From a virus: DNA of 64,000 nt. Made by a program: the position numbers and the translations under genes. The DNA is taken from IMG/VR virus record IMGVR_UViG_3300029914_000023, positions 1-64,000 of that record; one strand, written 5' to 3'. Every line of letters begins with the position of its first letter. Positions within the stretch are counted from its first letter, which is position 1. The notes below the pieces were generated by a model. That model ran no database searches. It worked only from the letters and a program-made list of their open reading frames with translations, and was not told the origin of the DNA. Below, in pieces: positions 1-64,000 of this stretch.

Positions 1-147
1 CAACAGAATGCGGCAGCTTAATAAAAAAGGCCGAAGGGAATCCGTAGAGACTATACGCCAAGACCCCAGAACGGGGTGTGATATAGTCCGTTCTCCTGAG
101 CAACCAGGAGCGCAAGACGCTAACGTTCTTGCAGAATAACAAAAACG
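1..147 (+). ncRNA. Group I intron, 3' portion (5' part outside window)
   Basis: Positions 35-98 fold as a group I core. GACTATA (49-55) pairs with TATAGTC (92-98) as P7, enclosing a CCCC/GGGG hairpin as P8. A CTCCTG/CAGGAG hairpin (P9-like) follows, then GCAAGA/TCTTGC. An omega-G at 147 lets the downstream frame open through to a stop at 209-211, whereas a boundary before 139 would leave an in-frame TAA (137-139). The 3' splice site is inferred from that frame and is uncertain by a few bases. The 5' half and any homing endonuclease lie outside the window. Confidence 0.75.
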
Positions 148-211
148 CACAAACAACAACTGGCTATACACCTACTACACATCCGGTCTGGATTCTCTGG
201 CTCACGCCTAA
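148..211 (+). CDS. 3' exon of an intron-split virion gene (C-terminal ~20 residues)
   Basis: After the intron one frame reads TNNNWLYTYYTSGLDSLAHA and stops at 209-211. It is followed 50 bp later by the next start. It may be the C-terminus of the major capsid protein whose N-terminus is at the right end of the window, but the residues alone do not prove this. The first codon is split by the splice junction. Confidence 0.45.
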
Positions 212-261
212 TCCAGTGAGTGAGGGGGAGGACACCCTCCCCCTTACAGAAAGAAGTTATT

Positions 262-483
262 GTGGCTAAATTCGAGGGTGATCGAGAGTCTCACCGCGTT
301 TATGAACTCTCCCTACCTCAAGGTCATGGCATGATCGACCAGAAGCACGGTAAGGGTAACCTATCTCCTATTAGGGGTCAGGTTCCGGTTATCGATCACG
401 GATCGGTTCCGGGCGCTACTGGTGCTGGCGGTCCCGGCGTTGCTGGCTCCGAGTATGGTGCTGGCGCATCTGGTAATGCCTAA
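262..483 (+). CDS. Small hypothetical protein, Gly-rich C-terminus
   Basis: 73 residues from a GTG start (VAKFEGD...) preceded by the purine-rich ribosome site AGAAAGAAG. A GTG at 220 would give a longer product but lacks a site. The tail is rich in Gly and Ala (GATGAGGPGVAGSEYGAGA). It lies just after the intron-split gene and before other virion genes, so a small virion role is possible. I recognise no family. Confidence 0.6.
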   Translation: MAKFEGDRESHRVYELSLPQGHGMIDQKHGKGNLSPIRGQVPVIDHGSVPGATGAGGPGVAGSEYGAGASGNA

Positions 484-557
484 TCAATTCGGATATACCC
501 CGCAAGCCTCCTGATAGTGCTCAAATCGCGGGGTAATTCCCAACCTCAAGGACACAA

Positions 558-884
558 ATGCCTAAGATTGACATGGGGACCACAAGTCCCAAACCCGAAG
601 AGCGCGGGAAGCGCTGGGTTGAAGTTCCGGCTGAAGATATTTTTGAACTCCCCTTCCCATCCATTCGAGTTAACCTGTTGGAGTTCGGTCCTGGAAAGCA
701 CTATGTTGACGCCGATCTAGCAGACTGGATCGAGGATCGCGTTGCGGTCCGTCAGCGTGCAGACATTGCTATCCTCCGCAAGAACCCTGACCGCGAAATG
801 CTCAAGGTCATGACCCGGAACGGTTCCGGCGCTCGCCAAGGCGGGGGTTACGTTGAGAACCCTGACGCCGTTATGAAGGACTAA
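558..884 (+). CDS. Hypothetical virion-region protein
   Basis: 108 residues starting MPKIDMGTTSPKPEE after an AAGGA site at 549-553. It is soluble and mixed charge, with a 'GKHYVDADLADWIEDRVAVRQRADIAIL' core and a Gly-rich tail. It sits 4 bases before the next gene. Its place between capsid-type and tail genes suggests a head or completion protein, but I do not recognise a family. Confidence 0.7.
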   Translation: MPKIDMGTTSPKPEERGKRWVEVPAEDIFELPFPSIRVNLLEFGPGKHYVDADLADWIEDRVAVRQRADIAILRKNPDREMLKVMTRNGSGARQGGGYVENPDAVMKD

Positions 885-888
885 TTGA

Positions 889-1533
889 ATGGCAGACACG
901 ACAACCGCCACATCCAACAAGATTCATTGGATTCTGTATCCGGTTCTCGCTGCGGTTGTTCTGCTCCTGGTGTGGCTGTGGCATGACACGCAAGTTCGTG
1001 ACGCAGCCCTCATTCAGACAGTAGCATCCGCGAAGGTTACCCAAGCGGCGGTAGATAAACAGGCCAACGCCACTATCACGCAAACTAATCAAGACCTTCA
1101 GAAACAGAACGCAGGCCTGCAAGCCTCTTTGCAAAAGGCAAAGACTACTGCCCAGCAAGTCGCACTGATTAACCAACGGGTGGGGACGCACCTACAAGTG
1201 CAGCCGGGGGCTCCAAACACAGACCACCAGGCTGACAACCCCTCCCAGTTAACGCAACCTGTAGTGACAGTAAGTCCCGAGGATGTGCAATCAATCGCCA
1301 AACAGACTATCGACTTTACGGAAGCCCAGAATCAAGTGGCTGCCGACAAGGTGGTTATCGCGGCGAAGGACCAGCAGATTGAAGCGCGGGATACCACTAT
1401 CAAGGATCAAGGTCAAGAGATCACAGCCCTGAAGGGCGGGTCACACTGGAAGAGATTCTGGACCGCGACGAAACATGTCGCTATTGGAGTGGCTATCGGT
1501 GTCGCAGTTGATGAAGCGGTGAAAAAGAAATGA
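889..1533 (+). CDS. Membrane-anchored coiled-coil protein (spanin-like)
   Basis: 214 residues. One N-terminal membrane segment (about 13-31, WILYPVLAAVVLLLVWLW) is followed by a long periplasm-type coiled coil rich in Gln, Ala and Lys (about 45-185), then a short hydrophobic, Lys-ending tail. This is the layout of an inner-membrane spanin, and the next overlapping gene is a small membrane protein of holin type. No lipobox-bearing outer spanin is visible. The function is inferred from architecture only. Confidence 0.6.
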   Translation: MADTTTATSNKIHWILYPVLAAVVLLLVWLWHDTQVRDAALIQTVASAKVTQAAVDKQANATITQTNQDLQKQNAGLQASLQKAKTTAQQVALINQRVGTHLQVQPGAPNTDHQADNPSQLTQPVVTVSPEDVQSIAKQTIDFTEAQNQVAADKVVIAAKDQQIEARDTTIKDQGQEITALKGGSHWKRFWTATKHVAIGVAIGVAVDEAVKKK

Positions 1534-1805
1534 ACCTAAAAGACGCTCTCTTAAAGTGTCTTTCGAGCAGCGACGAGGTATCTTTCGGGCGCACAATGTC
1601 TGCTATTGCATTCTTGTCGTGTATCCTGTGGGATACCTCTTTTGTTTTGTATGCTATGTTTAAGCTCGATCTGACACACATGGGCATTCACGACATCCTA
1701 CCTACGTCCGAGCAACTACAGGGCCAGGTTTGGTTCTGTGGTGCGTGTTACGGTATCAACAAGATTACCGAGATTTTCTCGGCGTTCTCAAATCGGCAGA
1801 GGTAA
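1530..1805 (+). CDS. Two-segment small membrane protein (holin-like)
   Basis: 91 residues, overlapping the previous stop by 4 bases (ATGA). Hydrophobic stretches lie near residues 23-45 and 65-83, with a charged start and an Arg-ending tail. It follows a spanin-like gene and precedes the tail fibre. A holin is the natural guess, but small phage membrane proteins have other roles too. Confidence 0.55.
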   Translation: MNLKDALLKCLSSSDEVSFGRTMSAIAFLSCILWDTSFVLYAMFKLDLTHMGIHDILPTSEQLQGQVWFCGACYGINKITEIFSAFSNRQR

Positions 1806-1806
1806 G

Positions 1807-4800
1807 ATGTTCAAGCGATTTCTACAACTCGTCTTTCTATTTTCTATTTCCGCAAGTGCCCAGACTTATGTCTATCCCGCACTCTCTACGAATAATGTCT
1901 TTACGGGTAGTAATACGTTTCAAGCTCCTGTATATTTTCCAAACGTAACACCCAATCTTTGCCTTACAGTTGATCCTACAACTTTCCAGTTAAAGACAGT
2001 AACTTGTGGATTTCCCGGCTGGACCGTAACGGGGTCCGGGGCTTCACAGGTCGTTACTGCGCCGGGCACCGTCGTGGCTGGCAGTGAGACGCTTGGATCG
2101 CCATTGCTTCTGGCGTCGGGCGGCACGGGCGCAACCACGGCAGCGGGGGCGCTGACGAACCTGGGTGGCCTTCCCCTCACTGGCGGCACGCTGACCGGCC
2201 CACTAAACGGCACCAGCGCATCGTTCCCTGGCACCGTCGCGGCAGCCGCTGTAGTAGCAGGCATTAACGGCGGAATCTCTACGCAACAGCAAGGTTCGAC
2301 TCTCAAGCAGGATGCGCGGCGCTGTAATGACATTTCGGCGACGAACGGCAGCGCGGTGGTCACGTCGGCAACCTGTGCTCAGTTTACGGCGGCGGATGTG
2401 GGCAGGTACATGCGCCTTGCGTATACGGCTGGCGGCGTCGCTTTCATTGGCCCAATTCTCTCAGTGCAATCTGCGACTCAAGCCACACTCGCCGCTAACT
2501 ACACAGGCACAAATATCAGCGGAAATGGGCAAGCTATTATTTTAAGCGATGACGGAGCGGCGATGAATTCTTTGATCTCTTCGCAGATCACTGCGCTCTC
2601 ATCCAAAGGCCCACTCTCCTTGGATAACCGGCCAATTGGTACGACCATTCCCATCGTAATTTCAGGCGGGCGCGGCACGCAGGTCGAGGGCTCTGGATTG
2701 GCATCTGGCATTGTGACAGGATTGGGCGCCGGCGCAGCGAACGGCACAACTATCATATGGATGGGACAATCAAGTCCAATCACGCTCGCCGAATCCGGCC
2801 ATACGGCAACCGCGACGTGGACCTCTGGGTCAAATCCATGGTACGGAACTTCCTGCACCGGCTCTTTCAGTTTGTGCTTCTTCGATGTGGAAGGCACGAC
2901 GCAGAGCGGGTACGAGGGAACGCACTTAATTCTTAATCCCAACACAATGACCACAACAAGCATCCAGTTTTATGTCTCTGCTACAGGACTGAGCGCTGAT
3001 GCGGGTTATACGCCTACACAGGACGTGATGAGGGTCGAGAGTTGTGAGGGCTGCTCTGTCAGCAATCTAAACATTCTTGGCAGCGATCAACCGAGCACAA
3101 AGCCTCGCGCCTGTATCGACATGCTCGACGTTAGCACCAACGGTCCCTATCCGAACTCTTTAAATAACGTCGAAAATGTGGCTTGCGGCGATCTTGGTGG
3201 CATCTTCGAGTTCAACCTGCCTCACGCGATTGCATCTACGGCGCAGTTCGGCATTCTGGCAGACCCGGCTGCACTCCAGGATGACAGGAACAATGTATCC
3301 AACTTCAACGCTGGCGCAGTCGATGCCTGTTTCGCGTGGGAAGGTAACGCTCAGGCTCAGGACTGGACGATCAACAAAGAAAACACATGTGCATTCAGCG
3401 GCGCGGCGATGATTTCGGTTGGCGGCGGCAGCGGAAATCAGGTGGCGGGAACTCTGGAGACGCTGCAAAACGGAGTTAATTTTGTAATTGGAAATGGTGC
3501 TCACCTTGATGTAGCTCGTTACAACGACGAAACAGACGGCCCCGCGCGTGTAAACGCGCCACAGGTGGGCGGGCCTGGAGATGTGGCAGGAACCTCGATG
3601 CTTGCAGAAGCTATTAGTGGAGGGGGCGGCATTCCAGACGGAACGTTGACCATAGATCATGGATTTTACGATGCAAGTTCCGCTCTCAACTCTAATGGGG
3701 ACATGATGTGGCAGGACGGCGGGGGCGTTACTTTTAACTTTGGCGATGATTTTGTGTGGACTTTTTCGAACGCATCGCCACCGACAGTGGTTCCCATCAT
3801 CGACCTGAGCGTGACCGGCGGCTCACATAAGCTGGCCTTCAATTGCGGACTTTGTTTCGGACTTGCGGCGGCAAACTTCAACGTCGCATCGAGTGGCACG
3901 GCACTTCAAACTACAACGCTTACAGGGAAGATTACAAACCCAAACGGCAACGGACTGCCTCTGCTGTGGCAGAACGTGCTGCAAGGCGGCGATTCTGCTG
4001 GAGTAGATATGGGCAGATTCGACAGCCCTGGTGGGGTGCGTGCAATTGGCGGCCCCGTCCACTCCGGGCAGGTCACATCTCCGGCTAATGTATTCAATCT
4101 GACTTGCACGACCAGCGGCTCGCACACTTACTACTACAAGCTCACGAGTCTTTCCGGTGCTGGCGAGTCAGTGCCAATCAGCGAGTACAGCGTAGCGTCT
4201 TGCGCCTCGGCTGGCTCAGGTAATGCGATCAATGGCAGCTTCTACGGCGTAACCGGGGCGCATCCGGGCTACAAGGTTTATCGCAGCACAGCGACGGGCG
4301 GTAGCGGCAGCGAGCATTACGCTTTCACAATCCCGGCCAACAACAACAACGTTAACATAACCATACCGGGCGGGGGCAACCCAAACTCATTCACGGACAC
4401 GCTTGCCGATACGTCCCTTGGCACGGCGACGCCGCCTACAGCAAACGGCACTGGAGCTTTAGAGTCCTATATCCTTCGTCCGTTGCTTTCAACGGTTACT
4501 CAGAGCGCGGCTTGCCAGATCGCAGGGGACATATTCTTTGGGTTGGATGGTACGAATGGAGTATGCGGCAGTGGGTTGACGATTGGGCCGCTGAATGCAG
4601 GAACTGCCTCAAATGTCAGCGGCACTCCGTCTCTCCCAAATGGGACAACCGCGACCACACAGTCAAATGGGGATAGCACGACAAAGTTGGCGACCGATGC
4701 CTTTGTCGCTTCTGCCGTTGCTGGTTTGGTATCAAGCAGTGGTTGTGGCACAACTAATTCCAAATGCCTCTACGATGTCGGGATTCAAAGCCCAACGTCC

Positions 4801-5208
4801 ATGACGGGAAGTTGGGCAACGCTTACAGGCGGCAGCTATACACTCCCAGCAAACACCCTTGCCGCTTCTGGATGTGTTGATTTTAGGTTTGCACTAAGTC
4901 ACAGCAGCGGAGTGTCGAGCAGCACTATCAACCTCACAGCCGGATCAACGTCTATATCTTTTACGGGAGGCACAGGGTCTGGGATCCAGTCATTCACCGC
5001 TCATTACTGCAATACAGGGTCAACAAGCGCGGGTGGACAATACGAGCAAACCGATTTCACTAGCGGCGGTCCATCGGGATCAGTAGGCACTCAGATAGCC
5101 ACTGTAAGCCAAGCATCCACATCGTCTATTACATTCAACCTTCGTGTAAATGCTACTTCTGGAGATGCATGGACGCTCGACAACGAAGTTGTCAGTTTGC
5201 AGCAGTAG
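1807..5208 (+). CDS. Tail fibre / receptor-binding protein with signal peptide
   Basis: 1133 residues from the ATG at 1807, preceded by GAGGTAAG; the upstream in-frame extension overlaps the previous gene and is not needed. Residues 1-18 (MFKRFLQLVFLFSISASAQ) form a textbook signal peptide with an ASA cleavage site, odd for a virion protein. Next come fibre-like GGTLTGPLNG motifs, a Gly-rich right-handed beta-helix region like pectate-lyase folds (about 230-550), a fibronectin-like part (about 760-880, with YYYKLTSLSGAGESVP) and a beta-rich tip. It probably binds or degrades host surface glycan. Its codon makeup matches its neighbours. Confidence 0.8.
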   Translation: MFKRFLQLVFLFSISASAQTYVYPALSTNNVFTGSNTFQAPVYFPNVTPNLCLTVDPTTFQLKTVTCGFPGWTVTGSGASQVVTAPGTVVAGSETLGSPLLLASGGTGATTAAGALTNLGGLPLTGGTLTGPLNGTSASFPGTVAAAAVVAGINGGISTQQQGSTLKQDARRCNDISATNGSAVVTSATCAQFTAADVGRYMRLAYTAGGVAFIGPILSVQSATQATLAANYTGTNISGNGQAIILSDDGAAMNSLISSQITALSSKGPLSLDNRPIGTTIPIVISGGRGTQVEGSGLASGIVTGLGAGAANGTTIIWMGQSSPITLAESGHTATATWTSGSNPWYGTSCTGSFSLCFFDVEGTTQSGYEGTHLILNPNTMTTTSIQFYVSATGLSADAGYTPTQDVMRVESCEGCSVSNLNILGSDQPSTKPRACIDMLDVSTNGPYPNSLNNVENVACGDLGGIFEFNLPHAIASTAQFGILADPAALQDDRNNVSNFNAGAVDACFAWEGNAQAQDWTINKENTCAFSGAAMISVGGGSGNQVAGTLETLQNGVNFVIGNGAHLDVARYNDETDGPARVNAPQVGGPGDVAGTSMLAEAISGGGGIPDGTLTIDHGFYDASSALNSNGDMMWQDGGGVTFNFGDDFVWTFSNASPPTVVPIIDLSVTGGSHKLAFNCGLCFGLAAANFNVASSGTALQTTTLTGKITNPNGNGLPLLWQNVLQGGDSAGVDMGRFDSPGGVRAIGGPVHSGQVTSPANVFNLTCTTSGSHTYYYKLTSLSGAGESVPISEYSVASCASAGSGNAINGSFYGVTGAHPGYKVYRSTATGGSGSEHYAFTIPANNNNVNITIPGGGNPNSFTDTLADTSLGTATPPTANGTGALESYILRPLLSTVTQSAACQIAGDIFFGLDGTNGVCGSGLTIGPLNAGTASNVSGTPSLPNGTTATTQSNGDSTTKLATDAFVASAVAGLVSSSGCGTTNSKCLYDVGIQSPTSMTGSWATLTGGSYTLPANTLAASGCVDFRFALSHSSGVSSSTINLTAGSTSISFTGGTGSGIQSFTAHYCNTGSTSAGGQYEQTDFTSGGPSGSVGTQIATVSQASTSSITFNLRVNATSGDAWTLDNEVVSLQQ

Positions 5209-5259
5209 CATCGTCGCTGCATACAGCAAAGGGGTACTAAAACGATGATGAGAGCAACC

Positions 5260-5475
5260 TCAATCCGGCAGATACTTGGGAAGGTGGACGAAGAACTCTT
5301 GCTTGAGCCGTTCGGGGTCGCCGTGCAGGTATCTCATGGTCGTTCCAAGGTGCACATGCCCCATCTGCTGCTTGATTGCCAGGATGCCAGTTCCGCTGTG
5401 CATGAGATTGGTGGCGAGGCTGTGACGGATCAGGTGAGGGTAGACACGCTTGCGGATGCCAGCACGCTCAACACT
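5260..5475 (-). pseudogene. Tyrosine recombinase C-terminal remnant
   Basis: On the minus strand about 70 codons read ERAGIRKRVYPHLIRHS, then GHVHLGTTMRYLH. These are the HxxR box, the GH box and the Tyr of a tyrosine recombinase. The upstream catalytic Arg and core-binding domain are absent, and the reading opposes the surrounding virion genes. It does not derive from the intact recombinase at 19841-20707, whose sequence differs. It looks like a captured fragment of a host or prophage integrase gene, possibly linked to an attachment site. Confidence 0.6.
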
Positions 5476-5654
5476 GGCACCGCGACGACCTACATTGTGG
5501 TCACCTTGCAAAACTCTGTGAGCGCGGATAGCTGCTATGTGAGCAGCGGTAGTGTTGCTGTGGCCGAAGGGGTAGTAACGCCGCATACACGACGGTACCT
5601 GAGCAGGACCGGCATCTACGATAGAGGTATAGGCCAAAGGAGGGCCTGAGCAAC
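5476..5654. other. Intergenic stretch after integrase remnant
   Basis: Frames stay open on both strands here, but neither product resembles a family I know. This may be the decayed upstream part of the recombinase fragment. I see no RNA gene. Confidence 0.3.
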
Positions 5655-5831
5655 ATGGCAAACAATCTCCCGGCATCCATATTGCCCTACTTGATATTGG
5701 GCAGCACAACTCCGAACGTAGTCAACGGTACGAACGGAAACTTTTCAGGTACCGTCGCGGTTACGGCTGGAGCAGGAACAATGCACGTTCACGTTGAATG
5801 CGTTTGGGATAACAGTACCTATCATTGGTAA
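5655..5831 (+). CDS. Small hypothetical protein
   Basis: 58 residues, MANNLPASILPYLILGS to NSTYHW, with AGGAGG (5639-5644) 10 bases before the ATG. The sequence is beta-prone (NFSGTVAVTAGAGTMHVHVECVW). It lies between the tail fibre region and the adaptor gene and may be a small virion protein. No family recognised. Confidence 0.5.
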   Translation: MANNLPASILPYLILGSTTPNVVNGTNGNFSGTVAVTAGAGTMHVHVECVWDNSTYHW

Positions 5832-5893
5832 ACGATGTAGGCAATACGCACTGAGTAACCGCCCGTCGTGGGCAGAGACAAGGACTGAATTGT

Positions 5894-7384
5894 ATGTCTG
5901 AAATTCAAGCACAGGATGTTGTTAATGCGGTGATTCAGGATTCGCAGAATCAAACCACAAACCGTACAGCTCTGTACGATTATGTGGACCGAATCCACCA
6001 GCGGATTCTTCGGGAATCGCAGTGGCGCTTCTTGTTGTCCGATCCGCAGACATTCGTCACAATGCCGGGGGTTAGCTCCTATACGCTAGTCTCCGGTACT
6101 CCCCCCATCGGGTCATTCCAAACCCCCCTTGGCCTAACAGATTTCAATAACATCGCACCGGGTAGTGTTTTCGATTTGTCTACATGGACCAAGATTGAGG
6201 AAGACTCAGATAGCAATACGAGCCTAAACTACATAGTTAATCGGGATGGCTCACTTCGATCCGGGCAACCAAGAACGTACAGCAACTCGCTACTTAGTCC
6301 CGGAACCATCGCATTAAAACCGGTACCCGACAGCCAGAATTTGTATTATCCCGTGCCAGAAACTCCCGTGGTAACTTACGCCCCCCTAAGTGGGTGCCTG
6401 TTACCTACCCGAGTGTATTACGGAGTTGTAACTTTTGTAGATAGTTTGGGGGGTGAAAGTACCCAGAGCAACATTCCCTTCGTAATCACTGTTCCAGCGG
6501 GCTGCGTTCTCACCGTGGAATCTCCTAACTCTACGCTCGGGGGCATCTCGGGAGACCAAGCAGTCTACGGATTCTGGAATCTCTATGTTGGATACAGCCG
6601 GGGGGTCTGGTACCGCCAGAACTCTGCTCCGATTCCCGTCGGAACTTCTTGGGTAGAGACTACCTACGGGATTAATTCGGGAGCGCTACAAGTTCCAAGC
6701 GCTGTTTATCTGCCCCCAGCTGGAAATGCAGTATTAGCCATTACCAACTCTGGCTTCTTAACTACTACAACCTATAGTGCTTCTCAAGCTCTCCCTACTT
6801 TCTGGGGACTACAGGATAATCTAGGGGGCGTCTGGCAGGTTACCACAAACGGAGCAGGTCAACTAGAGGCGATAAGCCTTCTGGGTTATACCGGAGCCAT
6901 TAATATTTTACCCTACGTGCTTCTAACCGACCTCTCCGGAATTTCTACTTGGAAAATCACAGTAACCCCCGCTGGATTTTTACAAGCGGTCTTGTATTCA
7001 ACTCCACCTGCTACAGCCGCTATTAACAGTCAACCCCCTCAAACCTCAACGATTCAACCGCTGAATGCTTACGTCATCCAGTTCCGCTACTACAGGATGC
7101 GCAACCCAATCGTCAACCCAACCGACGTACTTCAAATCCCCTACATGTACAAGGACATCGTAATCGCTGGCGTGAACTACCTAGCCAACCTTTACATGAA
7201 CCGCAATGACGGGGTTCAGCCATCGGCCAAGTCGAACATCTGGAAGCGCGACTTCGAGCAAGGACTGGCTCAGATTCGTAGGGACCTACGCATCAACTAC
7301 CGCAAGACAGACTTCATCAGTCCCGACCCTGCTTCGCAGTACGTCGTGGGCAATCAACAAGGCATTCCAACTATGGGGTGGTGA
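5894..7384 (+). CDS. Head-to-tail adaptor (tail tubular protein A-like) with inserted domain
   Basis: 496 residues. The first 55 (RTALYDYVDRIHQRILRESQWRF) and the last 100 (YRMRNPIVNPTDVLQIPYMYKDIVIAGVNYLANLYMNR) are helical and resemble podoviral gp11-type adaptors. The same pattern recurs in the next gene (7473-8120), so the two look like paralogues. Between them lie about 300 residues of beta-rich, Gly/Thr-rich sequence with fibronectin-like features, which looks like a domain insertion facing outward from the tail ring. The role is inferred from the family pattern and position. Confidence 0.6.
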   Translation: MSEIQAQDVVNAVIQDSQNQTTNRTALYDYVDRIHQRILRESQWRFLLSDPQTFVTMPGVSSYTLVSGTPPIGSFQTPLGLTDFNNIAPGSVFDLSTWTKIEEDSDSNTSLNYIVNRDGSLRSGQPRTYSNSLLSPGTIALKPVPDSQNLYYPVPETPVVTYAPLSGCLLPTRVYYGVVTFVDSLGGESTQSNIPFVITVPAGCVLTVESPNSTLGGISGDQAVYGFWNLYVGYSRGVWYRQNSAPIPVGTSWVETTYGINSGALQVPSAVYLPPAGNAVLAITNSGFLTTTTYSASQALPTFWGLQDNLGGVWQVTTNGAGQLEAISLLGYTGAINILPYVLLTDLSGISTWKITVTPAGFLQAVLYSTPPATAAINSQPPQTSTIQPLNAYVIQFRYYRMRNPIVNPTDVLQIPYMYKDIVIAGVNYLANLYMNRNDGVQPSAKSNIWKRDFEQGLAQIRRDLRINYRKTDFISPDPASQYVVGNQQGIPTMGW

Positions 7385-7440
7385 CAAGTTACTGATTCTA
7401 TGAACTTTGTAGCTATACCCATTTTGAGGGATTAACCCCG

Positions 7441-7460
7441 CCAGGCTACTAACCCCTCCC
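7441..7460 (+). repeat. 22-bp dispersed element, single forward copy
   Basis: CCAGGCT, then ACT, then AACCCCTCCC. One of about twenty copies in the window. It lies 12 bases before the start at 7473 and points in the direction of transcription, as all unpaired copies do. Confidence 0.8.
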
Positions 7461-7472
7461 ACGGATTATCGA

Positions 7473-8120
7473 ATGGTCGTTCAAGACATCATCAACGCAT
7501 CTTCTACGGACTTCCGCAGTGTCCTAGCGAGTTCGTCTCCGGACTCTGCCCTGTTCGTTTCGTGGGTAGACCGAATCCAGAAGGATGCTCTACATACCGG
7601 TATCTACAACCCGCTGCTATTCGTGACCTCCACGATCAACGTTACCAGTGGTACATCACTGTACAGTATCTCGGTGACGGGCGGCGCAATTCGGCGCATC
7701 CAATTGGTCTATGATCGCACCTTCGACCGCATCCTAATGCCAATCGAGTCGATCATCTACCCGACTTCTCAGGGTGATGGAGAATCTCCGAGACAGCCTC
7801 TTCAAACGCCAAAGCCAATGCTAACCGCAACTACGATGGAGCAGTGGCCGGAGTATTACAAGCGTGAGGGGACTTCCAATATCATCCTCTTCCCGGCTCC
7901 CCAGAAGGCGAACTTCAACGGGACTTACGAGATTCATTACGAGATGCAGGTGCCCGATCTCACGGCTACCACATCTACACTCATGCTGCCTGACGATGCG
8001 ATGGATATGATGGTCGCTGGCGTCAATATGTACGTGGCCCAGTTCCTGCACTTGGACACTGAAGCCCAGTTCTGGCAGCAGCACTACGAGATGCTCAAGA
8101 GAGGGGCAGCTAATCAGTAA
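7473..8120 (+). CDS. Head-to-tail adaptor (tail tubular protein A-like)
   Basis: 215 residues, near the usual length of podoviral gp11-type adaptors. The N-terminal helix pair SPDSALFVSWVDRIQKDALHTG mirrors the preceding protein, followed by a beta part and the C-terminal DDAMDMMVAGVNMYVAQFLHLDTEAQFWQQHYEML helices. The stop overlaps the next start (TAATG), so the nozzle gene is translationally coupled. It probably forms the ring between portal and nozzle. Confidence 0.65.
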   Translation: MVVQDIINASSTDFRSVLASSSPDSALFVSWVDRIQKDALHTGIYNPLLFVTSTINVTSGTSLYSISVTGGAIRRIQLVYDRTFDRILMPIESIIYPTSQGDGESPRQPLQTPKPMLTATTMEQWPEYYKREGTSNIILFPAPQKANFNGTYEIHYEMQVPDLTATTSTLMLPDDAMDMMVAGVNMYVAQFLHLDTEAQFWQQHYEMLKRGAANQ

Positions 8121-10804
8121 TGCCATATACTACTCAAACATCGGACTTCTGGGGCTGGTATTTACGGCATAACAATAGAGTCATCTGGAAGCACCTGTTT
8201 GATGCAGGATTGGACCTCTTCGCTTCCGGTCCCAACAACAATTCGCAAGCCTTCCTTCAGCTAGACAATGTTCTTCCTGCAATGGATGGGGGCTTCAATG
8301 CGCGTTGGGGCTGGAACAGCGTGTTTCAGGGTGGTTCTCCTTACGGTATAAATCAGATTATCCCGACTCGTGTGTTCACGTATCAGCAACCCCAATTGGC
8401 TAATGATCCCACGAACACAGCAACCACTAACCTCTGGCTAACGACCGACGATGCAACCATCCAGGGGTGGACAGATAACGGAACAGTTCCTACGAATTAC
8501 CTCCCGAGCAGCTTCTCCAGCACGCCCGGTGCCTCTGTTCAGGCAGTCACAAGTCGGGGCTGGTTCTACTACAGCAACAACAAGACCAAAGAGCGCAAGA
8601 TCAACCCAAGTTATATCACAAAGAACACTGACAGTTTGATAGGGATTGATCTGCCTCGTAGTCTCGGTGGAACCTATGCTTTAAATTACGAGACGACTGA
8701 TACTTTTTTAGATTATCCATCAGTTTGGTTAAATACATCCAATTATATTGGGCGAACCACCTACTCGGAGTCCTCGGGTTACGGATATACTACCCCCCCT
8801 TCGTGTACTATTCTTGATCCATCAGGAACAGGTTCTGGCGCTAATATAACTCTGGGTTTGGGAGCTAACGGAGAAGTTGCCTCCTATGCTATTATATCTG
8901 GGGGTGCCAACTATACATCGGCTACGGCTACTATAACAGCGCCCCCCACCGGGGGTGTGCAAGCGAGCTTGGTTTTGTATGTCCAGACGAACTCCGCAGC
9001 CCCTCGGTATGGACAAGTAGTCGGTGCTGATTTTGCTGGACCTATGTCCTTCGTAGTAGGTCGTCAGTATGCAGTCGCCCTACAGAATAGCTTGACTGGG
9101 CATACTTCTGATGTATATACAACAAACCTTCCTATTTCACCAAAATCTAGTATCTTTCTCGATGGATTAACTAGCAGTTATACAACAGAGCAGTTGATAT
9201 CGGGAACGGACGTTCCTGTGTATTTAGCTTCTCCGAATATAACGGCAGGATACACCCAGATCGAAACCATTATATCGATACCAGCTTCCGGGATTGATCC
9301 TCAAGTAGATACTGTTGTTCTCCTAGCGACTTCAGATGGTGGCGGAGTTGGAACTTTATATCAAGTAGCAACATTTCCATTAACGGCTTTTACGCTAGCG
9401 AGTGGCTATTACCAGATGTACTATTTGGATACGCTACCTGACAGCTACAACGACACCAACACAACCGGAAATACTCTGCTTGAAGCTGATCTCTGGGCCT
9501 ATACAGACACAGACGGAACATCTTATGGTATCATCGAGAACACTCCGCCGACTACGGGTGGATTCTTGTACCCCACGTTGCATCAAGGGCGCATGTTCGC
9601 AACTGACGGCAGGACGGTCTTTTACTCTAAGAGCCTCGACGAGGTTACGACCTCCACCGGCTTGATTACCTCGAAGTGGGAAGAGTGCTGGCCCGGCGAC
9701 TACCAGTTGGCTATCGCGTTGAACAACGAGACCATCCTGGGTCTCAAGTCCGACGGGACCAACCTGCACATCGGGACTGACAAGAGCATCTACACTCTCT
9801 ACGGGGACGGACCAACGAACTTCTCCGTACCGGCAGTGGCCTTCGCTCAGACCGGTATCCTCTCAAACGATTGCTGGAGCGCAGTCTACGCCGAGGGCCA
9901 ACCTTCCGGGTTCGTGTGGATAACACAAGACCTGAAGGTGATGTTCTCCGACTTCTCTACTTACAGGGACATCGGGACTCAAATCTACCCGGCCTTGAAG
10001 AACGTCGATCTCAACAAGCTCGCCAGCATGAAGTTCACATCGCTGACGAAGGGGCCATACAATCTGGCCTTCCTGCAACTCTGGTCAAAGACTGATGGCT
10101 ACGTCGCAACTGACACATATCCCATCAATTCCTACCCCGAGTTCTACGTCTGGGAGTCCCGGTTAAACAAGTGGTTCCGTTGGAAGATCGCTAGTGGCCG
10201 GGGCTGGGAGACCGGTGGTCCGACTGGTACGGCTCAACCCCTACAAGGAATTGGCGCTGCCTTCGTCTATCAATACCCTGGCGCGACATCCGCAGTCGAT
10301 CAATTTGGCACAGCAATCGCCCCCGGAGCAGCCTATCTCTTCATGCTGACTTGCAACAAGGGACTTGGCACACCGTACTATACGTGGATCGACTTCCTCG
10401 ATCCTAGTATACCGAACGATGGACCTCAGGGTGGATGGATTCCCTGGAGCGTTCAAACTTCATGGCAGGACATGGGTGACCCGCAAGCAATCAAGATCGT
10501 TAACGAAGTAGAGTTCACGAGCGCGATCAACTACCCCGGTGCCACCAACGTCACAGTCTCGCTGTACGGCGCGTCGAGTGAGATTGACTTTGCCCAGTTC
10601 GCAGCCGGAACACTGGCTCCGCTCAAGACGGGACTTGGCGTCATCGGCCCAATTGCTTCACTTCGCTCGAACAAGTTGTATTGTGCGGGCGTCCCAACGG
10701 CAGCGAAGTATTACTCCGTTGCTTTCTCGGGTAACACTCAATACGGGAACAATCACGTACTGTCGAGCTTCTCGGTTGAGACATATCCAATGGCGAGAAT
10801 CTAA
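8120..10804 (+). CDS. Tail nozzle protein (tail tubular protein B-like)
   Basis: 894 residues, beta-rich, the usual size of podoviral gp12-type nozzles and directly downstream of the adaptor. The ends are Trp/Tyr-rich (DFWGWYLRHNN; YYSVAFSGNTQYGNNHVLSSF). Residues about 215-420 are Gly/Thr/Ser-rich and slightly more AT-rich in DNA, consistent with an inserted beta domain. Identification rests on size, composition and order, not on a recognised motif. Confidence 0.6.
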   Translation: MPYTTQTSDFWGWYLRHNNRVIWKHLFDAGLDLFASGPNNNSQAFLQLDNVLPAMDGGFNARWGWNSVFQGGSPYGINQIIPTRVFTYQQPQLANDPTNTATTNLWLTTDDATIQGWTDNGTVPTNYLPSSFSSTPGASVQAVTSRGWFYYSNNKTKERKINPSYITKNTDSLIGIDLPRSLGGTYALNYETTDTFLDYPSVWLNTSNYIGRTTYSESSGYGYTTPPSCTILDPSGTGSGANITLGLGANGEVASYAIISGGANYTSATATITAPPTGGVQASLVLYVQTNSAAPRYGQVVGADFAGPMSFVVGRQYAVALQNSLTGHTSDVYTTNLPISPKSSIFLDGLTSSYTTEQLISGTDVPVYLASPNITAGYTQIETIISIPASGIDPQVDTVVLLATSDGGGVGTLYQVATFPLTAFTLASGYYQMYYLDTLPDSYNDTNTTGNTLLEADLWAYTDTDGTSYGIIENTPPTTGGFLYPTLHQGRMFATDGRTVFYSKSLDEVTTSTGLITSKWEECWPGDYQLAIALNNETILGLKSDGTNLHIGTDKSIYTLYGDGPTNFSVPAVAFAQTGILSNDCWSAVYAEGQPSGFVWITQDLKVMFSDFSTYRDIGTQIYPALKNVDLNKLASMKFTSLTKGPYNLAFLQLWSKTDGYVATDTYPINSYPEFYVWESRLNKWFRWKIASGRGWETGGPTGTAQPLQGIGAAFVYQYPGATSAVDQFGTAIAPGAAYLFMLTCNKGLGTPYYTWIDFLDPSIPNDGPQGGWIPWSVQTSWQDMGDPQAIKIVNEVEFTSAINYPGATNVTVSLYGASSEIDFAQFAAGTLAPLKTGLGVIGPIASLRSNKLYCAGVPTAAKYYSVAFSGNTQYGNNHVLSSFSVETYPMARI

Positions 10805-10974
10805 TGCTTAAACTACGCTTGCCGGGTGGACACCCGGATTCTCCAGTCATTCACAGGTGGGCCGCTGATAAAGAGGCCCTCCTCGACAATCACGGTAAGG
10901 ACATCACCCGCATTCAGGGTATCCTGAAAACCATCCTGACGAACAACCCAGAGCTAGGAAAGCCAAAGAACTAA
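10804..10974 (+). CDS. Small hypothetical protein
   Basis: 56 residues (MLKLRLPGGHPDSPVIHRWAAD...), starting inside the previous stop (TAATG) and ending inside the next start (TAATG), so it is coupled on both sides. It is helical and charged. It is likely a small structural or assembly factor; unrecognised. Confidence 0.7.
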   Translation: MLKLRLPGGHPDSPVIHRWAADKEALLDNHGKDITRIQGILKTILTNNPELGKPKN

Positions 10975-11201
10975 TGGACAACTGGATCAAGATGGCCTCC
11001 GCAATCTACTACACTGGTGTGGGGGCGGTGCTGCTAGGCACGACCATCCGATTCCTATATCGCCTAGTTAAGGGGTACGATCAGGATCGGGAATTCCTGG
11101 ATGAACTCAAAGAGGTTCATCTCACAAACATTTACACGGCTCTGCAACAGATTGCTGAGAAGCTGAACATCAGCCTGGACCTGAAAACACCAGGCTTATA
11201 A
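10974..11201 (+). CDS. Small single-pass membrane protein
   Basis: 75 residues with a membrane segment near 8-26 (ASAIYYTGVGAVLLGTTIRF) and a charged helical tail. It is coupled to the gene before it. Its last codons (LKTPGL) are written by one copy of the dispersed 22-bp element. A second lysis or membrane role is possible. Confidence 0.7.
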   Translation: MDNWIKMASAIYYTGVGAVLLGTTIRFLYRLVKGYDQDREFLDELKEVHLTNIYTALQQIAEKLNISLDLKTPGL

Positions 11202-11209
11202 CCCCTCCC
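11172..11209 (+). repeat. 22-bp dispersed element with short inverted partner
   Basis: A forward copy (CACCAGGC, TTAT, AACCCCTCCC; 11188-11209) overlaps the end of the membrane-protein gene and lies just before the TTG/ATG start at 11220/11226. AGCCTGG at 11172-11178 can pair with CCAGGCT to give a 7-bp hairpin. Confidence 0.8.
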
Positions 11210-11219
11210 AGAGGACTGC

Positions 11220-11564
11220 TTGTATATGGATACGATTCGTTTGGCTACGCAACAAGAAGTAGAAGAAAAACAGCATCTAATGGATGTGACCCCCGCTAGT
11301 ACCGTGATTACTATGGGCGGAAAGGATTTTGCCGTCCTTCGTAACTGCTTCGAGTTGGACCCCGTAATTTTCGATGAGAACACTGGAGATAAGAGGAAGC
11401 TGTTCTTTCTAACCAATCTGGAAACTGCAATGCGGTTGCAGGGAGTCAGAGAAATCTACTTCAATATCAAAGCCGATGACGAGGCGTGGATGAACATCGC
11501 TAAGCATTGGGGAGCCGAACCGACCAGTCCGCAACCGGAGATTCGCTTTAAGAAGGTTCTATAA
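11220..11564 (+). CDS. Hypothetical virion-region protein
   Basis: 112-114 residues. AGAGGA lies 4-5 bases before TTG (11220) and about 10 before ATG (11226), so either start is possible. Mixed alpha/beta, soluble, with no family recognised. It ends in TAATG overlapping the next start, within the internal virion gene run. Confidence 0.7.
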   Translation: MYMDTIRLATQQEVEEKQHLMDVTPASTVITMGGKDFAVLRNCFELDPVIFDENTGDKRKLFFLTNLETAMRLQGVREIYFNIKADDEAWMNIAKHWGAEPTSPQPEIRFKKVL

Positions 11565-12178
11565 TGGGTACTAAGACAAATACGCAATCGACGAACCAGT
11601 ACAATACTGCGGGGCTCAATGCGTATAACGCATTTCAACCGCAGATTATGTCGCAGTTAATGCAGATGGCGCAAAATCCGCTGGGCAATAGTTATTTCCA
11701 ACACCAGCTTGCGCAGCAGCAATCGGCTGCCCAGCAGATCAGTCAGCGAAGTCAGTCTAATTCTTTACAGAATCTACGGACTGGAGGCGGCGTCCTGAGC
11801 AACTCGGGGGGCGTCGCCGCATCGCTTATCAATCGGAATCAGATGCAAGGTTCCGCTCTGCAATCCAACGCATTCAATTCGGCCATGAACTCGGCCCTGC
11901 AAAATCGTAACATGGCTCTGATGTCAATGGAGTCTTACCAGCCGCTACAGACTGGCTCGACATCAACTCAATCGACTAGTGGTCTAGGTACATGGCTACC
12001 GCAGGTTGCGGGTATGGCCATGAACATGGCCGCTCCCGGTCTCGGCTCTATGATGGGCGGAGGCAGTTTCAGTGGCGGGTATCAAAGTCAAGGCGGCGGT
12101 GGAGGCTATTCGGCTCCACGTCCAGCGGCACAATCGAACCCGTGGTATAACAACAACCCCGGTGGGTTCCCATACTAA
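11564..12178 (+). CDS. Gln/Asn/Ser-rich internal virion protein
   Basis: 204 residues of low complexity, rich in Gln, Asn, Ser and Gly, with a methionine-rich centre and a Gly-rich tail. This composition is common in small podoviral internal core proteins that leave the capsid during DNA ejection. It lies upstream of two larger internal-type proteins. Inference from composition and position. Confidence 0.6.
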   Translation: MGTKTNTQSTNQYNTAGLNAYNAFQPQIMSQLMQMAQNPLGNSYFQHQLAQQQSAAQQISQRSQSNSLQNLRTGGGVLSNSGGVAASLINRNQMQGSALQSNAFNSAMNSALQNRNMALMSMESYQPLQTGSTSTQSTSGLGTWLPQVAGMAMNMAAPGLGSMMGGGSFSGGYQSQGGGGGYSAPRPAAQSNPWYNNNPGGFPY

Positions 12179-12187
12179 GGAGTGTCA

Positions 12188-13525
12188 ATGGCAGGCGAAT
12201 TCGTAAGTAATCCATTGGTGGCTTCCATCGGCGCTCATCTAGGACTCGGTGGACTGCTGGGCAGCGGCACAGAAGCGGCTACCCAGACAGCCGTCCCTAC
12301 TCAGATTACTCCGCCCAAGAGCGGCGCAACGATGGCCACTATGCGGGATGAGCGGCTGCAAGAGAACCTGTCACGTCCCAAGACCGTTGCACGAGCGGCG
12401 AGTACGAGGGGTTCTCAGCCTGGTGCTGTACCCAATATGCCAGGGATGATGGACTCCTCCACTCTGATGAATCCGGCGGTTCAAGCTATTCTCAGCCAGT
12501 ATGGCCAGTCTCCGGAAAGTATTCAGCATACTGTGCAGAACGCAAGCCCCGATCTATTCATTACGAACCCGGCTGCTCACGCTAATCACCCAGTTCTATC
12601 TGGTATGGTGGAGCGAGCACTCGAAGGTCTGGCGTTTACCCACGGTGGCAACACGGTCGGCGAGAGCCTGAGCAACATCGCTCAAGGTATGCTGACAGCC
12701 CAGCAAGCTCGGGCAGAGAAGTACAACAACCAGTTGATGATGCCGTTCGCGCAAGCGCAGCAAGTGGCTAACCTGCAAGGGACCAGCCTGCATCAACAGT
12801 ATGAGGACGCTGAAGCAAAGCGGGCGAACGCCCAGGCTGAGATGTACAATCAAATGCCTGCCTATCGCCAAGGTCTGCTGGACTTGAGGACTCAACAGGA
12901 GTCAGACAAGTCGTCTTATCAGGCTGGGATGAACCACCTGAAGTTGCAGCTTGACCCTCGGTTCAGCGCGATGAGTCCTGAGCACAGCACGGCTTTCCAA
13001 TCGGCTATCCAAGAGGCTGGCGGGTTGGGTAAGCTGTCAGACGAGGACATCGAGAAGTGGGCACAGATCGGAGTAGCCGATAAGCAGGCTGCTGAGACTG
13101 CCGCCAAGCTCAAGGTCAAGGGTGCGCCGAGTGGTGCAACCGGTGGCCGTGGACGCGGTGGAGTGGCTTCTGGGAAGACCCCCGAAGCGGCTGAGTATTC
13201 GGCGGCTGGGAAAGACCTTGGTGCCTTTGATAAACGGTACCCGTTCCTGTTTGACTCCCAAGCAACTACAGTGCCGGACCCCGATGCAAAGGGTAGCGTT
13301 ATTATGCGCGGTGGAACTCGATGGAAAGAGCTTTTGGCGAAACGAACAGAGAAAGATGCTCGTGGGCAGAAAGCAAAAGCCGCTTATGAAGCGCAGCAAC
13401 AAGGAATGGCTATCCCCGGTAGTGGGATGACCAACCAAGATGGGGGTGGTGCTCGTCCAGCGCCAGTCGGCTACCGTGATCCAGCCTCCGGCCTAACCAA
13501 ACAAGCAGATGGGACTTGGAAGTAA
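12188..13525 (+). CDS. Internal virion protein (helical, Gln/Ala-rich)
   Basis: About 445 residues; AAGGAG is 5 bases before the ATG at 12188. It is largely helical and Ala/Gln-rich with long stretches such as AEKYNNQLMMPFAQAQQVANLQ, and proline/glycine-rich at both ends. The stop overlaps the start of the giant protein (TAATG). It probably belongs to the ejected core; no catalytic motif seen. Confidence 0.6.
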   Translation: MAGEFVSNPLVASIGAHLGLGGLLGSGTEAATQTAVPTQITPPKSGATMATMRDERLQENLSRPKTVARAASTRGSQPGAVPNMPGMMDSSTLMNPAVQAILSQYGQSPESIQHTVQNASPDLFITNPAAHANHPVLSGMVERALEGLAFTHGGNTVGESLSNIAQGMLTAQQARAEKYNNQLMMPFAQAQQVANLQGTSLHQQYEDAEAKRANAQAEMYNQMPAYRQGLLDLRTQQESDKSSYQAGMNHLKLQLDPRFSAMSPEHSTAFQSAIQEAGGLGKLSDEDIEKWAQIGVADKQAAETAAKLKVKGAPSGATGGRGRGGVASGKTPEAAEYSAAGKDLGAFDKRYPFLFDSQATTVPDPDAKGSVIMRGGTRWKELLAKRTEKDARGQKAKAAYEAQQQGMAIPGSGMTNQDGGGARPAPVGYRDPASGLTKQADGTWK

Positions 13526-16500
13526 TGCCTAAATATACTGATCTACCCTCCACTAACGGACCGCAGTACACGGACCTTCCGTCCTCTGGAGGGCCTCAGT
13601 ACACTGATCTACCGCAGGCCGCACCCCAAAAACCCGCTGCCACGGGCGCTGGTCCCCACAATGCCACAGTCAGCGCCTACACTCCCGGCTTCTGGGAGTC
13701 GGCACGCAACATGATTTTCAATACGTCGGTTGGCGATGCCATCCGTCGGAACGTGCCTATTGCACCCGACTGGATGAAGTCGCACCTGAATCCCCAGACC
13801 GAAGACGCCGAGCGTCAGCACGGTCAGACTCTCTCCTTCGAGGAGATGGGTCGCTGGGGTCAGAGCGGTGCTGAACGTCCTTCTGGTCCACGTCAAGCTA
13901 CAACTCGTGTTCTTCAGGCAGCTAGTGGTTTCACTACTCCCGGTATGATGCTCGGAGCAGCTATGCTCGGGCCTGCCGCAGAAGTTGTTGCTGGCGCGAC
14001 TCCCGTTATTGCTCCAGTTGCTGAGCACGCCATACCTCTTGCATTTACTGGAATGGCTGCTTATGGAGCAGGAAAGGGGGTTGTCAATGAAGCTCAGTAC
14101 GGAGAGGCCTATCTAAAGGCAAAAGGTCTTCTCGAAGAAGCTCAGCAAAAGGGTGATACTGATCGAGCCGATGAGATTCAGAAATACCTTACCCACCTTC
14201 ACGACGCAATGTGGCAGACGGGCGGAGATGTTGCGGCGAACGCGGCGATGGCCTATCTGGGCCGTCGGGGTCTGCCGGAAATGATTAAGGGATTTAAGGG
14301 CGAGGGGAAGTTTATTGGCCCGCGCGTAGACCCCGCAGATCACGCTTACTGGGAGGGAATGATTCCGGGAAGCTTGCGTAGTCAGTGGGCAGCGGGAAAT
14401 ACAGAGGCTACCCCGCAAACCGCAAGGAATCCTTGGGGTAATCTCACCAAAGGGTCCGGTCCAGGAATGCCGCCACCCCCAAACGTCCCACCGATTATAA
14501 ATCCTCAGCAGTTGAATCTGCCGCTTGTAAGGAACTTAATCCCCGATCCACCGGCCCAGGGATCGTTCGACTTCTCGCAGCTACCCGAACAACGGCTCGC
14601 AGCGCGTGGTCCCGAAGTAGAAGCCAACGGGCAGCTAAGGCTGTTCCCGAACGAGCCTCGCCAGATGGAGCTACGCCCAGAAGAGCGGCCAGCGGGTGTA
14701 CCGGAAGGTCCCTCGGCGCAGACCGCATTCCAGTTCCCCGAGAATCCGTGGCAGATGCCACTAGACTTCAACCAGCCCGCACCGAAGGCACGTCCGGCAG
14801 AACCGGTTGCGCCCAAGGTCGAGCCACAGGCGGAGACTGCCCAGACTAACCCCGCTGAGGCAGCACCCCACCAGGCTACAAACCCCTCCCCCGAAACGGA
14901 GCCGACTGCCAAGCCGACCCTGAAGAAGAGAGGGAATGTCGCACAAGCGAAGTTGCTAGAAAATAGTGTTCTTCGGCCTATTATTCAGACTGTACAGAAG
15001 TTGGTTGCGCTGCATCAGGCTGGAGAGGATCGGATGCACGTTGATCGTGCAGTCCGAGCATCTACGCAAAGTCTGTTTACGCAGGCGGACCTCGACGAGT
15101 TTCGTAAAGTCGATCCTAACTTTACAATTCCCCGCACTGCGGACAGGCCCTTTCTTGATACGACGACTTCTTTTGATAACTTAGATGCTTCTGAACAGCA
15201 GACTGTACGAACTGTTGCGAAGCATCTTGGTATCGAACCGGAAGACCTTCAGCAGGAAAATGGCGAATGGCGCATCTCTGACGATCAGCTTCACAAACTG
15301 GACGCGATGCTGGAGGACGGAAAGAAGCCAACTTCCAGCGGAGAAATTGCCCCTCTTGCCCGAATTGATGCGGGGAATGCTGCTGTTGCTGGTCTGAAGA
15401 ACAGTCGGAGTTTGCGGGAGCTAATGACTCCCGAAGCGAAGGCCGCGCTTGAAGCCGAAGAAGCAGCAACTCCTACTCGGGCTACTCCGGAAGATTCTAT
15501 GGCTTCTGTGGTTGCGGGAGACCTTGATCCGCAAACTAGAGACGCCATAAAAGTTAGTCAGGCGCAAACTTATGGGCTGTCTGATGCGAACCTTTTGGGT
15601 CTCACGGAAGATAACCCGGCTCTTTACGAGGCGCGTCTACGCGGACTTCAGGGAGTCTTACAGGCTGCTATCGATCGTGGGGTGCAAGCACTACGTGAAC
15701 GCATTCCTGAATGGGAACAAAAGCGCAGTGGAACATCTAAGCCCAGTTCTCTAGCTCAAGAAGTTGATGCACTGCCGGACGCCGTTAAAGCGCAGTTGCC
15801 GAAGGAACTCTATGACCCGAAACATACTGGAGCCTCGCCCGGCGACACCGCCGAGACCGGCAACGTTCAAGAACCCGTTCAAGGAGCCACGGCAACCGAG
15901 ACGGCACCAGCCGCCCAAGCCGCCACTCAGCCTACGAACGCGAAAGGTACAGGCTCCAACCTTGTAGAGAAAGTACATTCTCTGGCGCAATCTCTCCGCG
16001 AACAGCACGGAGATCAGGTAGCAGGAGCGCTGTCTAAGATATGGGGTGCGATTAAAGAGAAGTATTCCGACCCCGATTCGATTGCCAAAATCGTACATCG
16101 AGCACTACTTCATTATCAGAAGAATCTTCAGAGCGGAATTGAGAATCCTCTCGATTCTACTTTAGCGGCTATCGAAAGGATGCCGGGAGAATCTGGTGCT
16201 CAAACTACACTGCATTCCAATCCGTTGGGTGAAGTATGGGATCGGGCGATGAAACTTGAAGCTCCAATCGGAGCAGAAATGCCCCCTGGTTTGGAGCCGC
16301 ATCCGCTAGAACATCCTATTGATTCTTTGATGGATGGCTTGGGTACTCCAAAGAGTCGCACAGTCTTTCAGCGAATTGGGAATTGGGTATCTTCGGAAGT
16401 TCTGAAAGCAACACGTATTGCTCGTGCTCTGACTCCTGACTTGGAAGGACAATGGGCGGCTGCTAAGATTGGCTTTGATAAAATACGAGATGCCCTAAAG

Positions 16501-19143
16501 AATCCCCTGGAAACGTGGCGCGAATTGCGCTATCGTCTGGCCCCCGGACCAAGTGCTTTTCAGGCTCTAAAGTTTCAACGGCAGGTTGACCTACTTGAAG
16601 CTTCGCAGCACTTGATGTCATTTGGTAAGAAGCTAGTAGAAGCGATTCCTGACAAGTTAGAACGTTCGGGGTTTGCTGTTTGGGCTGAAGCTCATAGAGG
16701 ACCGGCAGGTCCACTTCAAGAAGGACAGGAATCCCTGCGACTTTCTGATCAGGAAGCGGAGCAGACTGTTCGGGAGCAACTTGCTCGACTCGAAGCTCGG
16801 CCTGGTGGAAAGAATTCTTACGAGGCTAAAGTATGGAGAGCAGCACTCAACCTCAGCAAAGAATCCAAGGACTTTCTTCAAAGCTATCAAAACTACGACA
16901 AGCTATTAGGACAGCAAGAAACAGACGCCGGGGTTCCCCACGAGATGCTAGAAGATTACTGGCAACACGTATGGAAACAACCCGGCTTAGTTAATTCAAT
17001 TGTGGGAGCTTTCAAGTCCTCGGTTGGCTGGCAGACGAAGGCATCATTCCAAAAGATGAGGACTCACATGTCCTACTTCGATGGAATTATGGCAGGGCTA
17101 GAGCCGGTGGACCTTGATGCGAACTTCCTTATCCAGAACAGAGCTACTGCTTCGGCGAAGGTTGTTGCTAATAGGCACTTTATCGAGGGTCTTCGCACTG
17201 TGAAGTGGGAAGACGGCTTGCCCCTGGCGCAGCTAAAAGGCTCGGGAGTACCTGTTCCGAATAATGCTACTCCCGGAGCAGGCGTTCTTATTAAGCCAGA
17301 CATCACGTCGGGTGCCAAAACAGCCGACGGAACTCCATATGTTACAAGTCCCCATCCATCACTTCGGGGATGGAAGTGGATGGCGAATGCTCCAGATGGA
17401 ACTCCTGTATTTGGACAAGCCGATGTAGAGATTCATCCGGCGGCCTGGAAGCAGATGAAGGCGGACTTCGAGTCTAGCTGGTGGAAGTCAAATCCCATCG
17501 GACGCGCTTTGATGAAGTCCAACCTCGCGCTTAAAACCTCCAAGCTGGCTTACTCCGTTTTTCACCCGGTTGCTTTGGAACAACACGCTGCCGCAAGAAC
17601 AGTTCTGGCTAAGCTGCGAGGTATTAATACCTCGATTGAACTCCCGGACGGAACTAAGATCGATCCCTCTATCCGAATGCTAATGCCGTGGGATAAAGAG
17701 TTTAAGATCGATCCGAGCGACCCGCTACAGCGCATGGGATTACTCTCTGGCCTGAACATTAGTCCCGAGAATCTCCAGAGTATGTACGGTGGTGGTGGAC
17801 CGGGTATTTCTAAGGTCCCCTTCCTTGGGGCTATCAATTCGGTTATTCACGACTACACTACGCACTCAGTCATTCCGAAGTTCGCTATGGGATCGTATAT
17901 TACGAATTTCCATACAAACCTGGCCCGCTTCTACACAGACTTTCAAGGACGAGCGCTAAAAGAAATGGGGTATGATTCCATCTCTTCAGCACCCCAGGAA
18001 GCAGTGAAGAACGCTAACGATGCCGCGATGTGGCAGATCAGCCGCATGAGTGCCAAACAGGCGAACTACTCAAACGGCCTTACTCCGCTTACCGATATTC
18101 CCGGATTTCGGGGAGCAACCGCCGCAGATACCGCGAGGTTCTTCTTGCTGGCCCCGCAATTCCTGTTTAATCGTGGAATGCTGATGCTGGACGCTGCCAA
18201 ACCAGGTGGCGCTCAGACTCTTCAGTCTATGGCGGTTCAGGGCCTAGCTACCTTCGCCTTCTGCTACGCTGTAAATAGGCAGACTCAGGGTGACGATTGG
18301 GAACCGGACGTTCATACTTGGAACAAGATTGTGGTGGGTAAAGAGGGTGAAGCTCGTCATGAATTTACCATGCGTTCAGAGCTATCTGACGCGGTGGATA
18401 TGTATGACGATCCTCGCCGCTTTATGCAGTACCGTCTCGCACCTTCAGAGCGGCCTGTCGCAGATGCCTTAACGGGCAAAGATGTCTATGGGAATCAGAT
18501 CACAAAGACTCAAATGTCCTTGGACGCGATAACCGCAGGCTCTCCTATTCCAATTGAGGGCTTTGCTGATCTCCTGGCACCCCATTATGATGCCACGCTA
18601 AGAGCCACAAAAGGCTCCGACGCTGTGTTTAATGGATTAGCTGCGGGTCTTGGTTTTCGTAGAGGGCAATACAGAACAGCGACGGAGCGCCTGATAAACC
18701 AGAACTTCAACGCTATCAAAGCTCCTCAGACCACCGACGAGCTTGCATTAGAGCAGAAGGCAACCTTTCGTCAGTTGCGAGACAAGTACCGGCAGGGGCA
18801 GTTACAGCCTGATGATATTGAAAAGGCTGTGAATGATCCTAACGGTAATTTGAAAGTATCAGAGATTCCCTACCTGTTCCGTACAGCAACCCAACCTAGA
18901 TTCGTAACCCAAGCAGAACATCTGGAGTATGGTCAGGTCCTTGCTGCTTGGCAAAAAGGCACTACCCTAGAGAAGTACGCTCTTCTTCCTGTTCTGGAAA
19001 AGAAAGTCGCAACCCTCGCACCTTCTGTACAAGCAGAAGCGCTAGACCGGCTGGAGAATTTCCAAAACTCACTGTCTGAAGAGAAACAAGCAGAACTTCA
19101 GACGCTGCTTCAAAAGAAACTAGAAGTGGAGAATCCTAAGTGA
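13525..19143 (+). CDS. Giant internal virion protein (polyvalent-protein type)
   Basis: 1872 residues, the largest protein here. It opens with three tandem YTDLP repeats (residues 4-33), has a membrane-like Ala/Gly segment near 150-190, a Pro/Glu/Gln-rich linker (about 300-470) and a long helical remainder. Residues about 1510-1600 (ARFFLLAPQFLFNRGMLML, then a hydrophobic stretch) resemble large polyvalent protein-associated domains of phage ejection proteins. I see no clear nuclease, polymerase or lysozyme signature. It is likely injected with the DNA, possibly forming part of a trans-envelope channel. Confidence 0.65.
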   Translation: MPKYTDLPSTNGPQYTDLPSSGGPQYTDLPQAAPQKPAATGAGPHNATVSAYTPGFWESARNMIFNTSVGDAIRRNVPIAPDWMKSHLNPQTEDAERQHGQTLSFEEMGRWGQSGAERPSGPRQATTRVLQAASGFTTPGMMLGAAMLGPAAEVVAGATPVIAPVAEHAIPLAFTGMAAYGAGKGVVNEAQYGEAYLKAKGLLEEAQQKGDTDRADEIQKYLTHLHDAMWQTGGDVAANAAMAYLGRRGLPEMIKGFKGEGKFIGPRVDPADHAYWEGMIPGSLRSQWAAGNTEATPQTARNPWGNLTKGSGPGMPPPPNVPPIINPQQLNLPLVRNLIPDPPAQGSFDFSQLPEQRLAARGPEVEANGQLRLFPNEPRQMELRPEERPAGVPEGPSAQTAFQFPENPWQMPLDFNQPAPKARPAEPVAPKVEPQAETAQTNPAEAAPHQATNPSPETEPTAKPTLKKRGNVAQAKLLENSVLRPIIQTVQKLVALHQAGEDRMHVDRAVRASTQSLFTQADLDEFRKVDPNFTIPRTADRPFLDTTTSFDNLDASEQQTVRTVAKHLGIEPEDLQQENGEWRISDDQLHKLDAMLEDGKKPTSSGEIAPLARIDAGNAAVAGLKNSRSLRELMTPEAKAALEAEEAATPTRATPEDSMASVVAGDLDPQTRDAIKVSQAQTYGLSDANLLGLTEDNPALYEARLRGLQGVLQAAIDRGVQALRERIPEWEQKRSGTSKPSSLAQEVDALPDAVKAQLPKELYDPKHTGASPGDTAETGNVQEPVQGATATETAPAAQAATQPTNAKGTGSNLVEKVHSLAQSLREQHGDQVAGALSKIWGAIKEKYSDPDSIAKIVHRALLHYQKNLQSGIENPLDSTLAAIERMPGESGAQTTLHSNPLGEVWDRAMKLEAPIGAEMPPGLEPHPLEHPIDSLMDGLGTPKSRTVFQRIGNWVSSEVLKATRIARALTPDLEGQWAAAKIGFDKIRDALKNPLETWRELRYRLAPGPSAFQALKFQRQVDLLEASQHLMSFGKKLVEAIPDKLERSGFAVWAEAHRGPAGPLQEGQESLRLSDQEAEQTVREQLARLEARPGGKNSYEAKVWRAALNLSKESKDFLQSYQNYDKLLGQQETDAGVPHEMLEDYWQHVWKQPGLVNSIVGAFKSSVGWQTKASFQKMRTHMSYFDGIMAGLEPVDLDANFLIQNRATASAKVVANRHFIEGLRTVKWEDGLPLAQLKGSGVPVPNNATPGAGVLIKPDITSGAKTADGTPYVTSPHPSLRGWKWMANAPDGTPVFGQADVEIHPAAWKQMKADFESSWWKSNPIGRALMKSNLALKTSKLAYSVFHPVALEQHAAARTVLAKLRGINTSIELPDGTKIDPSIRMLMPWDKEFKIDPSDPLQRMGLLSGLNISPENLQSMYGGGGPGISKVPFLGAINSVIHDYTTHSVIPKFAMGSYITNFHTNLARFYTDFQGRALKEMGYDSISSAPQEAVKNANDAAMWQISRMSAKQANYSNGLTPLTDIPGFRGATAADTARFFLLAPQFLFNRGMLMLDAAKPGGAQTLQSMAVQGLATFAFCYAVNRQTQGDDWEPDVHTWNKIVVGKEGEARHEFTMRSELSDAVDMYDDPRRFMQYRLAPSERPVADALTGKDVYGNQITKTQMSLDAITAGSPIPIEGFADLLAPHYDATLRATKGSDAVFNGLAAGLGFRRGQYRTATERLINQNFNAIKAPQTTDELALEQKATFRQLRDKYRQGQLQPDDIEKAVNDPNGNLKVSEIPYLFRTATQPRFVTQAEHLEYGQVLAAWQKGTTLEKYALLPVLEKKVATLAPSVQAEALDRLENFQNSLSEEKQAELQTLLQKKLEVENPK
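14869..14890 (+). repeat. 22-bp dispersed element inside a coding region
   Basis: CACCAGGC, TAC, AAACCCCTCCC lies within the giant virion gene and is translated as HQATNPSP in a disordered linker. Its survival in a reading frame argues that the DNA motif was inserted or selected independently of coding. Confidence 0.75.
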
Positions 19144-19523
19144 AATACGAACAAGCGACTGGTCGTCTACTTGAAGACGATGGAAAAGTAATTGGCTACG
19201 GGTGGGCGGGTCACTTGCAAGGCCGTAACAATCCTGCGATGCAAGATGTCAAAGGTGTTGGGCCTCTTCCGAAGGGAAAGTACATGGTGGGGGACCCCGA
19301 AGATGGAACACATCTGGGGCCTCTAGCCTTCCCTCTAACCCCTGATCCCGCGAACGAGATGTTCGGTCGTAACGCATTCTTCATTCACGGAGCGAGTGCA
19401 GAACACCCGGCGCTATCCAGCGACGGCTGCATCATCCAAGGTCGAATCGCCCGCGAATATGTGAAGATAAAAACAGGGCAGGCCCCGAAGGACTCTACCC
19501 TAAGACAACTCGAAGTTGTATAA
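19140..19523 (+). CDS. Tlde1/DUF2778-type cell-wall enzyme (endolysin candidate)
   Basis: 127 residues overlapping the previous stop (TGAAATA). The pattern YEQATGRLL...G.GPLPKGKYMV...HLGPLAFPLTPDP...FGRNAFFIHG...SSDGCII matches the DUF2778/Tlde1 fold, an L,D-transpeptidase-like family acting on peptidoglycan peptides; the His of IHG and the Cys of SDGCI are the expected catalytic pair. As the last rightward gene before a terminator, it is a likely lysis or entry enzyme. It has no signal peptide, so it would need a holin or virion delivery. Confidence 0.75.
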   Translation: MKYEQATGRLLEDDGKVIGYGWAGHLQGRNNPAMQDVKGVGPLPKGKYMVGDPEDGTHLGPLAFPLTPDPANEMFGRNAFFIHGASAEHPALSSDGCIIQGRIAREYVKIKTGQAPKDSTLRQLEVV

Positions 19524-19531
19524 ACAAGAAT

Positions 19532-19560
19532 GCCCCGGCTAATCACCGGGGCTTTTCTTT
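19532..19560 (+). terminator. Rho-independent terminator
   Basis: GCCCCGG and CCGGGGC form a 7-bp stem around CTAATCA, followed by TTTTCTTT. It ends the rightward structural operon, facing the end of the leftward operon. Confidence 0.85.
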
Positions 19561-19571
19561 GTCTAAAATAT

Positions 19572-19594
19572 GGGAGGGGTTTTAAGCCTGGTGT
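19572..19594 (-). repeat. 22-bp dispersed element, reverse copy
   Basis: GGGAGGGG, TTTTAA, GCCTGGTGT on the plus strand, touching the stop codon of the leftward gene 19594-19857. With the copy at 20705 it brackets the recombinase module in inverted orientation. Confidence 0.8.
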
Positions 19595-19857
19595 TATGCA
19601 CCTGGTCCGTATGGCCCCTTCTTCGCTTCCTTCTCTAGGAGAGTTCGTCTGAGCTTCTCCAGAGCTTTGGCGTTCTTACCCTTGATTAGTTTGTAAGCAT
19701 TCTTCCAAGCCTTCTTGGGATGCTGCCCGGTCGCAATGACCGGACTCATCTCAGTGGGCCAGAAGATGCAGAACCCTTGTAGCGCATTGTAGCCTGTACA
19801 ACCAGCTTCCGGAAATGCGTCCCGGACCTCCTGCATCATTTCACGTAGGTCTGGCAT
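19594..19857 (-). CDS. Hypothetical protein downstream of the recombinase
   Basis: 87 residues with a Cys-containing N-terminal part (FPEAGCTGYNALQGFCIFWP) and a Lys-rich helical tail. It overlaps the end of the recombinase gene by 17 bases, so it is in the same transcript. It could be an excision or accessory factor by position only. Confidence 0.6.
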   Translation of the reverse strand: MPDLREMMQEVRDAFPEAGCTGYNALQGFCIFWPTEMSPVIATGQHPKKAWKNAYKLIKGKNAKALEKLRRTLLEKEAKKGPYGPGA

Positions 19858-20707
19858 CGCGGTATTCCTCGGGGACCGGAAGCCGATTCACGGCGTCTCG
19901 GGTTGTTTGACTGTCGGCGGGTGTGAGGTACTTGCTCGTCGTAGATATGTTTTTATGTCCAAGCAAATCCTGCACGAGTTTGAGATCGGCTCCTGATCTA
20001 AGCAGGGTAGTAGCGAATGATCTTCGTGCCGTTCTAATTCCTCGCGGCTGTATGCCCGCCCTGCGGCAAATGGCATTCCAGTGGTAACGGATGCTGGCCG
20101 CGTCTTTCGCGTACCCTTCAAAGATTCGACCATCCGGAATATTCTCCACTGTCTTTATAACCCAAGCCGGAAGCGGAATCTCATGGTTCCGTCCAGTCTT
20201 CATTTTAGTCGCTGGTATCGATAAGCAAAGGCGTTCGTAATCTATATCGGATTTTTCCAGAGCCGCCAATGTCTCTCCCCTCAAGCCAGTATTCAGAGAC
20301 AAAGCAACCAAAATGTGATCCTGCGAAGAGAAGCAACCTTTTTGAAGGTCCATCTGTTCGGAAACACTTAAGGAGGTCTTCGGAGGTTCCTTCTCGCGCA
20401 GACGCTTGACTTGGGAGACCGGATTCCAGCATACCCTCTCCATTTGGAGGAGCCAGTTCCAGAATGCCCGGATGACTCCTAGTTCATAGTTTATGGTGCG
20501 AGGACTCACTCCATCCCGAAGCCGCCAGATGCGGAAGTCTTCGACATCACGTCGAGTGAAGTCCTCTGGTTTAGTTCGGTCGGGGAAGCGAGAGAAGAAA
20601 GATGTAAGAGACTTGCAGTACCGCTCGGCAGTCCGCTGAGTTGTTGTCAGCGTGACGTAACGCTCGAACGATGCTTGCAGGTCGTGAAGTTCTGATCGCT
20701 TAACCAC
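19841..20707 (-). CDS. Tyrosine recombinase / integrase
   Basis: 288 residues. The N-terminal SAM-like core-binding domain is about 5-95 (ERYCKSLTSFFSRF...). The catalytic domain has Arg in TGLRGETL, Lys near TKMKTG, Arg in RTARRSFATTLL, His in LLGHKN and the Tyr in TTSKYLT. The first His of the usual HxxR box is replaced (RTAR), a substitution to note. The GTG start lies inside a 22-bp dispersed element, whose GGAGGGG end would be an over-distant ribosome site. It probably mediates site-specific integration. Confidence 0.85.
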   Translation of the reverse strand: MVKRSELHDLQASFERYVTLTTTQRTAERYCKSLTSFFSRFPDRTKPEDFTRRDVEDFRIWRLRDGVSPRTINYELGVIRAFWNWLLQMERVCWNPVSQVKRLREKEPPKTSLSVSEQMDLQKGCFSSQDHILVALSLNTGLRGETLAALEKSDIDYERLCLSIPATKMKTGRNHEIPLPAWVIKTVENIPDGRIFEGYAKDAASIRYHWNAICRRAGIQPRGIRTARRSFATTLLRSGADLKLVQDLLGHKNISTTSKYLTPADSQTTRDAVNRLPVPEEYRDARPT

Positions 20708-20726
20708 CAGGCTGTAAACCCCTCCC
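20705..20726 (+). repeat. 22-bp dispersed element, forward copy at the recombinase start
   Basis: CACCAGGC, TGT, AAACCCCTCCC. On the minus strand it places GGGAGGGG upstream of, and supplies, the GTG start of the recombinase. Its other end touches the stop of the 29-residue gene 20726-20815. Confidence 0.8.
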
Positions 20727-20815
20727 TAGAAACGGCTTGCGCGTCCGCGAAGCCATCCGATGTTGTAGATGCCCCATGCAATGAGGATGAGTCCGGGTGT
20801 GATTAGAATTTCCAT
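20726..20815 (-). CDS. Tiny membrane protein
   Basis: 29 residues, MEILITPGLILIAWGIYNIGW then RGRASRF: one membrane segment and a basic tail. The start overlaps the preceding stop (TAATG), so it is coupled to the RlpA-like gene. Too short to assign. Confidence 0.55.
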   Translation of the reverse strand: MEILITPGLILIAWGIYNIGWLRGRASRF

Positions 20816-21318
20816 TAGTGTAATACCTCGACTAAGACTTGGGCGACTCCGGCCTTCTTCATTCCAAGACAAGTCGCCGCCGCCTCAGAGATGTCAAGGT
20901 CTCGGTTCTTACACCACGGACCTCGGTCGTTAATTCTTACTACCACCGACTTCCCCGTCTGGAAAAAGGTTAGCTTGATACGGGTTCCAAACGGGAGTGT
21001 CTTGTGGGCTGCTGTCAACAAGGACGGGTCGTAACGCTCCCCCGATGCTGTCCGCTTCCCATTGAACTTCTTGCCGTACCAACTCGCTGTCATCAGCAAC
21101 GGCTGCTTCGAGTTCGAGTTGTAGCTTTGCAAGTGCTCGCCATGCGACCTTCGTACTGTGCCGAACCCCGTCGGTGTCCACAGTACCGCTATCAAGAAGA
21201 TGGCGGAGAATAGTATCCTCTTGATCGGTAGACTTCTCCCTCGCCCAGTGGAGGGGTTGTCCTGGATTGTGCTGTAAATTGCCAATGTAGGATAACCTCG
21301 CAACTTCCACCAAAGCAT
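20815..21318 (-). CDS. RlpA-like double-psi beta-barrel protein
   Basis: The C-terminal 95 residues (TASWYGKKFNGKRTASGERYDP...LPFGTRIKLT...VVVRINDRGPW...DLDISEAAA) are a classic RlpA barrel, as in septal lytic transglycosylases that cleave glycan strands. A hydrophobic stretch (LPIKRILFSAIFLIAVLW) upstream could export it. The start is uncertain: everything before the barrel lies over another gene in a different frame (20930-21394). An ATG just before the barrel (MTASWYG) lacks a clear ribosome site. It is a possible lysis or peptidoglycan-remodelling enzyme. Confidence 0.7.
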   Translation of the reverse strand: MLWWKLRGYPTLAIYSTIQDNPSTGRGRSLPIKRILFSAIFLIAVLWTPTGFGTVRRSHGEHLQSYNSNSKQPLLMTASWYGKKFNGKRTASGERYDPSLLTAAHKTLPFGTRIKLTFFQTGKSVVVRINDRGPWCKNRDLDISEAAATCLGMKKAGVAQVLVEVLH

Positions 21319-21394
21319 CCGGGAAGTATTCGAATAACCCAGACCAGAGAGGAATAGTCTTCCGCTCTTTGGCCTCGGTCGGTAGATGTGCCAT
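20930..21394 (-). CDS. dATP/dGTP diphosphohydrolase-like (DUF5664 family)
   Basis: 154 residues. Residues 5-95 (AKERKTIPLWSGLFEYFPDALVEVARLSYIGN...ILRHLLD...HSTKVAWRALAKLQLELE) fit the family annotated as dATP/dGTP diphosphohydrolase N-terminal domain, found in phages that shape the nucleotide pool. The last 60 codons are read over the RlpA-like gene in another frame and look like passive sequence. The start overlaps the upstream nucleotidase stop by one base. Its likely role is purine dNTP adjustment during phage replication. Confidence 0.65.
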   Translation of the reverse strand: MAHLPTEAKERKTIPLWSGLFEYFPDALVEVARLSYIGNLQHNPGQPLHWAREKSTDQEDTILRHLLDSGTVDTDGVRHSTKVAWRALAKLQLELEAAVADDSELVRQEVQWEADSIGGALRPVLVDSSPQDTPVWNPYQANLFPDGEVGGSKN

Positions 21395-21981
21395 TATTCC
21401 ATCTCCTGAATCTTCGCCGTGAACTCTCCGAAGTCCTTCACCCGAGTCCAGTGACTAGGGATTTCATAGTCGGCATTGTGTGATTGATTCATCAGGAAGA
21501 TTTTAGTCTTGCCCTCTGTGGCCTTGTCGATGTCGATTAGATTCTCGATCTTGTCGTCTACGAAGGCGTCTAGCTTGAGGGCGGCGGATATTGGTCCCTT
21601 GTCACGTTCAACCAGCACAGTCGGGAACTGAACCCCAAGCTCGCTGATATGTAGCTGAGTCTGCTTCTGTACAGAGAAGCCCGCAGTCGGAATGCGGGCG
21701 GTGATGAAGTAAACATCATGTTCCTCTACTAGCCAAGGTAGATTCTCTGAAACGAATGGAAGCGTGACGCAGTTGTAAAAGAACCAGTTGTCGGTTTCTT
21801 TGATGTGGTCCCAGACCTTCTCAATGTCGGCCCGCGTGATCTTCCAATTCTTGAAAGACCAACTGCCAGGTGGCAATGGGAAGCGCCGCCCGAGGACGAT
21901 CTCCGCTTCTTGGCGGAAGGCAGAGATGAAGTCCACGAGTACGTCGTCCACATCGACTCCGATTCTAAGTCTTCGCGCCAT
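21394..21981 (-). CDS. 5'(3')-deoxyribonucleotidase (HAD superfamily)
   Basis: 195 residues from MARRLRIGVDVDDVL. The HAD nucleophile motif is DVDDVLVDF (Asp at 10 and 12). Motif II is YFITAR and motif IV is LDAFVDDKIENL. Length and order fit the NT5C-type deoxynucleotidases. It removes phosphate from dNMPs, so together with the neighbouring dNTP hydrolase it suggests control of the nucleotide pool. The start overlaps the end of the upstream phosphoesterase by 17 bases. Confidence 0.85.
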   Translation of the reverse strand: MARRLRIGVDVDDVLVDFISAFRQEAEIVLGRRFPLPPGSWSFKNWKITRADIEKVWDHIKETDNWFFYNCVTLPFVSENLPWLVEEHDVYFITARIPTAGFSVQKQTQLHISELGVQFPTVLVERDKGPISAALKLDAFVDDKIENLIDIDKATEGKTKIFLMNQSHNADYEIPSHWTRVKDFGEFTAKIQEME

Positions 21982-22756
21982 ACACCGTACCACCAAACGA
22001 AAATTTCCCGTTACTGACGATTACAGGATACACGTTGAAGTTGCTGTTCTTCTTCTCCGGTTCTTGCAATTCCACAATAGTGAATCCATTCACCCAAGCG
22101 GTTGGCCTATTCTGTAGGTAACTCGGGTTGGTGCTACAGGCCGCTGGAGAACTCCAAGCGATCCATTTGTCCCTCGCGCTATGCGGTAGGACCTTGGTGT
22201 AGCTCTGCGCTGTATGGAGATGACCATACAGAACCGATGTACAGAAGGATTCCACTGCTCGCTTCGAGTGGTACACAGAGGCTTGGTTGCCAATGCCAGT
22301 CAGACCTTCGCCGTGAACTGCGATCAACTTACCAAGCTGTTTCACTTCACCGAGTTTGAGGACTTCCCAGCCACGATCCTCTAGGCCGAGAAGCAGTGGC
22401 CGTTCGATGGTGCCCTGAAGTTCTGGCTGTTTCTCGATAAGCTGGGTTTCCCAAGCATCGTGATTGCCTGTGATCCACACTCTTTCTGCGGCATCGGGAA
22501 GCAGCGCTTCGATGGGAGATAGGACATTCACGTTGAACCCCAAGGTGTTAGCCTTGTAGGAACCAGTAGGCCGGAACAACGGCTTCCCTGCGGACCAGTG
22601 TCCAATCTCCTCGTTGTCAAGCTGATCTCCACCGAACAGGAAGCCAGCGATCTTACCTGAATTCCGTCCGACGAAATCCAAGATTGCATCCCAAGTCGGT
22701 TTGTGAATCTTGGGATAATGGATGTCGTAGACGGCAACCCATATATTACGAGGCAT
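21965..22756 (-). CDS. Calcineurin-like metallophosphoesterase
   Basis: 263 residues with the metal motifs in order: DIHYP, GGDQLDN, GNHDAWE, VHGEG and YGHLHT. First of three such enzymes within 6 kb. The substrate is not shown; phage members include DNA nucleases (Mre11-like) and nucleotide or RNA phosphatases. It is co-transcribed with a nucleotidase. Confidence 0.8.
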   Translation of the reverse strand: MPRNIWVAVYDIHYPKIHKPTWDAILDFVGRNSGKIAGFLFGGDQLDNEEIGHWSAGKPLFRPTGSYKANTLGFNVNVLSPIEALLPDAAERVWITGNHDAWETQLIEKQPELQGTIERPLLLGLEDRGWEVLKLGEVKQLGKLIAVHGEGLTGIGNQASVYHSKRAVESFCTSVLYGHLHTAQSYTKVLPHSARDKWIAWSSPAACSTNPSYLQNRPTAWVNGFTIVELQEPEKKNSNFNVYPVIVSNGKFSFGGTVYGAKT

Positions 22757-22770
22757 TTAGTATCCTTTGA

Positions 22771-23133
22771 TTAGTGAGGAAAGGGTAATGTTGGTTGCGC
22801 ATTGGCTTTAAGTGCGGCTTTGGAATCGGCGGACAGAACGTACCGCTTGTTTGCAGCATCTTCGCGGAGGTCTTGGACGAAGCTCTCGAACTCCACAGTA
22901 CGCTTGGCTTGCTCGAAGCGAGTCTCAAGCTGTTCCAGTGGGAACTCTTCCTCGCGGTATTCGATTCCATTTTGTGTGACCACAGGACGAGTGATGATAG
23001 CGTACTCTCGAATCTCAACAGTCGCTTCGGTGAGAGGAAATGCCTTTGTAGTGAAGCCCTTCACAAAGACCGGCTCTCCGGTTGTGATGATCTGGGCGAG
23101 GCCCTTCTTTACCGTGTATTTTGCTTTACTCAA
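22771..23133 (-). CDS. Hypothetical protein in the replication operon
   Basis: 120 residues, soluble, with a beta-rich N-terminal half (YTVKKGLAQIITTGEPVFVKGF) and a charged helical second half. It overlaps the upstream HNH gene by 8 bases. No family recognised. Confidence 0.65.
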   Translation of the reverse strand: MSKAKYTVKKGLAQIITTGEPVFVKGFTTKAFPLTEATVEIREYAIITRPVVTQNGIEYREEEFPLEQLETRFEQAKRTVEFESFVQDLREDAANKRYVLSADSKAALKANAQPTLPFPH

Positions 23134-23644
23134 TATCTAACTCCCGTTGAGGAGCGAACTCCTCAAAGTATTTTTGTTCCGCTACTATACGAGCACTCTT
23201 AGCTTCATCGAAGGATGCGTAATAGCCGAGGTTAATCTTCTTCTGATTGTACATAAGAGTCGCTTTCCAGGGTTTCTTCAGATGCTTACGTAATTCCAGA
23301 CCAGGAAAGCCAAGAGTATTATTCCTATTCAAGCCCTCCCGATTCCGACTATTCTGCGCAATTGAGGCTTTGCGCAGGTTAGAACGGGTGTTATTCAGCG
23401 TGTCATGATCCACGTGATCGACTTGGAATCCATCTTTAGGAGAACAACCGGCGACAACCCGATGAAGAGCGTAGCATTCCCGCTGACCAGTTAAAGGGGA
23501 CTTGATATAAGTGATCGCGTAAGGATGATTTCGCTTGAATGTAACGAGCCAACGATACGCAAGTAACCAAATATAATCATCGTCAACGTTAGTAAGGAGG
23601 TGGCTATTAGCTAAAGGAATCGTAATCACTGGCAATCCCCCCAC
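23126..23644 (-). CDS. Free-standing HNH homing endonuclease with AP2-like domain
   Basis: 172 residues. An N-terminal 'ITIPLANSHLLTNVDDDYIWLLAYRW' module is followed by HNH core VDHVDHDTLNNTRSNLRKAS and a C-terminal AP2-like DNA-binding part (LGYYASFDEAKSARIVAEQ). It is the same architecture as 28652-29149. It overlaps the polymerase stop by 19 bases. Likely a mobile gene that settled next to the polymerase. Confidence 0.85.
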   Translation of the reverse strand: MGGLPVITIPLANSHLLTNVDDDYIWLLAYRWLVTFKRNHPYAITYIKSPLTGQRECYALHRVVAGCSPKDGFQVDHVDHDTLNNTRSNLRKASIAQNSRNREGLNRNNTLGFPGLELRKHLKKPWKATLMYNQKKINLGYYASFDEAKSARIVAEQKYFEEFAPQRELDIE

Positions 23645-26073
23645 GAATCACCGATCTCAACTGCGACCGGCAGACTTAGACCCTTTAGTTCTGGCCACGG
23701 CTGGGTCATAACCGTCCGGAGTGTACCCACAACAGCAGCTACCACTTCCGGTTTGCAGTCCACCACAAGTTCGTCGTGGACCTGAATGAACAGGATTGCA
23801 CCTTCAGGCAGCGGCTGGAGCACAGGGCAAACCTTACGCGCCCACTCTTCCGGCCATCCAATGCGCTCGTACATCATCCCAATCATGGCGCGGAAGATAA
23901 CGTCTGCCGCTGTTGACTGGGGATAGAAGCTGACGGCTTCTGGACCTGAACCGCTGGTCCATATCCATAGCTTCCGATGGAACGGATTCTCAACCCGCCC
24001 AGTTCTGTTAGCCTCGCCCATCACTCGATTCTGCCAAGTAATAGTGTCAGCGATCTCAGCCTTCCACGCAGCCTGAACCTTCTTGACTGTGTTGAAGTCC
24101 ATATCGAACTGTTCGGAAATCTTACGTGCACCCATCACTCGGTCAGAACCGTGGACGATGATCTTGCAGATCGCGTAAGGCGAATCCTTGTCGTGCGACT
24201 TCTCGACCTGATCGTAAGGGATGTCGAAGAACTTCGACACCAGATACTTGTGCTCGGAGAACTTGGGGTCCTCTAAGCGAATTGCCCGAGCCTTGTCATT
24301 GGCCAAGAAGCAGGTGAGACGGTTCTCGATTCCAGAGAAGTCAGCCGCTACGATCTTCCCGCCAGGAAAGCGAGAGACGTACATGTACCGGACTTTGCCC
24401 GGCTGATTCTGGATGTTCGGTCCCGAAGAACTGAGACGACCAGCAGCGGTTCCGTGGACATTGAAGGATGGGTGGAGTTCGTCCTTACCCTCTAGGTCTT
24501 CCTTAGCAAAGCCTGAAAGTAGCGTAGCGAACTTACTCATCTCTTTCAACAGCTTCAGAACTGGATGCTTAGTCTTGTGGTACAGCTTGTCCAAGGCACC
24601 CTTGTCTGTCGTCGGTTCTTTAGTCTTGATGTGACGCTGAACGGGTAGTCCGAGAGTCTCGTAAAGGTACTTCTTCTTCACGTCCGAACTACGCCAAGGA
24701 GTGATTTTCTCCTGATACTCTTGGTAGACAAACTTGACGGGCTTGCCCTTGTCATTCACCGTGCCCGGTGGTGCAGGCAAACGCTTGCGCCGGGTAACGT
24801 AGAAAGCCTTGAGTTCATCGGGGAGTTGCTTCTCAAGCTCCTCAATCTGCTTCAGATAGTCAAGCCGAAGTTCCTTGAGGCGATTCCCGTTCATGGTTAC
24901 GCCAGCGTCAGTCATGCTCTTGCAGATCAACGCTAACGGCCAAGAGATATATGTGTACACATCTAATAGATGTGCTTGCTCAAGTAGTTCCTTGAGCGGT
25001 TGGAAACAACGAAAGGTGACATCGGTATCACGCGCGTTGTAAATCTCGAAGATCGCCTTGTCAGCTTTCCACGCGCCTTTGTTAGTGAACTGCTTACCGA
25101 TGAACTCCAAGTCATGCGGGAACTGGGGGAAGCGTAGGTGGTGCATCAACATGGTGTCCCAGACCTTGCATTCCTTCGGCCCGCGAATCGTAATACCCTG
25201 CCGCTTCAGAATCGGGAGATCGAACTGCAAGCAGTTCTGACCGATTACTTCTGTCGCAGAATGGAATATACGCCGCAACTCAGTAATATACTCGCCGGTA
25301 AAAGGGACAACCAAGGAGTGATACGGAGTTGCTGACAAACCGACCATGCTAACATCGTCGTGATTCCAGCGATTGCATTCAAGATCAAAAGCAAACTTCG
25401 TTGCTCTAAACGCCTTAACTTGTTCCAGCGTTGGATAGATGTCATAGTGCTCTGGCTCAACCTCCAGCGTCTTTCGCAAATCATTAATCACGACCGGAAT
25501 CATATCCTGCTCACGCGCGATATGCAACGGATGGAAAGTCGGAATAGCAATCGGAGTGGGGCCAAGGGATTCGACGGGCAGCAACGACCCCCGCCATGTT
25601 GAAACCCCACCCGATTTTTTAAGAAGGAATTTAAGAGGCTTATCCCCAAAAGTATCTATACGTTCCCAGGGACGGCTCTTCAAGAAAGGTTCTACATGAT
25701 GCTCTATACAATGGGCCACGGCCTTAAAAGCATCACTGTCTGTAATATAAGTTCTAGACTCTTTATCAGTTGGAAATTGATGCTCGGGTACTGGAATAGA
25801 ACTCTTATGGTGGCATTGAATCACATGACAAGCTGAATTATCAGCTTCTTTTAATCCCGCTTTTCCATAAAAGACTTTAAGCCAACGCCCCGAACCACCG
25901 GAAAAACACTGTCCGCTTTCGGCATCTGCTTGTCCGGGAGCTTCTCCAATTTCCAGTCGAAGATTATTTCCCTCACGCGGAGGAATAAAGACCCGCTCTG
26001 GATACTGAGACCGCAGAGGGCAGCCTTCGCACCCTGATACTTCACTTACTGTTCTAAGCGTTCCTGAACTAAT
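23626..26073 (-). CDS. Uracil-DNA glycosylase (family 4-like) fused to family A DNA polymerase
   Basis: Residues about 12-195 carry a glycosylase module: CEGCPLR with two Fe-S cysteines, GEAPG, later cysteines (QC, AHC) and HPLHIAR. A 3'-5' exonuclease follows (FAFDLECN at about 230; GQNCLQFDLPIL; YNARDTD), then a family A polymerase with motif A (ADFSGIENR), a divergent motif B (CKIIVHG) and motif C (QVHDELVVD). No ATG, GTG or TTG opens the glycosylase part. An ATT at 26073 with GGAGG 10 bases upstream fits; GTG at 25824 would remove the first half of the glycosylase. It is the replicative polymerase. Confidence 0.8.
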   Translation of the reverse strand: MSSGTLRTVSEVSGCEGCPLRSQYPERVFIPPREGNNLRLEIGEAPGQADAESGQCFSGGSGRWLKVFYGKAGLKEADNSACHVIQCHHKSSIPVPEHQFPTDKESRTYITDSDAFKAVAHCIEHHVEPFLKSRPWERIDTFGDKPLKFLLKKSGGVSTWRGSLLPVESLGPTPIAIPTFHPLHIAREQDMIPVVINDLRKTLEVEPEHYDIYPTLEQVKAFRATKFAFDLECNRWNHDDVSMVGLSATPYHSLVVPFTGEYITELRRIFHSATEVIGQNCLQFDLPILKRQGITIRGPKECKVWDTMLMHHLRFPQFPHDLEFIGKQFTNKGAWKADKAIFEIYNARDTDVTFRCFQPLKELLEQAHLLDVYTYISWPLALICKSMTDAGVTMNGNRLKELRLDYLKQIEELEKQLPDELKAFYVTRRKRLPAPPGTVNDKGKPVKFVYQEYQEKITPWRSSDVKKKYLYETLGLPVQRHIKTKEPTTDKGALDKLYHKTKHPVLKLLKEMSKFATLLSGFAKEDLEGKDELHPSFNVHGTAAGRLSSSGPNIQNQPGKVRYMYVSRFPGGKIVAADFSGIENRLTCFLANDKARAIRLEDPKFSEHKYLVSKFFDIPYDQVEKSHDKDSPYAICKIIVHGSDRVMGARKISEQFDMDFNTVKKVQAAWKAEIADTITWQNRVMGEANRTGRVENPFHRKLWIWTSGSGPEAVSFYPQSTAADVIFRAMIGMMYERIGWPEEWARKVCPVLQPLPEGAILFIQVHDELVVDCKPEVVAAVVGTLRTVMTQPWPELKGLSLPVAVEIGDSWGDCQ

Positions 26074-26567
26074 TGTTTCAAGTCCTCCCAGGCTACGGGA
26101 GTGTAGTCAACAACTTCCACACTCACATTCACATACTGCTTTCCGAAGTGGTCAGGTCCGACATTGTTGTGGACATGCCCATGCACATTGGCTATCGCTT
26201 TACCTAGACTCAGAGGATGAATCGGGATGTGGGATAGCAGCAACTTGTCAAGCAGCCGGGTAGAGTAGATGTCCTCGAAGTACGGCTGATACAGCCGCAT
26301 GTTCGGGTAGTCGTGGTTGCCAAGGATCAACCGCTTGCGCCCCTGCAACCGGCCAAGCAGTGTCCAGTCATCGCCCTTAACGATCAGATCGCCAAGGTGG
26401 TATATCTTGTCTTCGGGCCTAACAACTGAGTTCCAGCGTTCGATCATGTGTTCGTTCATCTGATCGACATCCTCGAACACACGGAGCGACTGCCCTTCTA
26501 CATTCTTGAAGTTCAAGATGTTCTTGTGCCCGAAGTGTGTATCGCTGATAACGAAGATGTTAGCCAT
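26046..26567 (-). CDS. Calcineurin-like metallophosphoesterase (YfcE/MJ0936-like)
   Basis: 173 residues with ISDTHFGHKNI, HLGDL, ILGNHD, LLSHIP and NVHGHVH. This compact single-domain form matches small phage phosphoesterases. It overlaps the proposed polymerase start. Substrate unknown. Confidence 0.85.
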   Translation of the reverse strand: MANIFVISDTHFGHKNILNFKNVEGQSLRVFEDVDQMNEHMIERWNSVVRPEDKIYHLGDLIVKGDDWTLLGRLQGRKRLILGNHDYPNMRLYQPYFEDIYSTRLLDKLLLSHIPIHPLSLGKAIANVHGHVHNNVGPDHFGKQYVNVSVEVVDYTPVAWEDLKQLVQERLEQ

Positions 26568-26742
26568 TGTAGAACCTGAGTCCTGACTTGTCCAGTGGAA
26601 TCAGTTCGCCGTCCTCAACCATCTCTTGCACGAGGTCGCGCACTTCCACGTAAGGATAGTCAGGATGCCTACGCAGAAAGGGAGCGAGAAGGAACTGTCC
26701 TTCAGGGTCGATACTGAACTTTATCTCTGATCGAAGCGGCAT
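26560..26742 (-). CDS. Small hypothetical protein
   Basis: 60 residues from ATG at 26742 with GGAGG 4 bases before it (a TTG three bases upstream is the alternative). It resembles a small winged-helix-like fold (YVEVRDLVQEMVEDGELIPLDKSGLRFY), but this is only a guess. It lies downstream of an inverted pair of 22-bp elements. Confidence 0.6.
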   Translation of the reverse strand: MPLRSEIKFSIDPEGQFLLAPFLRRHPDYPYVEVRDLVQEMVEDGELIPLDKSGLRFYNG

Positions 26743-26758
26743 CAATCCTCCGAATGTT

Positions 26759-26832
26759 GGGAGGGGTTTTAAGCCTGGTGTACCTGGCTAATGTAGTTCA
26801 GTCCAGCGCACACACCAGGCCGTAACCCCTCC
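26759..26832. repeat. Inverted pair of 22-bp elements in a leader
   Basis: A reverse copy (26759-26781) and a forward copy (26812-26832) enclose 30 bases. The outer arms agree but the middle bases do not fully match (TTAA against CGT). It lies between two leftward genes, in the 5' leader of 26560-26742. Confidence 0.75.
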
Positions 26833-26838
26833 AAGGGA

Positions 26839-27006
26839 TTAGAGCTTAACGGTCAGCTTGCCGAGTTCGGTCTTGACGGCAGCGAGGACGTTGTCCTCAG
26901 TCTGCTTCAGGAGTAGCTCGATCTTTGCCAGAAGACGTGCGCCGAAAATCTCGTCAAGCACGACGCCAGCAGCGAACACTCCGACGTATCCTAGAAATGT
27001 ACCCAT
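26839..27006 (-). CDS. Small amphipathic protein
   Basis: 55 residues, MGTFLGYVGVFAAGVVLDEIFG then a long charged helix (LLAKIELLLKQTEDNVLAAVKTEL). A short hydrophobic start suggests membrane anchoring. It lies between two phosphoesterase genes; unrecognised. Confidence 0.55.
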   Translation of the reverse strand: MGTFLGYVGVFAAGVVLDEIFGARLLAKIELLLKQTEDNVLAAVKTELGKLTVKL

Positions 27007-27008
27007 GT

Positions 27009-27650
27009 CTATACCTCAACAACAGTTGGCTCATGCACCGGATGGTATCCATCGTTCAGCATGGCTGCGTTAACAAACTTCGTGCCGTTGGCCTCTGCCT
27101 GTCCATGCCCAATGTGGACATGACCAAAGACGTGCAGTTTGGGTTTAATCATTTGGACGTAGTTCGCAAGAATTGGATCGCCATACCCACTATCGAGAAC
27201 GTGCTTCGGTGGACCGTGTGTGACAAGGATGTCACAGTTGGGAGCATAGCGCCAGTGCCGACTGGTGGTTCCGTCTAGCATGTAGGCTCTCGCGCCTGCA
27301 CGATAGAGGGGATTGAAGGGAAGGGCAGACGACCCGAACACTGTCAGCTTGCGGTCTTCTACCTCGATCTCTGTCTTGGACCCGCACAGATAAATCAGCG
27401 GGGTACGATCCTTGTACGGCTTGAACTGTTCATCGAATAGGATCGGCAATTCCGCTAAAGCGTTGTCGTGGTTCCCACCGATGACGATCTTGTACTTGTG
27501 CGGAAACTTCCGCAGCCAAGCTAAGGCGGACTGAATCTCGTGGACTTCTCCACAGAGGCTTAGATCGCCCGCATGGATAAGAATTTCGCCATCAGGCAAA
27601 TCGGACGGTTGGTTAATCCCGTGAGTATCAGATAGACATACTACTCGCAT
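27009..27650 (-). CDS. Calcineurin-like metallophosphoesterase (MPPED-like)
   Basis: 213 residues: LSDTHGIN, HAGDLS, IGGNHDNA, VTHGPP and FGHVHIGHG are the five metal-site motifs. This spacing resembles MPPED1/2-type enzymes. Third phosphoesterase of the operon and not closely similar to the other two, so probably separate acquisitions. Confidence 0.85.
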   Translation of the reverse strand: MRVVCLSDTHGINQPSDLPDGEILIHAGDLSLCGEVHEIQSALAWLRKFPHKYKIVIGGNHDNALAELPILFDEQFKPYKDRTPLIYLCGSKTEIEVEDRKLTVFGSSALPFNPLYRAGARAYMLDGTTSRHWRYAPNCDILVTHGPPKHVLDSGYGDPILANYVQMIKPKLHVFGHVHIGHGQAEANGTKFVNAAMLNDGYHPVHEPTVVEV

Positions 27651-27656
27651 CTTTCC

Positions 27657-27794
27657 TCACTTCTTGGGAGCTTTCTTCGGGAGCTTCTTGCCCTCGGAAG
27701 CGGCGTCCCATTCTTTCACCGAGACGCCCTGCTTCTCAAGTTCCTTCTTGTGCGTGTGGAAATAGGCTGCTTGCGCCTGACTCTTGTACGGCAT
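27657..27794 (-). CDS. Small conserved phage protein (YFHTHK...KEWD type)
   Basis: 45 residues, MPYKSQAQAAYFHTHKKEL...VKEWDAASEGKKLPKK. Short basic proteins with this pattern are common in phage genomes; function unknown. The start overlaps the upstream stop (TAATG). Confidence 0.7.
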   Translation of the reverse strand: MPYKSQAQAAYFHTHKKELEKQGVSVKEWDAASEGKKLPKKAPKK

Positions 27795-28219
27795 TAGGCA
27801 GCCACAGGAACCGGCTTGACCTTGAACACCGCCAACTCAGCCTTGGTGTTGGTCTCGCCCTCGTTGTTCGTGTACGTGCGGTGCTTGATGTCCGAGATGA
27901 ACTTGCCACCGGTCACACTGTTGAGGTACTCAACTGGGTCCTGCCCAGTCTCAATCGCCGTTCCCGTGTTCTTCGATAGAGCGATTTCAAGGCGTTTGAA
28001 CGCGCCGACCATTGCAGGAACCTTCTCAGGATCGCCATAAGAGAAATAAACGACCCTTCCAGCAAACTCACCCTCGTCGATCTTCGCGCCGACTTCAATC
28101 TTGTTCGGGTTCCACTGCGAATACTTCGCGCCGGATAGCAGGGCAAACACGTACTTGCCCTCCGGAATCAGTTCCATGTCCGCGCTTACACCCTGTAGAT
28201 CAATCTCATTCCAACTCAT
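27794..28219 (-). CDS. DUF669-like / ssDNA-binding candidate
   Basis: 141 residues: MSWNEIDLQGV..., LIPEGKYVFALLSGAKY, IEVGAKIDEGEFAGRVVYFSY, then DIKHRTYTNNEGETNTKAEL. The pattern of beta strands and the position in a replication operon fit the DUF669 group and related OB-type single-strand binding proteins. No other SSB is visible in the window. Moderate confidence. Confidence 0.5.
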   Translation of the reverse strand: MSWNEIDLQGVSADMELIPEGKYVFALLSGAKYSQWNPNKIEVGAKIDEGEFAGRVVYFSYGDPEKVPAMVGAFKRLEIALSKNTGTAIETGQDPVEYLNSVTGGKFISDIKHRTYTNNEGETNTKAELAVFKVKPVPVAA

Positions 28220-28284
28220 ACTTTGCTTTTCCCTTTAGTGTTTTAGAAATTGCAAAGACCCCAACAGACGCCTCTGCAAACTTG

Positions 28285-28358
28285 TGGCTCCCTCCCCACG
28301 ACTCGAACGTGGATTCGCGGCTCCAAAGACCGCTGTCCTACCATTAGACGAAAAGGGA
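28285..28358 (-). tRNA. tRNA-Gln (TTG)
   Basis: Full cloverleaf on the minus strand: acceptor TCCCTTT with GGAGGGA, anticodon loop CTTTGGA, T-arm CCACG/CGTGG with TTCGAGT, and encoded CCA. Confidence 0.9.
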
Positions 28359-28359
28359 A

Positions 28360-28436
28360 TGGTCTGGATGGAGTGATTTGAACACTCGTGGTCTCGCTCC
28401 CAAAGCGAGTGCGTGACCGGGCTACGCTACGTCCAG
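28360..28436 (-). tRNA. tRNA-Pro (TGG)
   Basis: Acceptor CTGGACG pairs with CATCCAG with one C/A mismatch. The anticodon arm is CTCGC, loop TTTGGGA, GCGAG. T-loop TTCAAAT, encoded ACCA. One base separates it from tRNA-Gln. Confidence 0.9.
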
Positions 28437-28565
28437 TTATAAAAAGTATACAGCCGCCGGGCTATGCGCCGGTTTCTCGTGCAAGAGCGAACGATTTGCT
28501 GCGACCAATTGCACTTGGTTCCGCTATTGTCGTTCCTATTAACGTCGTATATAACGGCTGTAATG
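28437..28565. other. Spacer between tRNA genes
   Basis: 129 bases with no open frame of note and no cloverleaf that I could fold. Some GC-rich inverted bits (GCCGCCGGGC/GCGCCGG). Probably processed tRNA precursor. Confidence 0.4.
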
Positions 28566-28652
28566 TGGTGTTCAGGGCGGGACTTGCACCCGCACGGGAT
28601 AAAACCCACGGCATTCTAAGTGCCGCTCGGCTGCTGATTACGACACCTGAAC
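28566..28652 (-). tRNA. tRNA-Leu (TAG)
   Basis: Acceptor GTTCAGG/CCTGAAC, anticodon stem CGGCA/TGCCG with loop CTTAGAA, long variable arm, T-arm GCGGG/CCCGC, encoded CCA. The gene abuts the stop of the HNH endonuclease gene. Confidence 0.9.
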
Positions 28653-29149
28653 TACGGAAAATTTAGGTAGGCGAATTCGCCAAAATACTCTTTTGCTGCG
28701 GAATCATAGGCTCTAGCTGCTTCTTCTCTGGTACTAAAGTAACCCAGATGCTTATGATGCCCGTTCTGTGTCATTCCAGCAACCCATTTCTTACCCGAAG
28801 CATACCAGGATACTCCCTTGTAACCAGACTTATTATCCCGTCGAGGACCGGTATTACCTTGATTCTGTTTAAGAGTTGCTTTACGTAAGTTGCTCCGTTG
28901 GTTGTTCAAGGTATCCTTGTAATCTATATGATCGACGATACCTTCGTCGGGATTAATTCCTAGAACTTCACGGTGCATATAAACCGTAATATTCTTCCTA
29001 CCCGGCTCAGTTACTTTTTGCTTGTACACGGCATAAGGCGCTCCAGTAGACGGGTTAAATTTTACATACCAAGAACGTTTGCTCAAACGTTCGTAGTCCT
29101 CGTCATCCACCCTAGCAACGTATCCGCGAGTAAGAGGTATTGTTTTCAT
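28652..29149 (-). CDS. HNH homing endonuclease with AP2-like domain
   Basis: 165 residues from MKTIPLTRGYVARVDDEDYERL. HNH core IVDHIDYKDTLNNQRSNLRKAT, then the AP2-like SGYKGVSWYASGKKWVAGM...HLGYFSTREEAARAYD. Paralogous to 23126-23644. An extension to 29209 would translate a degenerate 22-bp element and is less likely. It sits at the head of the tRNA cluster, downstream of an ECF-type promoter. Confidence 0.85.
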   Translation of the reverse strand: MKTIPLTRGYVARVDDEDYERLSKRSWYVKFNPSTGAPYAVYKQKVTEPGRKNITVYMHREVLGINPDEGIVDHIDYKDTLNNQRSNLRKATLKQNQGNTGPRRDNKSGYKGVSWYASGKKWVAGMTQNGHHKHLGYFSTREEAARAYDSAAKEYFGEFAYLNFP

Positions 29150-29196
29150 TTCAGAAAAGGGGGTCTGTGGTGGTGATTCGCTGTTGGGGCAAGTGG

Positions 29197-29294
29197 CACC
29201 AGGCACCATGTCGCAAACCCCTCAGCAAGCGTTGCATGGATTTATTAACCACTCTATAACCAAAAGCTTACAATCACCAGGCCACAAACCCCTC
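29197..29294 (+). repeat. Two forward 22-bp elements, one degenerate
   Basis: 29275-29294 is CACCAGGC, CAC, AAACCCCTC. 29197-29223 keeps both arms (CACCAGGC and AAACCCCTC) but with about 10 bases between instead of 3, and it contains ATGGTG. Both lie in the leader of the HNH/tRNA transcript. Confidence 0.65.
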
Positions 29295-29365
29295 AATCCA
29301 CTCGCCCGGATCAGTTTACATCACTGCAAACCCGCAGACAAGTGGAATGGTTTATTTCCCTTTGA

Positions 29366-29402
29366 CACTATATTAGACGCTAGAAACGTGAATTTTACCC
29401 AC
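29366..29402 (-). promoter_or_regulatory. ECF-type promoter (leftward)
   Basis: On the minus strand GTGGGTAAAA, 12 bases, GCGTCTAATATAGTG. GGGTA to CGTC is 16 bases, the architecture of ECF sigma promoters (GGAAC, N16-17, CGTC). It is one of four near-identical sites. It faces the HNH/tRNA/polymerase operon. Confidence 0.75.
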
Positions 29403-29440
29403 TTTTTCGGAAATTATTTTCTTCTTGAGGTAAGAAAATA

Positions 29441-29515
29441 TGGAGCCGTCGGCCCGACTTGAACGGGTAACCGTCTGATTACAGATCAGATGCTCTACCA
29501 TTGAGCTACGACGGC
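29441..29515 (-). tRNA. tRNA-Thr (TGT), with C33
   Basis: Acceptor GCCGTCG/CGACGGC, D-arm GCTC/GAGC, anticodon stem TCTGA/TCAGA with loop TCTGTAA, T-arm ACCCG/CGGGC, encoded CCA. The loop has C at position 33 where U is nearly universal; otherwise canonical. Confidence 0.85.
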
Positions 29516-29516
29516 T

Positions 29517-29831
29517 TTACCATAATCCATTAAAAGCGCCCGCCGCTGCGAGACGTTTCATGATCTTATCGAATCTACGGGAATGCCTACCGCTTCCTTG
29601 AACTCGGTTAAGCCGGTCTTCGATATGGGCCATCTCGTGTAGCAATGTCATGGTTCCTACCTGCGCCCACTTGCCTTTGAAGTCATCAGATAGTTCAATG
29701 AGCCGCTTGAGATGCCAGACTCGACCCCAGACCTTCGGAAGCGTGACGAATCGGACTCGATACTTGGGAAGTCGTCCCCCAAAGTACCGTCGATTCGCTA
29801 TATTGAATCGTGTGTTTGGATACCAACGCAT
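29517..29831 (-). CDS. SprT-like zinc metalloprotease
   Basis: 104 residues: RRYFGGRLPKYRVRF, a Trp-rich strand, IELSDDFKGKWAQVGTMTLLHEMAHIED. The HExxH metal site is HEMAH, and RHSRRFDKIMKRL supplies a further His. This is the SprT fold without its C-terminal zinc ribbon. Phage members may act on protein-DNA complexes or host proteins; the target is unknown. Confidence 0.8.
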   Translation of the reverse strand: MRWYPNTRFNIANRRYFGGRLPKYRVRFVTLPKVWGRVWHLKRLIELSDDFKGKWAQVGTMTLLHEMAHIEDRLNRVQGSGRHSRRFDKIMKRLAAAGAFNGLW

Positions 29832-29834
29832 AGA

Positions 29835-30005
29835 TTAACTCGCTTGCTCCATGTCACCATGCTTGTCGTGGACCCACTTCTCTATCGCAGCGAATCGCTT
29901 TCCACGCATCCAGCCGAATATCGGAGCCGCTTGAATTACGACTCCCTCATCGTTCACAAAGATGCCAGCACAAGCGTAAGACAAATCGATCCACCACAAG
30001 ATCAT
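29835..30005 (-). CDS. Small hypothetical protein
   Basis: 56 residues, MILWWIDLSYACAGIFVNDEGVVIQAAPIFGWMRGKRFAAIEKWV. It overlaps the stop of the ATPase gene. The pattern (short strand hairpin, then helix) recurs in many small phage proteins; no function can be given. Confidence 0.6.
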   Translation of the reverse strand: MILWWIDLSYACAGIFVNDEGVVIQAAPIFGWMRGKRFAAIEKWVHDKHGDMEQAS

Positions 30006-30754
30006 AGCCAGTCCTTCTCGGTTGTCTTCGGGTAGATCATACTTACAACCTTGAGGAAGTTGCAGTCCTTACCCGTAAGGACGACGTTCTTCAAGTCCTT
30101 ATTTGCTCGGCAGTCCATGAACGTCAGAGAGAACTGGTCAACGCCATCCTTCTTGATGTCCCGGTCGGCCCGGAGTTCCACCTGAACGTCGAAGCCAATA
30201 TCCCCGAAGCCCGACCGCTCAAAGCGATTCGTCTTTTGGTCGTTCACGTACTCAGGTTTCACCTTATGAGACAACACGACATTCTTCCCGCATGTAAGCA
30301 GAAGCTGTAGCAACTGGCGGAACTCCGCGTTGACCGCCGCGTACTGGATAGGCATGACCTGAGTCAGCTTGCCCAATCGGGCGACACGCAGCAAGTCCCA
30401 TAGCTCGCTACCCGTGTCAATGAAGATGCTTGGGATTGAAGGGTCTTTGATAGCTTCGCGCAGAGAGAGAATAGCTTTCTTCCACTGCTCGGCAGCCGCT
30501 CCTGCCAGAAGAGTAAAGGGTTCTCCTGGGAGCTTCTCGGTGTAGGGAATCTGTATGTCCTGAACGTACAGTGACTTACCGGCTTCTACATGCTTCTCGT
30601 AGACGCCAACCAGCCCCCAGTTCAGATTCAAGATAAAAATATCACCGGGCATCGACAGGCCGAACTCTGTCTTGCCACACTTCTGTTGCCCTTCGATAGA
30701 CATCAGGATACCCTTCGGCTTGGTATCCTTTACCAACAGGTCTTTCAACACCAA
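30002..30754 (-). CDS. RecA-like ATPase, Sak4-type (recombination)
   Basis: 250 residues. Walker A is EGQQKCGKTEFGLS (about 21-34) and Walker B-like is IPSIFIDTGSE (about 108-118). Single-domain RecA-like phage ATPases of this size include the Sak4 annealing proteins. Next upstream in the operon is a RecB-type exonuclease, the usual partner. Probably single-strand annealing or recombination-dependent replication. Confidence 0.7.
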   Translation of the reverse strand: MVLKDLLVKDTKPKGILMSIEGQQKCGKTEFGLSMPGDIFILNLNWGLVGVYEKHVEAGKSLYVQDIQIPYTEKLPGEPFTLLAGAAAEQWKKAILSLREAIKDPSIPSIFIDTGSELWDLLRVARLGKLTQVMPIQYAAVNAEFRQLLQLLLTCGKNVVLSHKVKPEYVNDQKTNRFERSGFGDIGFDVQVELRADRDIKKDGVDQFSLTFMDCRANKDLKNVVLTGKDCNFLKVVSMIYPKTTEKDWL

Positions 30755-30958
30755 CTAATCGTCCTCCTCAACCTCGGCAGACTCATCGTCAGCAACTGCG
30801 ACAGCCCCAACGACATCTACAAAGGCGTCCGAGCTATATTCGTCGATGCAATCCTGAGTTGCATTCTCCTCAGCTTCTTCCAGAGAGCGTGCAACTGTGC
30901 TATACTGCTTGACCACTTCTGCGGTGATCTCGACCAACCAATTCTTCAGTTCAGCCAT
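30755..30958 (-). CDS. Small acidic protein
   Basis: 67 residues with a helical N-terminal half (NWLVEITAEVVKQYSTVARSLEEAEENA) and a very acidic tail (DDESAEVEEDD). It lies between the exonuclease and the ATPase and overlaps the exonuclease end. An SSB-like acidic interaction tail or a modulator is possible. Confidence 0.65.
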   Translation of the reverse strand: MAELKNWLVEITAEVVKQYSTVARSLEEAEENATQDCIDEYSSDAFVDVVGAVAVADDESAEVEEDD

Positions 30959-31698
30959 TCCTTCTTTACCTCAGCCTCGCGTCTATAGATATTCACGGCA
31001 CTTTCGAACGCTCGATAGTCCCTCTCAATAGTTTCCTCTGGGAGGAGACGAGGCTCAACGATTCCGGTTTCTTTGTCAATACGAACAAGCCAGCGATGCG
31101 GAATCTTCTCACCGAACTCGTTCTCTAGCGCCCGCAGGTATGCAGCAGTCTGATAGGCGTAAGTAGAATGTAGAGACTTGCTAGTCTTCCAGTCTGGCAC
31201 GGCCAGCACTCCATTGATACGTGCGTACCAATCGCAAATACCAGCAACGCCAAGTTCCGGAATGTAGATTTGATGTTCAATTGCGATACTCTCCCACTTA
31301 ACGGATTTGACCCACTGGAGAGCTGCCTCAGCAGAACGCCGAGCGTGTGGATCGGTAGGCCAGTCGGGGTCTTCGCCTTTGAGATAGCGTTCAACCCAAT
31401 CGTGAGCGGTCGTACCGATTGATGCAGCTTCGTCGCGTGCAGCCTTCCATGCTGTCTTAGCTCCCATCAGAACGAACTCTGTGTCCTGTGGGTCTATGAA
31501 GCAAGGTTCCTCTGGCGAGGATGATTGCGGAAGGTTCGCCCGCGCGTAATCGACGGCACAATTAACGGCCCACTGCGTAATCGCGTCCCCTTTGGAGATC
31601 GCACCGAGTGCGGTCGTTACACCAAGCAGGCGTTTGCCATCGTAATAATGCCCGTGATTATTGGGATTGAATGTTAGAAGGGTTCTATCGTAGTTCAA
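30946..31698 (-). CDS. PD-(D/E)XK exonuclease (RecB/Cas4-like)
   Basis: 250 residues. The nuclease core is GICDWYARINGVLAVPDWKTSKS followed by YAYQTAAYLRAL (the D, the D-x-K and the QxxxY motifs). The N-terminal part YDGKRLLGVTTALG resembles the start of phage PDDEXK_1 proteins. It likely resects DNA ends for the Sak4-like annealer. Confidence 0.8.
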   Translation of the reverse strand: MNYDRTLLTFNPNNHGHYYDGKRLLGVTTALGAISKGDAITQWAVNCAVDYARANLPQSSSPEEPCFIDPQDTEFVLMGAKTAWKAARDEAASIGTTAHDWVERYLKGEDPDWPTDPHARRSAEAALQWVKSVKWESIAIEHQIYIPELGVAGICDWYARINGVLAVPDWKTSKSLHSTYAYQTAAYLRALENEFGEKIPHRWLVRIDKETGIVEPRLLPEETIERDYRAFESAVNIYRREAEVKKEWLN

Positions 31699-31715
31699 AG
31701 AAGCTTCCTTTTGAA

Positions 31716-31970
31716 TTATGCGGATGGCTCAACGATTTTATATCTTTGTATACAACTCGTGGGAATAATGAGAGGGCTAATCACACCGCCCGAATCTGAG
31801 CGGCCAGATGTTATGGCAATAGCATCATCGTCTACGGAGACGACAAAGCCAACGGACTCAATCACTTTGGGCTGGGCTACGAGATCGTCGTAAACCCAGC
31901 CGTGAAGATTGGCGGAATCGAACCAGACAAGATAGATAGTCTGGCCCTTCTCGGCTTGAATTGTTGTCAC
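31716..31970 (-). CDS. Hypothetical protein, first gene after an ECF-type promoter
   Basis: 84 residues, beta-rich (TIYLVWFDSANLHGWVYDDL...VGFVVSVDDDAIAITS). The ATG lies only 8 bases from the -10 element of the promoter at 31978-32012, so the leader is very short. No family recognised. Confidence 0.65.
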   Translation of the reverse strand: MTTIQAEKGQTIYLVWFDSANLHGWVYDDLVAQPKVIESVGFVVSVDDDAIAITSGRSDSGGVISPLIIPTSCIQRYKIVEPSA

Positions 31971-31977
31971 TCTTCAC

Positions 31978-32012
31978 CTATATTAGACGCAAGAGAGTGG
32001 ACTTTTACCCAC
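31978..32012 (-). promoter_or_regulatory. ECF-type promoter (leftward)
   Basis: On the minus strand GTGGGTAAAA, 12 bases, GCGTCTAATATAGG. Same 16-base GGGTA-to-CGTC spacing as the site at 29366. It drives the exonuclease/annealase genes. Confidence 0.75.
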
Positions 32013-32033
32013 TTTACGCCAAAAAATTCCAAA

Positions 32034-33260
32034 CTATTCCTGCTCGTTCGTCCATCCCTCCGGGCCACAAGGCTGAAACAGTAGGCCATCGTACAGAACA
32101 AGAGAGCCGGGTCGGTCTGCGCCGCCCTCTGCTACTCGAACTCTCAGGATATTGCGCACCCGCTCGTTGATGATCTGGCCTTGGGGAACACGCCAAACAT
32201 ATCGTGTGCCCTGCACTCCAGTGCGGATGGTGTTACAGCGGATATGCGGGTCCCACTGACGACCAGACCGACCCCAGATAGTGACGTGAGAACCACGATC
32301 ACCCGTAGGGAAGGGCTGCCAAGAACCCGCCTGAAGCGGTGTCCCTCTATCACGAACAGCTTGCCGCAATTCGGCCCGCTCTTCCGTAGTCGGAACTCGT
32401 GTTGGATTGTTCGTGAAGGACATGTACAGTCCCTCAATCTCGAAGACAGTTGGAGACATTACTGTTGGTGTCTCCCGCTCCGCTCTAGCCGCATCCTCGC
32501 GGGCCTTCTCCTCCTTCCAATGAGGGTCTTCCTTCACCGGTTGTACTTTCCACACGTTCCGCAAGTCGCGGTCCGGCTTCACACTGAGCTTCTTCCCCAG
32601 CATACCGGCTCCGAGAATCCAGTCCACGTCGTCATCCTTGTGACGGAATCTCTCGAAGAACGCTTGCAACTTCTTGGAGGACGGCTCTAACGCCGAACCG
32701 AGAACGGCTCTGGGCGCTTCGGGGTCCACCATAATCAGCTTGGTGCCGATCAAGCACAGCTTCGTCACCCGCTGAGAGAACAACCACGAAGGCATAGTCC
32801 GATACTCGAAGTGACCATGCTCCGTGCGAATGTCGCCATAGTGTCCATACGTGCTACGCCGACGCTCAACGCACTCTGTCTGAGGCAGAATGTCCAGCCC
32901 CTCCAGATGCTGCGTGAACAAATCCAATGCGTCACGTTGTGCCTTCGTACAAGAAGGCCGGTCCACATGAACGTGACCGCCAAGCGTGATAGTCCGCTCA
33001 GGTGCATGAATCCACGCACCAGCCCGCCACTTCCCAGTCGGGGTGACGGTTGCAAAATCATTGAAGGAAACCTTGAGGTTCTGAATCAACTTGCGAACAG
33101 AGAACTCCGGCTTCGGGTGCGGCTCGATAACCCAGTTGCTGTGGTCCAGGCCCCACGGAACATTCATCTCCGGTCGGCCCGTGAACTGCTTGATGTGACC
33201 TTCCTCAACCACGATGAACTCCGGGTCAGCACCCAGAAGGAAGTCATTTAACAAAGGCAT
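32034..33260 (-). CDS. Phage COOH-NH2 ligase (amidoligase), paralogue 1
   Basis: 408 residues from MPLLNDFLLGADPEF. Family hallmarks are LGADPEFIVV, GGHVHVD, and HFEYRTMPSWL, the conserved core of GCS2-like COOH-NH2 ligases. The C-terminal 150 residues are a separate beta-rich domain (SHVTIWGRSGRQWDPH; RYVWRVPQGQ). These ATP-dependent enzymes join a carboxylate to an amine. Two further paralogues lie at 36832 and 40918, with a glutaminase and an ATP-grasp ligase between. Earlier comparative genomics predicted peptide-tagging or cell-wall modification for such sets; the substrate here is unknown. Confidence 0.75.
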   Translation of the reverse strand: MPLLNDFLLGADPEFIVVEEGHIKQFTGRPEMNVPWGLDHSNWVIEPHPKPEFSVRKLIQNLKVSFNDFATVTPTGKWRAGAWIHAPERTITLGGHVHVDRPSCTKAQRDALDLFTQHLEGLDILPQTECVERRRSTYGHYGDIRTEHGHFEYRTMPSWLFSQRVTKLCLIGTKLIMVDPEAPRAVLGSALEPSSKKLQAFFERFRHKDDDVDWILGAGMLGKKLSVKPDRDLRNVWKVQPVKEDPHWKEEKAREDAARAERETPTVMSPTVFEIEGLYMSFTNNPTRVPTTEERAELRQAVRDRGTPLQAGSWQPFPTGDRGSHVTIWGRSGRQWDPHIRCNTIRTGVQGTRYVWRVPQGQIINERVRNILRVRVAEGGADRPGSLVLYDGLLFQPCGPEGWTNEQE

Positions 33261-33834
33261 GACGTAGCGTCCTCGTAATCCGCTCCCATTTACGCGAGAG
33301 TGTCTGTTGAGGAATCCCCAAAGTCTCAGATGCTTCCTGTTGGGTCTTCCCCTGCAAAGCAAGCTCCTCGAAAATCTCGTAGTCTTCCGTACTTAGAAGC
33401 TGCTCTACTGTCAGCAGAACATCCATAAGCTCGGGACTGGAGTCCCCCGGAAGATCAAACCCCGGAACATCCAGAGAGACTTCTTTTCTCCGGCGCTCCA
33501 AACGGCGCTGATCGTACATGACCCCCATCATAATACGATGCACCCATGTAGTGAACAGGCTCTCCCCCCGGAACGTCTCCAGGTTCATCATCACCTTGTC
33601 CACCGCCTCCGTCAGCAAGTCCGGGTCCGACTTGCGAAGGATAACGTACATTACAGCCTGAGCGTGCTGCTCCAGAATGGTTCGCAACTCGTGCTCGATG
33701 GTCTCTTGAATGGGACCGCCGTCAGCCTTCTTGAGCCACTGGTCGTATAGATAGTTCTCAAGGTCGCGCCGGATGTCCTTAGAGTCCAGACCAGGATCGT
33801 CCGTAAGCACCGCCGACAGATTCGTAACATTCAT
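33244..33834 (-). CDS. ECF-like sigma factor
   Basis: 196 residues from MNVTNLSAVL (GAGGGAG upstream). Region 2 is about 60-118: DLLTEAVDKVMMNLETFRGESLFTTWVHRIMMGVMYDQRR, the typical ECF F-x-G-x-S-x-x-TW stretch. Region 4 is about 145-194: LLSTEDYEIFEELALQGKTQQEASETLGIPQQTLSRKWERI, a helix-turn-helix. There is no region 1.1 or 3. It probably directs RNA polymerase to the four GGGTA/CGTCTAA promoters in this genome. It overlaps the next gene downstream by 17 bases. Confidence 0.85.
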   Translation of the reverse strand: MNVTNLSAVLTDDPGLDSKDIRRDLENYLYDQWLKKADGGPIQETIEHELRTILEQHAQAVMYVILRKSDPDLLTEAVDKVMMNLETFRGESLFTTWVHRIMMGVMYDQRRLERRRKEVSLDVPGFDLPGDSSPELMDVLLTVEQLLSTEDYEIFEELALQGKTQQEASETLGIPQQTLSRKWERITRTLRHAFVK

Positions 33835-34159
33835 CACAGACTCCCTCGACCCGGTGACTTGAGCACACGGGTAAGCCGCAGATGTCGCAGGCTTTAACAA
33901 ACTTGTCAGACTGGCAACGAGCGCAAGATTCCTTGTCTACCGCAACGAGCACAGGACCATTGTTGATCCACTTCTCGAAGCACTGAAGGCAAGTCCACAC
34001 GGGGTCACGAGCCACGTAGTTGTTGTTGTAGATCGTGTAGTATGGAACCGGCTTCACGGTCCCATGCTCGGAGCAGATAATCAGGTGCTCCTCTCTCCCT
34101 TGCGAATAGCGAGTAACCTCACCGTTCGCCTTGCAAAAGTGCGCGATGCGGAATGGCAT
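33779..34159 (-). CDS. Multi-zinc-finger protein
   Basis: 126 residues with CxxC pairs at CLQC, CARC, CDIC and CDEC plus HLIICSEH. Four likely zinc sites suggest a nucleic-acid or protein adaptor. The end overlaps the sigma gene by 56 bases, so it may be a translational partner, for example an anti-sigma or adaptor; no direct evidence. Confidence 0.65.
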   Translation of the reverse strand: MPFRIAHFCKANGEVTRYSQGREEHLIICSEHGTVKPVPYYTIYNNNYVARDPVWTCLQCFEKWINNGPVLVAVDKESCARCQSDKFVKACDICGLPVCSSHRVEGVCDECYESVGGAYGRSWSGL

Positions 34160-34489
34160 TTATCGGCCCTCCGTGGGAGGGGTTTTACGCCTGGTGTTGC
34201 CGTTCACCCACCGCACAGCATCCCGGTATTCCCGGTCAGCCATCGGGTTCTGAATCCGCAACTCCCGTAGATTTCCCGCCCCGTCACCAATGCTCTTTCG
34301 CATGGTCTGATACAGGAAGACGATGCGCTTCCGCCATCCACCTTCCGGCATCTTCAGGTTGCGCAGGGTGATACCGAAGTGGCCCTGCTTCTGGTAATAC
34401 TCGTAGGACGAAACCAGCTTGTAAAAGGCGGCTGGTCCTATGAAGATCGCTGTCCCCGTACTCAGGACGAAGTGCCGCTTGATACCCAT
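34160..34489 (-). CDS. Hypothetical protein whose C-terminus is written by a 22-bp element
   Basis: 109 residues, basic, helical (RNLKMPEGGWRKRIVFLYQTMRKSIG). The last residues, NTRRKTPPTEGR, are encoded by a copy of the dispersed element, showing the element can extend a gene. It is bracketed by inverted copies (34175 and 34576). No function known. Confidence 0.6.
   Translation of the reverse strand: MGIKRHFVLSTGTAIFIGPAAFYKLVSSYEYYQKQGHFGITLRNLKMPEGGWRKRIVFLYQTMRKSIGDGAGNLRELRIQNPMADREYRDAVRWVNGNTRRKTPPTEGR
34175..34197 (-). repeat. 22-bp dispersed element, reverse copy
   Basis: GGGAGGGG, TTTTAC, GCCTGGTGT on the plus strand, inside the 3' end of 34160-34489 and upstream of the start at 34159. 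Confidence 0.8.
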
Positions 34490-34575
34490 GAACTCCTCCG
34501 ATTGTTTCAGGGCCTGGTAACTAGAAGACCCACTAGATCAGCGACTGCCACGCCTCAGCGGACAGATACGCCTTT

Positions 34576-34596
34576 ACACCAGGCCCCAAACCCCTC
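34576..34596 (+). repeat. 22-bp dispersed element, forward copy in a leader
   Basis: ACACCAGGC, CCC, AAACCCCTC in the leader of 34160-34489. On the minus strand GGGCCTGGT here can pair with ACCAGGCCC about 70 bases downstream (34509-34517), giving a local leader stem. Confidence 0.75.
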
Positions 34597-34598
34597 GA

Positions 34599-34745
34599 TC
34601 AGAACGTCACTGCACTAATTAGCACAGCGGATGCCAGCCAGTACAGACTGTGCCGGATGTCCCCGGCGAATCCGTAGCGGAGTGAAGCCGCCGCGCTCAG
34701 GGCTATCATGCAGCACGGAAAGAACTTATCGCTCAGAAGTAACAT
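34599..34745 (-). CDS. Small two-segment membrane protein
   Basis: 48 residues, MLLLSDKFFPCCMIALSAAASLRYGFAG then YWLASAVLISAVTF. Two hydrophobic stretches. It overlaps the end of the gene before it by 20 bases. Could be a second holin-like or superinfection protein; not assignable. Confidence 0.55.
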   Translation of the reverse strand: MLLLSDKFFPCCMIALSAAASLRYGFAGDIRHSLYWLASAVLISAVTF

Positions 34746-35010
34746 TCGTGTCCTCACTCCCACTTCTTTCAATCGAGACAACAGGAGAGGTACTGATGAG
34801 CCGGTAGGTTGCGCCCTCGATATACGGAGGCGCTGTGATGTTAACACGGCATCCCACTTCGATCTCGCTGACATAGATGAAAGGCCCGCTGGTAGACCGA
34901 AGGTCGAAGGTTCCGTCGTTGTCGTGTCCGGCTTCCAGTTGGGTCCAAGTCTTGTTGTCATAGTCGATCTCGTAGGTGCTCTCGTGCTCAGTCTTGAAGA
35001 CAGTCTTCAT
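34726..35010 (-). CDS. Hypothetical beta-rich protein
   Basis: 94 residues from MKTVFKTEHESTYEIDYDNKTWTQLEAG, with GAGGGAAGC before the ATG. It overlaps the ATP-grasp stop by 4 bases and belongs to the amidoligase operon. No family recognised. Confidence 0.7.
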   Translation of the reverse strand: MKTVFKTEHESTYEIDYDNKTWTQLEAGHDNDGTFDLRSTSGPFIYVSEIEVGCRVNITAPPYIEGATYRLISTSPVVSIERSGSEDTNVTSER

Positions 35011-35780
35011 GCTTCCCTCACGGGGCAGCCGTTCGCAATCCAGCGGACGACTCGATTGGTGAGCTTCACGATACAACTGCGATGCTCGTCAGACACACCG
35101 GGAGCGGAGTTGACTTCCAGTACAGTCGCGTGAACGTCCGTATGCTGTTCATCTTCCCACTTGCCCAGCACATCAACCGCGCCGAAGTCCAAGCCAAGTG
35201 CAGCCACGGCCCGCTTGGATACGTCTCGTACACTCTCGGGGATGTCATCCGTACCGAGTGCATGGAACGTCCAACCGTTCGCGCGGTTCCTTCCAAACTT
35301 GGTGTTGTTCTCCGGCTCCGTTAGCCGCTTCTCGTACACCGCGAGTACCCTTTTGCGATACACCCAGACCCGGTACTCCGTGTCGGAATCGACGATGGGA
35401 GTGAAGAACTCGCGGCCCTTTGCCACAGCCAGTGCAACCTGTCGGGCATTCTTGCAGACGCGGATGTCCTTCCCCTTGGCGTGCTTGATCTTGCGACCGA
35501 CCACCGGAAGTGATGCCACGATGCGGTCAGTCTCGTTGGCTGGGATGATGATGAGAGACTCTTCATTCCCAGCAAATTCACGGAACAAGGCAACGCCCTG
35601 CTCCATCTTGTTCCTGGAAGTGCAGCGAGCATTCAATGCAGGCTGCGGACCGGTGTAGCCAACGCCGTAGCAAACCACAGCGTTGGGTTCAGGAATGTTC
35701 TCGGCTTGCAACTTCTCACGGACAAGACGTTCAAGCATCTGGCCCGTAACCCGAGCGGCCTTCGCAACACGGAATTCCAT
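35007..35780 (-). CDS. ATP-grasp ligase
   Basis: 257 residues. YRVWVYRKRVLAVYEKRL is the second ATP-binding lysine segment and GLDFGAVDVLG...HATVLEVNSAPGVSDEH is the Mg-binding C-terminal motif of ATP-grasp enzymes. It forms acyl-phosphate intermediates to join carboxylates to amines. It overlaps or abuts the glutaminase gene. With the COOH-NH2 ligases it suggests a multi-step peptide or amide synthesis. Confidence 0.75.
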   Translation of the reverse strand: MEFRVAKAARVTGQMLERLVREKLQAENIPEPNAVVCYGVGYTGPQPALNARCTSRNKMEQGVALFREFAGNEESLIIIPANETDRIVASLPVVGRKIKHAKGKDIRVCKNARQVALAVAKGREFFTPIVDSDTEYRVWVYRKRVLAVYEKRLTEPENNTKFGRNRANGWTFHALGTDDIPESVRDVSKRAVAALGLDFGAVDVLGKWEDEQHTDVHATVLEVNSAPGVSDEHRSCIVKLTNRVVRWIANGCPVREA

Positions 35781-36832
35781 TACGCCCCCAGTGATCCACC
35801 GCAGTCAGCACAGGTAAGCGACTTCCACGGGAGACCCTTCTCGTTCTGGTTACCCTTGCCACAAGCAGGACATTTCACCACCGCACCCTTGAGTGCCAGA
35901 TCGGGTGTGGCGGTTTGGGTAGGGTTCAGCCGCACAGCAGCCGGACCTATCACGGTGCTCGTGGTGGTCGTGGCGGTTGTCGTTGTGGTAGCCTTCGCTC
36001 GCTTTGCATCCCGCTTGGCGGTCCGCATCTTCGAGTGGTAGCTCTCGCGTCCCTTGCTGTAGTCCGGCTGCCGGTAGTACGTGCAGGTGCTGAACTTCGA
36101 GTGGAACTCAATCTCGTTCGCGCCGAACACCCACGCGGTATCGTCAGGCAGACTGCCAACACTTACGTTGGCTTTGGTGTCTTGCACCCAGATGCCCCGG
36201 ATCAACCGGAACGGCTTGCACGCCTTGATGATAGCTTGGGCCTCGGAAGCCCAATACAACTTGTCGCCGTCATCCGTGAAGCCAAAGCACAGCGGAGAAC
36301 CGCTACGCGCCAGCATCAACTTGTCAGGATAGCGGGTAGAGATAGCAGCAATGGCCGCGGATCCCGCCATCTTGTTCAACTCCCGGACACCCTTCTCGTC
36401 CATGCCGTGCTCTGCGATAATAGCCCGGATGATGTCCGAGTCAGTCTCACACGAGCGTTCGTATTTGCCCTGCGTGAACAAATACGTGTGGTTGTTGATG
36501 CAGCCGTTATGCACGACCGCCGTCTCCCCATCCCACATCGGATGATTGTTCTCGTTGACTTCCGGACTTCCAACCGTATACCAACGAGTATGCAGCAACG
36601 CAGTCCGAGTGTTCTCGGTCAGGTGTTGGGTAAGGAAGTCCTCAAACTCTTTGGACTTCGTAAACTTCCACGCAGGCTCAGGAGCCTTGAAGACGTGGAT
36701 TCCATCGGGGTTCTCCAGTGCAATACCGGTCGCGTGCTGCCCTCGATGCTCGATGGAGCACAGAAGGAGCACCAGTTCTTCACCGGTTATCGGAGTCGTC
36801 CCGAATCTCCGCACTCCAGCGATTCCACACAT
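35780..36832 (-). CDS. Class II glutamine amidotransferase
   Basis: 350 residues starting MCGIAGVRRF, so Cys2 is the N-terminal nucleophile after Met removal. Further motifs: CSIEHRGQHATGI, LLHTRWYTVGSP (oxyanion side), NHPMWDGETAVVHNGCINN, and ETDSDIIRAII. It releases ammonia from glutamine. Residues about 275-305 are a Thr-rich linker (TTTTTATTTT), and the C-terminus is a zinc ribbon (CPACGKG...CADCGG). It is flanked by ligases that could use the ammonia or a glutamyl product. Confidence 0.85.
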   Translation of the reverse strand: MCGIAGVRRFGTTPITGEELVLLLCSIEHRGQHATGIALENPDGIHVFKAPEPAWKFTKSKEFEDFLTQHLTENTRTALLHTRWYTVGSPEVNENNHPMWDGETAVVHNGCINNHTYLFTQGKYERSCETDSDIIRAIIAEHGMDEKGVRELNKMAGSAAIAAISTRYPDKLMLARSGSPLCFGFTDDGDKLYWASEAQAIIKACKPFRLIRGIWVQDTKANVSVGSLPDDTAWVFGANEIEFHSKFSTCTYYRQPDYSKGRESYHSKMRTAKRDAKRAKATTTTTATTTTSTVIGPAAVRLNPTQTATPDLALKGAVVKCPACGKGNQNEKGLPWKSLTCADCGGSLGA

Positions 36833-38307
36833 TAGTAAGTCCTCCAGGTTCGCGCTTCCGCAACCTTCTTTTTGGTCTCAAGCCACTTCGCCATCGAGTC
36901 CTTCTGCACGCTCTCCACTGTCCACAGAGGGAACAGTCCAGAGTTCACAAGAATCGCCCGGAAGCCGGAGATAGTCTGAGCCTGACACAGGGGCTTTGGT
37001 ACGGTGATCGCGGTGCCGTTCTCCCGATCCATACCCTTGCTCGAAATGAAAACGTGGGGGTAGTACCGGCGCAGCAACTCTTTGTCTGAGGGGGACCAAA
37101 GGGCTGGCAACTTTCCGGTGATCTTGAACTCACCCGCGTTGTTATAGTCCCAATAGATGTCCATGTCCCGGTGCCCAACCAAGTTGTGCAGCAGGTCTCC
37201 GAAGCCGGACCGACGCCCCGGATTAACATGCAAAGGCAGCCACTTGTAGCCCGCGCTCTTTGGAATGGCTGACTGGAAGTTCGGCGGAAATGTCTGGAAC
37301 GTCAACGGGATACCCATCAACAAATGGTTCCGCATCTCCGCAATCTCGTCGGGGTCCGGCTGGATGCACGCAGGCAGAATCATCTCGGCCTCGTCATTCG
37401 TCAAACCCCGGTCCCTGGGGATGCCCCAGCTAGGCGCAAAGTCCGCCTCGTAATCGAATACAAACGGAGCATCCCCACTTCTCGTAAGAAGATGGTACAA
37501 AATGTACGCATCGTCGTCCCGGCCCTTGTACAGCTTGGCCAGTCCGCGAAGCAGATTCCTTGCCGTTGCTTCCGGCGTCTTCTCTTTCCAGCTAGTCGTA
37601 ATCTCCGGATCAAGGATAGCCAGCTTCGACGTACATACAGCTATAAAAGCGGTGGTAGGCGATTGAAGCCATGACGGAAGACTCCGGTACTCATACCCAT
37701 GCTTCTGAATACGGAAGTCTCCGGGCAATCCATAAGGAGCATTGTGAAATTGATCTCCTCGCATCCGTCGATCCCATTCGCGCACCGGGAACAGCCCGCT
37801 GGTCTTGAGCACGCGAGCGAGTCCGTCGAGAGCGGCGACTTCTTCGGTTCTAGTAGGACGCTTCCGACCAAAATGGACATGCCCTCCCATCCCATCTCCG
37901 GCGAAGTACGCACCGGCTCTCCACAGGAAAGCACCCGCCCGAGCATTATACACTCGGTACAGCCAGCGCAACTCGGTCAGGATACTTGCCACATGCTCCA
38001 CAACTGAGGGGGAGGGCCAAGGGCGAAGCTCCACAAGCCGTTCATTCTGGTCCGCGCCAGCCGCCAGTCCCACCCTGAGACCGCAGCTTGCCGCTTCAAT
38101 GCGATTCCCATCGTTGTCCCGGAAGCAAAACTCCGGGTCGGAACCTACACAAAAGTGGTTGAGATACCTTCCTGTGGCAGTGAAGGTTGAGGGCGACAGC
38201 AGTGGTTCGTGAGTCATGGCCCAAGAAGCCATCGCCTGATCCCGTGATGTAACGATCTCGGGGTTCTCACCCATCAAGATAGCCCGCAAGAAAGTCTGTC
38301 TGTTCAT
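36832..38307 (-). CDS. Phage COOH-NH2 ligase (amidoligase), paralogue 2
   Basis: 491 residues from MNRQTFLRAIL. The core is FCVGSDPEFCFRDNDG, LVELRPWPS, GGHVHFGRK and YEYRSLPSWL. Compared with paralogue 1 it keeps the acidic and His-rich active-site motifs but has a different C-terminal half (MDIYWDYNNAGEFKITGKLPALW). It overlaps the glutaminase start by one base. Confidence 0.75.
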   Translation of the reverse strand: MNRQTFLRAILMGENPEIVTSRDQAMASWAMTHEPLLSPSTFTATGRYLNHFCVGSDPEFCFRDNDGNRIEAASCGLRVGLAAGADQNERLVELRPWPSPSVVEHVASILTELRWLYRVYNARAGAFLWRAGAYFAGDGMGGHVHFGRKRPTRTEEVAALDGLARVLKTSGLFPVREWDRRMRGDQFHNAPYGLPGDFRIQKHGYEYRSLPSWLQSPTTAFIAVCTSKLAILDPEITTSWKEKTPEATARNLLRGLAKLYKGRDDDAYILYHLLTRSGDAPFVFDYEADFAPSWGIPRDRGLTNDEAEMILPACIQPDPDEIAEMRNHLLMGIPLTFQTFPPNFQSAIPKSAGYKWLPLHVNPGRRSGFGDLLHNLVGHRDMDIYWDYNNAGEFKITGKLPALWSPSDKELLRRYYPHVFISSKGMDRENGTAITVPKPLCQAQTISGFRAILVNSGLFPLWTVESVQKDSMAKWLETKKKVAEARTWRTY

Positions 38308-38312
38308 TGGAG

Positions 38313-39359
38313 TTACGCTCTCCACTCAGCGTCAGGTTCGATGCCTAGTTCTTGTGCTAGATAGAAGTCCGCGTACATATTCCGCGCCCTCGCAAGTTCT
38401 TCTCTCTGATGATTGCGGGCTTCCTCTTGCTGTGCTCTCTCCACCGCGTTGCGCTGGTTGACGAATTCATTTAATCCCCAGCCGATTGCCGTGCCTACCG
38501 CACCTTCCGTGGGCATCTGCTGCACCTGAATCGGATCACCCCACGCGCCTAAAGCATTGGCGGTGAAGTAAACCTGTTGCCCTCGGGCCTCGGGAACCAC
38601 CTGTTGTAAGGTCTGCGCTGGCATTGCCCCAGGCGGAGCCGGAGCGGTCTCAATGTCCATAGCTACCGGTGGAACCGTGGGTGTCGGTGGAAACATGGCC
38701 TCAACGTCCATCGGCCTCGGCATTCGTCCAGTCGGCGGGAACGGCGTAGGTACTGCCCGTTCTCTCGCTCGGCGTTGTCTCCGATTCGGCGGAGGCTGCG
38801 GAGTCACCGGAGGTAACGTCCATCGTCCTACGCACTTACGGTCGATGAACTCCGCAATCTCTACATACTCATCCTCGGTAAACCACCTACGACCCAGCCG
38901 AGCATGAACCGCATCTCGCGTCATTTTGCGAGCCTTCTCTTCCCACGCGGTGTCCTTCCAGAACCGATTCGTATACGCGGGGATTCCATCCACCACGATA
39001 GACTCGCGGTCCAACATCGCAAGGGTCCGGCCCACTCTGCCGAGATAGTCCCAGAACAACTGGGGCATCGGGAAGTACAGATCAGCAAATGTGCTGGCCT
39101 GATTCAAACCGCCGCCCCGCAACTCCCGCACAACCCCATTCTGATCGAACTCAGTGATGATGAGATTATTCACATTGCCACCGACACGGAGGAACCGGCG
39201 TCCCACCAAATCCTTCAAAGAAGGAACCGGCTTCCCCACATACTCGAAGTTCAGATTCCCACGAGTCGTCCTGATCCGCATTCTCGTAGGATAGGCTCCC
39301 GGAAAAGGACGTGGGGCAGGAGACACGCCGGAAAGCCGCTCGAATTTTTCGTAGCTCAT
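38313..39359 (-). CDS. Hypothetical protein with Pro-rich linker, in the amidoligase operon
   Basis: 348 residues. The N-terminal 170 residues are a folded domain (LKDLVGRRFLRVGGNVNNLIITEF...). Then comes a Pro/Arg-rich linker (about 185-260) and a helical C-terminus. It sits between two ligase-related genes, so it could be their substrate or scaffold; no recognised domain. Confidence 0.65.
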   Translation of the reverse strand: MSYEKFERLSGVSPAPRPFPGAYPTRMRIRTTRGNLNFEYVGKPVPSLKDLVGRRFLRVGGNVNNLIITEFDQNGVVRELRGGGLNQASTFADLYFPMPQLFWDYLGRVGRTLAMLDRESIVVDGIPAYTNRFWKDTAWEEKARKMTRDAVHARLGRRWFTEDEYVEIAEFIDRKCVGRWTLPPVTPQPPPNRRQRRARERAVPTPFPPTGRMPRPMDVEAMFPPTPTVPPVAMDIETAPAPPGAMPAQTLQQVVPEARGQQVYFTANALGAWGDPIQVQQMPTEGAVGTAIGWGLNEFVNQRNAVERAQQEEARNHQREELARARNMYADFYLAQELGIEPDAEWRA

Positions 39360-39370
39360 CGCGTACCATC

Positions 39371-39979
39371 CTACTCAGAACCTTGGAAAAACGTCTGCAC
39401 ATTCTTCACAGACTTCGCAGCCCGTGCAGTGTCTTCCTTCTCTAGTTCCTCTTTGGTGATCGCCATCTCAAACTCGAAGGCGTCCGGGTTGTGACGCTCC
39501 CAAATGTACATGCAATTCTCATCGCACACTGGAACGTCGTTGTAGTCCTGATCCACCTTGATCTTATCGATAGGCTGCTCGCAGATGGCGCATAGCCCAT
39601 CCTTGACCATCTTCTTTAGCGTCAAGCTAATCGCCTTGTAGCAAGCGATGTGCTCCGAACGCTTCGAGCCGGTCTCAGCAACCTCACCGCAATAGCGGCA
39701 GATCACCCGCTCCTTATCATCCACTAGGAAGAAGAAGCGACGAAGATACGGAGTGCTCTCAAATAGATTCACTCCGTCTGCAACCTTGGTATGGCAAGTC
39801 GTTGAAACGCATGAGCTAATCACACGCGAAGCATCGGCTTCCTTCTTGTCGGGGGTGACAACCTTACCTTTGTCATCCAGGATCACCCCTTCCCATTTGG
39901 GGAGTCGATGACTGGTCGGGTACACCTTCTGGTGTAGCAGCGGAATCGGTACTCTCAACGCTTTGTACGGCTCAGTCAT
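39371..39979 (-). CDS. Zinc-finger protein
   Basis: 202 residues from MTEPYKALRVPIP; GGAGACGAG precedes the ATG. Cys pairs CRYC, CAIC and CDENC with His suggest two zinc sites (about 115-170). The C-terminus is Glu/Lys-rich. Unrecognised. Confidence 0.65.
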   Translation of the reverse strand: MTEPYKALRVPIPLLHQKVYPTSHRLPKWEGVILDDKGKVVTPDKKEADASRVISSCVSTTCHTKVADGVNLFESTPYLRRFFFLVDDKERVICRYCGEVAETGSKRSEHIACYKAISLTLKKMVKDGLCAICEQPIDKIKVDQDYNDVPVCDENCMYIWERHNPDAFEFEMAITKEELEKEDTARAAKSVKNVQTFFQGSE

Positions 39980-39984
39980 CTCGT

Positions 39985-40603
39985 CTCCTAATCCTGATGG
40001 GGGCATCAACCCTCTCCGACAGAGAGCATATATCCCCCGTGGCAGTACAGGTGCTTTTTGCGTGCAAAGCGCACATTACGGAGAGCATGGGATTGGCCAT
40101 TCCCACTCCTGTAGTGTAGGTACTTGGGGCACATGAGAGCGCCGCTTTCCCCTCAACTCCGTCTAAGCCCGAGAGGTCCCGAGCCTAGAATTTTTTGGTT
40201 CACTGAAGTTGTCGTCCGATTCGATGCTCCTCAGCACCGCAGTCAAACTGATTCCAGTGTCCCAAGTAGCTGCGAGTGATATTCGTCAGTAACCCGGTGT
40301 TCATCGCAGCATCTCATCAAAACTTATTGGAGGAGCCTCGCAGAAGCGTGTCCTCAAAGCTCACCCTCGGCAATCGCCCGAATGTGTAGTAGCAGCATGT
40401 TATGCAGGAGCCTATCCTTCGGTAGTTGAAAGACGCAATGCTTTCGTTAACCTACGCAGACCTCTCCTAACAGAGACTTTACTTGCCACACCCATCTTAT
40501 CACCGGAGCGTAGATTCCTAACCCATTGTATAATCAATGTTTGACCCCAACAGGCACCAGTCATGAATCGCTTTGGCGTGTCGCTCTGAATACTCCTCCA
40601 ATC
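39985..40603 (-). ncRNA. ~620-base non-coding region, possible large structured RNA
   Basis: No credible reading frame on either strand. The minus strand has many local hairpins, e.g. GGGAATGGCCAATCCC, CTCTC/GAGAG around TGTCG, and GTGCGCTTTGCACGC. Size and phage context recall large ornate phage RNAs (GOLLD, ROOL class) but I cannot match a consensus. A TATAC(A/T) element near 40530 could be a promoter. Confidence 0.35.
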
Positions 40604-54781: not shown

Positions 54782-54818
54782 GGGTAAAACAAGGTCCCTC
54801 AAGCGTCTAATATAGTGA
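54782..54818 (+). promoter_or_regulatory. ECF-type promoter of the terminase/structural operon
   Basis: GGGTAAAA, 13 bases, GCGTCTAATATAGTG; GGGTA to CGTC is 17 bases here. It is upstream of the small terminase-like gene and the virion operon. Confidence 0.75.
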
Positions 54819-54829
54819 AGGTGCAAGAG

Positions 54830-55258
54830 ATGGCGAACAACACGATTCAAAGACAGGACTGGTACGAAAAGGCGGCAGCCGCAATCGTGCGCTCCGAGAA
54901 GACGTTGTTCCAGTTTTCGAACGAGAACAACCTGGGTCTGACCTCCACCGAGTGCCAGAACGTAGCTCGCACCAAAGAATTTCAAAGTGTCTTGCGTAGT
55001 GAACGCAACAAGTTCTATAAAGAACTATCGACAGACCCTTCTAGGAGCCGCTCTACTGCTATTGGGCAGTTGCTATTTGCGGTGCAGAAGCTCCTTGAAG
55101 GTGAGCAGTATGACAAAGCAGTGACTGCTTTGGTCGCCCTAGCTAAGCTAGAGGGTTGGACTTCGGATCAAGCTCAGTTGAACATCTTCAACGATCTGAA
55201 CGCAAAAGACATCGAGGGGCTTAAGCAAAAGCTCAAAGACAAGATGAAGGTACAATAA
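54830..55258 (+). CDS. Terminase small subunit candidate
   Basis: 142 residues from MANNTIQRQDWYEKAAAAIVRSEKTL. Helical N-terminal half and a C-terminal amphipathic helix (LNAKDIEGLKQKLKDKMKVQ). Position two genes before the large subunit and size fit a small terminase, but no diagnostic motif is visible. The GTG at 54815 would begin almost at the transcript start. Confidence 0.55.
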   Translation: MANNTIQRQDWYEKAAAAIVRSEKTLFQFSNENNLGLTSTECQNVARTKEFQSVLRSERNKFYKELSTDPSRSRSTAIGQLLFAVQKLLEGEQYDKAVTALVALAKLEGWTSDQAQLNIFNDLNAKDIEGLKQKLKDKMKVQ

Positions 55259-55425
55259 TGGGAACAGTCAAAGGCGACTTCTACGAGCGTCTTAAAGAGA
55301 TTCAAGATCAGATGAACAAGCTCCCGGCCCCCGCTCACGAGCGTCATTGTCCATACTGTGAACCCTGGCGCTGCCCGCACTGCGGTCGGCCCTTCACATA
55401 TCCGCAACCCGGAGTATGGATGTAA
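55258..55425 (+). CDS. Small zinc-ribbon protein
   Basis: 55 residues: CPYCEPWRCPHCGRPF is a compact four-Cys zinc ribbon. The start overlaps the previous stop (TAATG) and the next gene starts directly after its stop. May assist terminase. Confidence 0.7.
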   Translation: MGTVKGDFYERLKEIQDQMNKLPAPAHERHCPYCEPWRCPHCGRPFTYPQPGVWM

Positions 55426-56955
55426 ATGGCAAATGTCGATGAGGTTCTTGAGAAACTGGAAGGGTTTTCTACTGAGGATGCTCTTGTCGTCCTGGAAGCG
55501 ATTAGCGCCGACCGCAGAGACCGCCATTTTAGTAGATACTGGAGTTGTGATCCGAACCCGGAATATCAGACTTTCTTTAACGGGATTGAAGAAGAGTTCT
55601 CGAAGTTTACCTCCGACATCAAAATCTACGCCATGCTCGGCGGCAACCGATCCAGCAAGACAGAACGCGGAGCTTTTCTTGCCGTAGCGTGGCTGATGGG
55701 TAAAGACTACTTTCTGAACGAACCTGCTTGGAGATACGTTAAAGACTTACCCATTCCAGAGCACGGAGTAAATGTCTGGGCCGTCGGCCTGGACTTTTCA
55801 GTTATTCAAGATGTGATCTGGCGCGAGAAACTGCGCTCCGGACATAAACATCCAGGACTGTTACCGAGGACGCCCTGTCCTCTAATAACAAGGATCAGCG
55901 ACTCTTCTTTCCAAGTTGAAGTTGATGTAGAGGGCCGTAAGTCTATCCTTACTTGCAAGTCCGCCGACTCGGGACGAGAAAAGTTCCAGTCCGCTTCGGT
56001 AGACCTGGCTTGGATTGATGAAGAGATTGACGCTGAAGTCTTCGACGAGATTTATCAAAGAACATCCGACTGCGCGGGTAAGATTCTTCTTACCATGACA
56101 CCACTTAATGATATTGGTAGCGCCGCGAAGACTCCCTGGGTCTATGATCTATATAAAAGTTGGAAAGCCGGACAGAAGGATGTTTATTTCTCCAGTCTAA
56201 ACACTCTGGAGAATCCCTTCATTCCCGACGATGAGAAGGAAAAGCTCAAGATCAAGTGGGCTGGTCATCCGGAAGAGCGTGCCCGCCTATACGGTGAATT
56301 TATCCAGCGTGCCGGACTTGTGTATCCCCAGTTCAACTGGGAAAAGCACGCGATTAAGCCCTTCCATATTCCTTCAGACTGGAAGCGTATCGGTTCAATT
56401 GATCCTGCGGCAACAGGACCGAACGCTTGTTTGTGGATGGCCGTACGGCCTAGTGGGGATATTATTGTTTATAGAGAGTATCTAGAAGCTAACAAGATCG
56501 TAAGTGAACACGCTAAAGATATTCTCGTTCGTAATGGCGGTGACAAGATCGACATCTTTCTAATTGATCCCTTTTGGGGTTCGGCCCGACAGGCAGAAAA
56601 CCACAAACAGGGTTTCCAATTATGGAAAGAAGCAGGAATCCCGGTCAGGCTAGCACCGCGAACCGATGATTTCGGACGCGATGTCTTAGCCGAGTATCTA
56701 AGTGCTTCTTTAGACTCGACTAGTAGACACCCTAAAATCTTCTTCTTTAATACTTTAATAGAGACTAAGGCGGAACTCGAAACCTATGTGTGGGATTATG
56801 TGGCGCGAGGCCCTATGAAAGGGCTAAACAAAGGCAAGCCTATGAAGAAAAATGACCACTTAGTCAACGCACTTCAGTATGCCGTGAGTTTGAAGCCCCG
56901 TGCAAAGGTCGGACATTCCCAACCACCAAGTCCCAGCACGAACTCTTACACCTAG
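55426..56955 (+). CDS. terL: Terminase large subunit
   Basis: 509 residues. Walker A variant MLGGNRSSKTERG (about 67-79), Walker B LAWIDEEID (about 197-205), coupling motif LLTMTPL. RNase H-fold nuclease acidic residues lie in SIDPAATGPNA and FLIDPFWG. It packages DNA into the prohead and cuts it at headfuls or ends. Confidence 0.9.
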   Translation: MANVDEVLEKLEGFSTEDALVVLEAISADRRDRHFSRYWSCDPNPEYQTFFNGIEEEFSKFTSDIKIYAMLGGNRSSKTERGAFLAVAWLMGKDYFLNEPAWRYVKDLPIPEHGVNVWAVGLDFSVIQDVIWREKLRSGHKHPGLLPRTPCPLITRISDSSFQVEVDVEGRKSILTCKSADSGREKFQSASVDLAWIDEEIDAEVFDEIYQRTSDCAGKILLTMTPLNDIGSAAKTPWVYDLYKSWKAGQKDVYFSSLNTLENPFIPDDEKEKLKIKWAGHPEERARLYGEFIQRAGLVYPQFNWEKHAIKPFHIPSDWKRIGSIDPAATGPNACLWMAVRPSGDIIVYREYLEANKIVSEHAKDILVRNGGDKIDIFLIDPFWGSARQAENHKQGFQLWKEAGIPVRLAPRTDDFGRDVLAEYLSASLDSTSRHPKIFFFNTLIETKAELETYVWDYVARGPMKGLNKGKPMKKNDHLVNALQYAVSLKPRAKVGHSQPPSPSTNSYT

Positions 56956-56979
56956 TTTAACCCGCGAGGGGCGGGCAGC

Positions 56980-57001
56980 CACCAGGCTATAAACCCCTCC
57001 C
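56980..57001 (+). repeat. 22-bp dispersed element, forward copy
   Basis: CACCAGGC, TAT, AAACCCCTCCC, the exact inverted partner of the copy at 53018. It is 66 bases before the next start. Confidence 0.8.
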
Positions 57002-57066
57002 ATATGACAGCCGTGGACTACAGGCTGACAAGTTGCGCTTAACGCAGCTTGACATGAGGAAAACAC

Positions 57067-57450
57067 ATGGCACTTACGATTACTAATCCGACGTTCCTAA
57101 CCCAAGGACCCACCAAGACCGGACAAGTGCTTGCTCCGAATGAGCAGAGTAACCTGGAGGGGGCATTCACAGGGACTTGTACTGTTACCCTGGATGGTAC
57201 TCTGACTACAGGCACGATCAACTGGATTGACGGCACACAGACTATTTTTGCAAATGGTGACGCTGCCGGTACTGTGACGGCTCCTCGTTTTGTTGAAGCT
57301 ACCATTGTTGGTGGCACACAACATCAGACTGCCGGAACAGCCCTTGCTATTGCGGCAAGTTCTCCGACTACAACCGGTTTTACTTTCTATCTAAGCGCCG
57401 CAGGTACTGCATCTAAAACAATCGTTGTCTTGTTCAACGCCTACAAGTAA
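57067..57450 (+). CDS. Beta-rich virion protein (decoration/fibre-like)
   Basis: 127 residues, Thr/Gly/Ala-rich strands (GTCTVTLDGTLTTGTINWIDGTQTIFA), ATG after GAGGAAAAC. Similar in character to 58866-59186. Likely a head decoration or surface protein; inferred. Confidence 0.6.
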   Translation: MALTITNPTFLTQGPTKTGQVLAPNEQSNLEGAFTGTCTVTLDGTLTTGTINWIDGTQTIFANGDAAGTVTAPRFVEATIVGGTQHQTAGTALAIAASSPTTTGFTFYLSAAGTASKTIVVLFNAYK

Positions 57451-57462
57451 GAAGGAGGATTT

Positions 57463-57639
57463 ATGAGTCTATTCCGTAAGGAACAGGTCGCCGATCCCAA
57501 CCTTCAGTTCAGCGATGCCTCTCTGCTTTCTGCTTCGGCTACTGCCGGGGCTACTCAAGCGGTTCCGGCCACCGTCAAGGGGTATATCATCATCCTTGTG
57601 AACGGCGTCCAGATGAAGGTTCCGTACTTTAGCGTCTAA
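57463..57639 (+). CDS. Small virion-operon protein
   Basis: 58 residues, MSLFRKEQVADPNLQFSDASLLSASATAG...; GAAGGAGG before the ATG. Unrecognised. Confidence 0.65.
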   Translation: MSLFRKEQVADPNLQFSDASLLSASATAGATQAVPATVKGYIIILVNGVQMKVPYFSV

Positions 57640-57647
57640 GAGGTTCA

Positions 57648-57938
57648 ATGATTGGTCGTATTCTTCTCGCAGTTGCGCTGATCTTTATGGCGGCGTTTGA
57701 TGCCGAGCATACAAAGCGCAAGTTGGCGGAGTACGGCACGGAAATTGAGCTTAACCCCTTTATCCGTTTCCTGTGTAAACGGATCGGAATCGACTGGGGG
57801 GTGGACCTTGGTGTTCGCCTCCCGGCCTATTTCTGGGTAATCCTCGGGTGGTACTACTCGATGGTGCTCTCCTTCATTGTGGGCACTAAGGTTACACTCT
57901 TTTTAATCCAGCAACGGGAGAGGCTGTATCGTGATTAA
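57648..57938 (+). CDS. Small membrane protein (DUF5658-like)
   Basis: 96 residues. Pattern MAAFDAEHTKRKLAEYGTEIELNPFIRFL with membrane segments near 3-15 and 60-85 resembles small DUF5658-type membrane proteins. Function unknown. Confidence 0.6.
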   Translation: MIGRILLAVALIFMAAFDAEHTKRKLAEYGTEIELNPFIRFLCKRIGIDWGVDLGVRLPAYFWVILGWYYSMVLSFIVGTKVTLFLIQQRERLYRD

Positions 57939-58206
57939 AGACATTCACAGAGAAGATTTTCAGAATCCGGATGCCCCTGTTGCTCCTCTTGGCGGGCAGC
58001 CAGAGTCTTTTGAAGTAAGGCGGCTTGATGCCGCAACGAACGACATTGTGGGTCCCGTGATTGTGGGTGGACGCGCAATGGCCGACTGTTTTCGCTACTA
58101 TGATTCAGTACAGGCTGGCGTGTGCGATCCGAACGCCTATGGTAACCCTCCGGCAGCCAATGATGGCGATGCCGATGACATGCACATCCCCACGAGGCCC
58201 TGGTAA
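57931..58206 (+). CDS. Hypothetical protein
   Basis: 91 residues, overlapping the previous stop by 8 bases; Pro/Gly/Asp-rich at the end. Ends in TAATG coupled to the next gene. Unrecognised. Confidence 0.65.
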   Translation: MIKDIHREDFQNPDAPVAPLGGQPESFEVRRLDAATNDIVGPVIVGGRAMADCFRYYDSVQAGVCDPNAYGNPPAANDGDADDMHIPTRPW

Positions 58207-58526
58207 TGGCGCTTAGCGAACACGATAAGAATGACGTTCTCTCCGAGATTTTCAACTCCGAGAAGATCAACGTTAAGTGCGGCAGGCATCTGTACTTTGG
58301 CCCGGTGAAGGGCAACGCGCAAGTTCAACCCGAGATTGGCTGCGCGGACTGCTGGAAGGTATTCTTCACTCACGAACTTGCCACCACTCCCCCCGATGAA
58401 CGGGGTAAGAAGCTGGAAGAGCTTGAGTTCGTTGTGAGAAACGCGAACCAGCTATTTGAGAGCGGTAAGTGGGACATCTCCATCAACCCACACGCCCAAA
58501 TTACTATCGAAAAGGATGCCGAATGA
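58206..58526 (+). CDS. Hypothetical protein
   Basis: 106 residues. CGRHLYFGPV...IGCADCWKVFFTHEL could bind a metal (Cys, His, CxxC). It overlaps the HNH gene start by 4 bases. Unrecognised. Confidence 0.65.
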   Translation: MALSEHDKNDVLSEIFNSEKINVKCGRHLYFGPVKGNAQVQPEIGCADCWKVFFTHELATTPPDERGKKLEELEFVVRNANQLFESGKWDISINPHAQITIEKDAE

Positions 58527-58864
58527 AAACGCGGTACGAGCTAACCAAGATGCACAAAGTCTGGTATGCGAAGAATCGTTACCGGATGCGCCAGAAGAGA
58601 CTCGAAAAGAAGCTGGAGGCTTTCAGGGTACTCGGCGATAAGTGTATGGTTTGCGGAGAGACTGACCACCGGTGCCTTCAAATAGATCATGTGCTAGGAG
58701 ATGGATATCTGGATCGTAGACTTAATGGTCGTAGTACCCGATCCGGGTATGGCTTGTACAAAGCAATCGTCGCTCATGAAGTCGATTTGTCAAGGTATCA
58801 ACTACTTTGTGCCAACGATAATTGGCGCAAAATATGGGATAACGAGGAATTAAAGAGGATCTAA
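58523..58864 (+). CDS. HNH endonuclease-like protein
   Basis: 113 residues: KCMVCGETDHRCLQIDHVLGDG and YQLLCANDNWRKI, paralogous to the core at 54279-54776 but without the winged helix. A basic N-terminal helix (RYRMRQKRLEKKLEAF) precedes. CAND replaces CANH at the last motif, so activity may be reduced. Confidence 0.75.
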   Translation: MKTRYELTKMHKVWYAKNRYRMRQKRLEKKLEAFRVLGDKCMVCGETDHRCLQIDHVLGDGYLDRRLNGRSTRSGYGLYKAIVAHEVDLSRYQLLCANDNWRKIWDNEELKRI

Positions 58865-58865
58865 G

Positions 58866-59186
58866 ATGGCAGTATTTAAGTTCTACCCCGTTGCGCCGAC
58901 TGGAACAGGTACGAGCGCCAACGTAATCTACGCCGGAACGCTTGCCGCCGCTGGTACTCAGACTATCACAGTGGGCAAGAACAACCTGTTCCGGATTGTC
59001 GCATCCCAGCCGATCACTATTCGATTTGGCGTTGCGGGCACAATCACTGCCGCTGGCGCTGGCGACATCTACATTCCGGGTAACATGCCGGAAATCTTTG
59101 ACATGGGCAACCAGAACGACACGATCAACGTGTACTCATTCAACGCAAGCACGATTGTGACAGTCAATCAGGTCGTGAAGAACTAA
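58866..59186 (+). CDS. Beta-rich virion protein (decoration-like)
   Basis: 106 residues of Thr/Ala/Gly strands (AGTQTITVGKNNLFRIVASQPITIRFGVAG), just before the portal. Possible head decoration or fibre base. Confidence 0.6.
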   Translation: MAVFKFYPVAPTGTGTSANVIYAGTLAAAGTQTITVGKNNLFRIVASQPITIRFGVAGTITAAGAGDIYIPGNMPEIFDMGNQNDTINVYSFNASTIVTVNQVVKN

Positions 59187-59201
59187 TAAAGGAACTGATC
59201 T

Positions 59202-61268
59202 ATGGATTTGGTCGGCACTTCCGCGCTATCAGGAAGCCGTCTCCAGCGAGTACGTGGCAGCCTGCGTCGGATGACCGACTACAGACGCCAGTTCGATCAA
59301 CGCCGGGCGATCTTCTACCGTCAGTACGTTGGTCAGCGCGATGCGCAAAAGTTTCCGGATAACGTAACAAACCGCGCTAATACCTTTGTTCCGTATCCTT
59401 TGTCTAACGTCGAGACCATCGTATCCCGTGTGGACGATGCGTTCTTTAGCTTCGCGCCGTGGTTTGAAGTGGACGGCGTGACTTCCGTGGACGATCATGC
59501 TTCGGAAGCGATGCAGTTGATCCTGGACAAGAAACTCTCTCAGGCCAAGTTCAAGGCCAACTTCGAGGAGTTCGTCAGGACTTGCGCTATTTACGGCTTC
59601 GCCGGTCTCAAAGTTGATTGGGACTGGTCCTACAAAACACTCACAAAGCCCGTACCTACATTCGCTATGCAGAACGGGCAACCGATTCCTGATCCGAATA
59701 CAGGCCAGCCTATCGTCGTTGGCTATCACCCGCAGACTTTCCAAGTCCCGGCGTGTTGCCCGAAGATTACGGCTATCGACATTTACGATCTTCTGGTGGA
59801 CCCCGATGGGGGTATCACCGCCTGTCTGACAGAACGAACGCTCGGCGAGATAAAGCAATACTGTGAAGCCTACAAGCAAGCCACAGGAAGCGACTATTTC
59901 TACCCGGAGTCTCTAGCACAACTAGAAGCACTCATCGTTGAGGCAGAGCCTGAGCAACCAGACAGCGTTCTGGTCCGCTACGCTGAGATGTGGGACAGCA
60001 ACGATAATAGCTGCACCATCGTCACATTCGGCGAAGACAAAGATGCGATTGCCTGGAAGGACCTCCGAGCCAGTTACAGGGCGACAGCCTACAGCCCGTA
60101 CAAGCGGAAGCTGTATGACGGCCCTCCGATCATGCTCTGGACGGGTCCCAACCCATTCGATCACAAGCGGAATCCGATCCTCTTCACAAGTTACATCAAG
60201 CTGCCCAACGAAGTTTACGGCGTGGGCGCTATCGAAGTCATCACTGACCTAACGGAGTCGATGAACAAGTTCGTCAATATGGTGACGGACAACTGGAACA
60301 TGGCAATCAATCGTCGGTACGCCTACGACTCGAACGCCGACATCGACCACGAGCAGTTGAATCAGGCAAACGTTCCCGGTGGGAAGGTAGCAGTCAACGG
60401 TAATCCTTCAGAGGTAATCTTCCCGTTGCCCTTCTTCACACCAACTCAGGGCGACTATGCGATCCTTGAATTGTACAAGGGCATGATCGAAATGGGTTCC
60501 GGTATCAGCGACTTCTATGGCAAGTCCGTAGGATCGCCCACCGGTAATCGTACAGCCACTGGCATTAACTCCGTTATTAACGAGAGCAACTACCGGTTCA
60601 AACTGTTCATCCGCAATCTCGAACTGGATATTCTTCAGCCGATGCTGGCAATGTGTACTAGTATGCTTCAGCAGTACATGTCCGACAAGGAAGAACTCCT
60701 AATCACTAAGTCGCAGCAAGGACCTCAGATTCCTAAATGGATGGTTATTGATCCTGAAGCTATCATTGGTAATTATGAGTTTAATCTGACAGCAGCTAAC
60801 TATGCTACTAATAAACAAGTTAGGCAGAGAAATCTAATGACTTTTGCTCAAGTGGCCCAGCAGACTCCTTATTGGAGAGCAGGTGAGGGACTTAGAGAAA
60901 TTGCAAAAGTCCTTGAGATAAGAAACGCTGATGATCTGATTAAGTCCGAACAGGAAGTTCAAATGGAGCAGGCAGCAGCACAGCAACAGCAAATGCAAGT
61001 TGCGTTCACTGAAAAGGTACTTGACACCGAAGCGGCGATTACCGTTGCCGAGGCGGGTGCTAAGATCAAAGCGGAAGCTGCAAAGGGGGCTACTTTCAAA
61101 AGCCCTCCGAAATCAAACCCTAACAAGCCTGCCTTGAATAGGCCACAGGGCAGGCCACAGCAGCACGAGGTTGCCTTAAAGGGTATCAGCAGTACAGAGT
61201 CTGATACCCGAACCTTTGCTCAATCTAATGGGGGCAATGCCCTAGGAAGGGTTCCAGTTGGCATTTAA
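59202..61268 (+). CDS. Portal protein
   Basis: 688 residues, long-form portal. Conserved sections: NVETIVSRVDDAFFS, GFAGLKVDWDW, IDIYDLLVDP, NPILFTSYIKLPNEVYGVGAIEVITDLTESMNKFVNMVTDNWN, and TGINSVINES. It forms the dodecameric DNA gate, with a Gln/Ala-rich C-terminal barrel-like tail. The last part (from about 60700) is more AT-rich than the rest, hinting at a recombination boundary. Confidence 0.8.
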   Translation: MDLVGTSALSGSRLQRVRGSLRRMTDYRRQFDQRRAIFYRQYVGQRDAQKFPDNVTNRANTFVPYPLSNVETIVSRVDDAFFSFAPWFEVDGVTSVDDHASEAMQLILDKKLSQAKFKANFEEFVRTCAIYGFAGLKVDWDWSYKTLTKPVPTFAMQNGQPIPDPNTGQPIVVGYHPQTFQVPACCPKITAIDIYDLLVDPDGGITACLTERTLGEIKQYCEAYKQATGSDYFYPESLAQLEALIVEAEPEQPDSVLVRYAEMWDSNDNSCTIVTFGEDKDAIAWKDLRASYRATAYSPYKRKLYDGPPIMLWTGPNPFDHKRNPILFTSYIKLPNEVYGVGAIEVITDLTESMNKFVNMVTDNWNMAINRRYAYDSNADIDHEQLNQANVPGGKVAVNGNPSEVIFPLPFFTPTQGDYAILELYKGMIEMGSGISDFYGKSVGSPTGNRTATGINSVINESNYRFKLFIRNLELDILQPMLAMCTSMLQQYMSDKEELLITKSQQGPQIPKWMVIDPEAIIGNYEFNLTAANYATNKQVRQRNLMTFAQVAQQTPYWRAGEGLREIAKVLEIRNADDLIKSEQEVQMEQAAAQQQQMQVAFTEKVLDTEAAITVAEAGAKIKAEAAKGATFKSPPKSNPNKPALNRPQGRPQQHEVALKGISSTESDTRTFAQSNGGNALGRVPVGI

Positions 61269-61653
61269 TTGGTTACGCAAAATTACCAGGCCACAAACCC
61301 CTCCCCCGTGGCAAGTTGTAGAACTTGAAAAGCCAATCCCGGTGCAGCGTGAAGATGACGCTGCGGCTATTGCCTCCTTAAAGGGGCATCCGGGAATTGA
61401 CGCACTCCTAAACAGACTTCGCTTGCAGCAAGCCGTTCTGGAGACGAAACTTAGAACGACTCGTTATAAGGAGTTGGCTGATGTATATTTGGATCAGTCT
61501 GGTTTGTTTGGGCTTAGGGTTGCTCAACTTGAGATCGCTGCCGCAACACAGAATCTCGACGAAAAGCATAAGCCCCGTAAAGCTACCTTCAACGAAATAG
61601 AACAGTTCGAAAAAATCAGAGCATCCATCGAATCGGTGAGACCCACTGAATGA
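61258..61653 (+). CDS. Hypothetical protein after the portal
   Basis: 131 residues from a TTG overlapping the portal stop. Residues RKITRPQTPPPWQ are written by a copy of the 22-bp element. The remainder is helical (GIDALLNRLRLQQAVLETKLRTTRYKELADVYL). Possibly a scaffold helper. Confidence 0.6.
   Translation: MAFNWLRKITRPQTPPPWQVVELEKPIPVQREDDAAAIASLKGHPGIDALLNRLRLQQAVLETKLRTTRYKELADVYLDQSGLFGLRVAQLEIAAATQNLDEKHKPRKATFNEIEQFEKIRASIESVRPTE
61285..61305 (+). repeat. 22-bp dispersed element inside a coding region
   Basis: ACCAGGC, CAC, AAACCCCTCCCC near the start of 61258-61653, translated as TRPQTPPP. Second clear case inside a gene. Confidence 0.75.
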
Positions 61654-61684
61654 TGGAGCCTAAAGTATTCCTACAAGGAAAAGC

Positions 61685-62572
61685 ATGACAGTACAGAATA
61701 CCAGCCAGAGCACCGTGTTTGATTTTAGCGATGCGCCTGGTGGCGATTTGAATCTGGACGACATTTTCGGGGAGAATGCTCCAGCGCCGACAACGACGGA
61801 AATCAACCCCAATCCGCAACCGACTATCACGGAGACAACTCCGCCCTCTACTGAACCAGTCATCAAGACGAAGACCGGGACAGTGTACAAGTCGATTGAC
61901 GACGCCGTTCAGGGCATTGAGCACAAAGATGCGCTCATCGCCCAGCTTCGGGAACAAGTAAAGCAGCAGACGGGGGCAGACCCGCTCGCTGCACGGAAAC
62001 CTGCATCGACACCCCAGCCTGACGGTCCAAAGAGCTACATCGAGGACCAGGAAAAATACTTCGAGGACATCGCTGACGCGGTAGCTAAGAAGGACACCAA
62101 GGCTTATATGAATGCACAGCAGAAGCTGATCTGGGATAGTCTAGGACCATTGGCTCCAACTATTACGGCTTTGTCTAAAGCTAATGCAGAGCGTGTCGTT
62201 GTGCAAGAGATTCCAGACTTTAGGGGCTTCCTTGGGTCAGAGCAGTTCAATCAGCTTGACCAATACAGCCCTCTTCTGGCAGACGCTATCCGCACGGCGG
62301 AGATGAATCCGCAAGCGGCCAGCCAGCTACCAGAGCTTTATAAGGTCGCGTATCTTGCAACTCAGGGCCGTCGAGTCCCGGAACTACTTCAATCCGCGCG
62401 GGCAGAAACTGCTCCCCCGGTTCAACCTCGACCTACGGTTCATTCCACTCAGATTACTCCACCGCCAACTACAGGGGTACAGCAAGTACAACCGAGTTTG
62501 GATACTAAAGAAGGCCGACAGGCCCTTATTAAGCAAATGGAAGCAAATGACATTGGAAACCGTAGATGGTAA
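61685..62572 (+). CDS. Scaffold-like protein
   Basis: 295 residues, acidic, disordered N-terminus (DFSDAPGGDLNLDDIFGENAP), Pro/Thr-rich linker, coiled helices and a basic C-terminal tail (RQALIKQMEANDIGNRRW). Placed between portal and capsid with the composition of a scaffolding protein. AAGGAAAAGC before the ATG. Confidence 0.7.
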   Translation: MTVQNTSQSTVFDFSDAPGGDLNLDDIFGENAPAPTTTEINPNPQPTITETTPPSTEPVIKTKTGTVYKSIDDAVQGIEHKDALIAQLREQVKQQTGADPLAARKPASTPQPDGPKSYIEDQEKYFEDIADAVAKKDTKAYMNAQQKLIWDSLGPLAPTITALSKANAERVVVQEIPDFRGFLGSEQFNQLDQYSPLLADAIRTAEMNPQAASQLPELYKVAYLATQGRRVPELLQSARAETAPPVQPRPTVHSTQITPPPTTGVQQVQPSLDTKEGRQALIKQMEANDIGNRRW

Positions 62573-62587
62573 CATCTAAGGTAAATC

Positions 62588-62761
62588 ATGCTTAAGAATT
62601 TTTTGAATTTCGCGTTCGGCCTTCTGGGTATGGGCGCTGACGTTGTAACTGTTACGACTGGTACTGCTGGCAACTCTGGCAACGTGGCAGCCGATCTACA
62701 GACTTACTTCAGTGCGAAGCTACTGGAAGTCGCCGAGCTTAATACAATCCTGGATAACTAA
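62588..62761 (+). CDS. Major capsid protein, exon 1 (57 codons, then stop)
   Basis: MLKNFLNFAFGLLGMGADVVTVTT to LLEVAELNTILDN, then TAA (62759). This is the N-terminal arm and first helix of an N4-gp56-type capsid. The protein should continue with QFGEKAPVP, which is found 29 bases further on in another frame (62791). Transcript or translation must skip 32 bases, or the gene is damaged. Confidence 0.75.
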   Translation: MLKNFLNFAFGLLGMGADVVTVTTGTAGNSGNVAADLQTYFSAKLLEVAELNTILDN

Positions 62762-62790
62762 TTGGTCCAGATCGAATTGTCTGAATAATG
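62759..62790 (+). other. 32-nt interruption in the capsid gene
   Basis: TAATTGGTCCAGATC then GAATTGTCTGAATAATG. Removing exactly these bases joins GAT AAC to CAA TTT and restores a capsid-like ILDN-QFGEK reading. It contains stops in the incoming and outgoing frames. The flanks are loosely similar (GATAACTAATTGG and GAATAATGCAATTTGG). Confidence 0.6.
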
Positions 62791-62847
62791 CAATTTGGCG
62801 AGAAGGCCCCTGTGCCTAGCAACTCGTCTAAGACGATTCAGTTCGTT
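62791..62847 (+). CDS. Major capsid protein, exon 2 (19 codons)
   Basis: QFGEKAPVPSNSSKTIQFV, the conserved loop of N4-gp56 capsids. Its last 8 bases (AGTTCGTT) pair with an intron guide GACGAACT with U-G at the 5' splice site. The frame leads straight into exon 3 after intron removal. Confidence 0.8.

Positions 62848-64000: not shown

What the first reader, a model, noticed from the sequence alone, without database searches (positions are those of the whole stretch)
62588..62847. Major capsid gene interrupted by an unexplained 32-nt segment with stops
Seen: exon 1 ends ILDN-TAA; the expected next residues QFGEKAPVP start at 62791 in another frame. Removing 62759-62790 restores a seamless capsid. 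The position is only 57 bases before the group I intron. Options: translational bypass as in T4 gene 60, removal by an unusual intron boundary, a scar of homing, an assembly error, or a dead gene. A simple matched-codon bypass does not fit (no identical take-off and landing codons in the right frames), so the mechanism would be new if real.
Basis: partly seen in the sequence, partly recalled or inferred. Interest (0 to 1): 0.75.

Follow-up and report, generated by a model that had tools for sequence, protein, structure and literature searches.

The report
Coreless 35-base intron in phage capsid
A phage major capsid gene is interrupted by a 35-base segment that carries the splice-site guide of a self-splicing group I intron but none of its catalytic machinery, so it is probably cut out of the RNA by the ribozyme of a complete intron 57 bases further on, an arrangement so far known only from engineered ribozymes.

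Summary
The interruption is real, but it is 35 nt (62756-62790), not 32: intact relatives read ILD|QFGEK, without the extra N. With the corrected boundary it carries every substrate-side signal of a group I intron. P1 is CUGGAU/GUCCAG with U.G at the 5' splice site, P10 is AAUUG/CAAUU, and the last base is G, so the guide is complementary to the ligated exon junction. It has no P3-P9 core. Complete group I introns occupy exactly this site in several other phages.

A homologous 38-nt element sits in a second phage, with compensatory changes in both P1 and P10. An independent 34-nt element sits at another capsid site in a third phage, with a 13-bp guide. Each lies 50 or 57 nt upstream of a complete group I intron. 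Shuffled elements almost never show the signature (0-5 per 200,000). dN/dS is about 0.05 on both sides of the element between two phages that both carry it, so the gene works. Matched-codon bypass fails in all three.

Best explanation: a non-autonomous ("guide-only") group I intron, excised by the neighbouring intron's ribozyme. Splicing itself is inferred; no RNA data exist here. I found no natural precedent; engineered "spliceozymes" are the nearest analogue.

The parts
62588..62755 (+). Exon 1 of the major capsid protein gene (MLKN...NTILD)
   Evidence: tblastn to uninterrupted relatives, which continue ILD-QFGEK
62750..62755 (+). 5' exon strand of the mini-intron's P1 (CTGGAT); 5' splice site after T62755
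   Evidence: pairs with 62765-62770, U.G at the splice site
62756..62790 (+). 35-nt coreless group I-like mini-intron, last base G62790
   Evidence: absent from uninterrupted relatives; homologue in L003; shuffles 1/200,000
62760..62770 (+). Internal guide: P10 strand AATTG (62760-62764) plus P1 strand GTCCAG (62765-62770)
   Evidence: complementary to the ligated exon junction CTGGAT-CAATT
62791..62795 (+). 3' exon strand of P10 (CAATT)
   Evidence: pairs with 62760-62764
62791..62847 (+). Exon 2, 57 nt (QFGEKAPVPSNSSKTIQFV)
   Evidence: tblastn, 100% identical to L002 over 19 residues
62848..63531 (+). Complete group I intron (684 nt) with its own P1 (62841-62847 with 62858-62864) and P3-P9; proposed source of the catalytic core
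   Evidence: helix check; homologue in L003 scores 31 bits against Rfam Intron_gpI, below the gathering score
63424..63462 (+). P7-P8 region of that intron: P7 strands 63424-63429 and 63457-63462, with one A.C mismatch
62938..63474 (+). ORF inside the intron, likely homing endonuclease (contains LAGLILGDG; weak match to PHROG 5046)
63532..64000 (+). Exon 3 (REEKFSTS...), continuing beyond the window

Best explanation
The 35-nt segment is a non-autonomous, 'guide-only' group I intron. Shown: it has the whole substrate half of a group I intron (P1 with U.G at the 5' splice site, P10, terminal G) and no room for the catalytic core; the gene around it is under strong purifying selection; a complete group I intron lies 57 nt downstream; and two other phages repeat the arrangement. 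Inferred: the pre-mRNA folds so that the mini-intron's P1/P10 helix docks into the catalytic core (P3-P9) of the neighbouring intron, in cis or from a freed copy in trans. An external guanosine bound in that core's P7 cleaves after CUGGAU, the terminal G of the 35-mer then takes its place, and exon 1 is joined to CAAUUU. The neighbour excises itself with its own P1, so one ribozyme would remove two introns. Likely origin (inferred): loss of the core from a full intron at this homing site.
For: (1) P1+P10+terminal G at the homology-defined boundary in all three elements, guides of 11, 12 and 13 bp with identical spacing from the splice site; shuffles reaching it: 1, 5 and 0 of 200,000. (2) Window versus L003: the exon changes in the helices (CTG>CTC, CAA>CAG, both synonymous) are matched by complementary changes in the guide (GTCCAG>GTCGAG, AATTG>AACTG), while the rest of the element diverges. 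(3) Complete introns sit at exactly ILD|QFG in L008, L040, L034, L049, L051 and others, some with closely similar guides. (4) Each mini-intron lies 50-57 nt upstream of a complete group I intron, although 46 of the 69 capsid-matching loci in the last set are single-exon. (5) dN/dS 0.05-0.06 in all three exons at dS >= 1.27 between two element-bearing phages. (6) Neighbour cores are intact by helix check, apart from one mismatch each in window P7 and L057 P3. (7) Chemically feasible: engineered Tetrahymena spliceozymes excise introns in trans in vitro and in E. coli, and trans-excision ribozymes excise segments of up to 28 nt using P1, P9.0 and P10 (PMC4094466).
Against: No transcript or protein data. 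Only three elements, from two independent lineages. The window intron's P7 has an A.C mismatch next to the G-binding pair, so the proposed core could be weak. That the core comes from this neighbour rather than another intron in the same gene or genome rests on proximity alone. The element's tail does not align significantly to full introns at the site, so origin by core deletion is not proven.
Confidence: 0.6

Rival explanations
1. [quoted passage not shown]
For: A stop codon directly follows a possible take-off codon in the window (AAC TAA) and in L003 (AAT TAA). The length is in the range of known hops. A degenerate intron turned bypass element is a published idea.
Against: No take-off/landing match in any of the three: landing triplets are ATG, ATG and AAG against GAT/AAC, GAT/AAT and CGT/CAC. 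In L057 the stop comes only after ten further codons. Bypass does not need a P10 complement or a terminal G, and the T4 gap shows no such signature. Imperfect matches are known in yeast mitochondria, so this is not a full exclusion.
Confidence: 0.12
2. The same guide-only intron, but the catalytic core comes from elsewhere: another intron of the gene or genome acting in trans, or a different RNA-processing machinery that uses the guide as a splint.
For: The signature and gene constraint require removal but do not name the catalyst. The gene has a further insertion downstream. The neighbour's P7 has a mismatch.
Against: All three elements have a complete intron within 50-57 nt, which this reading leaves as coincidence.
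Confidence: 0.12
3. Split capsid by re-initiation: translation stops at TAA 62759-62761 and restarts at ATG 62788, so the N-terminal 56 residues are a separate peptide.
For: Both introns of the window end in ATG in frame with the next exon (62788-62790, 63529-63531), as in L003.
Against: L057 has no start codon at the junction, which lies in the middle of the capsid protein. Does not explain the complementary changes in P1 and P10. Exon 2 alone would still end in the next intron.
Confidence: 0.06
4. Dead relic: a decayed intron in a capsid gene that no longer makes full-length protein.
For: Lack of a core; frame broken with an immediate stop.
Against: dN/dS about 0.05 on both sides of the element between two phages that share it; P1 and P10 kept by compensatory changes.
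Confidence: 0.06
5. Assembly or sequencing artefact.
For: Metagenomic contig; raw reads were not available.
Against: Homologous but diverged element in an independent contig, a third at another site, and the same structural signature in each.
Confidence: 0.02

Closest known systems
Group I self-splicing introns of phage structural genes (e.g. capsid intron of mycobacteriophage LittleE, PMC3706429)
   Same: Same splice signals (U at the exon end, G at the intron end, P1/P10 guide); same capsid-gene setting; same insertion site as complete introns in related phages
   Different: 35 nt and no P3-P9 core, so it cannot splice itself
Engineered group I spliceozymes and trans-excision ribozymes (PMC4094466, PMC4509937)
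   Same: A group I core removes a separate internal segment and joins its flanks; trans-excision uses P1, P9.0 and P10
   Different: Engineered, with the guide on the ribozyme; here natural, with the guide on the excised segment
T4 gene 60 coding gap (translational bypass; possibly a degenerate group I intron, PMC5009743)
   Same: Short out-of-frame insert in an essential-type phage gene
   Different: The T4 gap has matched GGA codons and no P1/P10/terminal-G signature; this one has the reverse
Degenerate group I introns of lichen rDNA (PMC8527467)
   Same: Group I introns that lost parts needed for catalysis yet are removed
   Different: About 300 nt in rRNA for the intron blotted there; splicing machinery unidentified
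Group III introns of Euglena plastids (parallel from general knowledge; papers found)
   Same: Reduced introns thought to depend on catalytic parts supplied in trans
   Different: Derived from group II introns, about 100 nt, organellar

Membership tests
Group I intron | P1 with the 5' splice site after U in a U.G pair | tested here: met
   CUGGAU/GUCCAG; also in L003 and L057
Group I intron | P10 pairing of the guide with the 3' exon | tested here: met
   AAUUG/CAAUU; 5-6 bp in all three
Group I intron | Terminal G | tested here: met
   G62790; also in L003 and L057
Group I intron | Catalytic core P3-P9 | tested here: not met
   Only about 20 nt follow the guide; no Rfam match
Group I intron | Shares an insertion site with known members | tested here: met
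   Complete introns at ILD|QFG in L008, L040, L034, L049, L051
Group I intron | Self-splicing | not testable with these tools
   Needs RNA; excluded in principle without a core
[quoted passage not shown]
   No match in window, L003 or L057
Translational bypass element | Stop codon directly after the take-off codon | tested here: inconclusive
   Window and L003 have one after AAC/AAT; L057 reads ten more codons first
Trans-excision / spliceozyme-type system | A complete group I core available to act on the segment | tested here: met
   Complete intron 57, 57 and 50 nt downstream, core helices present
Trans-excision / spliceozyme-type system | Excision catalysed by that core | not testable with these tools
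   Needs an in vitro splicing assay

The most novel reading that the evidence does not exclude
A natural 'spliceozyme': a single group I ribozyme in a capsid transcript excises two introns, its own and a 34-38-nt coreless intron that keeps only the splice-site guide. This would be a non-autonomous class of group I intron, the RNA counterpart of non-autonomous transposons and a group I parallel to the path from self-splicing introns towards a shared splicing machine.
Probability: 0.5. Interest if true: 0.93.

Novelty: new variant of a known kind. Interest (0 to 1): 0.84.

Why it matters
If true, group I introns can decay into guide-only introns of about 35 nt that depend on another intron's ribozyme. 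That is the step from 'each intron carries its own catalyst' to 'one catalyst serves several introns' that is postulated for group II introns and the spliceosome but had, as far as I found, no natural group I example. They would be among the smallest introns proposed in bacteria or phages, would be missed by family-model searches (Rfam does not report them), and would turn some apparent frameshifts in phage genes into real splice events. The claim can be tested directly with one in vitro transcript.

Tried and rejected
Genome-wide search for the signature alone does not separate from controls (16 hits against 14-21 with wrong splice-site letters); only insertions defined by homology are informative. 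Search for introns sharing a core motif gave further complete introns at the site but no mini-intron. Search for relatives of the neighbour's endonuclease found only the L003 contig. A scan of GTDB genome contigs for the capsid found no relative. DNA search of cultured phages found nothing and protein search only distant uninterrupted capsids. Large insertions in other genes of these phages look like protein domain differences, not introns. Derivation of the element's tail from a complete intron at the same site was tested and is not significant. A composite intron from 62756 to 63531 that skips exon 2 was rejected because relatives keep those 19 residues and the equivalent skip in L057 (50 nt) would break the frame. 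Covariance modelling was not used because P1 and P10 cross.

Full report
What is there. The window ends in the structural module of a tailed phage: portal gene (59202-61268, SU10/P22-type portal), an unassigned ORF (61685-62572) and the major capsid gene from 62588. Read across its two introns, the capsid frame matches PHROG 1357 'major head protein' at 1.6e-36 and capsids of cultured phages at 22-30% identity. The record is a 64,907-base virus contig. Relatives uninterrupted at this point read ILD-QFGEK, not ILDN-QFGEK, so the foreign segment is 62756-62790, 35 nt.

The segment has the splice signals of a group I intron. With that boundary, CTGGAT|AACTAATTGGTCCAGATCGAATTGTCTGAATAATG|CAATTTGG shows P1 (CUGGAU with GUCCAG, U.G at the splice site), P10 (AAUUG with CAAUU) and a terminal G. 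The two guide halves are adjacent, so AAUUGGUCCAG is complementary to the ligated exons CUGGAU-CAAUU. Shuffling the 35 bases with exons fixed reached this in 1 of 200,000 trials. These are the elements that define both splice sites in group I introns (PMC3984707). No catalytic core can fit: some 20 bases remain after the guide.

The site is a group I intron site. Complete introns of about 160-600 nt interrupt the same codon boundary in L008, L040, L034, L049, L051/L052 and the L392/L407/L410 group. Those in L034 and L051 score against Rfam Intron_gpI at E about 6e-5, below the gathering score. Four of the five examined use a guide of the same kind (ACTGGTCNAG or AATGGTCGAG).

It recurs. The contig behind L003 has a 38-nt version, CTCGAT|AATTAACTGGTCGAGATTAGAGTCGTCTTGGGATAATG|CAGTTCGG. 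It is homologous to the window's (no shuffle of 20,000 as similar; tails alone 2.5e-4). The two paired positions that changed in the exons (CTG/CTC and CAA/CAG, both synonymous) changed in the guide too, so both helices stay perfect. In uninterrupted relatives these codons vary freely. The contig behind L057 has a 34-nt element at another place, about residue 132: GGAGCGT|AATTATGGTGCGCTCCTAAGCGTCATACACTAAG|ACCATATAC, with 7 bp of P1 and 6 bp of P10. A search of 2.6 Mb of related and co-fetched phage DNA with 4,293 ORFs as queries found few short interruptions of homologous genes, and only these three carry the signature.

Each has a complete intron just downstream. The exon between mini-intron and complete intron is 57 nt in the window and L003 and 50 nt in L057. 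The window's complete intron (62848-63531) has its own P1 (GUUCGUU/GACGAAC) and P3, P4, P5, P6, P7, P8 and P9 by helix check. L003 and L057 also have their checked core helices, with one mismatch in L057 P3. The window's P7 has one A.C mismatch where L003 has A-U. In the last set of capsid loci, 46 of 69 are single-exon, so a complete intron within 57 nt of both independent element lineages is unlikely to be coincidence, although the number of cases is small.

The gene works. Between the window and L003, which both carry the element, dN/dS is 0.06, 0.05 and 0.05 in exons 1, 2 and 3, at dS of 1.27 or more. A gene inactivated by the insert would not keep both sides under such constraint. So the insert is silenced at the RNA or translation level.

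How it most likely works. Shown: the signals, their conservation by compensation, gene constraint, and nearness of a complete core. Inferred: the mini-intron's P1/P10 helix docks into the neighbouring intron's core, which carries out the usual two transesterifications on it and then, or before, on itself. Whether this happens within one transcript or by a freed intron is open. Engineered group I spliceozymes and trans-excision ribozymes show that a group I core can excise a separate segment; the latter removed segments of up to 28 nt and used P1, P9.0 and P10 (PMC4094466). There the guide is on the ribozyme; here it is on the excised piece.

Rivals. Bypass lacks matched codons in all three cases, and the T4 gene 60 gap, used as a control, lacks the intron signature, although a degenerate group I intron has been proposed as its origin (PMC5009743). 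Re-initiation at the ATG that ends both window introns cannot be dismissed for the window but fails for L057. Relic and artefact readings are contradicted by the selection test and the independent contigs. Another source of the catalytic core remains possible.

Membership and novelty. By the core criterion it is not a group I intron: that feature was tested and not met. It works like the substrate half of one. Searches of the paper library turned up no natural coreless group I intron served by another intron's core. Lichen rDNA introns (PMC8527467), split organellar introns and group III introns are partial parallels. The library lacks most subscription papers, so absence there is weak evidence. 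I file it as a new variant of a known kind; if core borrowing is shown, it would deserve a class of its own.

Limits. Three elements, two independent origins, no RNA or protein data, metagenomic contigs without isolates. The source of the core and the origin by deletion are inferences.

Noticed in passing
62788-62790 and 63529-63531: Both introns of the window (and both in L003) end in ATG in frame with the following exon, so each downstream exon has a possible start codon; not seen in L057 or in the complete introns of relatives examined at the same site.
   Followed up: partly
63424-63462: P7 of the complete intron has an A.C mismatch (GACTAT/ATAGCC) next to the G-binding pair; the homologous intron in L003 has the standard pair.
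   Followed up: partly
L003, L013, L026, L049, L051, L054, L083, L304, L473 and others: The capsid gene of this phage group is unusually rich in introns: long insertions at ten or more different sites, up to four in one gene, with internal exons down to about 50-60 nt.
   Followed up: partly
L051:2213-2415: A 203-nt intron at the same site matches the group I model but its protein-defined 3' boundary (GTCTA|CAG) lacks the terminal G and a P10; its splice site or activity is unclear.
   Followed up: no
L310, end of the record (G000 64.3-64.9 kb): The record ends inside a further insertion in the capsid gene after KFAFKAII; the L001 contig overlaps it identically over 1,370 bases and carries the remaining exon.
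   Followed up: partly
498-534: Rfam abiF RNA match (RF03085, 38.1 bits, just above its gathering score of 37) on the + strand.
   Followed up: no
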